A DNA stretch of 64,000 nucleotides, taken from the NCBI RefSeq assembly GCF_003966565.1, contig NZ_AP018718.1:558001-622000 (forward strand), written 5' to 3'. Shown here piece by piece: positions 1 through 64,000 of the stretch. Source of the DNA: Sulfuricystis multivorans (GTDB lineage: Bacteria; Pseudomonadota; Gammaproteobacteria; Burkholderiales; Rhodocyclaceae). The notes beneath the pieces were generated by a model. The model saw only the letters and a program-made list of their open reading frames with translations. It was not told the origin of the DNA and did no database searches. Both the position numbers and the translations under genes were made by a program. The stretch's first letter is position 1, and every line of letters begins with the position of its first letter.

Positions 1-343
<343 letters not shown>

Positions 344-360
344 TCAGATCGGAAAACGTC

Positions 361-2682
361 ATGTCTTTTGCCACCTTTTCCTACCGTCATCGCGCGAGGG
401 CTTCCTCTCAAGCGCTCCCGGAACGCATCGCCATGCTGCTTCACGAAGCGCGCTGGTTGCTCCTCGCAACGACCGGTCTTTACTTGGCGTTGATCCTTTT
501 CGGGTATCACAACACCGATCCGGGCTGGTCACAGGCCGCGGATGTCGAGCACATCGCCAACCCCGGGGGGCGTTTCGGTGCTTGGCTGGCTGACTTATTA
601 CTTTATTTGTTTGGCTTGTCAGCCTGGTGGTGGGTGGCGCTGCTGCTCATGCTGGTCGCGATGGGCTATCGCCGAGTGAATCGCTTGTTCGGTCCCGATC
701 GCCGCCCGCTGGCGATTTGCCTGCTTGGCTTCGTTTTCTTCCTCGCGGCCAGTTGCGGATTGGAGGCCTTGCGTTTCTGGAGCTTGCAAGTTGAACTGCC
801 GCTCGCGCCAGGCGGCCTGTTCGGTATCGAGATTGCCCGCTTGACAGCCGTCTATCTCGGCTTTACTGGAGGAACCTTGCTGTTGATGGCGGCGATGGCG
901 GCGAGTTTCAGCTTGGTAACAGGATTGTCCTGGCCGGGATTTTTCGAGAGGCTGGGCGTGCTGCTGGAAGCCGGCTGGGGTGGACTGAACCGACTGTGGG
1001 AGGCATGGCAGGACCGCCGCTATGGTCGCGTCGTCGCCGACAAGCGCGAGGCGAAGGTCGAAAAAGTCTTGAAGAAACTCGAAGAAGCGCCGCCGGTGAA
1101 AATCGAGCCAGTCGCACTCGAGATTCCCTTGGCAAAAAAAGCGGAGGCCAGAATCGAGAAAGAACGACAGACGCCGCTATTCCCGGATTTGCCCGGCGAA
1201 GGGTTACCCCCATTACACCTGCTCGACGAAGCGAATCATGCCAAGGACGAGTTGCCGAGTGCCGAGACGCTCGAATTCACCTCGCGGCTGATCGAAAGGA
1301 AGCTTGCAGACTTCGGCGTTTCTGTGCAGGTGGTTTCCGCTCATCCCGGCCCGGTGGTGACGCGCTACGAGATCGAGCCCGCGACCGGCGTCAAGGGCGC
1401 GACCATCGTCAATCTGGCCAAGGATCTGGCGCGCGCACTCTCGCTGATCAGCATCCGCGTCGTCGAGACCGTGCCGGGCAAGAGCTGCATGGCACTTGAA
1501 CTGCCCAATCCGCGCAGGCAGACCGTGCGACTGTCGGAAATCCTCGGCGCCAAGGTCTATCACGACATGCACTCGCATCTGACGCTGGCGCTTGGCAAGG
1601 ACATCTCGGGCCAGCCGGTGGTCGCCGATCTGGCCAAGATGCCGCATCTGCTGGTGGCCGGCACTACCGGCTCCGGCAAGTCGGTGGGCATCAACGCGAT
1701 GATCCTGTCGCTGCTTTACAAATCCGAGCCCAAAGACGTGCGTCTGATCCTCGTCGACCCGAAGATGCTGGAATTGTCCGTGTATGAAGGCATTCCGCAT
1801 CTTATGGCGCCTGTCGTCACCGATATGAACAAGGCCGCCAACGCACTGCACTGGTGCGTCGGCGAGATGGAGCGGCGCTACAAGCTGATGAGTGCGGTCG
1901 GCGTGCGCAATCTCGCCGGCTTCAATGCCAAGATCAAGGAAGCCGAGAAGGCCGGTACATTCATACCCGATCCTCTCGCTTTGCCAGGCGACCCCGAAAC
2001 CGGCTCACCGCCACTCGAGAGTTTGCCCTACATCGTCGTCGTCATCGATGAGCTTGCCGACTTGATGATGGTGGTCGGCAAGAAGATCGAGGAACTCATC
2101 GCGCGACTGGCGCAAAAGGCGCGCGCTGCCGGCATCCATCTGATCCTGGCGACGCAGCGGCCGAGTGTCGATGTCATCACCGGGCTCATCAAGGCGAATA
2201 TCCCGACACGTATCGCCTTCCAAGTGTCGTCGAAGATCGATTCGCGCACCATCCTCGACCAGATGGGCGCCGAGGCACTCCTGGGGCAGGGTGACATGCT
2301 GTACCTGGCGCCCGGCACCGGTCTGCCGGTGCGCGTGCATGGCGCCTTCGTCTCGGACGACGAGGTGCATCGTGTCGTCGAATATCTGCGCAAGATCGGC
2401 AAGCCCGAATTCGCAGCCGACATTCTTTCCGCCCCGGCGGGAGAGGCCGCCGAAGCGGGTGGCGAGGAAGGCGGTGATGTCGAGGCCGACCCGATGTACG
2501 ACCAGGCCGTGGAAGTCGTGCTCAAGACGCGCCGGCCGTCGATCTCGCTGGTGCAGCGGCATTTACGCATCGGCTACAACCGCGCCGCGCGGATGATCGA
2601 GGCGATGGAGCGCGCCGGCCTCGTCTCGCCGATGAATGCCGCGGGGCAGCGCGAGGTACTGGCGCCGGAAACGCAGGATTGA
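361..2682 (+). CDS. ftsK: DNA translocase FtsK
   Basis: FtsK is a septum-anchored hexameric motor that pumps chromosome termini through the closing septum and activates XerCD recombination at dif. About four hydrophobic segments occupy residues 30-190. A short charged linker follows, then the motor with Walker A GTTGSGKS near residue 434, Walker [12 protein letters not shown] near 558 and [15 protein letters not shown] downstream. A winged-helix gamma domain ([19 protein letters not shown]) ends the protein. At 773 residues it is a short-linker FtsK. I chose the ATG at 361; an in-frame ATG at 301 would add 20 non-membrane residues. The stop codon overlaps an inverted-repeat element, and lolA, rarA and serS follow in the usual order. 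Confidence 0.95.
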
Positions 2683-2804
2683 ACCCAGATTGTCCATTAG
2701 GGCGCGAAGGGCTCGCCCGCAGACCGAAAACCGCCGCGTAGGGCAAAAATGATCGTATCGAATGCTCATGGCGCATCAGCCCGGTCTAATGGATAATCTG
2801 GGTT
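2682..2804 (+). repeat. Inverted-repeat-bounded intergenic element, copy 1
   Basis: This 123-bp element is bounded by 19-bp arms (2682-2700 and 2786-2804) that are complementary at 18 of 19 positions; the left arm reads aacccagattgtccattag. The left arm begins on the last base of the ftsK stop codon. The interior includes cgtatcgaatgctcatggcg, which recurs exactly in the copy at 17322-17491. The element lies between ftsK and lolA, where its hairpin could act as a terminator or transcript processing site. The structure resembles a small non-autonomous element (MITE), but no transposase is visible. Confidence 0.7.
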
Positions 2805-2854
2805 GAAAGTCGGCGAGGCAGAGACGGCTCCCGCGAATGGGCGATAATGCGCGC

Positions 2855-3460
2855 ATGCGCACATTCGTCCTGCTTTGCGGCCTGATCTTCTCCGGCGCGG
2901 TCGCCGCCGGTGGCCTCGATCAGCTGCGGACCTTCTGGGCCAATACCCACGCGGCACAAGGGACGTTTGCCCAGAGCGTCGTCGCCAGGTCCGGCCGCAA
3001 GCCGCAGAACTCCGTCGGCAGCTTCGTGCTGGCACGTCCCGGCAGGCTGCGCTGGAGTTACGAGAAGCCCTACAAGCTGCTGCTGGTCTCCGACGGCGAA
3101 AAGCTGTGGACCTATGACGCCGACCTCAACCAAGTGACCGTCGGCAAGATCGATCAAGCGCTGGGTGCTACCCCCGCTGCGCTCTTGACCGGCGAGGCGC
3201 TCGATCGGCATTTCACGCTTACCGAGACCGGCACGGCCGACGGACTGGAGATCGTCGATGCCGTGCCGAAATCGGCCGATAGCAGCTTCGCGCGCGTGCG
3301 CATCGGGCTTTCCGGCAACCTGCCACGCTTGATGGAAGTGCAGGACAACTTTGGCCAGACGACGACGCTGCTGTTTACCGAGTTTCAGCCGAACCCGATG
3401 CTACCGAAGGATGTCTTTCGCTTCGTTCCGCCCAAAGGGGCGGATGTCATCGGCCAATGA
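2855..3460 (+). CDS. lolA: Outer-membrane lipoprotein carrier protein LolA
   Basis: LolA is the periplasmic chaperone that takes lipoproteins from the LolCDE complex to LolB at the outer membrane. The chosen start gives a short Sec signal peptide (MRTFVLLCGLIFSGAVAAG), and an ATG six codons upstream would only lengthen the n-region. The mature part carries typical LolA features: GTFAQSV near the N-terminus, PGRLRWSYEKPYKLLLVSDG, a YDADLNQVTV strand and the C-terminal PLP-like PNPMLPKDVFRF. The length, about 200 residues, is normal. It overlaps rarA by four bases, so the two are probably translationally coupled. Confidence 0.92.
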   Translation: MRTFVLLCGLIFSGAVAAGGLDQLRTFWANTHAAQGTFAQSVVARSGRKPQNSVGSFVLARPGRLRWSYEKPYKLLLVSDGEKLWTYDADLNQVTVGKIDQALGATPAALLTGEALDRHFTLTETGTADGLEIVDAVPKSADSSFARVRIGLSGNLPRLMEVQDNFGQTTTLLFTEFQPNPMLPKDVFRFVPPKGADVIGQ

Positions 3461-4779
3461 ACGAATTGTTCGAGGCAAAACCCCTTGCCCCTCTGGCCGA
3501 GGCCATGCGGCCGAAAACCCTCGACGAGGTGATCGGCCAGCAGCATCTGCTCGGGCCGGGCAAGCCGCTTAAGCTGGCGTTCGAATCGAAGACGCCGCAT
3601 TCGATGATCCTCTGGGGCCCGCCGGGGGTGGGCAAGACCACGCTGGCGCGGTTGATGGCCGATGCCTTCGATGCCGAATTCATCGCGATCTCCGCGGTGT
3701 TCTCCGGCGTCAGGGACATCCGCGCCGCGGTCGATCAGGCGCAGCTGACGCTGGCGCAGACGGGCCGGCGCACGCTGTTGTTCGTCGATGAGGTGCATCG
3801 CTTCAACAAGGCCCAGCAGGACGCATTTCTGCCCTACGTCGAGCAGGGGCTGCTGACCTTCATCGGTGCGACCACGGAGAACCCATCGTTCGAGGTCAAT
3901 TCGGCGCTGCTCTCGCGCGCCACGGTGTATGTGTTGAAACCCCTCTCGAGCGATGAACTGCGCCAGCTCTGCGAGCGTGCGCGATCGCGCGTCTTTCCCG
4001 AGCTCGAGTTCGCACCGGAGGCGATCGAGCGCATCATCGGTTATGCCGATGGTGATGCGCGGCGGCTCCTCAACGTGCTGGAAACCCTACACACCGCCGC
4101 GCAGGCGAGCGGGTGCCGTCTCATCAGCGCCGAGTTTCTGGAGCAAACGCTCGCTTCCGATCTGCGCCGCTTCGACAAAGGTGGCGATGCGTTCTATGAC
4201 CAGATCTCGGCGCTGCACAAATCGGTGCGCGGCTCGAGCCCTGATGCCGCGCTCTATTGGTTCTGCCGCATGCTCGATGGCGGCGCCGATCCGCTCTACC
4301 TCGCGCGCCGCATCATCCGCATGGCATCGGAAGACATTGGCCTGGCCGACCCGCGTGCGCTCTCGATCGCGCTCGAGGCGACACAGGCCTATGAGCGGCT
4401 CGGTTCGCCCGAAGGTGAACTCGCTCTCGCCAATGCGGTGATTTACATGGCGGTGGCGCCGAAGTCGAACGCCGGCTATGTCGCCTATGGTGCGGCGCGG
4501 AAGTTCGTCGCCAAGGATCAGAGCCGGCCGGTGCCGGAACACCTGCGCAACGCACCGACGAAGCTGATGAGGGAACTCGGTTTCGGCCGCGCATACCGTT
4601 ATGCGCACGACGAGCCGGAAGCCTATGCGGCCGGTGAGAATTATTTCCCCGCAGGCATGCCGAAGGTCGAGTGGTACAAGCCGACGCCGCGGGGACTGGA
4701 ACAGAAGATCGGCGAGAAGCTCAGGCATCTTGCCGCGCTCGATGCGGCCTGGCGCAAGAAACACCGCAACGACGGCTAG
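3457..4779 (+). CDS. rarA: Replication-associated recombination protein A (MgsA/WRNIP1 family AAA ATPase)
   Basis: RarA is a clamp-loader-like AAA+ ATPase that acts at stalled replication forks and single-stranded DNA-duplex junctions. Walker A GPPGVGKTT lies near residue 53 and Walker B LLFVDEVHRFNKAQQDAFLP near 106. The sensor-1 region GATTENPSFEVNSALLSR and the RarA C-terminal tetramerisation region (ALYWFCRMLDGGADPLYLAR, SNAGYVAYGAA) are also present. The length of 440 residues is normal. The start overlaps the lolA stop, and serS follows after 36 bp, matching the conserved ftsK-lolA-rarA-serS order. Confidence 0.95.
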   Translation: MNELFEAKPLAPLAEAMRPKTLDEVIGQQHLLGPGKPLKLAFESKTPHSMILWGPPGVGKTTLARLMADAFDAEFIAISAVFSGVRDIRAAVDQAQLTLAQTGRRTLLFVDEVHRFNKAQQDAFLPYVEQGLLTFIGATTENPSFEVNSALLSRATVYVLKPLSSDELRQLCERARSRVFPELEFAPEAIERIIGYADGDARRLLNVLETLHTAAQASGCRLISAEFLEQTLASDLRRFDKGGDAFYDQISALHKSVRGSSPDAALYWFCRMLDGGADPLYLARRIIRMASEDIGLADPRALSIALEATQAYERLGSPEGELALANAVIYMAVAPKSNAGYVAYGAARKFVAKDQSRPVPEHLRNAPTKLMRELGFGRAYRYAHDEPEAYAAGENYFPAGMPKVEWYKPTPRGLEQKIGEKLRHLAALDAAWRKKHRNDG

Positions 4780-4800
4780 AATGCGTGCCATCCACGTTGA

Positions 4801-7510
<2,710 letters not shown>

Positions 7511-7557
7511 GAAATGGCTGTCCCTTGCCGGGATGAAAGGTATAATGAAAAAATTAT

Positions 7558-7650
7558 GGAGAGGTACCGAAGTGGTCATAACGGCGCCGACTCGAAATCG
7601 GATGGTCAGGGAAACCTGGCACAAGGGTTCGAATCCCTTCCTCTCCGCCA
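7558..7650 (+). tRNA. tRNA-Ser(CGA)
   Basis: The acceptor stem pairs GGAGAGG (7558-7564) with CCTCTCC (7640-7646), followed by G and an encoded CCA at 7648-7650. The anticodon loop CTCGAAA places the anticodon CGA at 7593-7595, which reads UCG serine codons. The T arm GGTTCGAATCC and a long variable arm (tggtcagggaaacctgg region) identify a class II serine tRNA of 93 nt. No convincing own terminator is visible downstream. Confidence 0.95.
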
Positions 7651-7815
7651 CTCCCTGCATTATATTTCCCATTCATAAGCCAGCCTGATGCTGGATCAAG
7701 TAATTCTTTATTCGATTCTCGGAATTTCATGCATACAATCCCGACTAAAGAAGTCAGGTAAGAGACTAAGAGACTGAAACCGAACCCCCCCAACCCTTAC
7801 AGAGAGGAAGTCAAA

Positions 7816-8145
7816 ATGATCAATGTCAATGGCAAGGAAATCGAGACCGATGCCGAAGGCTATCTGGCCGATTTGTCCGATTGGAGCGAGGAAGTCGCCG
7901 AGTTCCTCGCCGCGCAGGACGATCTGAAGCTCGATGAGAAGTGCTGGCAGGTCATCAACTGGATTCGCAACTACTATGCAGAGAATGGCACTGCGCCCAA
8001 TCTGCGCGTGATGACCAAGCTGATTGGCGAGGATCTGGGCGAAGAATTTTCCGACAAGAAGTTCCTCTTCGACCTGTTCCCCTATGGCCCGGCCAAGCAG
8101 GCCGCGCGTTATGCCGGCATGCCGAAGCCTACCGGCTGCGTTTGA
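7816..8145 (+). CDS. tusE: TusE/DsrC family sulfur-relay protein
   Basis: This small cytoplasmic protein of the DsrC/TusE family carries sulfur on a C-terminal cysteine. In TusE the sulfur is relayed from TusBCD to MnmA for 2-thiouridine in tRNA. The end reads [10 protein letters not shown], with the conserved penultimate Cys. At the position where true DsrC has its second cysteine, 11 residues earlier, this protein has Ala ([10 protein letters not shown]), which favours TusE over DsrC of dissimilatory sulfur metabolism. A good ribosome site (gagaggaag) precedes the ATG. No tusBCD or dsrAB genes are nearby. The 3' end overlaps the convergent ygiQ gene by 17 bp. Confidence 0.88.
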
Positions 8146-10348
8146 TCTTTGCCGCGCCGTGCCGTCCCGCCAGCGCCGACTTTCCGATGTGAGTCGGCGC
8201 CCGGCGGGACGTCCCATTTTCCGCCAGCGCCGACTTTCCGATGTGAGTCGGCGCCCGGCGGGACGTCTCATTTTCCGCCAGCGCCGACTTTCCGATGTGA
8301 GTCGGCGCCCGGCGGGACGTCCCATTTTCCGCCAGCGCCGACTTTCCGATGTGAATCGGCGCCCGGCGGGACGTCTCATTTTCCGCCAGCGCCGACTTTT
8401 CGCGGTGGGCCGGCGGCCGGCGGAGTAATGGTGATTCGCCCGGCTGCCAGGCCGGGACGAGATGCCTTTTGCCATTACCGATCAGATCGGCGCGCCCCAT
8501 GCGTTTCAAGGCTTCGCGTAACAGCGGCCAGTTCTTTGGATCGTGATAGCGTAAGAACGCCTTGTGGAGCCGGCGTTGTTTGAGGCCCCGTGCGACGGCG
8601 ACTTTCTCGCTTGCCGGGTCACGCTTGAGCGGGTTGTTTTCCGTGTGCCACATCGCCGTGGCGAGTGCCAGGGGTGTCGGCAGGAAGGTTTGTACCTGAT
8701 CGAGGCGGAAATCATTGCGCTTCAACCATAGCGCGAGTTCGAGCATATCCTCATCGGTCGTGCCAGGGTGAGCGGCGATGAAGTAGGGGATCAGGTATTG
8801 CTCCTTGCCGGCGGCTTTCGACGCCTGCTCGAATAGGCGCTTGAATTTGTCGTAGGCGCCCATTCCCGGCTTCATCATCTTCGAGAGCGGCCCTTCCTCG
8901 GTGTGCTCCGGCGCGATCTTGAGATAACCGCCGACGTGATGGGTGACCAGTTCCTTCACGTATTCGGGCGAGCGCACCGCGAGGTCGTAACGCAGTCCTG
9001 AACCGATCAGCACTTTTTTTATGCCCGGCACCTGTCGCGCCTTGCGGTAGAGGTGGATCAAGGGGGCATGATCGGTATCGAGGTTCGGGCAGATGTCAGG
9101 ATAGACACAGGAGAGCCGCCGGCAAGCCGCTTCGATCGCCTTGTCCTTGCAGGCCATGCGGTACATGTTGGCGGTTGGCCCGCCCAGGTCGGAAATGATG
9201 CCGGTAAATCCTGGCGTCTTGTCGCGGATCTCCTCGATCTCGCGCAGGATCGATGCTTCCGAGCGGTTCTGGATGATGCGGCCCTCGTGTTCGGTGATCG
9301 AGCAAAAGGTGCAGCCGCCGAAACAGCCGCGCATGATGTTGATCGAGAAACGGATCATCTCCCAGGCGGGTATCCTGGCGTCGCCGTATGCGGGGTGCGG
9401 CGCGCGGGCATAGGGCAGGCCGTAGATGTAGTCCATCTCGGCGGTGGAGAGTGGAATCGGTGGCGGATTGAGCCACAGGTCCCGGTTGCCGTGTCTTTGC
9501 ACCAAAGCCCGAGCGTTGCCAGGATTCGATTCGAGGTGAAAGAGCCGCGAAGCTCTGGCATAGGCGAGTTTGTCGCTCTTCACCGTTTCGTAGTCGGGCA
9601 GGCGCAGGTAGCTGAGATTGCGATCGTCATGAGCGCGGCGCGTGCCGACCTCGCGCCATTCGGGGCTGGGCGTCCAGCCGGCAGGCACCAAGAAAGCAGA
9701 GCCGCGCAGGTCGCGGATGTCCTGAATGGGCGTGCCCTTGGCTAGCCGATGCGCGAGCTCCACCAGCGCCCGTTCGGCATTGCCGTAGAGCAACAGATCA
9801 GCCTTGCTGTCCGCGAGCACGGAGCGCTTGACGGTCTCTGACCAGTAGTCGAAGTGGGCGATGCGCCGCAAGCTGGCCTCGATGCCACCGATCACGATCG
9901 GCACCTCCTTGAACGCTTCGCGCGCCCGCTGGGCATAGACGGTGACGGCGTAATCCGGTCGCTTACCAGGTTCGGCATGCGGCGTATAGGCATCATCGGA
10001 GCGGATCTTGCGGTCGGCGGTGTAGCGATTGACCATCGAATCCATGTTGCCGGCGGTGATGCCAAAGAACAGGTTGGGGCGGCCCAAACGCCGAAAATCC
10101 TCCGCCGAGCGCCAGTCGGGTTGCGCAATGATGCCGACGCGAAAGCCCTGCGCTTCCAGCAGCCGCCCGACCAGCGCCATGCCGAAGCTCGGATGGTCGA
10201 TGTAAGCGTCGCCAGTGACGATGATCACGTCGCAGGAATCCCAGCCGAGCGTTTCCATCTCGGCGCGCGTCATCGGCAGGAAGGGGGCGATGCCGAAGCG
10301 TTTCGCCCAATAGGGACGGTAGGCCGTCAGAGCCTTAGTGGTTTTCAT
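8129..10348 (-). CDS. ygiQ: YgiQ family radical SAM protein with repeat-derived C-terminal tail
   Basis: YgiQ proteins are radical SAM enzymes (UPF0313) of unresolved function. A B12-binding-like N-terminal region carries [20 protein letters not shown] and [19 protein letters not shown]. The radical SAM cluster motif is [11 protein letters not shown] near residue 338, followed by the family signature [33 protein letters not shown] and [16 protein letters not shown] are further family motifs. Residues from about 640 to 739 are not family-like: they are translated tandem copies of the 54-bp palindromic repeat, giving an 18-residue period with KSALAEN(E/G)TSRRAP. The original C-terminus was therefore probably extended by repeat insertion. 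The gene ends convergently over tusE. Confidence 0.92.
8167..8436 (+). repeat. Tandem array of five 54-bp palindromic repeats
   Basis: Units begin at 8167, 8221, 8275, 8329 and 8383 with an exact 54-bp period; the fifth decays after about 20 bases. Each full unit contains two arms, ccgccagcgccgact and agtcggcgcccggcggg, separated by about 10 bases. A unit can therefore fold into a long GC-rich hairpin with a small bulge. Units differ at only a few positions, so the amplification looks recent. The array lies inside the 3' end of ygiQ on the minus strand, where it is open in frame. The same unit recurs at 22732, 32698 and 45477. Confidence 0.9.
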
Positions 10349-10373
10349 TGCATTGCAGGAGTCTATCGCCGAA

Positions 10374-10946
10374 TCAAAGCCTGATCCGGCTCTGGCTGGA
10401 GACGTGCTGGGCCAGAAAATCCATCTGGTCGGCGAGGATGTTGCGGTTCGAGAGGATCAGCCACTCGGCTTTGTTCGGCACATAGGGGGCGTAGAGCAGC
10501 TGCATGCCAGCCTGTTCCGGCGTACGGCCGCTTTTGCGCTGGTTGCAGGAACGGCAGGCGGTGACGACGTTCATCCAGGTGTCGCGCCCTCCCTGGGAAA
10601 CCGGGACGATGTGGTCGCGCGTGAGTTTCGTGCTGGGAAGAGAGTTGCCGCAGTAAGCGCAGATGTGGCGGTCGCGATGGAACAGCTCGCGATTGTCGAG
10701 CGGTGGCACCTGTTGGAACTGGCGCCCCGAGAGCGCCCGCCCCTTGATCGCGATGATGCTGCTGAAGCGGATTTCCGAACGTTTGCCGGTAAGCCGGTTG
10801 AAGCCGCCGCGAATCACGAAGCTGTGCTCGCCGATCGCCCAGGCCACCAGATTCTTCGCGTAATAAAAGCACGCATGCTGCCATGTCACCCAGCGATGGG
10901 GGACGCCATAGGGGTCCAGCGTGAGGATCAGCGGATAGGCGCTCAT
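10374..10946 (-). CDS. HNH endonuclease
   Basis: This 190-residue protein has a C-terminal HNH nuclease domain. The zinc-binding cysteines lie in RHICAYCGN and CRSCNQRK, and the catalytic part is [20 protein letters not shown]. The N-terminal 90 residues form the extension usual for this bacterial HNH group. Stand-alone proteins of this type are widespread and their physiological substrate is generally unknown. It lies between ygiQ and a Nudix gene on the same strand with 212 bp before it, so it may have its own promoter. No restriction methyltransferase, toxin partner or phage genes are next to it. Confidence 0.85.
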
Positions 10947-11158
10947 GAACTTACGATGTTGCCGCGATACCTTTCAGACCATTGTGACAGGCTCAAGTTT
11001 ATTCCAGTCGGCGGAAAAGGCTGACAAAAGCGTCCTGCTGCCAAGACAGGCGCTGCTGCTGTCGCAGGCGAGCGAGGCGCGGCGGGTGCGCCAGAACCCG
11101 CAGGCCGCGCGCCGCGCCTTGCCATCCGGCTGCTCGCGACGGCCTTTTCACGCTTCCT

Positions 11159-11698
11159 TTACGCGATCGATTCGACGTGCAGGCCGAAGCTGCCCTGGCG
11201 ACGGTCGGCGAAAAAATGCCGCAGCGTCATCGCGATGGTGCGGAAGGCGACGTCGTCCCACGGCACCTGGGCTTCCTCGAACAGCGCGACTTCAAGGGTT
11301 TCACTACCGGGGGCGAAGTCGAGGTCGATGAGGCGGGCGCGGAAGATTGCATGCACCTGGCTGATGTGCGGCACCGAGATCATCGTATAAAGAGGCCCGA
11401 GCTCGACGTGCGCACAGGCTTCCTCGCGGGTTTCGCGTAGGGCCGCGGCGGCGAGCGTTTCCTCGTTCTCCATGAAGCCGGCCGGGAGGGTCCAATAGCC
11501 GTGACGCGGTTCGATCGCGCGCCGACATAGCAGGATGCGATCTTCCCAGACGGGCAGGGTGCCGACCACGAGACGTGGGTTGCGGTAGTGAATCGCGCCG
11601 CAGTTCGTGCAGACATGGCGCGGCAGGGAATCGCCGGGCGGAATGCGCACGCTGGTCGGCGCGCCGCAGGTGCAGCAGTAATTGATGGCTGGCTCCAT
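11159..11698 (-). CDS. Nudix hydrolase with N-terminal zinc ribbon
   Basis: This hydrolase acts on nucleoside-diphosphate-linked compounds. The N-terminal CCTCGAP and CTNCGAIHYRNPR cysteines form a zinc ribbon like that of NudC-type NADH pyrophosphatases. The Nudix box reads GFMENEETLAAAALRETREEA near residues 74-94, with the catalytic REEA. It is much shorter (179 residues) than NudC, so the substrate is uncertain and could be ADP-ribose-like or another dinucleotide. The 212 bp between this stop and the HNH start hold no coding sequence I can support. Confidence 0.85.
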   Translation of the reverse strand: MEPAINYCCTCGAPTSVRIPPGDSLPRHVCTNCGAIHYRNPRLVVGTLPVWEDRILLCRRAIEPRHGYWTLPAGFMENEETLAAAALRETREEACAHVELGPLYTMISVPHISQVHAIFRARLIDLDFAPGSETLEVALFEEAQVPWDDVAFRTIAMTLRHFFADRRQGSFGLHVESIA

Positions 11699-11786
11699 AG
11701 TGGGTGATTTTAGCGTCTGATCGAAGAATAGACCTTTGGCCCAGGTGCTATAAATCTCCGATCGTCATGCTTCATCCATCTTTCGC

Positions 11787-12923
11787 ATGTCATCCGTTAC
11801 CGTGATCGAATCTCCAGTGCGCGCACGGCGCTCTGTCCATCCTCCTGGGCAGCGCGAGCGCATGCGACTGGCTACGCTGTTCAAGGCCGCGATGCAGGAG
11901 ATCGCCGATCCAGCGACTCTTTCGGCCGCTGCGGCCGAAAGCGACCCGTTTGCTGCGGCAGACGAAGATCGGCTCCGTATCCTGATCGTCGATCAAGACA
12001 GCCAGTCACGGGAGAATCTCATCGTAGCCCTGGAAGGGAGGGGGCACCGTGTGCATTGGGCCGGTGACGGCCGGGCAGGATTTCTGATGGCGCTGCAGGT
12101 ACGCCCGCACATTTTGATCACCGAATGGGACATGGCGGGTATGCGCGGTATCGGCATGATCCGCGCTTTGCGGGAAACCAGATTCGGTCGCGGCATCTAT
12201 GTCCTGATCACGACCGAGCAGGAAAGCGAGGAAAAACTCGTCGCTGCCTTTGCCGCTGGTGCCGACGATTTCCTCGCCAAGCCGTTGAATCTGCGCGTCA
12301 TGGAGGCCCGTCTGCGGGCGGCCGAGCGGGTCGTGCGTCTCCAGCGCGAAGTCGAGCGCGACCGGGACGAAATCCGACGCTATGCCGACGAACTGGCCGA
12401 GGCGAACCGGCGGCTACGCGAGGCGGCGCTCACCGACGTGCTGACGGGACTGCCCAACCGGCGCTACGCGATCGAGTTCTTCGGCCACGAATGGCAGGTG
12501 GCCAGCCGTAGTGGTCGCCCCCTCGTGGCGATGCTGATCGACGTGGATCATTTCAAGGAAATCAACGACAGTCACGGCCATGCCGGCGGCGACGTGGTGC
12601 TCAAGGAGATCGCCGCAGCCATCAAGCGTGGCCTGCGGGCGCAGGACGTGGTCTGCCGCACCGGCGGCGACGAATTCACGGTGATCTGCCCAGACACCGA
12701 TCTGGCGGCCGGGCTCACCTGCGCCGAGCGGGTGCGCAAGTCTGTCGCGGGCTTACGCTTTGCATTCGGCGGGCGCTGTCAGCGCGGCAGCGTCAGTATC
12801 GGTGTGGCGGTACGCGATGCCAGTACCGGCGATATCGAAGCCCTGATCCAGTGCGCCGACGCAGGGGCTTATCTGGCCAAGCAGCGCGGGAGAAATTGCG
12901 TCGCGAGCGTGCAGGCGGCTTGA
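11787..12923 (+). CDS. Diguanylate cyclase with degenerate receiver domain
   Basis: The protein makes cyclic di-GMP from two GTP. After a 65-residue leader comes a receiver domain (about 66-190), a short coiled coil (LQREVERDRDEIRRYADELA) and a GGDEF domain. The active site GGDEF lies at residues 293-297, with an inhibitory RxxD site (RAQD) just before it. The receiver looks non-canonical: the phosphoacceptor position in LITEWDMAGM is Glu113 rather than Asp, and one of the two acidic Mg2+ residues is Gln (VDQD). The conserved Lys (AKPLN) is kept. It stands directly upstream of flhDC, which suggests a role in the motile-to-sessile switch. Confidence 0.9.
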   Translation: MSSVTVIESPVRARRSVHPPGQRERMRLATLFKAAMQEIADPATLSAAAAESDPFAAADEDRLRILIVDQDSQSRENLIVALEGRGHRVHWAGDGRAGFLMALQVRPHILITEWDMAGMRGIGMIRALRETRFGRGIYVLITTEQESEEKLVAAFAAGADDFLAKPLNLRVMEARLRAAERVVRLQREVERDRDEIRRYADELAEANRRLREAALTDVLTGLPNRRYAIEFFGHEWQVASRSGRPLVAMLIDVDHFKEINDSHGHAGGDVVLKEIAAAIKRGLRAQDVVCRTGGDEFTVICPDTDLAAGLTCAERVRKSVAGLRFAFGGRCQRGSVSIGVAVRDASTGDIEALIQCADAGAYLAKQRGRNCVASVQAA

Positions 12924-12985
12924 AAATCTCATTGAAATACATGAGGTAAAGTCAGTTTTGTAATGTTTTTTCTTACAAGCTTTTC

Positions 12986-13016
12986 CCATCCCATTCTTAC
13001 AAAAGGATGGTTTTTT
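12986..13016 (+). terminator. Probable intrinsic terminator after the diguanylate cyclase gene
   Basis: A six-base-pair stem, CCATCC (12986-12991) with GGATGG (13005-13010), is followed directly by TTTTTT (13011-13016). It lies about 60 bp after the diguanylate cyclase stop and 120 bp before flhD, so it would separate the two units. The stem is short, hence the moderate confidence. Confidence 0.5.
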
Positions 13017-13134
13017 CATTGATTTTCTTCTTGCAATGCAGTCGAGAGAATGGCATGACTGCCAGACGGGTATGCGCGCATCTGACATCTCGGGGCGCAT
13101 TTCCGGGATTGGCGGCAACGCAAGGAGAGAAAAG

Positions 13135-13452
13135 ATGAAAGTGACCGACACCTACAATGACATCAAGGAGGTCAATCTCGCCTATCTGATGCTGGCCCAG
13201 AACATGATCCGCGCCGACCGTGAGGCGGCAGTGTTCCGGCTGGGCATCAGTGAGGAGATTGCCGACATCCTGGAAGCACTCACGCCGGGGCAGATCTTGA
13301 AGATGGCCAGCTCCGACATGCTGTTGATGAGTTTCCGTTTCGACGATTCCCTGTTGCTCGATCTGTTGGCGAACCACGAGCGCGAGCGCGGCGTCGGCCA
13401 CATCCATGCCGCCATCCTCGCCGCCGGCAAGCCCGTCGAGACCGCGGCCTGA
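13135..13452 (+). CDS. flhD: Flagellar transcriptional activator FlhD
   Basis: FlhD pairs with FlhC to form the master activator (FlhD4C2) of class II flagellar genes. The 105-residue protein shows the FlhD fold, with VNLAYLMLAQNMIRADRE near the N-terminus and LGISEEIADILEALTPGQIL in the middle. The ATG at 13135 has a strong ribosome site (aaggagag); the open frame upstream of it is leader. The AT-rich 210 bp before the gene (12924-13134) is the likely regulated promoter region. flhC follows 38 bp later. Confidence 0.95.
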   Translation: MKVTDTYNDIKEVNLAYLMLAQNMIRADREAAVFRLGISEEIADILEALTPGQILKMASSDMLLMSFRFDDSLLLDLLANHERERGVGHIHAAILAAGKPVETAA

Positions 13453-13489
13453 TAAGTCGGTCGCAATCCTTCTTCAGGGAGGTCGTTCC

Positions 13490-14044
13490 ATGCGCAACAA
13501 ATCCGTGATCTCGGAGGCGAGGGATATTCGCCTGGCGATCGAACTCATCGAGCTAGGTGCTCGCTTGCAGCTCTTGGAAGCCGAAACCAACCTTTCCCGC
13601 GAACGCCTGCTCAAGCTCTACAAGGAAGTGCGCGGCGTCTCGCCGCCGAAGGGCATGCTGCCATTTTCGACCGACTGGTTCATGACTTGGCAGCCGAACG
13701 TGCATGCCTCGCTGTTCATGGCCTATTACAACTTCCTCGATCGCCACACGAAACTGGCGGGGATCGAGCGCATCATCAAGGCCTACCGGCTCTATCTGGA
13801 ACAGACCCAGCGCTGCGGCATGGAGGGCGTACTGTCGCTGACGCGTGCCTGGACGATGGTGCGCTTCTTCGATGCCGGCATGCTGCAGATGACGCGCTGC
13901 AAGAGTTGCGGCGGCGAATTCGTCGCTCATGCCCACGACCCTCAGCACGATTATGTCTGCGGCCTGTGTCACATGCCGGCGCGCGCCGGTAAGACCCGTC
14001 GGGTGGCCGAAACCACGGAAGCGAAGGGCGTGGCCGCGGCTTGA
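13490..14044 (+). CDS. flhC: Flagellar transcriptional activator FlhC
   Basis: FlhC is the DNA-contacting partner of FlhD. The 184-residue protein contains the four zinc-ligand cysteines as CKSCGG and CGLC near residues 140-162, the hallmark of FlhC. LIELGARLQLLEAETNLSRERL and FSTDWFMTWQPN earlier in the protein are also typical. The ATG at 13490 has gggaggt upstream. A strong terminator follows the gene, so motAB is probably transcribed separately, unlike arrangements where flhDC-motAB read through. Confidence 0.95.
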   Translation: MRNKSVISEARDIRLAIELIELGARLQLLEAETNLSRERLLKLYKEVRGVSPPKGMLPFSTDWFMTWQPNVHASLFMAYYNFLDRHTKLAGIERIIKAYRLYLEQTQRCGMEGVLSLTRAWTMVRFFDAGMLQMTRCKSCGGEFVAHAHDPQHDYVCGLCHMPARAGKTRRVAETTEAKGVAAA

Positions 14045-14067
14045 GGCGGTTTCTTCTCCTTGTCCGT

Positions 14068-14114
14068 GCGGGGCGCCCATTCCGCTGAAAAGGGAGGGCG
14101 CCCCGCGCGTTTTT
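14068..14114 (+). terminator. Strong intrinsic terminator after flhDC
   Basis: Perfect 11-bp arms GCGGGGCGCCC (14068-14078) and GGGCGCCCCGC (14096-14106) enclose a 17-base loop and are followed by gcgTTTTT. It stands 24 bp after the flhC stop. Confidence 0.85.
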
Positions 14115-14206
14115 GCGTGACGACGACCGGAGGAAGCCGTTATCATGCGCGGCAAAGCGAAACGCGCTGGCCCATGAGTCGGCGCTGACGAAGAACGGGG
14201 ATCCTC

Positions 14207-15064
14207 ATGTTATTGCTCGTCGGCTATGTCATCGTTCTGGCGGCCTCCGTCGGCACCTATGCGGTGCACGGCAGCCTGGGCGCCCTGTGGGTGCCGCTCG
14301 AATATCTCGCCATCATCGGACTGACCATCGGTTATCTGGTCGCCTCGAACGGGCCGCGCTCATTGAAGGCGGTGCTCGGGGCGATTCCCTCGGTGCTCAA
14401 GGGGACGCCCTACAACAAGGCGTTGTACATGGATCTCCTGGCGCTGTTGTTCGAGATCCTCAGCAAGGTACGCAAGGAGGGGCTGATGTCGATCGAGGGC
14501 GACGTCGAGAATCCCGAGGCCAGTCCGATCTTTTCGAAATATCCGTCGGTGATGAAGGATCACCACGTGGTCGAGTTCATTACCGACTATCTGCGCATGA
14601 TGGTCGGCGGCAACCTGAACGCCTTCGAGATCGAGAACCTGATGGACATAGAGATCGAGACCCATCATGCTGAAGCGCATTTCCCGGCACACATGATGCA
14701 ATCGACCGCCGGTGCGATTCCCGCGATGGGTATCGTCGTCGCGGTGATGGGCGTGGTCAACGTGATGGGCTCGGTTGGCGCGCCGCCGGCGGTGCTCGGC
14801 AAGATGATCGGCGGCGCGCTGGTCGGTACCTTCCTCGGCATCCTGCTCTCCTATGGTTTCGTCGAGCCGATCGCCAACCAGCTCAACCGCCAGGTCGAAG
14901 AAGGCAGCAAGATCTATCACGTCATCAAGGCAGTGCTGCTCGCCAGCATGAACGGTTACGCGCCGCAGGTGGCGATCGAATTCGGCCGCAAGGTGCTCTT
15001 CTCCGCCGATCGGCCGAGCTTTGCCGAGCTCGAGGAAGACTTGAAGAACCGGAAAGGCAAGTGA
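14207..15064 (+). CDS. motA: Flagellar motor stator protein MotA
   Basis: MotA forms the five-subunit part of the MotAB proton-driven stator in the inner membrane. The 285-residue protein has four membrane segments, two near the N-terminus and two around residues 165-220 (AIPAMGIVVAVMGVVNVMGS and GGALVGTFLGILLSYGFV). The cytoplasmic loop between them contacts FliG. It is the longer MotA type that pairs with MotB. It is the first of two stator sets in this window; the other is motCD at 35.4 kb. motB follows after 49 bp containing half of the palindromic repeat. Confidence 0.94.
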   Translation: MLLLVGYVIVLAASVGTYAVHGSLGALWVPLEYLAIIGLTIGYLVASNGPRSLKAVLGAIPSVLKGTPYNKALYMDLLALLFEILSKVRKEGLMSIEGDVENPEASPIFSKYPSVMKDHHVVEFITDYLRMMVGGNLNAFEIENLMDIEIETHHAEAHFPAHMMQSTAGAIPAMGIVVAVMGVVNVMGSVGAPPAVLGKMIGGALVGTFLGILLSYGFVEPIANQLNRQVEEGSKIYHVIKAVLLASMNGYAPQVAIEFGRKVLFSADRPSFAELEEDLKNRKGK

Positions 15065-15075
15065 TGGTCGCCGGG

Positions 15076-15106
15076 GTGCCGTCTTGTCAGCGCCGAGTTT
15101 CGGATG
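15076..15106 (+). repeat. Half unit of the 54-bp palindromic repeat between motA and motB
   Basis: The stretch starting gtgccgtcttgtcagcgccg matches the left arm and flank of the 54-bp repeat (gtgccgtcccgccagcgccg) but lacks the right arm. It fills most of the motA-motB spacer. Comparable half units occur on the minus strand at 29050-29075 and 41505-41531. Confidence 0.6.
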
Positions 15107-15113
15107 AACCGCA

Positions 15114-16040
15114 ATGAGTGACGATTCGCAACAACCCATCGTCGTCAAACGCGTAAAGAAAGGCGGCGCGGGCGGGCATGGTGGCGCCTGGAAGATCGCC
15201 TACGCCGACTTCGTGACGGCGATGATGGCCTTCTTCCTGCTGATGTGGCTGCTCGGCTCGACTACCAAAGGCGATCTGAAGGGCATCGCCGATTTTTTCC
15301 AGACGCCGTTGAAAGTCGCGCTGTTTGGTGGTTCCGGTTCCGGCGATTCTTCTTCGGTGATCCAAGGTGGCGGCGAGGATCTGACGCGCACCCACGGCCA
15401 GGTGAAAAAGGGCGAGATCGTGTCGCCGGCCAAGAAGATCAATCTGCAGGCGCTGAAAGCCGATTTCGAACGGCTGGAGCGCGAACGGCTGGAAGCGCTC
15501 AAGAGCGATCTCGAGAAACTCATCGAGGCGAGCCCTTCACTCAGGCAGTTCAAGAACCAGCTCTTGCTCGACATCACGACCGAGGGCTTGCGCATCCAGA
15601 TCGTCGATGAGCAGAACCGGCCGATGTTCGATTCGGCGAGCTCCGAGCTCAAGCCCTATACGCGCCAGATCCTGCGCGAGATCGGGCCGCTGCTCAACCG
15701 CGTCGAAAACCGCATTTCGCTCGCCGGCCATACCGATGCCACACCCTATGCAGGCGGCGATCGTGGCTTCGGCAACTGGGAGTTGTCGACCAACCGCGCC
15801 AACGCGTCGCGCCGCGAGATGGTCGCGGCCGGCCTAGACGACCAAAAGGTGCTGCGTGTGGTCGGATTTGCCTCGACAGTGCCGTTCGACAAGGAACATC
15901 CCACCGCGGCGATCAACCGGCGCATCAGCATCGTGGTCCTGAACAAGCGCACCGAGGAGGCGATCTTGAGCGACGGGCGCGAAGTGCCGGTCGAGGCGGT
16001 GGTGGGCGAAGCGGCGGCCCTGCCGGCGGCCGGCCAGTGA
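15114..16040 (+). CDS. motB: Flagellar motor stator protein MotB
   Basis: MotB anchors the stator to peptidoglycan and carries the proton path. A single membrane segment follows a short basic tail: [20 protein letters not shown], in which the Asp is the predicted proton-binding residue. The C-terminal OmpA-like peptidoglycan-binding domain contains [10 protein letters not shown] and [17 protein letters not shown]. The length of 308 residues is normal. It lies in an operon with motA and the chemoreceptor gene downstream. Confidence 0.94.
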
Positions 16041-16102
16041 AGTCGGATGTCGGCCACTGCGGGACGGCAGCGGCCGATCGCAAACGGAGGAGGACAGGGG
16101 AA

Positions 16103-17323
16103 ATGACGCTTCGGCAACGCATCTATGGAGTGTTGGCGGTCCTGGTCGGCGTGACGCTGCTGGCCAACGGCTATTCTTTTGGGATGTTCGTGCGGCTCGC
16201 CGATCAGGCCGGGCAGGCCAACCCGCAGCTCCTTGCCGAGGCGCAGGCGATGCGCAACGGCATGATCGCCGTCATCGTCGTCGCTTCGGCGATAGGGCTG
16301 GGCGCTTTCGTGCATTTGGCGCGGCTCATGCTCGGCTTCCTCGGCGGCGAACCGCAGCAGGTGGCCGGCATCGTCAAGAGTATCGCCGCTGGTGATTTGA
16401 CGACCCGCATCGATCTTGCATCCGATGACCAGGGAAGTCTTCTGGCGGCAATTGCCGGGATGCGCAAGAGTCTGGCCGAGATGGCCGGGCATCTGACGGC
16501 GACGGCTGGGCGCTTGCATGGCGCGGCAAGCGAGCTTGCCGGCGTTGCCACAGAGATGCAAAACAGCGCCCACGACGAGAGTGCCGCGGCAGAAGACACG
16601 ACTGCGGCACTGTCTCGGCTGACGGCAGGAATCGCCGACATCGCTGCTCAGGCAGCCGAGGTCGAGCGTCTCGCGGCGGCGAGTGTCGAGCGTACCCAAG
16701 CCGGCAATGAGAGCCTCTCGCGCATGATCGGCGAATTGACCCAGGCCGAAGGCGCGGTGAGCGAAATGACCGAGACCGCGCGCGAGTTCATCGCCAGCGC
16801 CGCCTCGATTTCCGGTATGACGCGCGAGGTGCGCGACATCGCCGACCAGACCAATCTATTGGCCCTGAACGCGGCGATCGAAGCAGCACGTGCCGGGGAA
16901 CAGGGGCGAGGGTTCGCCGTCGTCGCCGACGAGGTGCGCCGCCTGGCGGAAAAATCTGCCGCCACGGCGAGCGAAATCGATACCGTGACGCACAACCTCG
17001 AACGACTGGCCGCCAAGGTGCGCGAGACGCTCGAAAACGGCCTCGCCGCGCTGGCTACTTCCCAGGAATGTCTCGAAACCGTGGCGATGAGCCTCGGCGA
17101 GGTCAACGCTTCGGTAGGCGAGACGACTGCCGGCATGGGCCGCATCAACGCGGCGGTAGAGGTTCAGAGCCGGGCCAGCAGGGAGATCAGCGAGAACGTC
17201 GAAAGGATCGCCCGGCTGGCCAAGGCGGGGGATGCCAGCACCGGCAGGATGGCCGAAGCCGCGCGCCAGCTCGAAAGCCTGGCCGTCGAACTCGAGGCGA
17301 GCCTGCATCGTTTCAAGGTTTAA
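16103..17323 (+). CDS. Methyl-accepting chemotaxis protein with almost no periplasmic domain
   Basis: This is a 406-residue inner-membrane chemoreceptor. Two hydrophobic segments (about 6-28 and 50-72) are separated by only about 20 residues, so there is no room for a periplasmic ligand-binding domain. A HAMP domain follows ([20 protein letters not shown]). The conserved signalling hairpin tip is [20 protein letters not shown] with [16 protein letters not shown] after it. I chose the ATG at 16103 because of the strong ribosome site aggaggacagggg. The stop codon overlaps an inverted-repeat element. It probably senses an internal or membrane-related signal such as energy state, but this is inference. 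Confidence 0.92.
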
Positions 17324-17491
17324 CCCAGATTGTCCATTGGAACACGAGCGGGTTTCGAAGGCGAGGGCGAGCCAGATTTGCGTCCCCGCGACGATGCCGC
17401 CCGCAGCCCGGAAGCCGCCGTGTAGGGCGATGAAATGACCGTATCGAATGCTCATGGCGCATCAGCCCGCTCTCAATGGATAATCTGGGTT
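17322..17491 (+). repeat. Inverted-repeat-bounded intergenic element, copy 2
   Basis: This 170-bp element has the same ends as the copy at 2682-2804: aacccagattgtccattgg on the left and caatggataatctgggtt on the right. The left end again starts inside the stop codon of the upstream gene, here TAA of the chemoreceptor. The right half shares the 29-base core from the cgtatcgaatgctcatggcg motif to the terminal arm with copy 1. The left half carries about 50 extra bases, related in reverse orientation to the element at 46895-47088. It separates the motB-chemoreceptor unit from cheV. Confidence 0.7.
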
Positions 17492-17525
17492 TAAGTGCAG
17501 AGAAACGCGTAATATCTCGGGCTGA

Positions 17526-17535
17526 AATTGCCGCC
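17526..17535 (+). promoter_or_regulatory. AATTGCCGCC motif upstream of cheV, candidate regulatory box
   Basis: The sequence AATTGCCGCC lies 65 bp before the first cheV start. The same motif, in one or other orientation, precedes flhB (29133-29151), flgA (38320-38328), flgB (38376-38384) and, in part, flgK (61054-61062). A shared activator such as FlhDC would explain this, but the match to the enterobacterial FlhDC box is loose. Confidence 0.35.
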
Positions 17536-17599
17536 AGCCAAGGCGTTCGCCGGTAAACTTGCCGATGCCTTCGGTAGTGCTTGCGTTGAGAGGCCGAAC

Positions 17600-18568
17600 A
17601 TGTCCGAATTGCTGAAGAACATCGATGCCCGCACCCGTCTGGCGGGCACCAACAAGCTGGAAATCCTGCTGTTTTCGTTGGGCAGAGATCAGCGCACCGG
17701 CCGCACCGAGACCTTCGGCATCAACGTCTTCAAAGTGCGCGAGGTGATGAAGACGCCGCCGATCACTGCCGCGCCCGACATGCCCAAGGCCGTCAAGGGG
17801 ATGGTCAGTCTGCGCGGCATCCTGGTGCCGGTGGTCGATCTCTCCGAATTCATCGGCATGCAGACCGAAACGCCGCGCGAGATCATGATCGTCACCGAAT
17901 ACAACGGCCACACCCAGGGTTTTCTGGTCGAGTCGGTGGATACCATCCTGCGGCTGGACTGGTCGAAGATGCGCGTGCCGCCCGAAATGCTCACCGCCCA
18001 CATGGGTGGTCTGGTCACCGCCGTCACCGAGCTACAAGATGGCCGGCTGGTGATGCTGCTCGATGTCGAACGTGTTCTTTCGGAGACCGCCAAGTACGAA
18101 GACGAAACCGTCTATTCCCAGATCAAGCCGCTCGGCAAGGAAGGACTCACCGTCGTCTATGCGGACGATTCGTCGGTGGCGCGCAGCCAGATCGAGCGCA
18201 CCCTGGCGGCGCTCGGCATCCGCGGCATCGCCGCGATGAATGGTTTGCAGGCGTGGCAGGAGCTGCAGAAACTCGCCGACTATGCCGAGGCGACCGGCCG
18301 GGAGACCAAGGATGTGGTGCAGCTGGTGCTCACCGATGTCGAGATGCCCGAGATGGACGGCTACATCCTCACCAAGAACATCAAGGCCGACGCCCGTTTC
18401 GCCGGCATTCCAGTGGTGATGCATTCGTCGTTGTCGTCGAGCTCGAACGAGCAGCTCGGTCGCTCGGTGGGCGTCGATGAGTATGTGCCGAAATTCGAGG
18501 CGCAGCGGCTGGCCGAAACCCTCAGCCGGCGGCTCCTCGGCAATCAGGCAGTCGCCCAGGCCGCCTGA
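17600..18568 (+). CDS. cheV: Chemotaxis coupling protein CheV (first of two)
   Basis: CheV joins a CheW-like scaffold to a receiver domain and couples receptors to CheA. Residues about 12-155 are the CheW-like domain ([38 protein letters not shown]). Residues about 180-315 are the receiver, with phosphoacceptor Asp in [13 protein letters not shown] and Lys in YVPKFEA. The start at 17600 gives MSELLKNIDARTRLAG, matching the start of its paralogue downstream. It is the first gene of a cheV-cheV-cheY-cheZ-cheA cluster, 12 bp before the second cheV. Confidence 0.92.
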   Translation: MSELLKNIDARTRLAGTNKLEILLFSLGRDQRTGRTETFGINVFKVREVMKTPPITAAPDMPKAVKGMVSLRGILVPVVDLSEFIGMQTETPREIMIVTEYNGHTQGFLVESVDTILRLDWSKMRVPPEMLTAHMGGLVTAVTELQDGRLVMLLDVERVLSETAKYEDETVYSQIKPLGKEGLTVVYADDSSVARSQIERTLAALGIRGIAAMNGLQAWQELQKLADYAEATGRETKDVVQLVLTDVEMPEMDGYILTKNIKADARFAGIPVVMHSSLSSSSNEQLGRSVGVDEYVPKFEAQRLAETLSRRLLGNQAVAQAA

Positions 18569-18580
18569 AGGAGTAAAGGA

Positions 18581-19522
18581 ATGAGCCAGACATCCCTGAT
18601 CGAAAGCGTCGATGCGCGCACCCAACTGGCGGGCTCGAACCGCATGGAGATCCTGCTCTTCTCGCTCGGCACGCACGAGACCTTCGGCATCAACGTGTTC
18701 AAGGTGCGCGAAGTCAGCAAGACGCCGGAAATCACCAAGACGCCGCACATGCCGCCGGGCGTCGAAGGTTTGATCAGCCTGCGCGGCAACGTCATTCCGG
18801 TGCTGTCGCTGGCCAAGGTGATGCAGCTGGCCGATGCACCGAGCGGGCTCGGTGCCTCGATGATGGTCACCGAATACAGCAAGCGCACGCTCGGCTTTCT
18901 CGTCACCGATGTCGATCGCATCATCCGCGTCGACTGGGACAAGGTGCGCGCGCCCGAATCGGTCACCAGCGGTGGGCATCAGTACATCACGGCGATCACC
19001 GAGCTCGACAATGGCCGGTTGGTGTCGATCGTCGATGTCGAGCAGATCATGGCCGATACTTTCGGCGAGGTGATGGTCGGACAGGTCGACCGTCTCAGTG
19101 ACGCAGAGAATTACAGCGTGTTCTTCGTCGATGATTCGGCCATCGCGCGCAAGAAGATCATCGAAGTGCTCGACCGCATGGGCGTGCACCACAAGCATGC
19201 GCAAAACGGCAGGGAGGCCTGGACGCGGCTTTCCGGCATGGCGGCCCACGCGCAGCAGGCGGGCCACGATCTGAAGGATGAAATCAACCTGATCCTCGTC
19301 GATGCCGAAATGCCGGAGATGGATGGCTATGTGCTCACCAAGCACATCAAGTCGGACAAACGCTTCGCTGGCATTCCGGTCGTGATGCACTCCTCGCTGT
19401 CATCGGAAGCCAACCGCGCGATGGGCAAGGCGGTCGGCGTCGATGCCTATGTCGCGAAGTTCGATTCCGAGGCGCTCGCCGATACCCTGCGTCCCCTGCT
19501 GCTCAAGTCGCGGAGCGGCTGA
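18581..19522 (+). CDS. cheV: Chemotaxis coupling protein CheV (second of two)
   Basis: This is a tandem paralogue of the preceding gene with the same architecture: CheW-like domain ([39 protein letters not shown]) then a receiver with phosphoacceptor Asp in [14 protein letters not shown]. It differs by lacking the short insertion after SLG and by about half of its residues, so the duplication is not recent. Two CheVs may serve different receptors or act as phosphate sinks. A strong ribosome site (aaggagtaaagg) precedes the ATG. Confidence 0.92.
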
Positions 19523-19557
19523 CCGTAAATCATCAGGTTCCCCGGAGAATTGTTTTC

Positions 19558-19953
19558 ATGCCTGCAGATCCAAGCAAAATCAAGTTTCTCGTCGTCGATG
19601 ATTTTTCGACGATGCGCCGCATCGTCAGAAATCTCCTCAAGGAGCTGGGCTTCACCAACGTCGAGGAAGCCGAGGATGGCGCGGTGGCCTGGCAGAAGCT
19701 GCAAGGCGGCGGCTTCGATTTCGTCGTCACCGACTGGAACATGCCGAACATGGACGGCCTGACCTTGTTGCAAACGATCCGCAGCAATCCGGCGACGAAA
19801 GCGTTGCCGGTGCTGATGATCACCGCCGAGGCGAAAAAGGAAAACATCATTGCCGCGGCCCAGGCCGGCGCCTCAGGCTATATCGTCAAGCCTTTCACGG
19901 CGGCGACGCTGAACGAGAAGCTGACGAAGATTTTCGAGAAGCTGGGCTGGTAA
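19558..19953 (+). CDS. cheY: Chemotaxis response regulator CheY
   Basis: CheY, phosphorylated by CheA, binds the flagellar switch and changes rotation. This is a 131-residue single receiver domain. The acidic pair lies in [10 protein letters not shown], the phosphoacceptor is Asp59 in [12 protein letters not shown], Thr lies in [12 protein letters not shown] and the conserved Lys in [11 protein letters not shown]. These match enterobacterial CheY closely. cheZ, its phosphatase, starts four bases downstream. Confidence 0.96.
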
Positions 19954-19956
19954 GCA

Positions 19957-20781
19957 ATGGCCAAACCGATCAAATTTGACGAATCCGGCGATTCGGCCGA
20001 TCTGCAGGCGCTGTTCGACAGCATCGCCGCCAGCGCGGTGCCCCAGGCCGCGGTAGTCCGCGAGCCGGACGCTTCCGGTGATTCAGATGAACTGCAGGCG
20101 CTGTTCGACAGCGTCGCCGCACAGGTCGAGGCAGCGACGTCCGCGTCAGACGCAGGCGCGTCGGAAGCCGCGCCCGAAGGCGAAGCCGTTTTCAACCGCA
20201 TTGGCCATCTCGCCCGCAAGCTGCATGATTCGCTGCGCGAGCTGGGGCTCGACAAGGCCCTGGAAGACACCGCACGGCAGATTCCAGACGCACAGGGACG
20301 CTTGCACTACATCGCGCAGATGACCGAGCAGGCGGCGTCTAAAGTGCTCAATGCCTGCGACATTGCCAAGCCGGCCCAGGACGAGCTCGCTACCGTGATC
20401 AAGGCGCTGGGCGGACGCTGGGAAAAAATGTTCGCCAACCAGCTCTCGGTCGAGGAATTCAAGCAGCTGGCCGCCGATACGCGCAGCTTCTTCACCGCCG
20501 CGCCGGCGCGGATCGCGCTGGTCAATGCCCAGCTCAACGAGATCATGCTGGCGCAGGATTTCCAGGATCTGACCGGGCAGGTGATCAAGAAAGTCTTGGA
20601 CATCGTGCAAAATGTCGAGGCTCAGCTGCTGCAACTGCTGATCGAGACGATGCCGGCAGAAAAACGCGCGGCGGCGCCGGAAGGGCTGATGAATGGTCCG
20701 GTGATCGGCGCCGAGGGTTGCAGCGACGTGGTGACCAGCCAACAGCAGGTGGATGATTTGCTCGAAAGCCTGGGTTTCTAG
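19957..20781 (+). CDS. cheZ: Protein phosphatase CheZ with duplicated N-terminal motif
   Basis: CheZ dephosphorylates CheY-P. The long helical hairpin carries the active-site region LAQDFQDLTGQVIKKV with the catalytic Gln, and the C-terminal CheY-docking peptide is QQVDDLLESLGF. An extra N-terminal region (residues about 6-50) contains two copies of a short motif, SGDSADLQALFDSIAA and SGDSDELQALFDSVAA, also nearly identical at DNA level. They resemble the EIDALL-type CheY-P docking segment of FliM. At 274 residues the protein is longer than the 214-residue E. coli form, largely because of this extension. Confidence 0.93.
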   Translation: MAKPIKFDESGDSADLQALFDSIAASAVPQAAVVREPDASGDSDELQALFDSVAAQVEAATSASDAGASEAAPEGEAVFNRIGHLARKLHDSLRELGLDKALEDTARQIPDAQGRLHYIAQMTEQAASKVLNACDIAKPAQDELATVIKALGGRWEKMFANQLSVEEFKQLAADTRSFFTAAPARIALVNAQLNEIMLAQDFQDLTGQVIKKVLDIVQNVEAQLLQLLIETMPAEKRAAAPEGLMNGPVIGAEGCSDVVTSQQQVDDLLESLGF

Positions 20782-20803
20782 GCGACGGGAATAGGGGAAA
20801 GAG

Positions 20804-22708
20804 ATGAGCGATTTTGCCGGCATGGAAGACCTGTTGCAGGATTTCCTGGTCGAGGCCGCCGACCTGCTCTCCGGGGTCGACAACAAGCTCGTCGAGCTCG
20901 AAAAGAACCCGCAGGACGTCGGTTTGCTGAACGACATCTTCCGCGGCTTCCATACCATCAAGGGTGGCGCGGGTTTCCTGAATGCCACCGAGCTCGTGAC
21001 GCTGTGCCATCTCACCGAAAACCTGTTCGACAAGCTCAGGAACGGCGAGATGACGGTCAGCAAGGAGATCATGGACGTGATCCTCGCCGCCACCGCGGCG
21101 GTACGCGAGATGTTCCATCAGCTCGAAGGCGGCGTCCAGCCTTCCCCGGCCGATCCGGTGCTGCTCGCCGATCTGAAGGCGGCCTTGGCCGGGGAGCTCG
21201 ACAAGGCCACCGCGGCGATTCAGACGCCAACGCCTGTTGCGGCAAGTGGGGCGCCTGCCGTCGGCCCCGAGTGGGAGAAACTCTTCGGCGCCATTGCGGG
21301 TGCTACACAAGCTCCCGCGCCAGCTGCCGTTTCTCCAGCGCCGGCTTCTGCGCCGCCTGCCACTGCCGTGCCCGACGTGACGCAGCAAACGCCCGAACAG
21401 ATCATCCAGCATGCGCTCGGTCGGCGCGCGAGCGACAAACCTGGCGCGATGAGCGTCCCGGTCGGCCGCCGTGCCGACGAGAAGGCGCGCGATACCACGA
21501 TCCGGGTCGATACGGCGCGGCTCGATCAGGTGCTCAACCTCTCCGGCGAGATCGGCCTGACCAAGAACCGCTTAAGCGCCCTGCGCAGCGACATCCTCAA
21601 TGGGCGCAGCGATACGGATACCCTGCATGCGCTCGACCAGACGGTGAGCCAGCTGGACCTGCTGGTCTCCGATCTTCAGAACGCGGTGATGAAGACGCGC
21701 ATGCAGCCGATCGGTCGGCTGTTCCAGAAGTATCCGCGCATCGCCCGCGATCTGGCTAGGAACCTCGGCAAGGACGTCGAACTGGTGCTCGCCGGCGAAG
21801 AGACCGAGATCGACAAGACGATGATCGAGGATCTCTCCGATCCGATCATCCATCTGATCCGCAATGCCGTCGATCACGGCGTCGAGAGCCCTGAGGAGCG
21901 CCGCGCCGCCGGCAAGCCGGATAAGTCGGAAGTACGTCTCGAAGCGCGCCAGGAAGGCGATCACATCGTGCTGATCGTCGCCGACGATGGGCGGGGCATG
22001 AACGCCGAGCGGCTGCGCGCCAAGGCGCTCGAGAAAGGCCTCATCACCGATGAGGAGGCGAATACGATGGACGAGCGCCAGAGCCTCGCGCTCGTCTTCC
22101 TGCCGGGCTTTTCGACCAAGGACGTCGCTTCAGACGTCTCCGGACGCGGCGTCGGCATGGACGTGGTGAAAACCAACATCCAGAAGCTCAACGGCAGCAT
22201 CGACATCCGTTCCGAGCCGGGCAAGGGCACCACGTTCATCATTTCGCTGCCGCTGACTTTGGCGATCCTGCCGGTATTGCTCGTGCAGCTGGGCGAGCAG
22301 CCTTTCGCGGTGCCGCTGTCGATGGTGCGCGAGATCCTGCCGATCCGCATCGACGAGGTGCAGGAAGTTGGCGGCCGGGCGACGATGGTGGTGCGCGGCG
22401 AGGTGATGCCGATCTACCCGATCGCCCATCTGCTCGGCTGGGCGCCGGAGCGGGTGCCGCAATACGGCGTGCTGATGCAGACGACCGAGCAGTCGTTCAT
22501 CCTCGCCATCGACGGCTTCATGGGCCGCGAGGATGCGGTGATCAAATCGCTCGAAGGCTTCCGACCAAAAGGCGTGGCCGGTGTCACGACGCTCTCCAAC
22601 GGCCAGATCGTGCTGATTCTCGACATGAAGGAACTGCTCGCCGACTTGGGCAGCCACCGCGGCGTGCCGCGCTCCGCGCTGATTCCGCCGGAGCGCGCGG
22701 CGGCGTAA
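20804..22708 (+). CDS. cheA: Chemotaxis histidine kinase CheA
   Basis: CheA phosphorylates CheY and CheB in response to receptors. The HPt domain (1-110) has His50 in FHTIKGGAGF. An Ala/Pro-rich linker (about 125-225) replaces what is usually the CheY/CheB-binding P2 domain; I see no P2-like fold there. The dimerisation helices begin at TIRVDTARLDQVLNLSGEIG. The ATPase domain has the N box HLIRNAVDHGVE, G1 VADDGRGMN and G2 GRGVGMDVV. The C-terminal CheW-like P5 domain ends the protein at 634 residues. It is the last gene of the che cluster; no cheW, cheR or cheB is in the window. Confidence 0.94.
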   Translation: MSDFAGMEDLLQDFLVEAADLLSGVDNKLVELEKNPQDVGLLNDIFRGFHTIKGGAGFLNATELVTLCHLTENLFDKLRNGEMTVSKEIMDVILAATAAVREMFHQLEGGVQPSPADPVLLADLKAALAGELDKATAAIQTPTPVAASGAPAVGPEWEKLFGAIAGATQAPAPAAVSPAPASAPPATAVPDVTQQTPEQIIQHALGRRASDKPGAMSVPVGRRADEKARDTTIRVDTARLDQVLNLSGEIGLTKNRLSALRSDILNGRSDTDTLHALDQTVSQLDLLVSDLQNAVMKTRMQPIGRLFQKYPRIARDLARNLGKDVELVLAGEETEIDKTMIEDLSDPIIHLIRNAVDHGVESPEERRAAGKPDKSEVRLEARQEGDHIVLIVADDGRGMNAERLRAKALEKGLITDEEANTMDERQSLALVFLPGFSTKDVASDVSGRGVGMDVVKTNIQKLNGSIDIRSEPGKGTTFIISLPLTLAILPVLLVQLGEQPFAVPLSMVREILPIRIDEVQEVGGRATMVVRGEVMPIYPIAHLLGWAPERVPQYGVLMQTTEQSFILAIDGFMGREDAVIKSLEGFRPKGVAGVTTLSNGQIVLILDMKELLADLGSHRGVPRSALIPPERAAA

Positions 22709-22731
22709 GGCCGATGACACGCGGTGCCGTC

Positions 22732-22839
22732 CCGCCAGCGCCGACTATTCGAAGCGAGTCGGCGCCCGGCGGGACGTCTCATTTTCCGCCAGCGCCGACT
22801 TTCCGAAGCGAGTCGGCGTCCGGCGGGGTGTCGCTGCTT
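22732..22839 (+). repeat. Two tandem 54-bp palindromic repeats between cheA and the mshQ-like gene
   Basis: Two units start at 22732 and 22786 with the same 54-bp spacing and arms as the array at 8167. Flanking ggtgccgt precedes the first. They fill most of the 164-bp spacer after cheA. An open frame in phase with the downstream gene runs through both, encoding the same PPAPT(F/I)[10 protein letters not shown] peptide as in FlhF. The true start of the downstream gene is more likely after the repeats, at 22873. Confidence 0.85.
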
Positions 22840-22872
22840 TGCCGGTGTCGTCTGACAAGGCACCAGAAACCG

Positions 22873-25800
22873 ATGAAACAGCGGATATTGCGTTTTGGCC
22901 GGGGACTTCTGCGACTTGCCTTCGTGTCTGCGCTGCTTGGCCAGGCTTCCTCTGCAGCTGCTGCGACCCTCTGGGTCGGTGGGTGTGGGCCGGGGGCAAA
23001 TTACGCTACGATCCAGGCCGCCGTGAATGCCGCAGCCAACGGCGATACCATCGAAATCTGCGCCGGCACTTACAACGAGGTCGTCACCGTGCCGACGGAA
23101 CGGGATGGTTTGACGATCGAAAGCGCGACCGGAAACCGCCCCGACGTTACGATCTGGCACGACAATGCGACGCTGATTCTCAAGGGGAGCAATCTTACGC
23201 TGCGGCATTTGACCATTCGCAGCAACAATGGGCGCGGCATCGTACGTGGCTGGACGGCCACGCCCAGCGCGCACCGGTTCGAGAATCTCGACATTCGCGC
23301 CAAAGAAGAAGCGATCTATGTCGATACCTCGACCAAGATCACGGTCAAGGACGTGAAGGCGTCGAGTAGCAACAACCGCGGAATCTTCATTTTCAACGCT
23401 ACGGATGGCGCGCATGAATTCGAAAACATCGAAGTCGATGCCAGGGATGAGGCGATGTATGTCTACTATGGCGGCGTGTCGTACAAGAACATCAAGGCGA
23501 CGAGCCAGAATCAGAGGGCGATTTTTCTGCATGCCTATTACGATGTGCGATTCGAGAACGTCATGGCCAAATCGCAAAACGGTGATGGTATCCACCTCGA
23601 TTGGTCTCCGAATCGCCGAAATGTCGAATTCGTCGATGTCGAGAGTGAGGCCAAGGGCAGAGCGATCTGGGTCTATACGGCCATGGCCGTCAAGATGACG
23701 CGTGTCACGGCCAAAAGTATGAACTCGGATGCGATACGTCTCGAATCGACTGCGCTGGGGCCACATGAGTTCGACACGATTACCGTGAGCGGCAGCGGAG
23801 GGGGGAAGTGGGGGATTTATTCCTATACCGGCGGGTCTCGTTTCGAGAATATCAATATCAATGGCACAGGGGGAGGAATCTTTCTGCGCGCTCATTACCC
23901 GGTGACATTTTCGAAGATCGATATCACCGCCACGCAAGGGAGGGGTATCGAGACCGACTGGGCGCCCTCCCGCCAGCCGCTGTCTTTTTCCGACGTCGTC
24001 ATCCATTCCAAGCAGCGCGGATTCAGCCTCATGTATGGGGGCAAGGTGACGATGAAAAACGTCACGGTCGAAAATGAATCTGAAGAGGCGATCATTCTCT
24101 ATGGGGGAGTCGTTGGGGCGCATGAATTCGAGAAGGTCAAGGCGGTGAGCAAAAGCAACGAGGCCCTCAGGACGGATGCGGGCGGCGTGTCGTTCAAAGA
24201 CCTCGATTTGTACAGCAAATCACATTCAGCCTTGTACTTCGAGCCAGCCACGGCTAGTCCACCGATGGTGTTCGAGAACGTCAAAGCGCGCGCGGATAAC
24301 GGCAGGGGTATTGTCGGAAATTGGGGGGCGGCATATGCGCCACCCAGTATCGTGATGCGGCGGCTCGACGTCAAAAGCCAGGGTATCGCGACCGATATCG
24401 CTCAGTCGGCGGCCGTGACGATCGAGGATTCGACGATCGAAAGCGTCAATGACCATGCCATCCACTTGGGATACGACGCTGTGGGTGCACATGTGTTGCG
24501 CAATGTGACCTTATTTGCCGGGAAGAACGGTGTGGAAATGGAATCCGGGCTTGGTCGGTGGAGTTCGACGAGCCCGCTCATCGATCGGGTATGTGTCAAA
24601 CGTGGCCAAGACGGCATCCATCTGAAGAACTGGAATACGCGGCGCGTGCGTATCCAGAACTCCCGTTTCGACACGACCGCTTATGGTGTCGATATCGAAT
24701 CCGATTGGGCGGCGCCAGCAAACGTGACGGGAAGCTGTTTCATGAAAAACACTACGCCTCGAGCGAAAAGCAATTCGCTGCAGCATCGCTTCGATGGCAA
24801 TTACTGGAACGGCGTGCCCGGGGGCAGCGTCTATAGCGATGGCAAAGTGAGGGACAATGCGACATTGGGTAGTTGCCCGGTGAACGACTGCAGTCTCACG
24901 CCGGCGGGTCTGCACCATTTGCGCATCGAAACGGGTGGCACCGGCGTGACCTGCCAGCGCGAAGCAGTCAGCTTCAAGGCCTGCGCCGATGCGAGCTGCT
25001 CGGCGCTTTATACCGGTGGTGATGCGACGATCGATCTCGCGCCGGCGGGTCAGTGGTATGCCACCGCGAGCGGCGGCGGCGCGCTGGCCAATCCGCAGAC
25101 GATCCCCGCTTCAGGCCAACTGACGCTTTACCTGCAACAGACGACGGCGGCGACGGTTTCGGTCATTGCGACTCCTGCTGGCGGTCCGGCGCCAACGGGT
25201 ACACCGCCGGTGACGTGCAATGGGGATACCGCTGCAGCGCCTTGTGCGATCACTTTCATCGATGGCGGGCTGATCTTCACGGCCTCGAACCCTGGTGGCG
25301 AAGCGACGATTCCGTCGCAGGTGGCTGGCGTGCCTTTTTCGTATTACCTGCGCGCGGTGAAGAGCGACAAGACCACCGGCGCCTGCCAGGCCGCCGTGCA
25401 GGGCAGCCGCAGCGTCGTTTTCGGCGTGAGTTGTCTCGATCCGGCGACCTGCGCGACAGGCGGACCCTATCTCCAGGTCAATGGCGGCGGGCCGACGCAG
25501 ACGCTGACCTTCGACGTCAATGGCTACACGACTTCGGCGGTGCAGTTCAACTATCTCGATGTCGGCAGAATCCAGCTGACTGCCTCGACCACCTCGTCGA
25601 CCGGGGGGGGGCTTGCTGGCAGCAGCAATCCTTTCGTCGTCAAGCCCCACCATTTCGAGCTGGCGAACATCGTCTGCGCGGATGGAACAAGCAATCCTGC
25701 CGCCAACGATGCCACAGGCGCCAAGTTTTGCCGCGCGGGCGAGGATTTCAAGGTCGAGGTCTCGGCAAGGAGCGCGACGAATGGCGTGACCCCGAGTTTC

Positions 25801-26853
25801 GGCAAGGAAAGCGCTCCTGAATCGGTGAAACTGACCCACACGCTGATCGATTCCGGCGCGGGCAACAATCCGGTGCCAAACGGCAGCTTTGGCCCATTCG
25901 GCACGAAATGCGGTGGCGCTGCGGCCAACGGCTTCGCTTGCGGAACCTTTGTTTGGGATGAAGTCGGCATCATCAAACTGATGCCCTCGATCAAGGACGG
26001 GGATTATCTCGGCGCCGGCGATGCCAGCGGCAATGAGAGCGGCAATATCGGCAGGTTCTATCCACATCATTTCGAGACCCAGGTGACGAATGCCTGCGGC
26101 AGTTTCACCTACTCCGGCCAGCCGTTCCCACTGACCGTGACGGCGAAGAATCTCGGCGGCGGCACGACGCAAAACTACGCCGGGCCTTTTGCGAAGACCG
26201 TGACCCTTTTCGATGCCAATGGCACGGCAGGCGCCTTCAGCCCCGCGAGCCTGGCGGCGGGAGATTTCTTGGCAGGTGAGGCCGACAAGACCACGCCGCC
26301 GAGCGTGAAATTCAGCTTTGCCGCCAAACCCGCCGCGCCGGCGACGCTCAAGGTGCGCGCGACGGATACCGACGGCGTCACGTCGAGCGGCCACACCGAA
26401 GGCACGACGCCGATCCGATCCGGCCGGCTGCGGCTCGTCAATTATTACGGTTCCGAATTGCTCAAGCCGCGTGTCGAATATCGCGTCGAGTATTGGGACG
26501 GCAACCGCTGGGCGGTGAATGCAGCCGATACCTGCACCAGCTTCGCTGCGGCGAACATCGCCACCGGCGGGCTGGCCGGGCCGAGCGTCGGGGCATTGTC
26601 CGGCGGCATCGGCTTCATCACCTTCAACACCGCGCCGGCCGGCAGCTACGACATCGCGGCGAACCTCAACGCCGCGGGCAGCGATACTTCGTGCAATGCC
26701 GCCCACGGCGGTACTGCGGCGAACCAGACCTGGTTGCAAGGGCACTGGTCGGCTGCTTGCGGCGGCATCCCGCCCTGGCAGCAGGACCCGAACGCGCGCG
26801 TGCGTCTGGGCTCGCCGAAGGCGCCCTACATCTATCTGCGCGAGCGTTACTGA
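22873..26853 (+). CDS. Secreted beta-helix protein fused to an MshQ-like region
   Basis: This large extracytoplasmic protein has 1326 residues. The start at 22873 gives a clear signal peptide (basic MKQRILRFGRGLLR, hydrophobic core, then ASSAAAA). Residues about 40-675 consist of repeated short beta-strand rungs of the type (F/V)ENI.(A/V).S.(D/N).(A/G)I, typical of a right-handed parallel beta-helix. From about 676 the sequence changes to an MshQ-like (DUF6701-like) region: GLHHLRIETGGTGVTCQRE, ACADASCSALYTGG, VVKPHHFEL, YPHHFETQVTNACGSFTYSG. It leads an operon of MSHA-type minor pseudopilins, so it may be a pilus-tip adhesin. The beta-helix half reads as lower in GC than its neighbours. Confidence 0.8.
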   Translation: MKQRILRFGRGLLRLAFVSALLGQASSAAAATLWVGGCGPGANYATIQAAVNAAANGDTIEICAGTYNEVVTVPTERDGLTIESATGNRPDVTIWHDNATLILKGSNLTLRHLTIRSNNGRGIVRGWTATPSAHRFENLDIRAKEEAIYVDTSTKITVKDVKASSSNNRGIFIFNATDGAHEFENIEVDARDEAMYVYYGGVSYKNIKATSQNQRAIFLHAYYDVRFENVMAKSQNGDGIHLDWSPNRRNVEFVDVESEAKGRAIWVYTAMAVKMTRVTAKSMNSDAIRLESTALGPHEFDTITVSGSGGGKWGIYSYTGGSRFENININGTGGGIFLRAHYPVTFSKIDITATQGRGIETDWAPSRQPLSFSDVVIHSKQRGFSLMYGGKVTMKNVTVENESEEAIILYGGVVGAHEFEKVKAVSKSNEALRTDAGGVSFKDLDLYSKSHSALYFEPATASPPMVFENVKARADNGRGIVGNWGAAYAPPSIVMRRLDVKSQGIATDIAQSAAVTIEDSTIESVNDHAIHLGYDAVGAHVLRNVTLFAGKNGVEMESGLGRWSSTSPLIDRVCVKRGQDGIHLKNWNTRRVRIQNSRFDTTAYGVDIESDWAAPANVTGSCFMKNTTPRAKSNSLQHRFDGNYWNGVPGGSVYSDGKVRDNATLGSCPVNDCSLTPAGLHHLRIETGGTGVTCQREAVSFKACADASCSALYTGGDATIDLAPAGQWYATASGGGALANPQTIPASGQLTLYLQQTTAATVSVIATPAGGPAPTGTPPVTCNGDTAAAPCAITFIDGGLIFTASNPGGEATIPSQVAGVPFSYYLRAVKSDKTTGACQAAVQGSRSVVFGVSCLDPATCATGGPYLQVNGGGPTQTLTFDVNGYTTSAVQFNYLDVGRIQLTASTTSSTGGGLAGSSNPFVVKPHHFELANIVCADGTSNPAANDATGAKFCRAGEDFKVEVSARSATNGVTPSFGKESAPESVKLTHTLIDSGAGNNPVPNGSFGPFGTKCGGAAANGFACGTFVWDEVGIIKLMPSIKDGDYLGAGDASGNESGNIGRFYPHHFETQVTNACGSFTYSGQPFPLTVTAKNLGGGTTQNYAGPFAKTVTLFDANGTAGAFSPASLAAGDFLAGEADKTTPPSVKFSFAAKPAAPATLKVRATDTDGVTSSGHTEGTTPIRSGRLRLVNYYGSELLKPRVEYRVEYWDGNRWAVNAADTCTSFAAANIATGGLAGPSVGALSGGIGFITFNTAPAGSYDIAANLNAAGSDTSCNAAHGGTAANQTWLQGHWSAACGGIPPWQQDPNARVRLGSPKAPYIYLRERY

Positions 26854-26856
26854 ACG

Positions 26857-27306
26857 ATGGCACGGCGCGGCTTCACGCTCGTCGAGCTGGTGGTGACGAT
26901 GATCATCATCGGCATCCTCGCCTTTGTTGCCTTGCCGCGCCTTGAGCTGCTGCGCGGCTGGGACGAGATCGGCTACCGCGACAAGCTGCGCGCGACGCTC
27001 GAATATGCGCGCAAGGCGGCGGTGGCGCAGCGTCGTCTGGTGCGCGTGAGCATCGTCAATAGCGGCCTTTCGGTCGATGTACAGGCGCAGACGCCGGAAG
27101 GGGAGGGTGCTGCCGGCTGGCTGCCGCTCACCCTGCCCGGTTCGGGGGCAAATGGTTTTGCGGCGCCAGCAGGCGTCACATTGACGCCGGCGAACGATAC
27201 CGTGATCTTCGATGCACTCGGCCGACCCGATGCCGGCAAAGCGTACGTCGTTTCCGGGGGCGCGGGCACCGTCACGCTTGAAGCGGAAACCGGCTATGTC
27301 CATTGA
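26857..27306 (+). CDS. GspH/FimT-type minor pseudopilin (MshC-like)
   Basis: This type IV pilin-like protein has a prepilin-peptidase site after Gly in MARRGFTLVELVVTMIIIGI, with Glu at mature position 5 and the usual N-terminal hydrophobic helix. The 149-residue length and a C-terminal beta region ending in GGAGTVTLEAETGYVH are like GspH/FimT or MshC. It starts three bases after the mshQ-like stop and overlaps the next pseudopilin by 11 bases. In MSHA systems such proteins prime pilus assembly at the inner membrane. Confidence 0.82.
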   Translation: MARRGFTLVELVVTMIIIGILAFVALPRLELLRGWDEIGYRDKLRATLEYARKAAVAQRRLVRVSIVNSGLSVDVQAQTPEGEGAAGWLPLTLPGSGANGFAAPAGVTLTPANDTVIFDALGRPDAGKAYVVSGGAGTVTLEAETGYVH

Positions 27307-27817
27307 GCGCAGCCAGCGCGGCCTTTCGCTCATCGAGCTGATCGTCGCCATCGTCATCATCGGCGTCGCGCTGGCCGGGGTGCTCTCCGTGCTGAACCAG
27401 ACCGTGCGTCATTCCGCCGATCCGCTGATCCGCAAGCAGGCACTGGCGATCGCCGAGGCGCTGCTCGAAGAGGTGAGTCTGCAGCCTTTCACCTGGTGCG
27501 ACCCCGACGATGCGAACGCGGCGACGGCGACCGGTTATGCAAGTTGCACGGTGGCCGAGAACAACCTGGCTCCGGAAGCCGGCGAGGTGCGGGGCGCCTT
27601 CGACAACGTGAATGATTACAACGGGCTGGCGACCACCACCAACATCAGCGGCACTGGCGCCGCCGCCTACACGGCGAATGTGAGCGTCGCGCAGGCCGGC
27701 CTCAACGGCATTGCCGCCGATGCCGCGCTGTTGATCACGGTGACGGTGACGGCAGGCGGCGAGACGATCGAGCTGCAAGGCTATCGCACCCGTTACGCAC
27801 CGAATGGTCTGCCATGA
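27296..27817 (+). CDS. MshD/PilV-like minor pseudopilin
   Basis: The chosen ATG at 27296 gives MSIERSQRGLSLIELIVAIV, a prepilin leader cleaved after Gly with Glu at mature position 5. The following KQALAIAEALLEEVSLQPFTWCDPDD is characteristic of MshD-type proteins, which have this WCDPDD-like segment. The 173-residue protein overlaps its neighbours on both sides, so translation is probably coupled. Likely role: minor subunit of an MSHA-like pilus or pseudopilus. Confidence 0.82.
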   Translation: MSIERSQRGLSLIELIVAIVIIGVALAGVLSVLNQTVRHSADPLIRKQALAIAEALLEEVSLQPFTWCDPDDANAATATGYASCTVAENNLAPEAGEVRGAFDNVNDYNGLATTTNISGTGAAAYTANVSVAQAGLNGIAADAALLITVTVTAGGETIELQGYRTRYAPNGLP

Positions 27818-28626
27818 AACGCCAGCACGCCTTCACCCTCGTCGAGATGATCGTCGTGCTCGTGATCACCGGCATCGTCGCCGCCGCCGTCGCGGTATTC
27901 ATCCGTTCCCCGGTCGAAGGCTATGTCGATGCGGTGCGCCGCGCGGAGCTCACCGATGCCGCCGACATCGCGCTGCGGCGCATCGCACGCGAGGTGCGTC
28001 TGGCGCTGCCGAACAGTGTGCGCGTGATGAGCTCGGGCGGCGTGAATTACCTCGAATTCATCATCACGCAAAGTGGCGGCCGCTACCGCGATCCGACCGA
28101 CGGCTCTAGCGGGGGCAATTTCTTGAGCTTCACCAACCCGGCGGCGACGAGCTTCGATGTGCTCGGTCAGCTGCCGCAAATGGCGGTGGGGGATTTCATC
28201 GTCGTCTATAACCTCGGCGTGCCGGGGGCGGATGCCTACGCGGGCAACAATCGCGCGCAGGTTGCCGGGATCGCCGGCAACACGGTGACACTCGCGGCCA
28301 ATCCTTTCGCCACCCAGTCGCCGCCGCTGCCCTCTCCCGGCGCGCGCTTCCAGGTCGTGCCGGGCAACCTGCGCGCGGTCACCTATGCCTGCCCGCAAGC
28401 CCTGCCCGGCAATCTGACACGCCACTGGAACTATGGCTTCAATGCCGCCCAGGCGGTGCCCGCCGGCGGCAACACGGCGTTGTTGGCGCAAAACGCGCGC
28501 TGCGAAGTCGAATACCAGGCCAATGCGACCGGGCGCAATGGCCTGCTCTATATCCGCCTCACGCTGACCGCCGGTGGCGAGAGTGTCGCGCTGTTCAACC
28601 AGATCCACGTGGATAACACGCCATGA
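27814..28626 (+). CDS. MshO-like minor pseudopilin
   Basis: This 270-residue protein has a prepilin leader (MKRQHAFTLVEMIVVLVITG) cleaved after Ala, an allowed but less common residue, with Glu at mature position 5. It continues with FIRSPVEGYVDAVRRAELTDAADIALRRIAREVRLALPNSVR, a region diagnostic of MshO: split here as PVEGYVDAVRRAELTDA and IALRRIAREVRLALPNSVR. The rest is a beta-rich minor pseudopilin head. It overlaps mshD by four bases and mshP by four bases. Confidence 0.82.
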   Translation: MKRQHAFTLVEMIVVLVITGIVAAAVAVFIRSPVEGYVDAVRRAELTDAADIALRRIAREVRLALPNSVRVMSSGGVNYLEFIITQSGGRYRDPTDGSSGGNFLSFTNPAATSFDVLGQLPQMAVGDFIVVYNLGVPGADAYAGNNRAQVAGIAGNTVTLAANPFATQSPPLPSPGARFQVVPGNLRAVTYACPQALPGNLTRHWNYGFNAAQAVPAGGNTALLAQNARCEVEYQANATGRNGLLYIRLTLTAGGESVALFNQIHVDNTP

Positions 28627-29051
28627 AGATCCCGCCACGGAAACCGGATGGCTTCGCGATCGTCTCGGCGATCTTCATCCTCGTCGTGCTGGCGGTGCTT
28701 GGCGCCTTCATCCTCAACATCTCGGCGCAACAGCAGATCGGTTCGGCGCTCGACGTGCAGGGCACGCGTGCTTATCAGGCGGCCCGCGCCGGCATCGAAT
28801 GGGGGCTGTATCAGCAACTGCAGGGCGGCGTGGCCTGCCCGGCGGGCAGTTTCAATCCGCCGGCGGCAACGCTTTCCGAATTCACCGTCAGCGTGACTTG
28901 CGTCGCGACGGCCGATCCGGGCGGCCACGGCGGGCCGACGGTGCGCGTGCTGACCGCCACCGCCTGCAACCAGCCGAATGCCGGTGACTGCCCGAATACG
29001 GTCGATCCGGGTTCGCACTACGTCGAGCGGCGCATTCAGGTCACCTTCTGA
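28623..29051 (+). CDS. MshP-like pilus assembly protein (PilX type)
   Basis: This 142-residue protein has an N-terminal hydrophobic helix (DGFAIVSAIFILVVLAVLGA) and the ARAGIEWGLYQ segment found in MshP and PilX-like proteins. It lacks the usual Glu5 context and may use a non-classical leader. A cysteine-containing C-terminal region (ATACNQPNAGDC) could form a disulfide. It is the last gene of the five-gene MSHA-like operon; no pilus ATPase, major pilin or secretin is in the window. Confidence 0.78.
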   Translation: MKIPPRKPDGFAIVSAIFILVVLAVLGAFILNISAQQQIGSALDVQGTRAYQAARAGIEWGLYQQLQGGVACPAGSFNPPAATLSEFTVSVTCVATADPGGHGGPTVRVLTATACNQPNAGDCPNTVDPGSHYVERRIQVTF

Positions 29052-29075
29052 AACCCGGCGCTGGCGAGACGACAC
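29050..29075 (-). repeat. Half unit of the 54-bp palindromic repeat between mshP-like gene and flhB
   Basis: Read on the minus strand this is gtgtcgtctcgccagcgccg followed by ggtttc, matching the left arm of the 54-bp repeat with several changes. It begins at the mshP-like stop codon. Only one arm is present. Confidence 0.5.
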
Positions 29076-29132
29076 CCGACAGCAGGAAAGACCCTGCAAT
29101 CCCCTTTTATTCGCCGGTTGGCGCACTGTTAC

Positions 29133-29151
29133 GGCGGCAATAATTGCCGCC
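29133..29151 (+). promoter_or_regulatory. Perfect palindrome upstream of flhB, candidate operator
   Basis: GGCGGCAAT (29133-29141) and ATTGCCGCC (29143-29151) form perfect 9-bp arms around one base. It lies 19 bp before the flhB ATG. The GGCGGCAATT half recurs upstream of cheV, flgA and flgB. It could be a regulator site or a 5' UTR hairpin affecting flhB translation. Confidence 0.45.
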
Positions 29152-29170
29152 ATGACGGGAAGAACCATCC

Positions 29171-30325
29171 ATGGCTGAAGAGAGCGATCTCGAAAAGACC
29201 GAACCACCCTCCGGGCGACGTCTCGACAAGGCACGCGAGGAAGGGCAGGTCCCGCAGTCGCGCGAGCTGACCGCGTTTCTCGTCATGGCCGCGGGGGCTG
29301 GAGCCTTGTGGGGACTTTCCGGCTGGTTCGTGCGCCGCGGCGAGGAGGTCATGCGGATGGGGTTGGCGCTCGACCGCCGCGCCGCCTTCGATGATCACGC
29401 GCTCGGTCAGAGCCTGATGGCGATGGGTTCGGAGGCGCTCACGACCCTGGCGCCGTTCTTCCTTGCCACGCTGATCGCCGCGCTGCTCTCGCCGGTGCTG
29501 CTGACCGGCGGCTGGGTGTTCTCGCCGAAGGCGCTGACGTTTCGGCCCGAGCGGCTCGATCCGCTCAAGGGTCTCGGGCGGATGTTTTCCTGGCACAGCG
29601 TCGCCGAGCTGGTCAAGGGCGTGTTGAAGGCGCTGCTGTTGGGTGGCATCGTCTGGTGGGTGGTCGCCAACGAGCGTGACAACCTGTTCGCGCTGCTGGG
29701 ACTGCCGATCGAGACCGCGCTGCCGTCGTTCGGCCGCATGATTCTGTATGCCTTCGTCGGCTTCGTCGCAGGTCTGGCGGTGGTCGCGCTGATCGACGTG
29801 CCGTTCCAGCTCTGGCGTTACTACACCGGCCTGAAGATGACCAAGGAAGAGCTCAAGCAGGAACTCAAGGAGCTCGAGGGCGATCCGCAGCTCAAGGCGC
29901 GTATCAGGAGCCAGCAGCGCGAGATGGCGCGGCGGCGCATGATGGCCGAGGTGCCGAAGGCCGACGTCGTGGTGACCAACCCGACGCACTTCGCCGTCGC
30001 GCTCAAATACGACGGCGCGCAGATGGGCGCGCCGCAGGTGGTGGCCAAGGGCATGAACCTCGTCGCGCAGAAGATCCGCGAGCTGGCCGAAGAACATCAG
30101 GTGCCGGTGCTCGAACTGCCGCCGCTGGCGCGGGCGCTCTATCGCCACGTCGAGATCGGCGAAGCCGTGCCGGCGGCGCTCTATACCGCGGTGGCCGAGG
30201 TGATGGCCTATGTCTATCAGCTGAATGCCTTCCTCGCGCAAGGCGCGGCGCACGGCCTCGTGCCGCCGACGCCGCCTGCAATGGTCAGCGTGCCGCCCAG
30301 CCTCGATCCTGGAGTGGCTGACTGA
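29171..30325 (+). CDS. flhB: Flagellar type III export protein FlhB
   Basis: FlhB is an inner-membrane component of the flagellar export gate that switches export from rod/hook to filament substrates. It starts with the typical EESDLEKTEPPSGRRLDKAR and has four membrane segments between about 30 and 210. The cytoplasmic domain carries the autocleavage motif NPTH in VVTNPTHFAVALKY near residue 270. The length of 384 residues is normal. It begins a flhB-flhA-flhF-flhG-fliA operon; its stop overlaps the flhA start (TGATG). Confidence 0.96.
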   Translation: MAEESDLEKTEPPSGRRLDKAREEGQVPQSRELTAFLVMAAGAGALWGLSGWFVRRGEEVMRMGLALDRRAAFDDHALGQSLMAMGSEALTTLAPFFLATLIAALLSPVLLTGGWVFSPKALTFRPERLDPLKGLGRMFSWHSVAELVKGVLKALLLGGIVWWVVANERDNLFALLGLPIETALPSFGRMILYAFVGFVAGLAVVALIDVPFQLWRYYTGLKMTKEELKQELKELEGDPQLKARIRSQQREMARRRMMAEVPKADVVVTNPTHFAVALKYDGAQMGAPQVVAKGMNLVAQKIRELAEEHQVPVLELPPLARALYRHVEIGEAVPAALYTAVAEVMAYVYQLNAFLAQGAAHGLVPPTPPAMVSVPPSLDPGVAD

Positions 30326-32427
30326 TGGCGACCCAAGCCCAAACCCAGGCACTGAGCTGGCGGATGCTGGTGCGGCCGGAGAATCTCAAGGCGCTCGCGG
30401 CGCCTGTGCTGATCATCCTGATCCTGTCGATGATGGTGCTGCCGCTGCCGCCATTCATGCTCGACGTGTTTTTCACCTTCAACATCGCTTTGTCGGTGAT
30501 GGTGATGCTGGTCGCGCTTTACACCTTGAGGCCGCTCGACTTCTCGGTCTTTCCCACCGTGCTGTTGGTGACGACGCTTTTGCGTTTGAGCCTGAATGTC
30601 GCCTCGACGCGCATCGTGCTGCTCCACGGCCATACCGGGCCGGATGCCGCCGGCAAGGTGATCGAGGCCTTCGGCCACTTTCTGGTCGGCGGCAACTACA
30701 CGGTCGGCATCGTCGTCTTCATCATCCTGACGGTGATCAACTTCGTCGTCATCACCAAGGGCGCCGGGCGTATCGCCGAAGTCTCGGCGCGCTTCACGCT
30801 CGATGCGATGCCCGGCAAGCAGATGGCGATCGACGCCGATCTGAACGCCGGCTTGATCGGCGAAGAAGAAGCGCGCCGGCGCCGCAAGGAGATCGCCCAG
30901 GAAGCCGACTTCTATGGGTCGATGGATGGTGCCTCGAAGTTCGTGCGCGGCGATGCGATCGCCGGCATTCTGATCCTCTTGATCAACATCGTCGGCGGCT
31001 TGATCGTCGGCATGATCCAGCATGACATGCCCGCCGGGCAGGCGGCGAAGACCTACACCCTGCTGACCATCGGCGACGGCCTGGTCGCGCAGATTCCGGC
31101 GTTGATCATCTCGGTCGCTGCCGGTCTGGTGGTCTCGCGCGTCAATGACGAAAAGGATCTCACCACCTCGTTCATGGGGCAGCTCTTTGGCCGGCCGATC
31201 GTGATGGGGCTTGCCGCCGGCATCCTCGGCGTGCTCGGGGTGATCCCGGGCATGCCGAACTTGGTCTTCCTGCTGCTCGGCAGCGTGCTGGGCACACTGG
31301 CTTGGTACAAGCAGAAAATGCTGCGCGCGCGTGAGGCCGCGGCCGCCGCCGCGCCCGCCGCGGCACCGGCGGCCGACGAAGCGGCGGAGGCGAGCTGGGA
31401 AGACGTCGCGCCCGTCGATGTGCTCGGCCTGGAAGTCGGCTACCGGCTGATCCCGCTGGTCGATCGAGCCCAGAACGGCGAGCTGCTCAAGCGCATCCGT
31501 GGCCTGCGTAAGAAGTTCGCCCAGGAGGTCGGTTTCCTGCCCGCGCCGGTGCATATCCGCGACAACCTCGAGCTCAAGCCCAATGGCTATCGAATCACCC
31601 TGAAGGGCGTCGAAATCGGTGCCGGAGAAGCCTTCCCCGGCATGTCTCTGGCGATCAATCCGGGGCAGGTCAGCGGCACCCTGCCCGGCACGCCGACGCA
31701 GGATCCCGCCTTCGGTCTGCCGGCGGTCTGGATCGATGCGGGTTTGCGCGACCAGGCGCATCTGATGGGCTATACGGTCGTCGATGCCGGCACGGTGATC
31801 GCCACCCACCTCAACCATCTGATCATGTCCCACGCCGCCGAGCTGTTGGGCCGTCAAGAGACCCAGGCGCTGCTCGATCACATCGCCAAGGAGACGCCCA
31901 AGCTGGTCGAAGACCTGGTGCCCAAGCTGCTGCCGCTGGCCACGGTGCAGCGCGTGTTGCAGAACCTGCTCGAAGAAGGCGTCAACATCCGCGACATGCG
32001 CACGATCATCGAGGTGCTCGCCGCGCAGGGGGCGCGCAGTCAGGACCCGGTCGAGCTGACCGCGCAGGTGCGCATCGCGCTCGGCCGCGCGATCGTGCAG
32101 CAGATCTTCGGCAATGCAAGCGAGCTTTCGGTGATCGCGCTCGAACCGGGGCTCGAACGCTTGCTCGGCCAGGCCATGACCGGCGGTGCAGACGGGGCCG
32201 GCATCGAGCCGGGGCTGGCCGATGCATTGCTGCACGAGACGCAGGCCGCAGCGCAGAAGCAGGAGGCGATGGGGCTACCGCCGGTGCTGCTGGTATCGAG
32301 CCACTTGCGCTGGCTGCTGGCGCGCTTCCTGCGGCGCGCCTGGCCGACGCTGAAAGTGCTCGCCAACAACGAGATTCCGGAAACGAAGACGATCAAGGTG
32401 ACCTCGGTCGTCGGCATCAAGAGCTGA
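30325..32427 (+). CDS. flhA: Flagellar type III export protein FlhA
   Basis: FlhA is the large export-gate subunit whose nonameric cytoplasmic ring receives chaperone-substrate complexes. About eight membrane segments fill residues 20-320, with the conserved cytoplasmic loop KGAGRIAEVSARFTLDAMPG between segments 4 and 5. A linker rich in Ala follows (about 330-355) and then the cytoplasmic domain (DVLGLEVGYRLIPLVD). The length of 700 residues is typical. It overlaps flhB and is followed by flhF after 18 bp. Confidence 0.96.
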   Translation: MATQAQTQALSWRMLVRPENLKALAAPVLIILILSMMVLPLPPFMLDVFFTFNIALSVMVMLVALYTLRPLDFSVFPTVLLVTTLLRLSLNVASTRIVLLHGHTGPDAAGKVIEAFGHFLVGGNYTVGIVVFIILTVINFVVITKGAGRIAEVSARFTLDAMPGKQMAIDADLNAGLIGEEEARRRRKEIAQEADFYGSMDGASKFVRGDAIAGILILLINIVGGLIVGMIQHDMPAGQAAKTYTLLTIGDGLVAQIPALIISVAAGLVVSRVNDEKDLTTSFMGQLFGRPIVMGLAAGILGVLGVIPGMPNLVFLLLGSVLGTLAWYKQKMLRAREAAAAAAPAAAPAADEAAEASWEDVAPVDVLGLEVGYRLIPLVDRAQNGELLKRIRGLRKKFAQEVGFLPAPVHIRDNLELKPNGYRITLKGVEIGAGEAFPGMSLAINPGQVSGTLPGTPTQDPAFGLPAVWIDAGLRDQAHLMGYTVVDAGTVIATHLNHLIMSHAAELLGRQETQALLDHIAKETPKLVEDLVPKLLPLATVQRVLQNLLEEGVNIRDMRTIIEVLAAQGARSQDPVELTAQVRIALGRAIVQQIFGNASELSVIALEPGLERLLGQAMTGGADGAGIEPGLADALLHETQAAAQKQEAMGLPPVLLVSSHLRWLLARFLRRAWPTLKVLANNEIPETKTIKVTSVVGIKS

Positions 32428-32445
32428 TAGAAAAAAGGAACGATC

Positions 32446-34203
32446 ATGACGGTGAGACGCTTCTTCGGAGAAACCGCGCGCGAGGCGCTGCGCAAGGTCA
32501 AGGCGGCGCTGGGGCCGGAGGCGATCGTGATCTCGAACAAGGCGGTGCCCGGCGGCGTCGAAATCATGGCGATGTCGGCCGACAGCCTCGCGGCACTGCA
32601 GGCGGAAAGCGCGCCGTCCGCTCCATCGGCCTTAGCGTCCAAGGCTTCTGCGACGGCAAGCGCAGCGCTCGAGCCGCGCGCGCGGGGGGGTGCCGTCCCG
32701 CCAGCGCCGACTTTCCGAAGTGAGTCGGCGCCCGGCGGGACGTCCAGCATTCCGCCAGCGCCGACTTTCCGAAGTGAGTCGGCGCCCGGCGGGACGTCCA
32801 GCATTCCGCCAGCGCCGACTTTTCGAAGTGAGTCGGCGCCCGGCGGGACGTCCAATTCTCCGCCAGCGTCGAGTTTGGTCACCGATCCCTCGCCCGTCAT
32901 TTGCACGCCGGCGCAGGTCAGCGAAACGACGGGGCGCAAGGATGCTGCAACGACGGATGAGGACGAGGGCGACGACTACACGGTCATGCTCTCGGCGAAG
33001 GCGCGCGCGCCGCACGCCGTGCATGCCTGGCAACCCTGGCAGCCGCCACGCCACGAAACGCTTGCGGCGGCGCCGGCCGAAAGGCCGAAGCTTCGCCCCC
33101 TGCCGCCGCGCCAGCGTGCGCCAGAGGGAATGCCCGCCGAAGAAGAGCAAGTCGCCGCCGCGCTGGCCCAGGCGAGCGCAACGGCCGGCGCTCAGAACGG
33201 CGCTGCCACCAGTGCCGGCGGTACGCTGCCTGGCGGCGATCAGCAGGTCCAGCAGCTGATGGACGAAATGCGCGCGATCAAATCCTTGCTTGAACGCCAG
33301 CTCGCCGGCTTCGCCTGGGGCGACTTGACGCGCCATGCGCCGGTGCGTGCGCAACTGCTGGGCGAAATGCTCGAAGCCGGCTTTTCCGGCGAGCTCGCGC
33401 GCCGTCTGGTCGAGGAGCTGCCCGACAGTCTGGACGTCTCGGAAGGGCGTAAATGGCTGAGCGCCGCGGTCAACCGGCGGCTACGCACCTTGTCCAGCGA
33501 CAACGATCTGATCGACCAGGGCGGCGTGTTCGCGCTGGTCGGCCCGACCGGCGTCGGCAAGACGACGACGACGGCGAAGCTCGCCGCGCGTTGCGTGGTG
33601 CGCTACGGCGCCGACAAGCTGGCGCTGCTCACCACCGACGGCTACCGGATCGGCGCCCATGAGCAACTGCGCATCTATGGCCGCATCCTCGGCGTGCCGG
33701 TGCATGTGGTGCGCGACAGCGAAGACCTGCGCCGCATGCTCGCCGAGCTTACCGGCAAGCACATGGTGCTCATCGATACCGTCGGCATGAGCCAGCGCGA
33801 CCGCATGGTCGCCGAGCAGGCGGCGATGCTGATGCGTGCCGGCGACGTCAAGCGCCTGTTGCTGCTCAATGCCACCAGCCGCGGCGATACGCTCGACGAC
33901 GTGATCAAGAGCTATGCCGGCGAGGACATTGCCGGTTGCATCCTCTCGAAGGTGGATGAGGCGGCGGCGCTGGCGCCGGCGCTCGATGCCGTGGTGCGCC
34001 ACGGCCTGCTGCTCACCTACATCGCCAACGGCCAGCGCGTGCCGGAGGATCTGCATCTGCCCAACCGCACCTATCTGCTGCACCGTGCCTTCAAGCTGCC
34101 GCCGCCGGGCTCGGTGCATCGGCTGCGCAACGACGAGTTCGGGCTGATCATGCCGACACCGAGCGAAAGCCGCGCTGCCACCCGGGGAGCGGTCCTTGTC
34201 TGA
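32446..34203 (+). CDS. flhF: Flagellar SRP-type GTPase FlhF with palindromic-repeat peptides in its linker
   Basis: FlhF directs the site and number of polar flagella. The N-terminal B domain starts MTVRRFFGETAREALRKVK. The NG GTPase domain begins near residue 285 and contains the P loop LVGPTGVGKTTTTAKLAAR, LLTTDGYRIGAHEQLRIYG and IDTVGMSQRD. Between them lies an unusually long low-complexity linker (about 60-280) that includes three complete and one partial 18-residue repeats, [18 protein letters not shown], encoded by the 54-bp palindromic element in frame. The protein reaches 585 residues, longer than the usual 400-500. The flhG-like gene overlaps its end by eight bases. Confidence 0.94.
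   Translation: MTVRRFFGETAREALRKVKAALGPEAIVISNKAVPGGVEIMAMSADSLAALQAESAPSAPSALASKASATASAALEPRARGGAVPPAPTFRSESAPGGTSSIPPAPTFRSESAPGGTSSIPPAPTFRSESAPGGTSNSPPASSLVTDPSPVICTPAQVSETTGRKDAATTDEDEGDDYTVMLSAKARAPHAVHAWQPWQPPRHETLAAAPAERPKLRPLPPRQRAPEGMPAEEEQVAAALAQASATAGAQNGAATSAGGTLPGGDQQVQQLMDEMRAIKSLLERQLAGFAWGDLTRHAPVRAQLLGEMLEAGFSGELARRLVEELPDSLDVSEGRKWLSAAVNRRLRTLSSDNDLIDQGGVFALVGPTGVGKTTTTAKLAARCVVRYGADKLALLTTDGYRIGAHEQLRIYGRILGVPVHVVRDSEDLRRMLAELTGKHMVLIDTVGMSQRDRMVAEQAAMLMRAGDVKRLLLLNATSRGDTLDDVIKSYAGEDIAGCILSKVDEAAALAPALDAVVRHGLLLTYIANGQRVPEDLHLPNRTYLLHRAFKLPPPGSVHRLRNDEFGLIMPTPSESRAATRGAVLV
32698..32880 (+). repeat. 54-bp palindromic repeat array inside flhF
   Basis: Units start at 32698, 32752 and 32806, and a fourth, decayed unit at 32860, with the exact 54-bp period. 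The preceding bases ggtgccgt match the flank of the intergenic copies. The phase relative to flhF puts one unit at exactly 18 codons starting at codon 85. The units differ from one another at very few positions, indicating recent expansion within the gene. Confidence 0.9.
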
Positions 34204-34549
34204 GCAGCTGCCGGCACCCGGTCCGGGCGATCAGGCCGAAGGGCTGCGCCGCCTGCTCGGCAGTCAGCCGATCGAGCTGACCGTCGCCGCGTGCGAGACC
34301 GAGCTGATCGATGCCTATGCGCGCATCAAGCGCATCGCATACGAGCGCAATTGCCATCACTTCAAAGTCAGCATCAGCCGGGCGCGCTCGGCTGAACAGG
34401 CCCGCAACGTGTTCGACAGCCTGCAACGTGTCGCCCGTGAATATCTCGGCGTGCGCCTCGAATACCTCGGCATGGCAAAGAGCGAGGGGACGCCTCCCCT
34501 GAGCGCTGCTCGGTCCATTCGCGGCGGGGCCGCCGTGAGGAGTCGATGA
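34196..34549 (+). CDS. flhG: FlhG-like protein lacking the MinD-type ATPase core
   Basis: FlhG (FleN/YlxH) normally is a MinD-like ATPase of about 270-300 residues that limits flagellar number and activates FlhF. This protein has 117 residues. The N-terminus holds DQAEGLRRLL at residues 12-21, matching the DQAxxLR FlhF-activating element. It then runs almost directly into ETELIDAYARIKRIAYERN and VFDSLQRVAREYLGVRLEYLG, which correspond to the region after the ATPase core. The P loop (KGGVGKT) and everything up to the late switch region are absent, yet the frame is open. It sits at the normal flhF-flhG-fliA position and overlaps flhF. Either a functional minimal FlhG or an in-frame deletion allele. 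Confidence 0.8.
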   Translation: MSEQLPAPGPGDQAEGLRRLLGSQPIELTVAACETELIDAYARIKRIAYERNCHHFKVSISRARSAEQARNVFDSLQRVAREYLGVRLEYLGMAKSEGTPPLSAARSIRGGAAVRSR

Positions 34550-34566
34550 TATAGTGAAAAGTGTTC

Positions 34567-35367
34567 ATGACGACTTCCTTGTACACAGCGCAGGGCACGC
34601 TCGAAAAGGAGCGGCTGATCGATCGCTACGCGCCGTTCGTCAAGCGCATCGCCTGGCATTTGATGGCTAGGCTACCGGCCAGTGTGGATGTCGATGACTT
34701 GGTGCAAAACGGCATGCTGGGGCTTCTCGACGCGATCAAGCGCTTCGAGGATGGGATGGGCGCCCAGTTCGAGACCTATGCGATGCAGCGCATCCGCGGC
34801 GCGATGCTCGACGGCTTGCGCGAAAACGACTGGCTGCCGCGCACGGTGCGCAGTCAAATGCGCCGCGTCGAAACGGTGCTGCAGAAACTCGAGCATGAAA
34901 ATGGCCGTCCGCCCAGCGAAAGCGAACTCGCCGCCGCGCTCGGCATGTCGCTGGCCGACTATCAGCACCTGTTGCAGGAAGCGCGCGGCCACCAGATCCT
35001 CTATCTCGAGGACCTGGCCGTCGAGAACGAAGATTTCCTCGATCGCCACGAGACCGAAACCGCGCCCGATCCGCTCGCGCTGCTCGAAGAAAGCGATGCG
35101 CGAGCCGCGCTCATCGCCGCGATCGAGAAGCTGCCGGAGCGGGAGAGGCTGATGATGGCGCTCTACTACGAACAGGATCTCAATCTGCGCGAGATCGGCG
35201 CCGTGATGGGTGTGACCGAATCGCGCGTCTGTCAGCTGCATGCCCAGGCCGTGGCGCGGTTGCGAACCGCGCTGGTCGGTGAGCAGGGAGCAGTCGCGCG
35301 CGCGTCCAAACGGCGCGGCCGCAAACCGCGCGCCATTTCCAACCCGTCGAACGGATATCATGGATAA
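34567..35367 (+). CDS. fliA: Flagellar sigma factor FliA (sigma-28)
   Basis: FliA directs RNA polymerase to late flagellar promoters (TAAA-N15-GCCGATAA type). Region 2 includes YAPFVKRIAWHLMARLPASV and VDDLVQNGMLGLLDAIKRF. Region 3 follows RENDWLPRTVRSQMRRVE, and region 4 contains LREIGAVMGVTESRVCQLHAQAV. A GTG two codons upstream (34561) is an alternative start. A basic tail KRRGRKPRA extends the C-terminus. It overlaps motC by eight bases. Target promoters are visible before fliC and, less perfectly, before flgM. Confidence 0.95.
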   Translation: MTTSLYTAQGTLEKERLIDRYAPFVKRIAWHLMARLPASVDVDDLVQNGMLGLLDAIKRFEDGMGAQFETYAMQRIRGAMLDGLRENDWLPRTVRSQMRRVETVLQKLEHENGRPPSESELAAALGMSLADYQHLLQEARGHQILYLEDLAVENEDFLDRHETETAPDPLALLEESDARAALIAAIEKLPERERLMMALYYEQDLNLREIGAVMGVTESRVCQLHAQAVARLRTALVGEQGAVARASKRRGRKPRAISNPSNGYHG

Positions 35368-36100
35368 GATCAGCATCGCGGGTCTGGCGCTTGGGCTGGC
35401 GGCCATACTGCTTGGCCAAGTGCTCGAAGGCGGGCACATCGGCTCGCTGCTGCAGCCCACCGCGTTCCTCATCGTCATCGGCGGCACGGTCGGTGCGGTG
35501 ATGCTGCAGAGTCCCTGGCCGGTGTTCATGGCCGGTCTGAAGATGGGTAAATGGATCTTCGTGCCGCCGCCGACGGACGCCAAGCCATTGATCGATCAGA
35601 TCGTCACCTGGAGCCACATCGCGCGTAAGGAGGGGCTGTTGGCGCTCGAAGCGCAGATTCCGCTGGTGCCCGATCCCTTCATGCAGAAAGGCTTGCAGCA
35701 CCTCGTCGATGGGGTGGAGCCGGAAAGCCTGCGCGAAGTGCTCGAAGTCGAGATCGGCGCCTATGAAGCGCAGATGAAGCTCGCGGCGAAAATCTGGGAA
35801 TCGGCCGGCGGCTATGCGCCGACCATCGGCATTCTCGGGGCGGTGATGGGGCTGATCCATGTGATGGAAAACCTCACCGATCCTTCCAAACTCGGCGCCG
35901 GCATCGCGGTAGCCTTCGTCGCCACGATCTACGGCGTTGGCTCGGCCAACCTGATCTTCCTGCCGATCGCCAAGAAGCTATTCGCCAACATCGCCCGCCT
36001 CGTTAGCTTGCGCGAGATGTTCGTCGATGGCCTGGTCGGCATCGCCAATGGAGACAATCCGCGCATCATCGAAAGCCGTCTCGAGGGCTATGTGGTCTGA
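35360..36100 (+). CDS. motC: Flagellar motor stator protein MotC (MotA paralogue)
   Basis: This second MotA-type stator subunit has 246 residues and is shorter than the MotA at 14.2 kb. It has two N-terminal membrane segments (ISIAGLALGLAAILLGQVLE, LLQPTAFLIVIGGTVGAVML) and two more around 150-200 (YAPTIGILGAVMGLIHVME, AGIAVAFVATIYGVGSANL). It groups by appearance with the MotC/PomA type. It starts inside the fliA end and is followed by motD after two bases. Two stator pairs allow rotation under different loads, as shown for Pseudomonas aeruginosa MotAB and MotCD. Confidence 0.92.
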   Translation: MDKISIAGLALGLAAILLGQVLEGGHIGSLLQPTAFLIVIGGTVGAVMLQSPWPVFMAGLKMGKWIFVPPPTDAKPLIDQIVTWSHIARKEGLLALEAQIPLVPDPFMQKGLQHLVDGVEPESLREVLEVEIGAYEAQMKLAAKIWESAGGYAPTIGILGAVMGLIHVMENLTDPSKLGAGIAVAFVATIYGVGSANLIFLPIAKKLFANIARLVSLREMFVDGLVGIANGDNPRIIESRLEGYVV

Positions 36101-36102
36101 TC

Positions 36103-36885
36103 ATGGCGCGCAAAAAGTCCGAAGAAGAACATGAAAACCACGAGCGCTGGCTCGTCTCGTATGCGGACTTCATCACGCTGCTGTTCGCTTTCTTCGTCGT
36201 CATGTATGCCATTTCGTCGGTGAATGAAGGCAAGTATCGCGTGCTGTCGGATTCGATCTCGGCGGCTTTCCGCAACATCCCGGGCAGCAGCGTCGGCGCG
36301 ATGGTGCAGGTCAACCCGAGCGCGCCGCTGCCGGTGACGATCCCTTTCAAGAAACCGCAGGTCGCCAATCTGAAGACCGACCCGCAGCGGGAGAAAAACC
36401 GCGAGCTCTTGCGCAAAAAGGCCAAGGAGATCGCCGAGGCGCTGGCGCCGCTGGTCGAGCAAGGGCAAGTGCGCATCACCGAAGGTGCCCTGGGCATCAC
36501 CGTCGAAGTCAATGCCAGCGTGCTGTTCGATTCGGGCGAGGCACGCTTGCAGCCTGCCGCCGTGCGCGCGCTGACCGCGGTCGGGCAGATTCTCGCCACC
36601 ACCGATTTTCCGATCACGGTCGAAGGGCACACCGACAACGTGCCGATCAGCTCGCTGCTCTATCCCTCGAACTGGGAACTTTCGGGCGCGCGCGCGGCGA
36701 GCGTCGTGCGGTTGTTCATCGAAAACGGGGTCGATCCGCGCCGCCTGACCGCGGTGGGCTATGCGGACCAGCGCCCGGTGGCGGACAATGCGACGCCCGA
36801 AGGCCGGCTGCGCAACCGCCGCGTCGCGATCACCGTCGAGTCGCGCACGCCGGATACGCCGGTCGAGGTGGCCTTGCCCGAGTGA
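36103..36885 (+). CDS. motD: Flagellar motor stator protein MotD (MotB paralogue)
   Basis: The partner of MotC, with 260 residues. The membrane segment WLVSYADFITLLFAFFVVMY contains the predicted proton-binding Asp. The OmpA-like peptidoglycan-binding domain carries VEGHTDNVPISSLLYPSNWE and LSGARAASVVRLF. The gene ends head to tail against flgN on the opposite strand, with stop codons directly adjacent. Confidence 0.93.
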   Translation: MARKKSEEEHENHERWLVSYADFITLLFAFFVVMYAISSVNEGKYRVLSDSISAAFRNIPGSSVGAMVQVNPSAPLPVTIPFKKPQVANLKTDPQREKNRELLRKKAKEIAEALAPLVEQGQVRITEGALGITVEVNASVLFDSGEARLQPAAVRALTAVGQILATTDFPITVEGHTDNVPISSLLYPSNWELSGARAASVVRLFIENGVDPRRLTAVGYADQRPVADNATPEGRLRNRRVAITVESRTPDTPVEVALPE

Positions 36886-37242
36886 TCAAGCCTTGCCGAG
36901 CGAATGACTGACGCCGCCCTGCCGCGGTTGTCCGTCGCGGCCGTAGACGGTGGCATTGTCGGCGGCCGCGCGTAGCACGTTCAGCGCCTGCTGGTTGCGT
37001 TGCAGGTGTAGCGCGATCAGCTTGCCATTGGTTTCGTTGAGCTCGCGCGCCTCGGTGGCGAGCCCGCGCAATGCTTCGGCCTCGGCAGGGGAAATTCCAT
37101 TGAGCCGTTCCGCCAGCGCCGATTTTTCCGGAATCAGCGCCGCGAGCGCCTCGATGTCGCCTTTGATCAGAGCGGCCTGCTCACGGCGCAGCAGGTCGAT
37201 GAAGACCCGCAGCGTTTCCGCGAAGGATTGTTCCGTCGTCAT
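36886..37242 (-). CDS. flgN: Flagellar chaperone FlgN
   Basis: FlgN is the export chaperone for the hook-filament junction proteins FlgK and FlgL. This is a 118-residue helical protein with FAETLRVFIDLLRREQAALI at the N-terminus and LNETNGKLIALHLQRNQQAL in the middle, as in the family. It overlaps flgM by four bases, giving the usual flgM-flgN pair. A segment encoding PEKSALAERL resembles the translated palindromic repeat, perhaps by chance. Confidence 0.88.
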   Translation of the reverse strand: MTTEQSFAETLRVFIDLLRREQAALIKGDIEALAALIPEKSALAERLNGISPAEAEALRGLATEARELNETNGKLIALHLQRNQQALNVLRAAADNATVYGRDGQPRQGGVSHSLGKA

Positions 37243-37535
37243 TGACGCTGGCGGACCAGCAGCTCGCGCGCGCTGTCGAGCAGGCTGCCGGCGATGCGCT
37301 CTGGGCCGATCTGGAAACGGCCTTCGGCAATCGCCTGGCGGATGCCCTCGACACGGGTGGCGTCGAAGGGCGCCTCACCGGCTTTCTGCAATTGGGCCGA
37401 GAGGGAGGAAATGTCGATCCGCTCCGTATTGACACCCGTCGCGGGAACTGTGGCCGCAGTCGCTGGTTTCGACTCCCGCGAGGCGGGATTCGTTGTCGTG
37501 TTGCCAATGGGGGAAAGCGTGGGGTCGATCTTCAC
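37239..37535 (-). CDS. flgM: Anti-sigma-28 factor FlgM
   Basis: FlgM binds FliA until the hook is complete and is then exported. The 98-residue protein has the family pattern: a disordered N-terminal half (VKIDPTLSPIGN, rich in Thr and Ala), then VNTERIDISSLSAQL and a helical C-terminus FDATRVEGIRQAIAEGRFQIG. I chose a GTG start at 37535 with aggaacagga upstream; the frame is open further but that part is not FlgM-like. A sigma-28-like promoter lies 35-61 bp upstream. Confidence 0.9.
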   Translation of the reverse strand: MKIDPTLSPIGNTTTNPASRESKPATAATVPATGVNTERIDISSLSAQLQKAGEAPFDATRVEGIRQAIAEGRFQIGPERIAGSLLDSARELLVRQRQ

Positions 37536-37569
37536 GGCAATGTCCTGTTCCTGGTGTCGTCTTGGCTGT

Positions 37570-37596
37570 ATTACGGCAACTCGGCGGAAAACCTGA
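37570..37596 (-). promoter_or_regulatory. Candidate sigma-28 promoter of flgMN
   Basis: On the minus strand the sequence reads TCAG, 15 bases, GCCGTAAT, against the consensus TAAA-N15-GCCGATAA. The spacing is exact and the GCCG half is kept. It lies between flgA and flgM, as expected for a late promoter that raises FlgM after hook completion. Confidence 0.5.
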
Positions 37597-37629
37597 GAAC
37601 GAAAAAGGCGCTGCGAAGCATAGCGAAGG

Positions 37630-38319
37630 TCAATAGCCGACCTCGACGCTGCCATCGGCGCGAGCCGTGCCGCTGATCACCTGCCCGTTGGCCAGCCGCA
37701 CCTGAGCGATTTCGCCCTCTCTGGCATTGGCGAGCGCGCGGCCTTCGTTGGCGACCGCGAATCCAGGGCCAACCGAGACGACCCGGACGGTCTGGCCTTG
37801 ACGGATCACCAAGGGCGTTCTGATCACGTCGGCACGCAGCGGTCGGCCGGCGGGGATGGCGGCAGCGGCGGTCTTGCCGAGCGCCTGTGTGGGGTCGGTC
37901 AAGACGTTCGGCGGCAGTTCGGAAAGATCGCCCAGCTGGGTGGCCAGATCGTCGGCAACGATCGTCTGGCCCTGCGCGATCGGCCGCGCCGCGATCAGAT
38001 AGTCGCCTTTGACGCGCACATGCACTTGCACATAGATGCGCCAACCGGCCTCGCTCAGACAACGGACGATCACGTGGGTGCGCCCCCAGACGCGCGCCCC
38101 GGGCGGTAGGCCGACATCGAACTGCTGGCATGGCGCGAGCTGGTTGTCGGCATCGAGGCTGCCGATCTCCCAGCTGACCTGACCGGGCAGCCCCTTGGTC
38201 TGGACTTTCAGCCAGGCGTCGATGGCTTTTTTCACCGGCAGCGGATCCTGCTGAGCGACGGTCAGCGAAGCCAACGGCAGCAGGAAAGCAAAAAGGGCGA
38301 GGCGGATGCGGATTCGCAT
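37630..38319 (-). CDS. flgA: Flagellar P-ring assembly chaperone FlgA
   Basis: FlgA is a periplasmic chaperone that helps FlgI polymerise into the P ring. The start at 38319 gives a signal peptide (MRIRIRLALFAFLLPLASLT). The mature protein has a CQQFDV region and the SAF/antifreeze-like C-terminal domain (VKGDYLIAARPIAQGQTIVA through LVIRQGQTVRVVSVGPGFAV). The length of 229 residues is normal. It is divergent from flgB across a 442-bp intergenic region. Confidence 0.92.
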   Translation of the reverse strand: MRIRIRLALFAFLLPLASLTVAQQDPLPVKKAIDAWLKVQTKGLPGQVSWEIGSLDADNQLAPCQQFDVGLPPGARVWGRTHVIVRCLSEAGWRIYVQVHVRVKGDYLIAARPIAQGQTIVADDLATQLGDLSELPPNVLTDPTQALGKTAAAAIPAGRPLRADVIRTPLVIRQGQTVRVVSVGPGFAVANEGRALANAREGEIAQVRLANGQVISGTARADGSVEVGY

Positions 38320-38761
38320 GCGGCAATTAAAACATGACGCGCTGACTTTGACGTAAAGGGGGCAGCGAAGGCAGAAATTGCCGCCCAAGCGGCAAAGGAG
38401 GGGTGATAAAGGCGCTTCTTTGCCAGGAGGGCACCTCGAAACCTGCTGCACGACCCGATTGCTGCGTTGGGCGGTGCTGGCTTCGGCCGCTTCGCTTAAC
38501 CTTGGCAAAGCCGAGGTTGGCCTTCGCCGCAACTTCGTTGTCGCTCCCTCGCTTAACTCATTGTTATGTGGTTTCGGCATCACATGCGCTTCGCTCCTGT
38601 TAGCCTGCACCGTAACTTCGCCTTCGGCTTTTTCTCGGTCGCTGCGCTCCGTCCGCCTTGCACTCGGGCCGCTCGCGACGGTTTTCCGCGGTGCCCAGGA
38701 TTCGGGCTTGGCATGAAAGCTGCAGGTGTGAGGGCGTTCCAGTCTCCTATGCACTGACATC
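38320..38761. other. Long flgA-flgB intergenic region with a dispersed element and paired motifs
   Basis: No credible gene fills these 442 bp. GCGGCAATT (38320-38328) just upstream of flgA and AATTGCCGC (38376-38384) on the flgB side are inverted copies of the motif seen before flhB and cheV. From about 38411 the sequence becomes rich in short imperfect repeats (cttcg, tcgct). It contains gctccctcgcttaactcatt gttatgt (38545-38570), which recurs in reverse orientation at 52694-52719. The tail of about 100 bp shares gctgcgctccgt with the same second site. It looks like a promoter region into which a repetitive element has been inserted. Confidence 0.55.
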
Positions 38762-39172
38762 ATGATCGACCGCCTCGAACAGGACTTGAGCTTCTTCCGT
38801 CACGCGCTGGGGGTGCGTGGCTACCGTCAGGAGCTACTCGCCTCGAACATCGCCAATGCGGACACGCCGCATTACAAGGCGCGCGATCTCGATTTCAAGG
38901 CGGCACTGGGCGCGGCGCTGGGCACCATGCCCACGGTGCCGCCGGTGCGGCTTGCTCGCACCCAGCCGGGCCATCTCGGCGGCAACGGGGCACCGCCCTT
39001 TGCCGGCGCCATGCGTTATCGCGCCGAATATCAGGGCGCAGTCGATGGCAACACGGTGAACATGGATGTCGAGCGCGCCGCATTCGCCGAGAACGCGCTG
39101 CAGATCGAGGCGCTGATCAGTTTCGTCAATCACCGTTTCCGCAGCATGCAGGCTGCGCTGCAAGGGCAGTGA
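38762..39172 (+). CDS. flgB: Flagellar basal-body rod protein FlgB
   Basis: FlgB is the proximal rod protein. The 136-residue protein has the N-terminal rod motif [21 protein letters not shown] and the C-terminal helix [20 protein letters not shown] needed for coiled-coil packing. It starts the flgBCDEFGHIJ operon. A Gly/Pro-rich loop in the middle is usual. Confidence 0.93.
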
Positions 39173-39174
39173 TC

Positions 39175-39576
39175 ATGAGCGACTTCAGGATTTTCGCGAT
39201 CGCCGGCTCCGCGCTCACTGCCCAATCCGCGCGTCTGAACGCCGTGGCGAGCAACCTCGCCAATGCCGACAGCGTAGCAGGTGCCGATGGCCGGCCCTAT
39301 CGAGCCAAACAGGTGGTGTTCCAGGCCATGCCGGTGGAAGGCGGCGGCCTTGGTGTGCGCGTCACCCAGGTGGTGGAGAGCGCGGCGCCGCTGCGCATGC
39401 AATACGACCCGGCGAATCCGGCCGCCGACGAAAAGGGTTATGTCGCGCTGCCGAACGTGAATGTCGTCGAGGAGATGGTGAACATGATCTCGGCTTCGCG
39501 CGCCTATCAGACCAATGCGGAAGTGATGAATACCGCACGCGCCCTGATGAGCAAGACCCTGACGATCGGCCAGTGA
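39175..39576 (+). CDS. flgC: Flagellar basal-body rod protein FlgC
   Basis: FlgC is a proximal rod protein. The N-terminal motif is [20 protein letters not shown] and the C-terminal motif [20 protein letters not shown] followed by [14 protein letters not shown]. The ATG at 39175 lies two bases after the flgB stop; a GTG at 39169 is the alternative. The length is 133 residues. Confidence 0.94.
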
Positions 39577-39589
39577 GAAAGGAAAAGCA

Positions 39590-40267
39590 ATGAGCGTCGC
39601 GAATACCGTCACGAGCCTAGCCGAGCAAATCTATGCCAGCCTGAATCCGAGTCGGAAGACGGATACCCCGACCGTCATCAATGAAGCGGAGAACCGCTTT
39701 CTGACGCTGCTCACCACGCAGCTTAGGAACCAGGATCCCCTCAATCCGCTCGACAACGCGCAATTGACCTCGCAGCTGGCGCAGATTTCCACCGTCAATG
39801 GCATCGAGAAGCTCAACGCTACGTTGCAAACGCTGCTCTCGGGCCTGCAAGACACGCAGGCGATGCAGGCCGCGCTGCTGGTCAATCACGGTGTGCTGGT
39901 GCCCGGCAATGACCTGATACTCGGCGAACAAGGGGCGATCGGCGGTGTCGAGCTCGCCAGTGCCGCCGAAGATGTCAGCGTCACGATCAAGGATGGCAAT
40001 GGCCTCGTCGTCCGCACGCTGAGTCTCGGCGCACAGGAGGCAGGGATCAATCCCTTCGTCTGGGACGGCAAGGCCGACAACGGTGCCCAGGCCGCGCCCG
40101 GGAAGTACAGCGTCAGCATCGGCGCCAAGACGGGGACGACGAATTCGACGCCCACGGCGCTCGCCTATGGCCTCGTGCAAGGGGTGACGCGCGGCAGCAA
40201 TGGGCTCACTCTCGATGTCGGCGGCTTCGGCGAGTTCGGTCTTGCCGACGTGAAACAAATTTTCTGA
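39590..40267 (+). CDS. flgD: Flagellar hook capping protein FlgD
   Basis: FlgD forms the cap under which hook subunits assemble and is not kept in the final hook. The conserved N-terminal part is FLTLLTTQLRNQDPLNPLDN followed by LTSQLAQISTVNGIEKLN. The C-terminal part has the FlgD Ig-like/Tudor fold (GINPFVWDGKADNGAQAAPG). The length of 225 residues is normal. Confidence 0.94.
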   Translation: MSVANTVTSLAEQIYASLNPSRKTDTPTVINEAENRFLTLLTTQLRNQDPLNPLDNAQLTSQLAQISTVNGIEKLNATLQTLLSGLQDTQAMQAALLVNHGVLVPGNDLILGEQGAIGGVELASAAEDVSVTIKDGNGLVVRTLSLGAQEAGINPFVWDGKADNGAQAAPGKYSVSIGAKTGTTNSTPTALAYGLVQGVTRGSNGLTLDVGGFGEFGLADVKQIF

Positions 40268-40280
40268 CAGGAGCATCACC

Positions 40281-41504
40281 ATGAGTTTCCAACAGGGTTT
40301 GAGCGGACTGAATGCCTCTTCCAAGGCCATCGACGTCGTCGGCAACAACATCGCCAACTCGGGCACGGTGGGTTTCAAAGCGGCGAACACCGCCTTTGCC
40401 GACGTTTTCGCCGCGACCATGAGCGGCATCAACCAGATCGGCATCGGCACCTCGATCGCCAGCATCAATCAGCAGTTCACCCAAGGCAACATCACGGTGA
40501 CCAATAACCCGCTCGATCTGGCGATCAACGGCCAGGGCTTCTTCCGGCTGTCCAACAACGGCGCGATCACCTGGACACGCAATGGCCAGTTCAATGTCGA
40601 TAAGGATGGTTACATCGTCAATGCCAACGGCTACCGACTGACCGGTTATCTCGCCAATGCGCAAAACGTGATCGTGCCCTCGACGCCGGCGGAGATCTAC
40701 ATCAATACATCCGACCTGCAGCCGCAGGCGACCGGGAGTAGCCCCTCGGGCAGCGGGCTGCAGATGGGGCTGAATCTCGATTCGCGCGCCGATGTGATCA
40801 CCGCAGCCTTCGATATCAACGATCCGACCACCTACACGAGCTCGACATCCGCGACGGTCTATGACTCGCTGGGCAATGCGCATCTGTTGTCGCTCTATTT
40901 CGTGAAGACGGCGGCGAATTCCTGGAACGTCTATAGCAACCTTGATGGCGGCACCCCTTCAGCAGCGACGGCGATCGCCTTCGATGCAACCGGCAAGCTG
41001 ACCTCCCCAGCCAATGGTCTCATTTCCCAATCGCATGCGGTAACCACCGGGGCGACCTCGCCGCTCGCCTTCAACCTGGATCTGACCGGATCGACGCAAT
41101 ATGGCAACATCTTCGGCGTCAATAGCATCACCCAGGATGGCTATGCCTCCGGCCGGCTGACCGGCCTCTCCGTGGCCGTCGATGGCACGATCCAGGGCCG
41201 TTACAGCAACGGCCAGACGCGCGACCTCGCCCAGGTGGTGCTCGGTAACTTCAACAATCCGAATGGTCTGGTTTCGTTAGGCAACAACCAGTGGGGCGAA
41301 TCGGCCGATTCGGGCCAGCCGCTGATCGGCGTGCCGGGTTCGGGCTCGCTGGGCGTGATCCAGTCGGCGGCGGTCGAGGAGTCGAACGTCGATCTGACCG
41401 CCGAGCTGGTGAATATGATCACCTACCAGCGTCAATACCAGGCCAATGCACAGACCATCAAGACGCAGGATTCGATCCTGCAGACGCTGGTCAACCTGCG
41501 CTGA
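40281..41504 (+). CDS. flgE: Flagellar hook protein FlgE
   Basis: FlgE is the hook subunit. The N-terminus MSFQQGLSGLNASSKAIDVV followed by GNNIANSGTVGFKA and the C-terminus VDLTAELVNMITYQRQYQAN define the family. The central domains D1-D2 include [12 protein letters not shown] and ATVYDSLGNAHLLSLYFVK. At 407 residues it is an average hook protein without large insertions. Confidence 0.95.
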   Translation: MSFQQGLSGLNASSKAIDVVGNNIANSGTVGFKAANTAFADVFAATMSGINQIGIGTSIASINQQFTQGNITVTNNPLDLAINGQGFFRLSNNGAITWTRNGQFNVDKDGYIVNANGYRLTGYLANAQNVIVPSTPAEIYINTSDLQPQATGSSPSGSGLQMGLNLDSRADVITAAFDINDPTTYTSSTSATVYDSLGNAHLLSLYFVKTAANSWNVYSNLDGGTPSAATAIAFDATGKLTSPANGLISQSHAVTTGATSPLAFNLDLTGSTQYGNIFGVNSITQDGYASGRLTGLSVAVDGTIQGRYSNGQTRDLAQVVLGNFNNPNGLVSLGNNQWGESADSGQPLIGVPGSGSLGVIQSAAVEESNVDLTAELVNMITYQRQYQANAQTIKTQDSILQTLVNLR

Positions 41505-41531
41505 CGAAACTCGGCGCTGACGGGACGGCAC
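41505..41531 (-). repeat. Half unit of the 54-bp palindromic repeat between flgE and flgF
   Basis: On the minus strand the sequence is gtgccgtcccgtcagcgccg then agtttcg, matching the left arm plus flank of the repeat almost exactly. It occupies nearly all of the 28-bp flgE-flgF spacer and overlaps the likely flgF ribosome site region. Confidence 0.65.
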
Positions 41532-41532
41532 G

Positions 41533-42288
41533 ATGGATCGCCTGATCTACACCGCGATGACTGGCGCGAGCGGCATCCTCTCGCGCCAGGCGGCTGTTAC
41601 GCACAACCTCGCCAACGTCACCACGCCGGGCTATCGCGCCGAAGAACATCGTCTGCGCGCCGTGCAGGTGCTCACGCACAACGCCGCACCCGCCGCGTTG
41701 CCGACGCGCGCCTTCGCAGTGGATGCCAGCACGCACAGCGATTTCTCCGCCGGGCCGATGAATTACACCGGCAATGCCACCGATGTGGCGGTGAAAGGCC
41801 AGGGCTGGATCGCGCTGGCGCTTCCTGACGGCACGGAGGCCTACACCCGCAACGGCGGTTTCGAAGTTTCCGAAAACGGCCTACTGCAGACCAAGAATGG
41901 CATTCCGGTGCAAGGTGACGGCGGGCCGTTGAGCGTGCCGCCGGATTCGCGCATCACCATCGAGCGCGACGGCACGGTGTCGGTCGTGCCACAAAGCGGT
42001 GCGCAGAACACCGTCAATGCCATCGGCCGCATCAAGCTGGTCAACCCTCCCGAAGCCGAACTGGTGCGCGGCCCGGACGGCTTGTTCCGGCTCAAGTCGG
42101 GAGAGCCGGCGCCGCAGGACGAAACCGTGATGCTCGCTCCCGGCTATCTCGAAAACAGCAATGTCAATCCGGTCGAGCAAATGATCGCGATGATCTCGCT
42201 CGCCCGCCAGTTCGAAATGCAGATGCGCGTGATCAGCAATGCGGAAGCCAACGACCGCGCTGCAACGCAAGTGCTCACGCCGCGCTGA
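41533..42288 (+). CDS. flgF: Flagellar basal-body rod protein FlgF
   Basis: FlgF is a proximal rod protein. N-terminal MDRLIYTAMTGASGILSRQA and HNLANVTTPGYRAEEHRLR, central AVKGQGWIALALPDGTEAYT and C-terminal NVNPVEQMIAMISLARQFEM identify it. The length is 251 residues. The ATG follows a spacer made largely of a palindromic half repeat (ggcacgatgg), so no classical ribosome site is seen. Translation may depend on flgE. Confidence 0.94.
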   Translation: MDRLIYTAMTGASGILSRQAAVTHNLANVTTPGYRAEEHRLRAVQVLTHNAAPAALPTRAFAVDASTHSDFSAGPMNYTGNATDVAVKGQGWIALALPDGTEAYTRNGGFEVSENGLLQTKNGIPVQGDGGPLSVPPDSRITIERDGTVSVVPQSGAQNTVNAIGRIKLVNPPEAELVRGPDGLFRLKSGEPAPQDETVMLAPGYLENSNVNPVEQMIAMISLARQFEMQMRVISNAEANDRAATQVLTPR

Positions 42289-42303
42289 TGAAAGGATGAA
42301 TGA

Positions 42304-43086
42304 ATGATCCGTTCCCTCTGGATTGCCAAGACCGGGCTGGACGCCCAGCAGACCAACCTCGACGTCATCACCCACAACCTGGCGAACGTCAGCACCAACG
42401 GCTACAAGCGGCAGCGGGCGGTGTTCGAGGATCTGCTCTATCAGAACCTACGCCAGCCGGGCGCGCAATCGACGCAAGCCACGCAGATTCCTTCCGGCCT
42501 GCAGTTGGGTGTCGGCGTGCGCACCGTCGCCACCGAGCACATCCATACCCAGGGCAATTTGCAAAAGACCGAAAACCCACTCGACATTGCGATCAACGGC
42601 CAGGGCTTCTTCCAAATCCAGATGCCGGACGGCACGCTGGCCTATACGCGCGATGGCGCCTTCCAGCGCGACAGCAACGGCCAGATCGTCACCGCGAGCG
42701 GCTATCCGCTCTCGCCGGCGATCACGATCCCTGCCGATGCGGTGAGCGTGACGATCAGCCGCGACGGCATCGTCTCGGTGCTGCAGGCCGGCCAGGCCAC
42801 GCCGACCCAGGTCGGTAACATCCAGCTGGCGACCTTCATCAACGCTGGCGGTCTGCAAAGCATCGGCGAGAACCTCTACCTCGAGACCGCCTCGAGCGGC
42901 ACGCCGACGCCGAACACCCCGGGCACGAACGGCGCGGGCCTGCTCAACCAGGGCTATGTCGAAACCTCGAACGTGAATGTCGCCGAAGAGCTGGTGACGA
43001 TGATCCAGACCCAGCGCGCCTACGAGATGAACTCCAAGGCGGTGTCGACTTCGGATCAGATGCTGGCGCGGCTGACGCAGCTGTGA
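42304..43086 (+). CDS. flgG: Flagellar distal rod protein FlgG
   Basis: FlgG builds the distal rod. N-terminal [20 protein letters not shown] and [20 protein letters not shown], central [19 protein letters not shown] and C-terminal [20 protein letters not shown] are typical. The 260-residue length matches the conserved rod length family. flgH follows 29 bp downstream. Confidence 0.96.
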
Positions 43087-43115
43087 TCGACGGGAACGGA
43101 GGAAGGGGAGACGCT

Positions 43116-43802
43116 ATGACGAAAGAGAACCCGGCCGCCCTGCGGCTGATCTGTCTTCTGTCCTCTGTCCTCGGTCTTTCGGCTTGCGTGACGACGACCC
43201 CGCCGACGGCGGTGCATCAGCCGATGACCATACGGCCCGAGCCGCGCGTCGCCCTCACGCCCGCGAACGGCAGCATCTACAACGTCGCCACTGCGCGGCC
43301 GCTGTTTGAAGATCGCCGCGCGCGCTTCGTCGGCGACACGCTGACCATCAACATCGCCGAAAAGGTCGCCGCGGCGAAGAAGTCGGACACCAAGGCAGAC
43401 CGCAAATACGACACCTCGCTGGGCGTGCCCACTGTGGCCGGCTTGCCGTTCAAGACCGTGCAGGGTACGACATTGGCCGCGAACAGCGCCACCAAGTTCG
43501 AAGGCTCGGGCGAGAACACCTCGTCGAACAACTTCACCGGCACGATCACCGTGACGGTGATCGAGGTCTATCCGAACGGCAATCTGCTCGTCTCGGGTGA
43601 AAAGCAGATCGGCCTCAAGGAAGGCGAAGAGTTCATCCGCTTCTCTGGCGTGGTCAATCCGGACACGATCACGGCCGCGAACACCGTGCAATCGACGCAG
43701 GTCGCCGATGCGCGTATCGAATACAAGGCCAACGGCTTCATCGATTCGGCGCAGGTGATGGGCTGGCTTAGCCGCTTCTTCTTGAGTTTCTTGCCCTTCT
43801 GA
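43116..43802 (+). CDS. flgH: Flagellar L-ring lipoprotein FlgH
   Basis: FlgH forms the outer-membrane L ring. The start at 43116 (gaaggggag upstream) gives a lipoprotein signal ending in LGLSAC. The mature part has ARPLFEDRRARFVGDTLTIN and GNLLVSGEKQIGLKEGEEFI followed by RFSGVVNPDTITAANTVQST, both conserved in FlgH. The length is 228 residues. Confidence 0.95.
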   Translation: MTKENPAALRLICLLSSVLGLSACVTTTPPTAVHQPMTIRPEPRVALTPANGSIYNVATARPLFEDRRARFVGDTLTINIAEKVAAAKKSDTKADRKYDTSLGVPTVAGLPFKTVQGTTLAANSATKFEGSGENTSSNNFTGTITVTVIEVYPNGNLLVSGEKQIGLKEGEEFIRFSGVVNPDTITAANTVQSTQVADARIEYKANGFIDSAQVMGWLSRFFLSFLPF

Positions 43803-43817
43803 TTCCGGAGCATCGCA

Positions 43818-44933
43818 ATGACGAACATGCATAAATTCCTCATTGGCCTGATGTGGCTGTTTGCCGCGCTGCTGGTGGCCGATGCCGCGCGCGCCGAGCG
43901 CATCAAGGAGATCGCGACGATCGCCGGCGTGCGCAACAACCAGATCGTCGGCTACGGCATCGTCGTCGGCCTCGATGGCACCGGCGACCAGACGACGCAG
44001 ACGCCCTTCACGGTGCAGAGCATGATCAACATGCTCTCGCGCATGGGGGTGAATCTGCCGCCGGGGCAAACGCTGCAGCTGAAGAACGTCGCCGCAGTGA
44101 TGGTCACCGCCGAGCTGCCGCCGTTTGCCCGTGTCGGCCAGCCGCTCGATGTGACGGTCTCGTCGATCGGCAACGCCAAAAGCTTGCGCGGCGGGACATT
44201 GATCCTGACGCCGCTGAAAGGTGCGGACGGGCAGGTCTATGCGATGGCCCAGGGCAATGTCGTGGTCGTCGGCGCGGGGGCTACGGGCGGTGGCGCGAAG
44301 GCGACGGTCAATCATCTGGCCGCCGGCCGCATCATCAATGGCGCAACGGTCGAACGCGAAGTGCCTTTGTCGCTCGCGCAAGGCGACAGCATTCAATTCG
44401 AGCTCAAGCGCAGCGATTTCGGCACCGCGCAACGCGTCGTCGAAGCGATCGAGCGGGCGATGGGGCCCGGTGTCGCCACGGCGATCGACGGCCGGCAGAT
44501 CCAGGTCAGGCTGCCGGCGCAGCCTGAAGCGCGCGTTGCTTTTCTCGGCCGCATCGAGAACCTCGAAGTCACCCCGGTCGAACTGCCTGCGAAGGTGATC
44601 GTCAATGCGCGTACCGGCTCGGTGGTGATGAACCGCGCGGTGACCATCGAGGAATGCGCGGTCGCGCACGGCAATCTCTCGGTCAGCGTCACGCCGCAGA
44701 CGAATGTCAGCCAGCCCGCACCGCTGTCCGCCGGCCAGACGGTCGCGACGACCAACACCGGCATCGAGATCAAGCAGGAAGAACGCCAGCTCGTGCAGCT
44801 CAAGGCCGGAGCGAATCTCGCCGACGTCGTCAAGGCGCTCAATGCCGTCGGCGCCAACCCGCAGGATCTGATCGCGATCCTCCAGGCGATGAAACAGTCG
44901 GGATCACTGCGCGCCGAGCTCGAAGTGATTTGA
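43818..44933 (+). CDS. flgI: Flagellar P-ring protein FlgI
   Basis: FlgI forms the periplasmic P ring with help from FlgA. A signal peptide (FLIGLMWLFAALLVADAARA) precedes ERIKEIATIAGVRNNQIVGY and GIVVGLDGTGDQTTQTPFTV. The C-terminal half has LPAKVIVNARTGSVVMNRAV and LVQLKAGANLADVVKALNAV. The length of 371 residues is normal. Confidence 0.96.
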   Translation: MTNMHKFLIGLMWLFAALLVADAARAERIKEIATIAGVRNNQIVGYGIVVGLDGTGDQTTQTPFTVQSMINMLSRMGVNLPPGQTLQLKNVAAVMVTAELPPFARVGQPLDVTVSSIGNAKSLRGGTLILTPLKGADGQVYAMAQGNVVVVGAGATGGGAKATVNHLAAGRIINGATVEREVPLSLAQGDSIQFELKRSDFGTAQRVVEAIERAMGPGVATAIDGRQIQVRLPAQPEARVAFLGRIENLEVTPVELPAKVIVNARTGSVVMNRAVTIEECAVAHGNLSVSVTPQTNVSQPAPLSAGQTVATTNTGIEIKQEERQLVQLKAGANLADVVKALNAVGANPQDLIAILQAMKQSGSLRAELEVI

Positions 44934-44999
44934 GATATCCCGGAAATTGTCAGCATGTTCGACAGATCGCCCCAGGCTTGAATCGGGCAAGCTAGCGAG

Positions 45000-45980
45000 A
45001 TGAATTCCGCGACGGCGATCCCTTCCGTATTCGATGCCCAGGCACTGACTGCTGTCAAAAGTGGCCTGCGCAAGGACGATCCCAAAGCGCTCAAAGCCGC
45101 TGCGCAGCAGTTCGAGGCGCTGTTTCTACAGATGGTGATGAAATCGATGCGCGCCGCAGTGCCGCAGGACGGACCGTTCGACAGCGACCAGACGCGTTTC
45201 TATCAAGAGCTGCTCGACGCCCAGCTTGTGCAGGTGATGGCGGCGAAAGGCGGCACTGGACTTGCGGCACTGATCGAACGTCAGCTCAGCCCCGCGGCAA
45301 GCCCAACTGCGCCGCTTGGCGAGGCCGGCATGCCGCTTGCGCCGCAGGCAAGACCAATGCCTCTAGCCCCCCAGCGCGGTTTTCCACTGCTTCCGCCGAT
45401 TGCGCCCACACGGGCATTGCCCCTTTCGGGCAGCCCGCTGCGTCCGGCGGCGAATGAGGGCATGAGAAGCGCGGTTCCCCAGCCGACGACGCGAAGCGAG
45501 TCGGCGCCCGGCGGGACGTCGCCCATTCCGCCAGCATCCGCTGCCTTCGTCTCGGACATTTGGCCCTATGCGGTCGAGGCGGGTAGAACGATCGGCATCC
45601 CCCCGCAGTTCATCGTCGCCCATGCGGCGCTGGAAAGTGGCTGGGGGCGCGCCATGCCGCGCCTTCCCGACGGTCGGCCGAGCTACAACCTGTTCGGCAT
45701 CAAGGCCGGCGGCCAGTGGCAAGGGCCGGTCGTCGAAGCTGTCACGACCGAATACATCGACGGCGCGCCGCAAAGGCGCAGCGAACGCTTCCGCGCCTAC
45801 GGCTCCTATGCCGAAGCCTTCGCCGATTACGCCCAATTGCTCGCCGGCGCGCCGCGCTATGGCCATGTGCTTGGCAGCGTAAGCCCCGTCGGCTTCGCGC
45901 AGGGCTTGCAACGCGCCGGCTATGCCAGCGATCCGGACTATGCCAGCAAATTGCTCCGCGTCATGCGCGTCTTGAGTTGA
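45000..45980 (+). CDS. flgJ: Peptidoglycan hydrolase and rod cap FlgJ with a repeat peptide in the linker
   Basis: FlgJ caps the growing rod and cuts the peptidoglycan. Residues 1-95 form the rod-scaffold domain (LKAAAQQFEALFLQMVMKSM). A Pro/Ala-rich linker (about 98-180) contains [12 protein letters not shown], the peptide encoded by the 54-bp palindromic repeat, in the same phase as in FlhF. Residues about 182-326 are the glucosaminidase domain: FIVAHAALESGWG with likely catalytic Glu212, YNLFGIKAGGQW and VTTEYIDGAPQRRSERFRAY. The length of 326 residues is typical. The usual next genes flgKL are 15 kb away. Confidence 0.93.
   Translation: MNSATAIPSVFDAQALTAVKSGLRKDDPKALKAAAQQFEALFLQMVMKSMRAAVPQDGPFDSDQTRFYQELLDAQLVQVMAAKGGTGLAALIERQLSPAASPTAPLGEAGMPLAPQARPMPLAPQRGFPLLPPIAPTRALPLSGSPLRPAANEGMRSAVPQPTTRSESAPGGTSPIPPASAAFVSDIWPYAVEAGRTIGIPPQFIVAHAALESGWGRAMPRLPDGRPSYNLFGIKAGGQWQGPVVEAVTTEYIDGAPQRRSERFRAYGSYAEAFADYAQLLAGAPRYGHVLGSVSPVGFAQGLQRAGYASDPDYASKLLRVMRVLS
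45477..45530 (+). repeat. Single 54-bp palindromic repeat unit inside flgJ
   Basis: The right arm and flank (agtcggcgcccggcgggacgt) match exactly; the left arm is eroded and one codon shorter (ccccagccgacgac). The unit is followed by attccgccagcatcc, the start of a second, decayed unit. It is in frame with flgJ and encodes the same [10 protein letters not shown] peptide as in FlhF. Confidence 0.75.
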
Positions 45981-45988
45981 TTCTCAGG

Positions 45989-46888
45989 ATGTCGGCAGAC
46001 GAATTTTCCCGCTTGGCGCTTGGTAGCGCGCAGTTCGGCCTCGACTATGGCATTGCCAATCCCGCGGGAAAGGTCGCCATCGAGGAAGCGACGGAAATCC
46101 TTTCGCTGGCCAAGAGTGTCGGCATCCGGCTCATCGACACCGCGCCCACTTATGGTTCGGCACAAGCGCTGCTGGGACGACTGATCGGCTTGGATGGGCA
46201 TTTCGATTTCGTCACCAAAACCCTGCCGGTCGGAAACGAAAGGATTGGAGAACCAGACCTGGCGAGAATCGCCGCAGCCTTCGAGGACAGCCTGAAGCAT
46301 CTGGGCCGCGAGCGGCTCGCGGCGGTCATGGTGCATCATGCCGCGGATTTGCTCAAACCCGGCGGCGATCGTCTTTATGATCTAATGCGGCGTTGGCAGG
46401 TAGAAGGCCGGGTCGGGAAAATCGGCGCCTCGGTTTACGAACGAGCGCAGATCGAGGCGCTGCTTGAACGCCATGCGCTGGATCTAATCCAGCTACCGCT
46501 CAATATCTTCGATCAACGCCTGCTCCGTGATGGTGTGTTAGCAGCGCTGGCCAAGCAGGGAATCGAAATCCATGTCCGGTCAGTGTTTCTTCAGGGGTTG
46601 CTGCTGATGGAAGGCGATGCTCTTCCGGCGTATTTCATGCCTTGGCAGGATCATTTGCGGCAATTCCATGCGTACTGCCGGTCGCTGGGCATCAGCCCGC
46701 TGACGGCCTGTCTGGGTTTCGTCCTTGGCCAGCCTGAAGTCGCCAAGGTCATCATTGGTGTCGTGTCAGCCTCCCAGCTGGCCGAGTGCATCGCAGCTTC
46801 GAGGCAGTCGCTGCGCGGCGACTGGTCTACCTTCGCGCTCGATTCGCTCGAGATCATCGATCCGCGCCGCTGGCCACAGCCTCGCTGA
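45989..46888 (+). CDS. Aldo/keto reductase
   Basis: This NADPH-type oxidoreductase has 299 residues. The TIM-barrel catalytic residues are visible: Asp and Tyr in LIDTAPTYGSAQ, Lys in FVTKTLP and His in VMVHHAADLL. Starting at the ATG at 45989 gives MSADEFSRLALGSAQFGLDYG, the typical first strand. Genes of this type commonly accompany SpsF-like and aminotransferase genes in flagellin or surface-sugar clusters, where they may reduce a keto-sugar. It starts only eight bases after flgJ, so may share its transcript. Confidence 0.85.
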   Translation: MSADEFSRLALGSAQFGLDYGIANPAGKVAIEEATEILSLAKSVGIRLIDTAPTYGSAQALLGRLIGLDGHFDFVTKTLPVGNERIGEPDLARIAAAFEDSLKHLGRERLAAVMVHHAADLLKPGGDRLYDLMRRWQVEGRVGKIGASVYERAQIEALLERHALDLIQLPLNIFDQRLLRDGVLAALAKQGIEIHVRSVFLQGLLLMEGDALPAYFMPWQDHLRQFHAYCRSLGISPLTACLGFVLGQPEVAKVIIGVVSASQLAECIAASRQSLRGDWSTFALDSLEIIDPRRWPQPR

Positions 46889-46894
46889 CCATGA

Positions 46895-47088
46895 GCCCAG
46901 ATCGTGCATTTGGCTGGGCGAAGAGCTTTATGAGGCGCTCGAAATCGGGCTCATATGTCTGGCGGCGATCAGACCGCGAGCGGCAGCGCCCGCGCGTTTG
47001 GCCAATAAACGACGATTGGGTTTCTCGCGCGAACACAAATCTTCGCCGCTGGCGACGAAATCCGCGCACGTTCCAATAGGCAATCTGG
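46895..47088 (-). repeat. Inverted-repeat-bounded intergenic element, copy 3 (diverged, inverted)
   Basis: The ends gcccagatcgtgcatttgg (left) and ccaataggcaatctggga (right) are diverged forms of the arms at 2682 and 17322. Read on the minus strand, the interior after the arm, ttggaacgtgcgcggatttc, parallels ttggaacacgagcgggtttc of copy 2, so this copy is inverted. It fills the whole 200-bp gap between the aldo/keto reductase and the SpsF-like gene. I see no other gene there. Confidence 0.55.
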
Positions 47089-47089
47089 G

Positions 47090-47863
47090 ATGATCCTGGC
47101 GATCTTGCAAGCGCGCGCTTCTTCCACCCGCCTACCCCGCAAGGTGCTGGCGCCGATCCTGGGCGCGCCGATGCTCGCCAGGCAGCTCGAGCGGCTCGCA
47201 CATTGCGGCGAAATCGACCGGCTGGTCGTCGCGACCAGCGTAGAACCCGGTGATGACGAGATTGTTGCCCTATGCAGGCAGCGGGGGGTCGAATGCTATC
47301 GCGGCAGTCTGGACGATGTGCTCGACCGCTTTTACCGTGCGGCAACTCGCCATCGGCCGGAACAGGTCGTGCGCTTGACCGGGGATTGTCCGCTCGCCGA
47401 TCCGGCACTGATCGATGAGCTGATCCGCTTTCACTGTCACGAAGGGTTCGACTACAGCTCGAATTGCCATGAACCCAGCCTGCCCGATGGCTTGGATGCC
47501 GAAATCATCCGCATGGCCGTCCTCGAGACCGCCTGGCGCGAGGCGTGCCTGCCTTCCGAGCGCGAGCATGTGACGCCTTTTATTCGCAACCACCCAGAGC
47601 GTTTCCGCATTGGCCTGTGGAAAAACCCAGTCGATTTGTCCCGGCTGCGCTGGACGGTCGATGAACCGGCAGACCTCGATTTCGTGCGGGCCGTCTATGA
47701 GGCGCTCTATCCGCACCATCCCAGGTTCGGAATGCAAGACGTGCTCGAGCTATTGGCGCGCAAGCCGGAGCTCGTCGCCATCAATGCCGGCTTGCGGCGC
47801 AACGCTGGCTTTGAGAAATCGCTGCGCGCCGATGCGCAGCAGAAAGAGAAGAGCGAGGGCTGA
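47090..47863 (+). CDS. SpsF-like cytidylyltransferase
   Basis: This nucleotidyltransferase of the CMP-sugar synthetase fold has 257 residues. The N-terminal ILQARASSTRLPRKVLAPIL is the SpsF version of the nucleotide-binding loop (QARxxSxRLPxKVL). It continues with YRGSLDDVLDRFYRAA and VRLTGDCPLADPALIDELI. In B. subtilis SpsF acts in spore-coat polysaccharide synthesis; in flagellated bacteria homologues occur in nonulosonate-type glycosylation clusters. It forms an operon with a methyltransferase and an aminotransferase. The exact sugar is unknown. Confidence 0.85.
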   Translation: MILAILQARASSTRLPRKVLAPILGAPMLARQLERLAHCGEIDRLVVATSVEPGDDEIVALCRQRGVECYRGSLDDVLDRFYRAATRHRPEQVVRLTGDCPLADPALIDELIRFHCHEGFDYSSNCHEPSLPDGLDAEIIRMAVLETAWREACLPSEREHVTPFIRNHPERFRIGLWKNPVDLSRLRWTVDEPADLDFVRAVYEALYPHHPRFGMQDVLELLARKPELVAINAGLRRNAGFEKSLRADAQQKEKSEG

Positions 47864-47864
47864 A

Positions 47865-48527
47865 ATGCAAAAGGAAGCTTTTCTGGCCGGTGAGGGAGAT
47901 GCCTGGTTTCAGCGCAACCATGCCGCATTGGGGCTTCAGACGGCGGTGCGCCTAAGGCCGCTCCAGCTCTTCTTGCCTTACCTTGCGCCGGGTGACGAGG
48001 CGCTGGAAATCGGCTGCGCCGATGGCAGCAATCTCGCGGCGCTGGCTAGACAGTGCGGCGTACGCGGCTGTGGAGTGGATCCATCGCGTCAGGCCATAGA
48101 AGCCGGCAAGCGCAAATATCCGATGCTGGATCTGCGTCAGGGCACGGCTGAAGCGCTGCCCTTTGATGAAGGGCGGTTCAAGCTGGTCTGGTTCGGTTTC
48201 TGCCTTTATCTGTTGGATCGCAGCGAGCTGATGCGGGCCATCGCCGAGGCCGATCGCGTCTGTGCTGAAGGCGGTTTCATCGCGATCACTGATTTCGATC
48301 CCGTGTTGCCGTGTCGGCGTCCTTATCATCACCGGCCAGGGCTGTTCTCGTGGAAGATGGATTACAGCCGGCTTTTCTTGGCCAATCCGGCCTATGTGCT
48401 GGTCGCCAAGGCATCTTATGGTCATGGTGCGGAAACCTTTCATCCCGATCCGGGCGAGCGGATCGCGACTTGGCTGCTGCACAAATCCCTCGCTCACGCC
48501 TATTTCCCGGAGGAGGAGCAGCGATGA
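47865..48527 (+). CDS. Class I SAM-dependent methyltransferase
   Basis: A 220-residue methyltransferase with motif I ALEIGCADGSNLAAL near residue 44 and DLRQGTAEALPFDEGRFKLV as motifs II-III. The start is two bases after the SpsF-like stop, and the end overlaps the aminotransferase start (ATGA). The substrate is probably a sugar or sugar precursor of the same pathway. Not assignable to a named family by eye. Confidence 0.82.
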   Translation: MQKEAFLAGEGDAWFQRNHAALGLQTAVRLRPLQLFLPYLAPGDEALEIGCADGSNLAALARQCGVRGCGVDPSRQAIEAGKRKYPMLDLRQGTAEALPFDEGRFKLVWFGFCLYLLDRSELMRAIAEADRVCAEGGFIAITDFDPVLPCRRPYHHRPGLFSWKMDYSRLFLANPAYVLVAKASYGHGAETFHPDPGERIATWLLHKSLAHAYFPEEEQR

Positions 48528-49813
48528 GCGAGCGCTATGCCCGATCCGAAGCCTTTCTTGCCCGCGCCGAGAAGGTCATTCCGCTCGGTTCCCAGACCTT
48601 CAGCAAGAGCAAGACCCAATATCCTTTCGGGGTCTCGCCCTATTTCGCCAGCCATGCCCAAGGCTGCCGTCTCTGGGACATCGACGGCAACGCATACCTC
48701 GATTGCGTGATGGGTCTGGCAGCCTTCATCCTTGGTTATGGCGACCCGGAGGTGAATACGGCGGTCAAAGCGCAGCTCGACAAGGGGAGCCTGTTTTCAC
48801 TGCCGGCAACACTCGAGACCGAAGTTGCCGAGCGCCTGTGCGCGATGGTGCCTTGCGCGGAAATGGTGCGTTTTGGCAAGAACGGCTCGGATGCCACTGC
48901 CGGCGCGATACGGCTGGCCAGGGCCTATACCGGACGCGATCACGTCGCAGTCTGCGGCTATCACGGCTGGCAGGACTGGTACATCGGTTCGACGGCGCGC
49001 AACAAGGGCGTTCCCCAGGCAGTGTGCGAACTGACCCATACCTTCGCATACAACGATCTAGCCTCGCTCGATCGCCTGTTCGACGCCTATCCCGGCCAGA
49101 TTGCTGCCGTAATCCTCGAGCCGATGAATGTCAGCTTTCCGCAGCCGGGGTTTCTCGAAGGCGTGCGCGAGCGCGCTACGCGCCACGGCACCGTGCTGGT
49201 GTTCGATGAGACCATCACCGGCTTTCGCTTCGCCAATGGCGGAGCGCAGGAGGTTTTTGGCGTGATTCCCGATCTCGCGACATTCGGCAAGGGACTTGCC
49301 AACGGTTTTCCGTTGTCCGCTCTCGTCGGGCATCGCGCCTTGATGCGCGAGATGGAGGAAATCTTTTTCTCCTTCACCTTCGGCGGCGAGACCCTTTCAT
49401 TGGCCGCCGCCAGCGCCACGCTCGACAAGCTTGGCAAAAGCCCCATCCTGGCGGAAATCGCTGCGCGGGGTGAACGCTTCAAAGCCGCGCTAAAGGCGCT
49501 GATCGAGCGCAATGGCCTGGCTGGGTGCCTGTCCGTCTCGGGCCATCCGAGCTGGATATTTCTGCTCGTAAGCGATACCGAGGCGGCGAGTCAATGGGAG
49601 ATACGCACCTGGCTGATGCAGGAACTGTTCGCGCGCGGCATCTTGTGGATCGGCAGCCACAATCTGAGCGCCGCCCACGACGAGGCGGCACTCGCTGCCT
49701 TGCTGGATGGCTATGGCGAGATCCTACCGATGCTTTTCCGGCATCTCGTCAAAGGCACATTGAGTCAGGTGCTACGCTGCGAGCCGCTGCAGCCGTTGTT
49801 CCGGGTGCGATGA
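48524..49813 (+). CDS. Class III PLP aminotransferase, glutamate-1-semialdehyde mutase-like
   Basis: A PLP enzyme of 429 residues in the GSA aminomutase/class III aminotransferase fold. FGKNGSDATAGAIRLARAYT is the phosphate-binding part, VLVFDETITGFRFANGGAQE the PLP-ring Asp region, and Lys256 in TFGKGLANGFPLSALVG the Schiff-base lysine. It is not the housekeeping HemL, judging by the operon. In sugar clusters such enzymes aminate keto intermediates. Operon partners are the SpsF-like and methyltransferase genes upstream. The Maf-like gene follows after 60 bp. Confidence 0.85.
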   Translation: MSERYARSEAFLARAEKVIPLGSQTFSKSKTQYPFGVSPYFASHAQGCRLWDIDGNAYLDCVMGLAAFILGYGDPEVNTAVKAQLDKGSLFSLPATLETEVAERLCAMVPCAEMVRFGKNGSDATAGAIRLARAYTGRDHVAVCGYHGWQDWYIGSTARNKGVPQAVCELTHTFAYNDLASLDRLFDAYPGQIAAVILEPMNVSFPQPGFLEGVRERATRHGTVLVFDETITGFRFANGGAQEVFGVIPDLATFGKGLANGFPLSALVGHRALMREMEEIFFSFTFGGETLSLAAASATLDKLGKSPILAEIAARGERFKAALKALIERNGLAGCLSVSGHPSWIFLLVSDTEAASQWEIRTWLMQELFARGILWIGSHNLSAAHDEAALAALLDGYGEILPMLFRHLVKGTLSQVLRCEPLQPLFRVR

Positions 49814-49873
49814 TCCAAGCGGCCAGGCGCATGACAAAATGTTCCATTCCATTCCGGACGAGGAGTGATTTTC

Positions 49874-51922
49874 ATGACCCCCTTGCAACAAGCTTATCTT
49901 GCTCGGCTGCACGCCACCGCTCAGGCCAATCTGGAGTTCCTCCGTCTCAACATGCCGGAGATCCACCGCAAGGTGAGCGAAGGATCGCCGACGGCCACCA
50001 TCGACATCTCCGACCAGGGGGATCTGACCATCCGTCATGCCGACGGCACGGCCCAGCCCTTGCCGCCGTTGATGATCGAATACGCCCGGCGCCTCGCGAT
50101 TTTCGCCGACCCGGACGAGCGTAACCAGCTTTTGGCTTTCCACAACCTGCGCATCACGAGCGAAGAGGAAGACGCGGTTTCCGATACGGCTCACTATTTC
50201 TATTCTAGGCTGGACAAAATTTATCCAGACCTTTTTCGCAAGCATTTCACCAAGCATTACCCCGACGCGCAGGGGCTTTACCGCTATCCGGTGTTCGGCG
50301 ACGAAAAAACCATCCCGCTGCTGATCGTGATCGGCAGCGGCATCGGCTACCCGATCTCACGTCTGCTGCTGGACTATCAGGTGCGCCATCTGATCCTGCT
50401 TGAGACCGATACCGACGCCTTCCGGCTGTCGTGTTTCTTTCACGACTACGTGGAACTGAGCCGCATCGCGATGGAAAAGGGCACCGACCTGACTTTCATC
50501 ATCGAGCCCGATGTCGAGCAGCTTTCCGGGGCTCTGATGAATGCGATGCTCAGGAATCTGCCGCCTTTCTTCGTGCATGGCGCGGCGCTCTTTCCGGCGA
50601 TGCCGGCAGACGAAAGGCTCGAAGAGATCACGACCATGATCACCGACACGCTGTGGCGGATGTTCCACGGGTTGGGGTTTTTCGACGACGAAATCATCTC
50701 GATCCGCCACAGCTTCATCAATCTGCCGCGCCATCACCCGGTCTATCGAAAGCCCAACGTCGTGACGGAAGAAGCCTTTGCCTTCGTCGTCGGCGCCGGC
50801 CCTTCGCTGGACGGATTGTTGCCGCTGTTGCAAAGACATCGGGCTCGGGCGGTGGTCATCAGTTGCGGCACGGCGCTCGCGGCCCTGCACCAGGCGGGCA
50901 TCCGCCCGGATCTGCACATCGAGATCGAGCGCACGGCATTGACCTACGATGTTCTGATCCATTCCCTGCCGCGCGAATTCCTGCATGAAATCGATCTCAT
51001 CACCACCCAGGTCATGGAGCCACGCGTGCTCGAGCTGTTCAGAAGCGCCCGCATCGCGATCAAGGAAGCGGACACGATGGGCAATCTGCTCGTGGCGCGC
51101 GGTTTCATCGAGAGGCCGCCCCTGGAGACGCAGCCCACCGTGACCAACATGGGCCTGACGCTCGCCTTGGGGCTGGGTTTCAAGAAAATCTGTCTTTTCG
51201 GCGTCGATGTCGGCTATAAGGATGAAGCACGCCACCATGCGCGCGATACGGTCTATCACGGCAAGCTGCCCAAGGAAGACCGCCTGCGCCGCCTGATCGG
51301 CAATGTGGCGACGAAACATCTGACCGCGCCCGGCAACTTCGGCGGCAGCGTGAAGACGAATTTCGCTTTCGAATCGGCCCGCCAGCACCTGTCCGGATGG
51401 ATTCGCGCGCATCCTGCGGCGACCGTCTATAACCCCAACGACGGCGCGCTGATCGAAGGCGCCGTGACGATCGAGGCCGAGGATCTGGCAAGACGCCTGG
51501 AAGAGGAGCTACCCAGCCCCGAGCACAAAGCGCGCGTACTGGAGCAGATCGCCAAGGCTTTCGAGCCCATCGATCTTCCGCTTACCTCGGTCGCCCAGGC
51601 GCTGGTGGAAGAGTTCGACCGTTTCGATGCCGAGCTGCGTCCACTGCTCAACCGCAAGATCGCCAGCCGCGCAGAGATCATCGAGCGCATCATCGATACG
51701 TATCGTCTGATACGCACGGAAATCGTCGCCAGCACGGCGTCGTCGATGCTGTTTCGCGGCACCTTGCTGCATCTGATGAGCCTGTGCTTCAATGCCGCTT
51801 CGATCATCGAAGATGACGATGAGGCGATCGCCAAGGCGACCTATGATTTCGGTCTGATCCTCGAATTCATGGAAGCGGCGAGAAACGAGGTGTTGCGCGC
51901 GATCGAAGCCACCGCGCAATGA
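49874..51922 (+). CDS. Maf-type flagellin glycosyltransferase (motility accessory factor)
   Basis: Maf proteins transfer pseudaminic or legionaminic acid to flagellin in the cytoplasm. The 682-residue protein has the family layout: an N-terminal region with LLIVIGSGIGYPISRLLLDY, a central MptE-like (DUF115) Rossmann domain beginning FAFVVGAGPSLDGLLPLLQR and containing CGTALAALHQAGIRPDLHIE and NMGLTLALGLGFKKICLFGV, then DVGYKDE, and a helical C-terminal domain. The ATG at 49874 has aggagtg upstream. Its location just before the flagellin gene and the presence of pseB support flagellin as the acceptor. Confidence 0.88.
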   Translation: MTPLQQAYLARLHATAQANLEFLRLNMPEIHRKVSEGSPTATIDISDQGDLTIRHADGTAQPLPPLMIEYARRLAIFADPDERNQLLAFHNLRITSEEEDAVSDTAHYFYSRLDKIYPDLFRKHFTKHYPDAQGLYRYPVFGDEKTIPLLIVIGSGIGYPISRLLLDYQVRHLILLETDTDAFRLSCFFHDYVELSRIAMEKGTDLTFIIEPDVEQLSGALMNAMLRNLPPFFVHGAALFPAMPADERLEEITTMITDTLWRMFHGLGFFDDEIISIRHSFINLPRHHPVYRKPNVVTEEAFAFVVGAGPSLDGLLPLLQRHRARAVVISCGTALAALHQAGIRPDLHIEIERTALTYDVLIHSLPREFLHEIDLITTQVMEPRVLELFRSARIAIKEADTMGNLLVARGFIERPPLETQPTVTNMGLTLALGLGFKKICLFGVDVGYKDEARHHARDTVYHGKLPKEDRLRRLIGNVATKHLTAPGNFGGSVKTNFAFESARQHLSGWIRAHPAATVYNPNDGALIEGAVTIEAEDLARRLEEELPSPEHKARVLEQIAKAFEPIDLPLTSVAQALVEEFDRFDAELRPLLNRKIASRAEIIERIIDTYRLIRTEIVASTASSMLFRGTLLHLMSLCFNAASIIEDDDEAIAKATYDFGLILEFMEAARNEVLRAIEATAQ

Positions 51923-51959
51923 CCGGATGAAAAAAACGTCACGGGAAGGAGTGCGAAAC

Positions 51960-52634
51960 ATGCGAGCCGATCCTCTGGAGGCCGTAAAGCGGGCCAAACG
52001 CGTGGAGCAAGCCCAAGAGCAGATGCTGGCCGGGCATCTGGACGAGGCGCGAGACCTTTTCGAGAGCCTTCTGGCCGAGGCCGCGGATTTTCCCCAGGCG
52101 CTGCATGGCCTGGGGCTGTGCCTCGTCCAGCAAGGCCGGCATGAAGAAGGCGAGCGCCATTTGCGCGCGGCGCTGGTGCATGCGCCGGACGATCCCCATT
52201 ACTGGAACGATCTCGGCGAGACGCTGCGGCAGATGGGCCGGCACGATGAAGCCATCGAGGCTTATCGTCGAGCGCTGGAGATCGCCCCGCAATTCGTGCC
52301 AGCGGCCAATAACCTCGGTGTCGCCCTGCTGCAGCAGGGCGACATCGATGCCGCCGAAGCCGCCTTCTTGCGCGCTTTGGCTTGCGCAGAAGACGACCCT
52401 TATACCCAGAACAACCTCGGGGTGCTGCGCCAGCATCAAGGCAGGCTCGAAGAAGCGCTCGCAGCCTATGAGACGGCCGTGCTGCTCAAGCCGGATTTCG
52501 CGGATGCCCTTGCCAACTACACCGATTTGCTTCAGCACCATCCCGAGCTGATCGCTGCGTCGGTGCGCCGCCTGGGCGAGACTTTCGATACGCTGCGCGA
52601 AGCCGAAGACAGGAGCGGAGGAAAAACTCGCTAA
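51960..52634 (+). CDS. TPR-repeat protein next to Maf
   Basis: This 224-residue soluble protein is made of about five tetratricopeptide repeats. Clear ones include ALHGLGLCLVQQGRHEEGER, YWNDLGETLRQMGRHDEAIE and AANNLGVALLQQGDIDAAEA. The ATG at 51960 is favoured by ggaaggag upstream; an ATG at 51927 is the alternative. TPR proteins beside Maf genes may scaffold flagellin glycosylation, but this is inference. Its stop codon directly abuts an inverted-repeat element. Confidence 0.8.
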   Translation: MRADPLEAVKRAKRVEQAQEQMLAGHLDEARDLFESLLAEAADFPQALHGLGLCLVQQGRHEEGERHLRAALVHAPDDPHYWNDLGETLRQMGRHDEAIEAYRRALEIAPQFVPAANNLGVALLQQGDIDAAEAAFLRALACAEDDPYTQNNLGVLRQHQGRLEEALAAYETAVLLKPDFADALANYTDLLQHHPELIAASVRRLGETFDTLREAEDRSGGKTR

Positions 52635-52777
52635 GGAAACGCTGAAGAAGGCCGCGAGCGGGATGCAGCGCAAGGCGCACGGAGCGCAGCGACCGAGACA
52701 TAACATGGAGTTAGGCGAGGGAGCGAGCACCGCGCAACGCGGCGATGCGCCCGCGCAGCAACTTATTCAGCGTTTCC
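52635..52777. repeat. Inverted-repeat element between the TPR gene and the fliC promoter
   Basis: Perfect 12-bp arms GGAAACGCTGAA (52635-52646) and TTCAGCGTTTCC (52766-52777) bound a 143-bp element. It starts immediately after the TPR stop codon and ends one base before the fliC promoter. Its interior (52668-52719) shares, in reverse orientation, two blocks with the flgA-flgB intergenic region. acataacatggagttaggc in the interior has the spacing of a simple integron attC half-site (ACATAAC, 5 bases, GTTAGGC), which may be coincidental. Confidence 0.6.
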
Positions 52778-52778
52778 C

Positions 52779-52805
52779 TAAAGTTCCTCTCCTGCCAGCC
52801 GATAA
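52779..52805 (+). promoter_or_regulatory. Sigma-28 promoter of the flagellin gene
   Basis: TAAA (52779-52782), exactly 15 bases, then GCCGATAA (52798-52805) is a perfect match to the FliA consensus. It lies 79 bp before the fliC ATG. A ribosome site aaaaggaga precedes the start. Confidence 0.92.
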
Positions 52806-52884
52806 GGAAGCCAAGGCAGGTCGATCTGCCCAATGGCGCGGAAGAACTCCGCGCCCATCCTCAACCTAGAAAAGGAGATTCATC

Positions 52885-53724
52885 ATGGCACAAGAAGTCA
52901 CCCTGACCGCCTCGATGCGGGCCAACCTGATCAGCCTGCAAAATACCGAAGTACTGCTCAGTCGCACGCAAGAGCGCTTGGCGACGGGCAAGAAGGTCAA
53001 CAGCGCGCTCGACAATCCGCTCAACTACTTTGCCGCGTCCGCGCACATGCAGCGCGCTTCCGATCTGACGGAGCGCAAGGATGGCATGGGCGAGGCGATC
53101 CAGACGATCAAGGCGGCGAACAACGGCATCGAAGGCATCAAGACCCTGCTGTCGAACGCGAAGGGTCTGGTGGAAGCTGCGCGCTCCTCATCCGATACTT
53201 CCGTTCAGGAAGCTCAGTTCCAGGAAGTTATTAGTCAAATCAAGGAGATGGTGCAAGATTCCGGCTATAAGGGCATCAACTTCCTGGGTGGAACTGCTGA
53301 GAGTTTGGATGTGTTGTTCAATGAGACGGGCACCAACAAGCTGACACTGACCGGTTTCGATGGCAACGCTTCTGCCTTGGCGACGTATGGTACTGCAGCC
53401 TCGGGATCGTATTTGACCACCGCTCAAACTTTCGGCGCCGCAGGTAGCAATCTTGACTCGATTGCGGGCGCGATCACTACTGCGATGAGCACGTTGCAAT
53501 CCAAAGCCTCCGTGCTGTCGAGTAACCTCGCGGTCATCAATGCACGGCTGGACTTCACCAACCAGATGGTCAACACGCTGAAGGAAGGCGCGGACAAGCT
53601 GACGCTGGCCGACACCAACGAGGAAGGCGCGAACATGCTGGCCTTGCAGACCCGTCAGCAGCTCGGCGTCACCTCGCTGTCGCTTGCCTCGCAGGCCGCG
53701 CAATCGGTGTTGCGTCTGTTCTAA
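52885..53724 (+). CDS. fliC: Flagellin, short and of alphaproteobacterial type
   Basis: This is the filament subunit, 279 residues long. The N-terminal helix region reads VTLTASMRANLISLQNTEVL followed by LSRTQERLATGKKVNSALDN and PLNYFAASAHMQRASDLTER, and the C-terminus GVTSLSLASQAAQSVLRLF. These endings, and the FlbT and FlaF genes downstream, resemble alphaproteobacterial flagellins rather than enterobacterial FliC. The central domain (about 140-190) is very small and rich in Ser, Thr and Gly, with lower GC in the DNA. It has a perfect sigma-28 promoter and is the probable acceptor for Maf-mediated glycosylation. Confidence 0.92.
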   Translation: MAQEVTLTASMRANLISLQNTEVLLSRTQERLATGKKVNSALDNPLNYFAASAHMQRASDLTERKDGMGEAIQTIKAANNGIEGIKTLLSNAKGLVEAARSSSDTSVQEAQFQEVISQIKEMVQDSGYKGINFLGGTAESLDVLFNETGTNKLTLTGFDGNASALATYGTAASGSYLTTAQTFGAAGSNLDSIAGAITTAMSTLQSKASVLSSNLAVINARLDFTNQMVNTLKEGADKLTLADTNEEGANMLALQTRQQLGVTSLSLASQAAQSVLRLF

Positions 53725-53738
53725 ACTTTCGGGCGGCG

Positions 53739-53765
53739 CAGCGCGGCTTGGGCCGCACGGCGCTG
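53739..53765 (+). terminator. Hairpin after fliC
   Basis: CAGCGC (53739-53744) pairs with GCGCTG (53760-53765), with a GGC/GCC extension inside. There is no T run, so it may be an RNA-stabilising 3' hairpin or partial attenuator rather than a true terminator. Confidence 0.3.
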
Positions 53766-53847
53766 GAGGTGGAACGAAGGCCGTGGCGGGCGCAAGTTCG
53801 TCACGGCATTCGTTCATCACTCCGGAACTGACGCGAGGGGATAGAAC

Positions 53848-54537
53848 ATGGTGAAAGAGGCGCAATCGGTAGCGGCGGCGATACTGCCGCCCATGGCCGG
53901 CATGCAGAAAGCCGACCCGCAGCCGGTCAGGGGCGCCGCCTTGCCTGGCCTCGTTCAGCGCTCCGCATCGGCTTCGATCGGCCCGGCTTCGGTCAATGAA
54001 GCCGCCAACGCGGTCTTTCCCCGGCCTTCTGCAGTCTATGCGCGACTGCAAAGCGCCAAGGATGGATTGCAAAACTCGGCGCTGGTCGACCGGCAGCGTT
54101 TGAACGATGCCGAAACGGTGCAGAAGCTTGCCCGCGAGATGCGGGCCAACCTGATGGCGATCGTCAAGAACTACCCGCCGTTTCCGCCGGACAGCGAAGA
54201 CAGGAAGCGTTACCTCGAGATGGTGGTGGGGTTGCGCAGGGAAATGGAAGCCTTGATGGTGCCGCCGCCGGACAAGGGTGGGCCGCCCGCGCTTTCCGAA
54301 GACGGCCGCGCCGCGCTGGGAAGGCTCACGCCTTCATCGAGTGATGCCGAAGTGGCGGCTGCCGCGGATGCGTTGGCGACGCTGGAGGCGGGGCTGACCG
54401 GATTCGGCGAGGAAATCAAGAGGCGCTGGGTGGAGCAGGCATCGTCGCAGGCGGCGCGGCAGTTGAGCGCCGCCACGGCAGAGCAGCTCGCAAGGGTGGC
54501 AGGCGGGATCGGCACGACCGCGCGGGATCGGGGTTGA
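53848..54537 (+). CDS. Unknown protein between flagellin and FlbT
   Basis: I do not recognise this 229-residue protein. It has no signal peptide or membrane segment. The N-terminal 60 residues are rich in Ala, Pro and Ser and look disordered. The remainder is helical with AETVQKLAREMRANLMAIVK, NYPPFPPDSEDRKRYLEMVV and a C-terminal helix with TGFGEEIKRRWVEQASSQAA. The position between fliC and flbT, with one base between its stop and the flbT start, suggests a role in flagellin synthesis, export or modification. It may be a flagellin-specific chaperone, but nothing in the sequence proves this. Confidence 0.7.
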   Translation: MVKEAQSVAAAILPPMAGMQKADPQPVRGAALPGLVQRSASASIGPASVNEAANAVFPRPSAVYARLQSAKDGLQNSALVDRQRLNDAETVQKLAREMRANLMAIVKNYPPFPPDSEDRKRYLEMVVGLRREMEALMVPPPDKGGPPALSEDGRAALGRLTPSSSDAEVAAAADALATLEAGLTGFGEEIKRRWVEQASSQAARQLSAATAEQLARVAGGIGTTARDRG

Positions 54538-54538
54538 G

Positions 54539-54934
54539 GTGTCGCTCAAGATCAGCCTCAAGGCAGGCGAGCGGCTTTTCGTCGGGGGGGCGGTCGTCCA
54601 GAACGGCCAAACCCCCTGCGATCTGTTGATCCTCAACGACGTCCCGCTGTTGCGGGAAAAGGACATCCTCAACGAAGACGAGGCGAGCACGCATTGCCGA
54701 CGCATCCAGCTGTGCGTGCAGCTGATGTACATGGACACACCGAATCTCTCTGGCTACCAGAAGAAATATGCGCAGCTCGTCGAGGAATTGCTGGTGGCTG
54801 CGCCGAGCACGGCTGCTTTGGTGGCTGAAATCAATCATCATCTGGCCTTCGGCCAGTATTACCAGGCGCTGAAGAGCGCAAAACGCCTGGTGGCTTATGA
54901 AGAGGAGCTGATCCGTCATGTCCAGTCCGCTTGA
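54539..54934 (+). CDS. flbT: Flagellin translation regulator FlbT
   Basis: FlbT, known from Caulobacter, binds fliC mRNA and represses flagellin translation until the hook is complete. The 131-residue protein shows family features: MSLKISLKAGERLFVGGAVV, IRNG-like NGQTPCDLLILNDVPLLREK and LVAEINHHLAFGQYYQALKS. The start codon is GTG at 54539, immediately after the upstream stop. It overlaps flaF by 17 bases. FlbT is characteristic of Alphaproteobacteria, so its presence here is unusual. Confidence 0.88.
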   Translation: MSLKISLKAGERLFVGGAVVQNGQTPCDLLILNDVPLLREKDILNEDEASTHCRRIQLCVQLMYMDTPNLSGYQKKYAQLVEELLVAAPSTAALVAEINHHLAFGQYYQALKSAKRLVAYEEELIRHVQSA

Positions 54935-55319
54935 TGCCTACCGCAGCGTGGAGAAGGCCACTTTGAGCGGACGCGACCTCGAAGCCAGCGTGTTGCTCAA
55001 GGCGGCACAAAAACTCGTCGAGGCGCAGCACCGCCTGGCCGACGAGAAAGATCTGCAAACGCTCGATGAGGCCCTGCGCTACAACCAACGGGTCTGGACG
55101 CTGTTTCAGAGCGAGATCAGCGAGTCGGCCAATCCATTGCCGGAGGAGATCAAAACGAATCTCCTGGCACTGATCGGCTTCATCGACCGGCGCACTTACG
55201 CGCTGATGGCAGAGCCCAAGCCCGATCGCATCGACGTCCTGATCGAGATCAACCGCAACATCGCCGGCGGTTTGCAGGCCGGGTCGGATGCGGCTCGCGT
55301 GTCTGAGGAATCGCAATAG
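54918..55319 (+). CDS. flaF: Flagellin synthesis regulator FlaF
   Basis: FlaF in Caulobacter is a flagellin secretion chaperone and an antagonist of FlbT. The 133-residue protein shows YRSVEKATLSGRDLEASVLL near the N-terminus, ALRYNQRVWTLFQSEISESA in the middle and EIKTNLLALIGFIDRRTYAL near the C-terminus, all matching the family pattern. It overlaps flbT, giving the alphaproteobacterial flbT-flaF pair downstream of the flagellin gene. Confidence 0.88.
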   Translation: MSSPLDAYRSVEKATLSGRDLEASVLLKAAQKLVEAQHRLADEKDLQTLDEALRYNQRVWTLFQSEISESANPLPEEIKTNLLALIGFIDRRTYALMAEPKPDRIDVLIEINRNIAGGLQAGSDAARVSEESQ

Positions 55320-55370
55320 GCAGCGGCTAACCGCAGTCGATTCACCCCATAAAACCTGTTTTTTCGGATT

Positions 55371-57080
55371 ATGCCGCCGATGAAAATCGGTTTGACTTGC
55401 ACGAGTTATCTTCCAGCGCGTAGCCCTGTCTGGCGACACCTGAATCCGGCCGAGATCGAAATTGGTGGGTATGGCGATTGGCCAGTTGCTTTGACTCGAT
55501 CCGATGCGCGATGGATCGTCGTTTGGGTCGTTTTTCTGGAAGATCTTCTTCCTTGGTCGATTCTGCGTCAGGGCGGAGAAGCAGTTTCGCAGGCGCTGGA
55601 TACTGCGCTGGGAGCGCTGGATCGACGCCTCCAATCGGTTGATGCGCCTACGATCGTTGCCTGGCTGGGCGGGTATGAAGACTCCCCGATCCGTCGCGCT
55701 CGCAAAGCCACTCTTCGCGATCGGGCTGCAGCGGAATTCGAACGGGAGCTTTACGAACGTTGCGCGCGGTATCCTCGTCTGTATCTTCTTTCTCTCGATC
55801 GCCTTTTCGCGGCTCAGGGCTTGAGGGGTTGCCTCGATGCGCGGAATTATCAAGTCAGCCGTTGCCGATTGTCTTTGGTGGGCTTGAACCTACTGGCAGA
55901 AGGTTTAGAGGCGCTGATCAAGAGGATGAGCAAGCCGGCTTGTAAGGCACTGGTGCTAGACTGCGACAATACGTTGTGGGGTGGTGTGATCGGAGAGGTG
56001 GGGTTGTCCGGCATCGTGTTGGGGCAGGATGGTTTGGGCCAGGCATTCGTCGCGTTCCAACAAGCGCTGGCGTTGCTTTCCGATTCCGGAGTGATTCTGG
56101 CCATCAGCAGCAAGAACGAGGCAAACGATGTCTGGCAGGTCTTTGATCGACATCCGGCCATGGCCTTGCATCGCGCAGATATCATTGCTGCCCGCATCGA
56201 CTGGAATGAAAAAACGCAACACCTTCAGGAAATAGCAGCGGAGCTGGGGCTGGGACTGGATAGCCTGGTGTTTTGGGACGATAACCCGATCGAGCGGGAA
56301 AAGATACGCGCAAGCTTGCCGATGGTGGTAGTTCCCGAACCGCCCCCAGAAGTCGCTGATTGGCCGTCAGCCATCCTTTCCCTGAATGCGCTCGCGCGAA
56401 TGACGGATACCCAGGACGATCTAGCCAAAAAAGCCCAGTATCAGGCGCGAGCTTCTTTCGAAAGCGCCTTGCGCTCTGCGCCGGATGGACGTGTTTTTCT
56501 CGCCAATATCGAGATGGTGCCCCGCTGCATCGAACTGGATGAAGCGACATTGCCCCGTGCCGTACAGCTTTGCGCCAAAACCAATCAGTTCAATTTGCGA
56601 CTGGCGCGCCATGATGAAGCGGCACTGAAGAAACTGACCGGTTTTGTTGGTTGTGAGGCGTTTCTTGTCGCCTTGCAGGATAAGTTCGGCGATCATGGCA
56701 TCACGGGACTGGTCGTGGCATATCGACCCGGTAGAGAAGATACGGCTTTCCTCGATACCTTTTTGTTGAGCTGTCGCATTCTCGGCAGGCACGTCGAAGC
56801 ATGGATGCTCGATCGGTTACGACAACGCCTGCTGGCGGCTGGGTATCGTTATCTCGTGGCAGAATTCATTCCAAGCGAACGAAATACACCCGCGGCAAGA
56901 TTTCTCGATAAACATGGGCTGAATCTCTGGCAGGGAAACGGGACGACGGACGAATTCGTGATGCCTGACGAGATGAAGGCTCTTTTTGCGCCATCGAGCC
57001 AACGTTACTGGGTCGATCTGCAACGCTGGCAAATACCCTATTTGGACATTTTTCGCCATGAATCGTCAGCAACTGCTTGA
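55371..57080 (+). CDS. FkbH-like HAD-family acyl-loading protein
   Basis: FkbH-type proteins take a glyceryl phosphate from 1,3-bisphosphoglycerate, dephosphorylate it and load it as glyceryl onto an acyl carrier protein. This 569-residue protein has the HAD motif ALVLDCDNTLWGGVIGEVG, with Asp197 as likely nucleophile, then ILAISSKNEANDVWQVFDRH and LVFWDDNPIEREKIRASLP. The C-terminal acetyltransferase-like part has LCAKTNQFNLRLARHDEAAL, KFGDHGITGLVVAYRP and SCRILGRHVEAWMLDRLRQR. An ACP gene overlaps its end by 23 bases. The DNA here looks lower in GC than the flagellar genes. Confidence 0.88.
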   Translation: MPPMKIGLTCTSYLPARSPVWRHLNPAEIEIGGYGDWPVALTRSDARWIVVWVVFLEDLLPWSILRQGGEAVSQALDTALGALDRRLQSVDAPTIVAWLGGYEDSPIRRARKATLRDRAAAEFERELYERCARYPRLYLLSLDRLFAAQGLRGCLDARNYQVSRCRLSLVGLNLLAEGLEALIKRMSKPACKALVLDCDNTLWGGVIGEVGLSGIVLGQDGLGQAFVAFQQALALLSDSGVILAISSKNEANDVWQVFDRHPAMALHRADIIAARIDWNEKTQHLQEIAAELGLGLDSLVFWDDNPIEREKIRASLPMVVVPEPPPEVADWPSAILSLNALARMTDTQDDLAKKAQYQARASFESALRSAPDGRVFLANIEMVPRCIELDEATLPRAVQLCAKTNQFNLRLARHDEAALKKLTGFVGCEAFLVALQDKFGDHGITGLVVAYRPGREDTAFLDTFLLSCRILGRHVEAWMLDRLRQRLLAAGYRYLVAEFIPSERNTPAARFLDKHGLNLWQGNGTTDEFVMPDEMKALFAPSSQRYWVDLQRWQIPYLDIFRHESSATA

Positions 57081-57300
57081 AATCATCAAGGAAGTTTTTC
57101 CGGATGCCAGATTCGATCCAAGCGATATCTCATTGGGCTTGGGAAGTTTTCCGCAATGGGATTCCCTAGGTAATTTCAATCTACTTTTGCAAGTGGAAGC
57201 AATCGCCGGCATTCGTTTTTCCAGCGAAGAGATCTCGGAAATCAAGAGTCTTGCCGGCATCATCGCCAGCCTCGAGCGGCGGGGTATCTATGCAGATTGA
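57058..57300 (+). CDS. Acyl carrier protein-like protein
   Basis: An 80-residue carrier protein. Ser36 in FPQWDSLGNFNLLLQVE is the predicted phosphopantetheine site (DSL motif), and the following helix FSSEEISEIKSLAGIIASLE is typical of ACPs. It overlaps both the FkbH-like gene and the acyltransferase gene, so the three are almost certainly made together. It is the predicted acceptor of the acyl group loaded by the FkbH-like protein. Confidence 0.87.
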   Translation: MNRQQLLEIIKEVFPDARFDPSDISLGLGSFPQWDSLGNFNLLLQVEAIAGIRFSSEEISEIKSLAGIIASLERRGIYAD

Positions 57301-58066
57301 GGTTCATCACGTTACCTCCGCTTTTGCCGCCTGCGGGATCAAGCCCGGGCATTGTCTGATGCTGCATGCCGATGCTTTTCCCGCCGCGCAGCTGCCCGGT
57401 GATGATTTAGCGCAACGCATGGACAAATTGCTCGATGGCGTCCTGGCGGCTCTGGGGAGCGATGGAACTCTGGTCATGCCAACATTTTCGTACAGTGCTA
57501 CGAAAGGCGAAGTTTTTTGCCCAGCCCGAACACCCAGCGAGGTCGGCTTGCTCAGCGAACATTTCAGGCAGCGTAGAGGGGTCCAGCGCTCGAAGCACCC
57601 GATTTTCAGCGTTGCGGCAAGCGGCTCGCTTGCCGAGCGCTTTGCCAAAACCATCGTTGAAGATTGCTTTGGAGCGGACACCGCATTCGATCTGCTCATG
57701 CGCCATGATGCGTGGATTGCCAGCCTGGGATGCTCGATGGACAGGATGACATTCGTGCATTATGTCGAGCAGGCGCATGGTGTGACTTACCGCTATTTCA
57801 AGAAGTTTCCGTTTGCAATCGAAATGGATGGCGCTGTCGAGCAGGGCTGGGTGCGCTACTACGTCCGCGATCTGGAGCGTCGCAGTGGTGTTGCGTTGGA
57901 TAGACTCAAAAGCCGGCTGATGTCGGCAGGAGTCCTCAAGGTGGCGGAAATCGGCAGAGCGCAATTGCTTTGCGTTCGGGCGCGCGACTTTTTTACGCAT
58001 GCCAGTGAGTGCCTCGATCAGCAAGAGAATGCCCTGATAGAAGAGGGTGTTGGAGAAGAAACATGA
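57290..58066 (+). CDS. AAC(3)-family N-acyltransferase
   Basis: This 258-residue member of the aminoglycoside 3-N-acetyltransferase fold is used in many surface-sugar clusters for N-acylation of amino sugars. GSDGTLVMPTFSYSATKGEV, RSKHPIFSVAASG and DAWIASLGCSMDRMTFVHYV correspond to the conserved acyl-CoA/catalytic regions. Sitting directly after an ACP gene, it may take its acyl group from ACP rather than from CoA. The start at 57290 overlaps the ACP gene by 11 bases. It is unlikely to be an antibiotic-resistance enzyme. Confidence 0.85.
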   Translation: MQIEVHHVTSAFAACGIKPGHCLMLHADAFPAAQLPGDDLAQRMDKLLDGVLAALGSDGTLVMPTFSYSATKGEVFCPARTPSEVGLLSEHFRQRRGVQRSKHPIFSVAASGSLAERFAKTIVEDCFGADTAFDLLMRHDAWIASLGCSMDRMTFVHYVEQAHGVTYRYFKKFPFAIEMDGAVEQGWVRYYVRDLERRSGVALDRLKSRLMSAGVLKVAEIGRAQLLCVRARDFFTHASECLDQQENALIEEGVGEET

Positions 58067-58461
58067 TCTTCGATCATATCGGAATCTTCGTGTCTTCTCT
58101 GGAAGAAGGGCGGCGGCAACTTTGGCCGCTGGGCATCAGGGATTGGACTGAGGCAGTGGAAGATCGATTGCAAAAGGTCACCGTGGCCTTCGGTTACGAC
58201 GATCGAGGGTTGTGCTATGAAATCATCGCACCTCTTGGTGAGGGGGGGCCAGTGACGCCAGTGCTGAGAAGCGGGCGCAATATCCTCAACCACGTTGCTT
58301 ACCGGGTTGCTGACCTGGATCAGACGGTGCAGGATCTGCGCTCGGCCGGCAGCATGCCGTTGGGTGAAGCGAAGCCTGCGGCAGCATTCGCGGGGCGGCG
58401 CATTGTTTTTGTCCTGACCCCTTTGCGTATGATTTTGGAATTGATCGAAGATGCCCCATGA
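58063..58461 (+). CDS. VOC (glyoxalase-fold) protein
   Basis: A 132-residue vicinal-oxygen-chelate protein. FDHIGIFVSSLEEGRRQL with the metal-binding His, then NHVAYRVADLDQTVQDLRSA and VFVLTPLRMILELIEDA provide the expected His and Glu ligands (like methylmalonyl-CoA epimerase). In this operon it might epimerise or isomerise an acyl or sugar intermediate. It overlaps the genes on both sides by a few bases. Confidence 0.8.
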   Translation: MIFDHIGIFVSSLEEGRRQLWPLGIRDWTEAVEDRLQKVTVAFGYDDRGLCYEIIAPLGEGGPVTPVLRSGRNILNHVAYRVADLDQTVQDLRSAGSMPLGEAKPAAAFAGRRIVFVLTPLRMILELIEDAP

Positions 58462-59662
58462 TGCCGTAGTAACGAATATGAAGTACATCGACCATTGTCC
58501 TGTGTGTCGAGGCACGCAAAGCCGCCAGCTGCTGAGCCTGTCAAATTTTCCGATTTATCAAAATCCGGTGCAGGCGGATGTCGAGGTGCCCAGGCCCCAC
58601 ACGATCGATCTGGAATATCTTCAATGTCGCGATTGTGGGCATGCATTTCAGTCGGCTTACGGCAGCGCAACACTCAAAACCATCTACGAGCATTACTACT
58701 TTGTGCCGGAGGTCAAGAATGTGGCAGTGTCAAGACACCATGCGTTTTTATCCTGGCTGGCGAATTGCGCCTTATTTAGGAAAAATGCGCCCCGCCGGAT
58801 ATTGGAAATCGGTTGTTCCTCAGGTGGCGTGCTCGATGAAGTCCGCGCCCTTTTTTCTCTAGAAAAAACAGACGTTCTGGGAATCGAGCCGAATCGAGCG
58901 ACGGCCCAGGCCGCAAGAAGGCTTGGCTTGCCAATCATAGAAAATTTCTGTGATGAATCGCTGATGCAAAGGGTCGAAAATTTCGATCTCGTCTTCTCCC
59001 GGAATGTCATCGAGCATGTCGACGATCCATTATCCTTTCTTCGCGGCATGCGTAAGGCAGCCGGAGAGCATGGTGTCGTGATCATCGAAACCCCCTCCTT
59101 GGACATCAGCTTGCGTGAAAGAAAAATTTTGCCTTTTCATTTTGAACATCTGCATGTGTTTTCCGCTCAGTCGTTGGCGCGCGCCGCTGAAGAAATGGGT
59201 TTGGTGCCGATCGATTGCGTAGAAACCGAATTCGGCGATCTGATCATGGCGTTTTACGCCCAGGCGAATTCATCGCAAAAGACACCTTTGACGGTGGCGG
59301 CGACGGATACGACCCTCGATCTTCAACCTTCCTACGATGCCAAACGTGCCTGGTGGCAGCGCCAACTGGTATCACAAAAGGTCATCTTTTGGGGAGCAGG
59401 CTCAGCTTGCCGCATCCTCATCGCCGATACAAACTTCATGCCTGAAGCGATTTGCGATAGCAATCCCAACAAGATCGGCATGAAATTCGTGGGGTTGCCT
59501 TACCGTATCGAGCCAGCCGAGGATCTGATTGGTGCTCTCGTCACTGCGGGAAGGGATGGAGAGTATCTTTTGGTGGCGGCATCGATGTTTCAAGAGGAGA
59601 TACGCCAGGCAGCACGACGGTTGGGTTGGAGCGGGAAGTTTTTGGGATTACTGGATGGGTGA
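58451..59662 (+). CDS. C-methyltransferase-like SAM enzyme with zinc-binding N-terminus
   Basis: A 403-residue methyltransferase with the three-part layout of sugar C-methyltransferases (TylC3/NovU type). The N-terminal zinc site is HCPVCRG and LEYLQCRDCGHAF. The SAM domain begins RRILEIGCSSGGVLDEVRAL with NFDLVFSRNVIEHVDDPLSF. The C-terminal Rossmann-like part is VIFWGAGSACRILIADTNFM and ICDSNPNKIGMKFVGLPYRI. An ATG at 58478 would remove nine residues and may be the true start. The true acceptor could be a keto-sugar or an acyl group in this operon. Confidence 0.83.
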   Translation: MPHDAVVTNMKYIDHCPVCRGTQSRQLLSLSNFPIYQNPVQADVEVPRPHTIDLEYLQCRDCGHAFQSAYGSATLKTIYEHYYFVPEVKNVAVSRHHAFLSWLANCALFRKNAPRRILEIGCSSGGVLDEVRALFSLEKTDVLGIEPNRATAQAARRLGLPIIENFCDESLMQRVENFDLVFSRNVIEHVDDPLSFLRGMRKAAGEHGVVIIETPSLDISLRERKILPFHFEHLHVFSAQSLARAAEEMGLVPIDCVETEFGDLIMAFYAQANSSQKTPLTVAATDTTLDLQPSYDAKRAWWQRQLVSQKVIFWGAGSACRILIADTNFMPEAICDSNPNKIGMKFVGLPYRIEPAEDLIGALVTAGRDGEYLLVAASMFQEEIRQAARRLGWSGKFLGLLDG

Positions 59663-59671
59663 GATGGCGCA

Positions 59672-60967
59672 ATGAAGAAAATAGGCGCGGATGATGGCCT
59701 TGTCATGCATGGTTGGGCGCGCGATCTGTTCCCTATCCCTCGCAGCCTGACGGGCGAAGGGGTGCGAAAGACATTGCGTTATCTATCCGAATTGATTCCT
59801 GGGCTGCGCATTCATGAGATTCCCTCGGGTACGCAGGTCTTCGACTGGGTCGTGCCGCCGGAGTGGAATGTCCGGGAAGCTTGGATCGCCGACGCCAACG
59901 GTGATCGCCTCGTCGATTTCGACCGACACAACTTGCATCTCGTCGGTTATTCGATCCCGATGGATGCCATCATGAGTCGTGAAGAGCTCGAAGCGCATCT
60001 TTATTCGCTTCCCGAATTGCCGGATGCCATTCCCTATGTCACCTCGTATTACGAACGACGCTGGGGGTTTTGCCTGAGCCATCGTCAGCGCGAACAATTG
60101 CCCGCCGGCCCCTTTCGGGTTTTCATCGATAGCTCGCTTTCGCAGGGCAGCCTCACTTATGCCGATTTGCTGCTGCCGGGCTCAAGTCAGCAAGAAATCC
60201 TTCTTTCGACGTATGTCTGCCATCCTTCAATGGGAAACAATGAGTTGTCCGGCCCTGTGGTGACGGCGGCGCTCGCTCGTTGGTTGATGACTCTTCCCAG
60301 ACGGCGCTATACCTATCGGATCGTTTTCGTGCCAGAAACCATAGGTTCGATCGCCTATTTGAGCCTTCACTGGCGGCATATGCGCGAAACGACGGTTGCT
60401 GGCTATGTTTTGACATGCATCGGCGATGAAAGAAGTTATTCGTATCTCGAATCCCGTCGTGGCGACACGCTTGCGGATCGCGCGGCATTACACGTGCTCA
60501 AGCATACTGTCGGGAAATACGACCACTATTCGTTTCTTGAACGGGGGAGCGATGAACGCCAGTATTGCAGTCCTGGCATAGATTTGCCAGTAGGCTCGGT
60601 CATGCGCTCGAAGTATGGCACCTATCCTGAATATCATACCTCGTTCGACGATTTGTCTTTGATCACATCGCAAGGCCTACAAGGCGGTTACACGGTGGTC
60701 AAGACGATTTTGACTTTGCTCGAGGCAAATCATGTTTTTCGCACTACAGTGCTGTGCGAGCCGCAGCTGGGGCGGCGGGGGCTTTATCCGACTTTGAGTA
60801 CGCGAGATTCGGCGCGAGATGTTGCGACGATGATGAATCTGCTCGCTTACGCAGACGGCAGCCATGATCTGATCGCCATTGCGGAACGTATCGGCGTTTT
60901 TGCATTGGATTTGGTACCCATTGCCGAGCGCTTGCATGCAAAAGGCTTGCTGGAGATCCTGCAATGA
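59672..60967 (+). CDS. DUF4910 aminopeptidase-like protein of polysaccharide clusters
   Basis: This 431-residue protein has an M28-like aminopeptidase fold. [40 protein letters not shown] and [20 protein letters not shown], with metal-ligand-like residues, match DUF4910 proteins found in surface polysaccharide and flagellin clusters. [20 protein letters not shown] is another family motif, and a helical (winged-helix-like) segment ends the protein. The function is not settled; amide hydrolysis on an aminoacyl- or acyl-sugar is conceivable. It closes the FkbH operon. Confidence 0.8.
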
Positions 60968-61053
60968 AAGGACTGCTCAGCCGACATGTCAAAAGAAGAG
61001 TCAAAGGCATTTCAGGCCCGGTTCTTGCTGAACAGAACACGGGATAACGCCGC

Positions 61054-61062
61054 CCGGCAATT
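61054..61062 (+). promoter_or_regulatory. CCGGCAATT motif upstream of flgK
   Basis: A partial copy of the (G)CGGCAATT motif seen before flhB, flgA, flgB and cheV, here 66 bp before flgK. The 160 bp between the DUF4910 gene and flgK holds no gene. A convincing sigma-28 site is not visible; CCCGCTAA at about 61078 is only a partial -10. Confidence 0.25.
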
Positions 61063-61127
61063 CCTGCCGACAGACTTCCCGCTAAGGCGGCGCCCATCCC
61101 GAAGCTTGTTATGAAAGGGCGTCAACC

Positions 61128-62756
61128 ATGAGCACCTTGTCGATCGGCGTCAGCGCGTTGCGCAATGCGAACATCGCACTGGCAACGACAAGCCACAACA
61201 TCGCCAATGTCAACACCGATGGCTTCCGCCGGCAAAGCGTCGTGTTCACGAACAATCCACCGATGTTCACCGGCAGCGGGTTCATCGGCCAGGGCGCGCA
61301 GATCGCCACGGTGCAGCGCAGCTACGACCTTTTTCTCGAGCGGCAGCTCATCCAGGTCGATGTCCAAAATGCCTATTGGCAGAAGAAGTCGGCGGCCCTG
61401 GGGCAGATCGATGCGATCCTCGGCGATCGCTCTGCCGGCGTCAGTGCGGCGCTGCAAGGCTTCTTCGCGGCATGGAACGATCTTGCCAACGACCCGACCA
61501 GCACCGCGGCCCGCCAGGGGGTGATCAGCGCCGCGCATACGCTGGCCGATACCGTGAATGCCCAGGGCAATTATCTGCTCGGCTTGCAAGACGGCGTCAA
61601 TGGCGAAATCACTGACAAGGTGACCAGCATCAACGATCTCGCCCGCCGGGTCGCGGAACTGAACGTGCGCATCGGCGCGCTGCAGGGGGCCAGTGGCCAC
61701 GAGGTCAACGACTTATTGGATCAGCGCGATACGGCGCTGGCGCAATTGAACCGGCTGGCCGGTGTGAGCGTCATCCAGAACAATGAGGCCGATGTCAGCG
61801 TATTCCTCGGCGGCCACGCGCTGGTGCAAAACGGCTCCTTCTTTCCGCTGACTGCGCAGGCCGCGCCGTATGATCCGGCGCGCATCGAGGTCTATGCCGG
61901 ATCAAAGGCTTTGACGCAAGCCGGACTGATCGGCGGCGAGCTTGGCGCCCTGCTCGATTTTCGTCGGGAGAGCCTCGATACCGCGCAAAACGCGCTGGGG
62001 CGCATCGCGCTGGCGGTGGCGCAGCAGGTCAATACCCTGCATCAATCGGGTACGGATCTGGCGGGAAATTTAGGCGGCCTGTTTTTCGCCGATCCGACTT
62101 CTCTACCGGCAAGCTTTGCCGCGCAGACGAACTCCGGCACGGGAGTCTTGACCGCGCAGCTTTCGAATTCCGCGCAGCTGACCACCAGCGATTACGAGCT
62201 GCGTTACGATGGCGCGAACTACATCTTGCGTCGCGTCAGCGATGGGCAGACCTGGTCTGATACCAGTCTGGCGAGTTTGTCGGCGACCGCGGCACAAGGT
62301 TTCTCGCTGTCGATGACCGGCACGCCGAGCACGGGTGATAGTTTCCTGATCCGTCCGACCGCGCCAGCCGCAAACCGGCTCGAAGTGACGATTGCCGATA
62401 CGGTAAAAATCGCTGCAGCTCTTCCCGGTGGCGGCACGCTCGACAACCGCAATGCGCTGGCGATTGCCGGCTTGCGTACCGATCGCACGGTGATTGCCGG
62501 CAACAACAGCTTCGAGAGCGCCTATGAGGGCTGGGTGAGCGATGTCGGGCATGCGAGCTCGGCCGCGAAAGCGCAAGGCGCGGTGTTCGACAATCTCTCC
62601 AAGCAGGCCAAGGCCGCGCAACAAGCCGAATCCGGCGTGAATCTCGACGAAGAAGCCGCCAACCTGATGCTCTACCAGCATTACTACCAGGCGGCGGCGC
62701 GGATGATCAAGGTGAGCGACGAGTTGTTCCAGACGATCCTGTCTCTAGGAGGGTGA
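61128..62756 (+). CDS. flgK: Flagellar hook-filament junction protein FlgK
   Basis: FlgK is the first hook-associated protein, linking hook to filament. N-terminal STLSIGVSALRNANIALATT and SHNIANVNTDGFRRQSVVFT, and C-terminal VNLDEEAANLMLYQHYYQAA followed by ARMIKVSDELFQTILSLGG, define it. HEVNDLLDQRDTALAQLNRL is also conserved. The 542-residue length is normal. It is separated from flgJ by the glycan/flagellin island. Confidence 0.95.
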   Translation: MSTLSIGVSALRNANIALATTSHNIANVNTDGFRRQSVVFTNNPPMFTGSGFIGQGAQIATVQRSYDLFLERQLIQVDVQNAYWQKKSAALGQIDAILGDRSAGVSAALQGFFAAWNDLANDPTSTAARQGVISAAHTLADTVNAQGNYLLGLQDGVNGEITDKVTSINDLARRVAELNVRIGALQGASGHEVNDLLDQRDTALAQLNRLAGVSVIQNNEADVSVFLGGHALVQNGSFFPLTAQAAPYDPARIEVYAGSKALTQAGLIGGELGALLDFRRESLDTAQNALGRIALAVAQQVNTLHQSGTDLAGNLGGLFFADPTSLPASFAAQTNSGTGVLTAQLSNSAQLTTSDYELRYDGANYILRRVSDGQTWSDTSLASLSATAAQGFSLSMTGTPSTGDSFLIRPTAPAANRLEVTIADTVKIAAALPGGGTLDNRNALAIAGLRTDRTVIAGNNSFESAYEGWVSDVGHASSAAKAQGAVFDNLSKQAKAAQQAESGVNLDEEAANLMLYQHYYQAAARMIKVSDELFQTILSLGG

Positions 62757-62761
62757 CTCCT

Positions 62762-64000
<1,239 letters not shown>

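Follow-up and report, generated by a model that had tools for sequence, protein, structure and literature searches.

A genome-wide, putatively uptake-signal-like motif in Rhodocyclaceae and its extension by in-frame hairpin units in flhF and other genes

The genome from which the window was taken (G000; the window is the whole stretch of 64,000 nucleotides that was analysed) carries 385 copies of a bipartite motif of 24-25 bp, TGCCGTC-YYGY-CAGCGCCGA-N-TTT, whose four-base centre is mostly YYGY; 203 copies are in forward and 182 in reverse orientation, and a control with the reversed pattern gave 0. The interpretation that we prefer, at a rough probability of 55%, is that the motif is a tag resembling DNA uptake signals and that some of its copies have been extended by 54-bp hairpin units through recombination and slippage. 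At the flhF locus the motif is, by comparison with orthologues, the older component, and the hairpin units appear to have been added inside it.

The flhF array is composed as follows.

32446..34203, plus strand: flhF reading frame, 585 amino acids, host gene of the array
32690..32714, plus strand: head of the array, a complete 25-bp motif GTGCCGTCCCGCCAGCGCCGACTTT, apparently the older part
32698..32751, plus strand: hairpin unit 1, 54 bp, 18 codons
32752..32805, plus strand: hairpin unit 2, 54 bp
32806..32859, plus strand: hairpin unit 3, 54 bp, with differing loop and linker
32860..32876, plus strand: closing copy of 17 bp, the 3' part of the motif (CCGCCAGCGTCGAGTTT), at the end of the array

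We take the host gene to encode FlhF, the name used in a preliminary description of this DNA, which is consistent with the gene order; residues 361-548 of its product match an SRP54-type GTPase domain profile (E 2.3e-28). Head, three units and 17-bp tail copy are all in frame, which confirms the earlier statement that flhF holds three 54-bp units and a partial copy. Within each unit, CCGCCAGCGCCGACTTT is followed by a loop, then by the inverted near-copy AGTCGGCGCCCGGCGGGACG and finally by a short linker, so that the 3' part of the motif is joined to an inverted near-copy of the motif. Translation gives an identical 18-residue peptide for units 1 and 2 and a differing 18-residue peptide for unit 3. 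The RNA fold of 32680-32880 has a z of -7.9, and the 28-bp hairpin core has nine matches in the window at up to three mismatches as compared with 0 in 100 shuffles.

Further copies of the motif or the unit in the window are the following.

8159..8399, plus strand: array of a head and four units; two units at the corresponding place in the relative G017
22724..22847, plus strand: array made of a head and a full unit, with a second unit that is truncated; between called genes
45482..45535, plus strand: degenerate unit without head, 87% identity, 36 bits with the covariance model
4113..4137, plus strand: motif without hairpin in a RarA-like gene (GCRLISAEF), ungapped against motif-free relatives
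15076..15100, plus strand: motif without hairpin between called genes; a hairpin unit at the corresponding place in G017
29051..29075, minus strand: motif without hairpin, two mismatches, at a gene end; present in G017 too
37102..37126, plus strand: motif without hairpin, two mismatches, within a called gene of the minus strand
41507..41531, minus strand: motif without hairpin; it lies in a gap of 28 bp that separates two genes

Genes of the window were called with a simple purpose-made gene finder, and by these calls the unit at 22732 is intergenic, as had been stated. Besides this unit and flhF, the only copies noted before, the window holds the 8159-8399 array, the unit at 45482 and the heads at 4113, 15076 and 41507 (minus strand). 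The RarA-like gene matches AAA ATPase and RarA models below their curated cut-offs. The genes on either side of 41507..41531 are presumably flagellar genes; by eye, the motif was seen at the same junction in contigs of five of nine relatives (G017, G009, G001, G002 and G006), while the neighbouring bases differ between them. A second dispersed repeat is present in the window at 2674-2787 and 17314-17473, with parts AACCCAGATTGTCCATT and ATCGAATGCTCATGGCGCATCAGCCCG. In 464 kb, 10-mers from the first part are seen 15-19 times over both strands, where fewer than one would be expected.

A logo of 76 motif copies (up to three mismatches), taken from a 464-kb chromosomal sample whose stretches were in part picked around known copies, is sharply delimited, its flanks being flat. 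The relative G017 carries 492 copies, again with 0 for the reversed pattern. In a search of 61 genomes, 18 of the 19 genomes of the genus (own included) had 70-558 copies and G005 had none, two genomes of other genera had 100 and 330, and the remaining 40 had 0-4. A survey of 199 genomes of the family, with backward controls of 0-2 and a draw that did not include G005, gave at least 79 copies in each member drawn of genera g1, g2, g9, g62, g70 and g88, 25 in one g47 genome and 0-12 in all others; the motif is thus abundant in five genera besides its own (g2, g9, g62, g70 and g88). When over-represented 10-mers were sought in 198,541 bases of G005, the best score was 7.1, compared to 23.9 for the motif 10-mers of G000.

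The motif occurs inside and outside genes and about equally on both strands. A set of 164 kb, made up of the window plus five stretches taken at round coordinates, contains 20 copies, of which 11 overlap called genes, or 12 when flhF is included, although called genes cover 91.5% of the bases; intergenic copies are therefore over-represented, with the reservation that the gene call at the 8159 copy is possibly wrong. Even spacing was considered as a signature of uptake and was rejected: the spacing of the 100 listed forward copies (of 203) is random, with a CV of 1.02 against a random mean of 0.99. Several motif-poor genomes have copies within a few to about 40 kb of one another (G097 C104 and C66, G171 C148, G096 C50, G123 C1:1461266-1502266; parts in L261-L264), and this clustering suggests import of motif-rich DNA.

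Comparison of orthologous genes indicates how the motif came to be where it is. In PEPCK, where it encodes KVGARETA, nine genomes, motif-bearing or not, align without gap across the site, which is also ungapped against three solved structures among the matches listed; the RarA proteins of nine genomes likewise align ungapped across the motif. In these two proteins the motif replaces sequence and protein length is kept, so that the motif can arise in place. Motif-bearing TrpC of G006 and G016 is also of the same length as motif-free TrpC of G005 and G028, and KsgA differs by one residue from solved structures among the matches listed. At other sites lengths change: TrpC of three other species has four additional residues at the motif, MurA has seven more than G028 and 0 more than G005, IspH has three more than G028, and the motif-bearing loops of RuvA and KsgA are variable in length, so that small insertions are possible at the MurA, IspH, TrpC, RuvA and KsgA sites. 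NCBIfam cut-offs were passed by IspH, RuvA, MurA, TrpC, KsgA, PEPCK and ComEC; the helicase discussed below and RarA fell below theirs. In ksgA of G013 (L193), about 30 extra residues of a sequence unlike the motif adjoin it.

Across species the motif is retained at matching positions within genes. In flhF it is present (up to three mismatches) in 13 of 17 orthologues of the genus, always in one and the same codon phase; G009 and G015 have only its 3' half, and G007 and G005 nothing recognisable. This comparison omits G018, in which the N-terminus is on another contig, and G011, in which no FlhF orthologue was found. In G015 the motif position reads GAVPVTPAQAGVAPTF (L049), with the 3' half alone kept, as if another short sequence had entered. 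The FlhF linker contains three units in G000, two in G006 and none in 15 of the 17. The preliminary description had regarded the whole repeat as an inserted palindrome. A 54-bp unit is indeed translated in frame and missing from 15 of 17 linkers, but the first eight codons (AVPPAPTF) belong to the motif common to the 13 orthologues and would not be part of the insertion. Its alternative, an ancient protein repeat with diverged codons, does not describe the locus either: the codons CCA GCG CCG ACT are kept in nine of 17 orthologues and the units are confined to two. With the motif in 13 and units in two of 17 genes, the repeat fits neither of these two descriptions.

Hairpin units were found in four of the 61 genomes, all of the own genus (G000, 48 matches; G003, 15; G006, 9; G017, 56; up to three mismatches). 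In 14 of the 19 genus genomes the motif is present and the hairpin pattern unmatched, which implies that the role of the motif, whatever it is, does not require the hairpin. A covariance model located about 39 places in G000 at E <= 1e-4, all chromosomal; this figure was merged by hand from 150 scored candidates out of 3606 and includes at least one place (1403275) that on inspection had no unit. Units are 51-57 bp long and often in tandem, and 100 of 112 measured are exactly 54 bp (G000, G017 and a few from G003, G006 and SKW65, with orthologous places unmerged). Of 116 units, 113 have a Watson-Crick pair at the variable position of the stem (C-G 102, G-C 7, T-A 2, A-T 2), as compared with a mean of 93 and a maximum of 99 in 2000 shuffles, and hence the hairpin stems co-vary.

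All 36 units that passed an in-gene test are multiples of three, as are 66 of the 76 others. The test is conservative; it misses trpC of G017 and, in its first version, left flhF uncertain on account of low-scoring linker codons; flhF was placed as in-gene from its reading frame and the FlhF linker comparison. The proposal made earlier, that unit length and open frames on both strands reflect selection for tolerance inside genes, is favoured only weakly by these counts. Frames are open on both strands in the flhF array, but units in general are little above ordinary window DNA in this respect, with a mean of 4.67 of six frames open over 100 full 54-bp units against 4.27 for 5000 random 54-mers of the window and all six open in 15 of 100 against 10%.

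Relatives carry several of the motif sites unit-free. One unit is present in TrpC of G000 and G017 (two of nine genomes) and in none of five other motif-bearing relatives, and alignment to structure 3tsm leaves an 18-residue gap at the unit. MurA has two units in G000 and G017 and none in the other seven of nine genomes, and IspH has one unit in G000 only (one of nine). In a UvrD-type helicase one unit is found in G000 and G017 (two of nine), and G003, G013, G006, G004 and G016 carry the motif without it. A protein that we take to be NnrS-like, for which NCBIfam gave no family at E <= 1e-10, has two units in G000, one in G017 and G003 and none in four of seven genomes. Unit number therefore varies between species at a single site, and the unit occurs in three reading frames in unrelated proteins as well as between genes. 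The idea of insertion that was put forward for flhF thus extends, with one or two units each, to TrpC, MurA, IspH, the UvrD-type helicase and the NnrS-like protein, and the hairpin units are, as judged by these alignments, later in-frame insertions inside motif sites. Some of the unit-bearing genes are usually regarded as essential.

In 55 arrays of a single unit, the first motif copy equals the inverted arm in 53 and the last copy in 42, while the last copy differs from the first at N in 13; in the TrpC array the last copy has T, like the unit-free G006. Since the arm matches the first copy and the last copy often differs, the inserted piece would comprise copy, inverted arm and linker, and it is best seen as having been placed before the part of the motif already resident.

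The motif also exists in variants. G016 carries a genome-wide dialect with the form GCCGCC-YYGC-CRGCGCCGAGTTT; a search for the C variant (up to one mismatch) gave 367 copies in G016, compared with 0-61 in each of the 18 remaining genus genomes, and the change is repeated at the corresponding TrpC, MurA, KsgA and RuvA sites. The base before GCCGTC (or its variant) is C in all ten copies present in L265-L268, stretches of 20 kb from four other genera, and T in 66 of 76 copies of G000. In 80,001 of 251,963 bases of plasmid there were 0 motifs at up to two mismatches and one at three, to be compared with 68 at up to two mismatches in the 464-kb chromosomal sample chosen in part around known copies. 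One plasmid stretch matches an Azospira plasmid, with 84% over 67%.

High copy number, origin in place, presence on both strands, dialects and absence at up to two mismatches from the sampled plasmid stretches are marks of uptake signals, and with hundreds of copies the putative tag displays them all. The DNA-import machinery would recognise the tag, incoming homologous DNA that is tagged would be favoured, and the tag would accumulate. Recombination between a site and some other motif copy, for which the tag supplies the homology, might bring in the first unit at each site, and arrays would then grow or shrink through slippage; this succession is the route of unit spread that we favour. FlhF, MurA, IspH and TrpC would tolerate 18n extra residues, presumably since these residues fall in loops or linkers where the tag was tolerated before. 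Against a role in uptake speak the density of about 150 copies per Mb, which is far under that of the Neisseria DUS, and the motif being longer than a DUS. ComEC was tried as a discriminating gene and rejected, being present almost everywhere: its family is found in 18 of the 19 genus genomes, the motif-free G005 included, and is equally common in motif-free relatives (38 of 41 genomes, again including G005). Its presence therefore does not discriminate, and it supports competence in general and not a link to the motif. The comEC of G000 itself bears a motif copy (G000:C1:1483022, L104).

The strongest competitor as regards the units, which we nonetheless think rather unlikely, is a non-autonomous mobile element of the REPIN, MITE or RPE kind that targets the motif. 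REPIN/RAYT, BIME and MITE are short inverted repeats dispersed in genomes, and the present units resemble them in this; the scatter of one consensus unit over some 39 places in G000, the co-varying stem and the differences between relatives in presence and number at one site would all be expected of such an element. They are unlike these classes in that many copies lie in genes and that a search of the unit-bearing species (G000, G003, G006 and G017) for the Y1 (RAYT-type) transposase family alone (PF01797) gave no match; five of the 19 genus genomes have one. A RAYT/REPIN origin was rejected for this reason. The agreement of first copy and arm together with the frequent difference of the last copy is explained by recombination, but a mobile unit would explain it too.

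Unlikely, and a shade more so, is that the motif serves some other DNA-handling system (a recombination hotspot, segregation or a nucleoid protein) as a binding site spread over the whole chromosome, with hairpins as a by-product. Its two halves, degenerate centre and information-rich core are like the site of a DNA-binding dimer, and the near-equal distribution over both strands and the lack of copies at up to two mismatches in the sampled plasmid stretches would suit this as well. Yet no strand bias like that of Chi or FtsK sites was seen, as 100 of the 203 forward copies are found in the first 1.33 Mb of a chromosome of 2.56 Mb, a check made without a located origin and assuming that the 100 listed forward places are the first by position; and the clusters in otherwise nearly motif-free genomes point to transfer. 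An ordinary protein repeat, in which a Pro/Ala-rich linker peptide of FlhF was duplicated under protein-level selection, would account for an array in a variable linker whose first two 71-base copies are identical. It is contradicted by the units between genes and in three frames of unrelated proteins, and we consider it very improbable.

The motif and its units can be compared with known systems. PMC3630211 describes roughly 1900 DUS in 2.2-2.3 Mb of Neisseria, and for Neisseriaceae dialects, inverted pairs, overlapping dyad pairs (Simonsiella) and positions inside and outside genes. The present motif is similar in its many copies within and outside genes, its dialects and its inverted pairs as stem-loops, and GCCGTC is common to both, probably by chance. 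It differs in being bipartite with 24-25 bp instead of 10-12 bp, in having fewer copies and in belonging to Rhodocyclaceae, and its inverted form, unlike DUS pairs, is amplified into tandem arrays of 54-bp units that are in frame inside genes. The USS of Pasteurellaceae are likewise high-copy and genome-wide, but unrelated in sequence and lineage; PMC5031613 names Pasteurellaceae and Neisseriaceae as the families with uptake tags. The likeness to Rickettsia palindromic elements proposed in the preliminary description holds insofar as a palindrome is translated in frame in unrelated genes (here flhF, trpC, murA, ispH and the UvrD-type helicase). It does not hold for size, RPEs being about 150 bp, many of them in frame inside genes, in PMC10969869, as compared to units of 51-57 bp that are often tandem and set in a pre-existing motif. 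A literature search that was thin on subscription papers returned no paper on the letters of the motif, nor, with subscription literature little covered, on DNA uptake sequences for Rhodocyclaceae, Betaproteobacteria/Rhodocyclales or Dechloromonas; the papers found for uptake sequence and Azoarcus concern, by title, Neisseria, Haemophilus or genomic islands.

We propose tentatively, at somewhat less than even odds, that Rhodocyclaceae may be a third independent lineage with uptake signals, with dialects of its own, in some species of which inverted signal pairs have turned into coding foldbacks of 54 bp that propagate themselves from one tag to the next and lengthen housekeeping proteins by 18n residues. 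A putative tag of 24 bp that forms dialects and arises in place would, in an environmental family, add a third system where a receptor could be sought and where the spread of such tags through biased uptake could be put to the test. The coding hairpins would represent a route from a DNA-level signal to in-frame peptides in housekeeping enzymes, and the unit arrays, whose unit number ranges from 0 to 4 and differs among related species at a single place, may serve as a natural series for how repeats start and grow.
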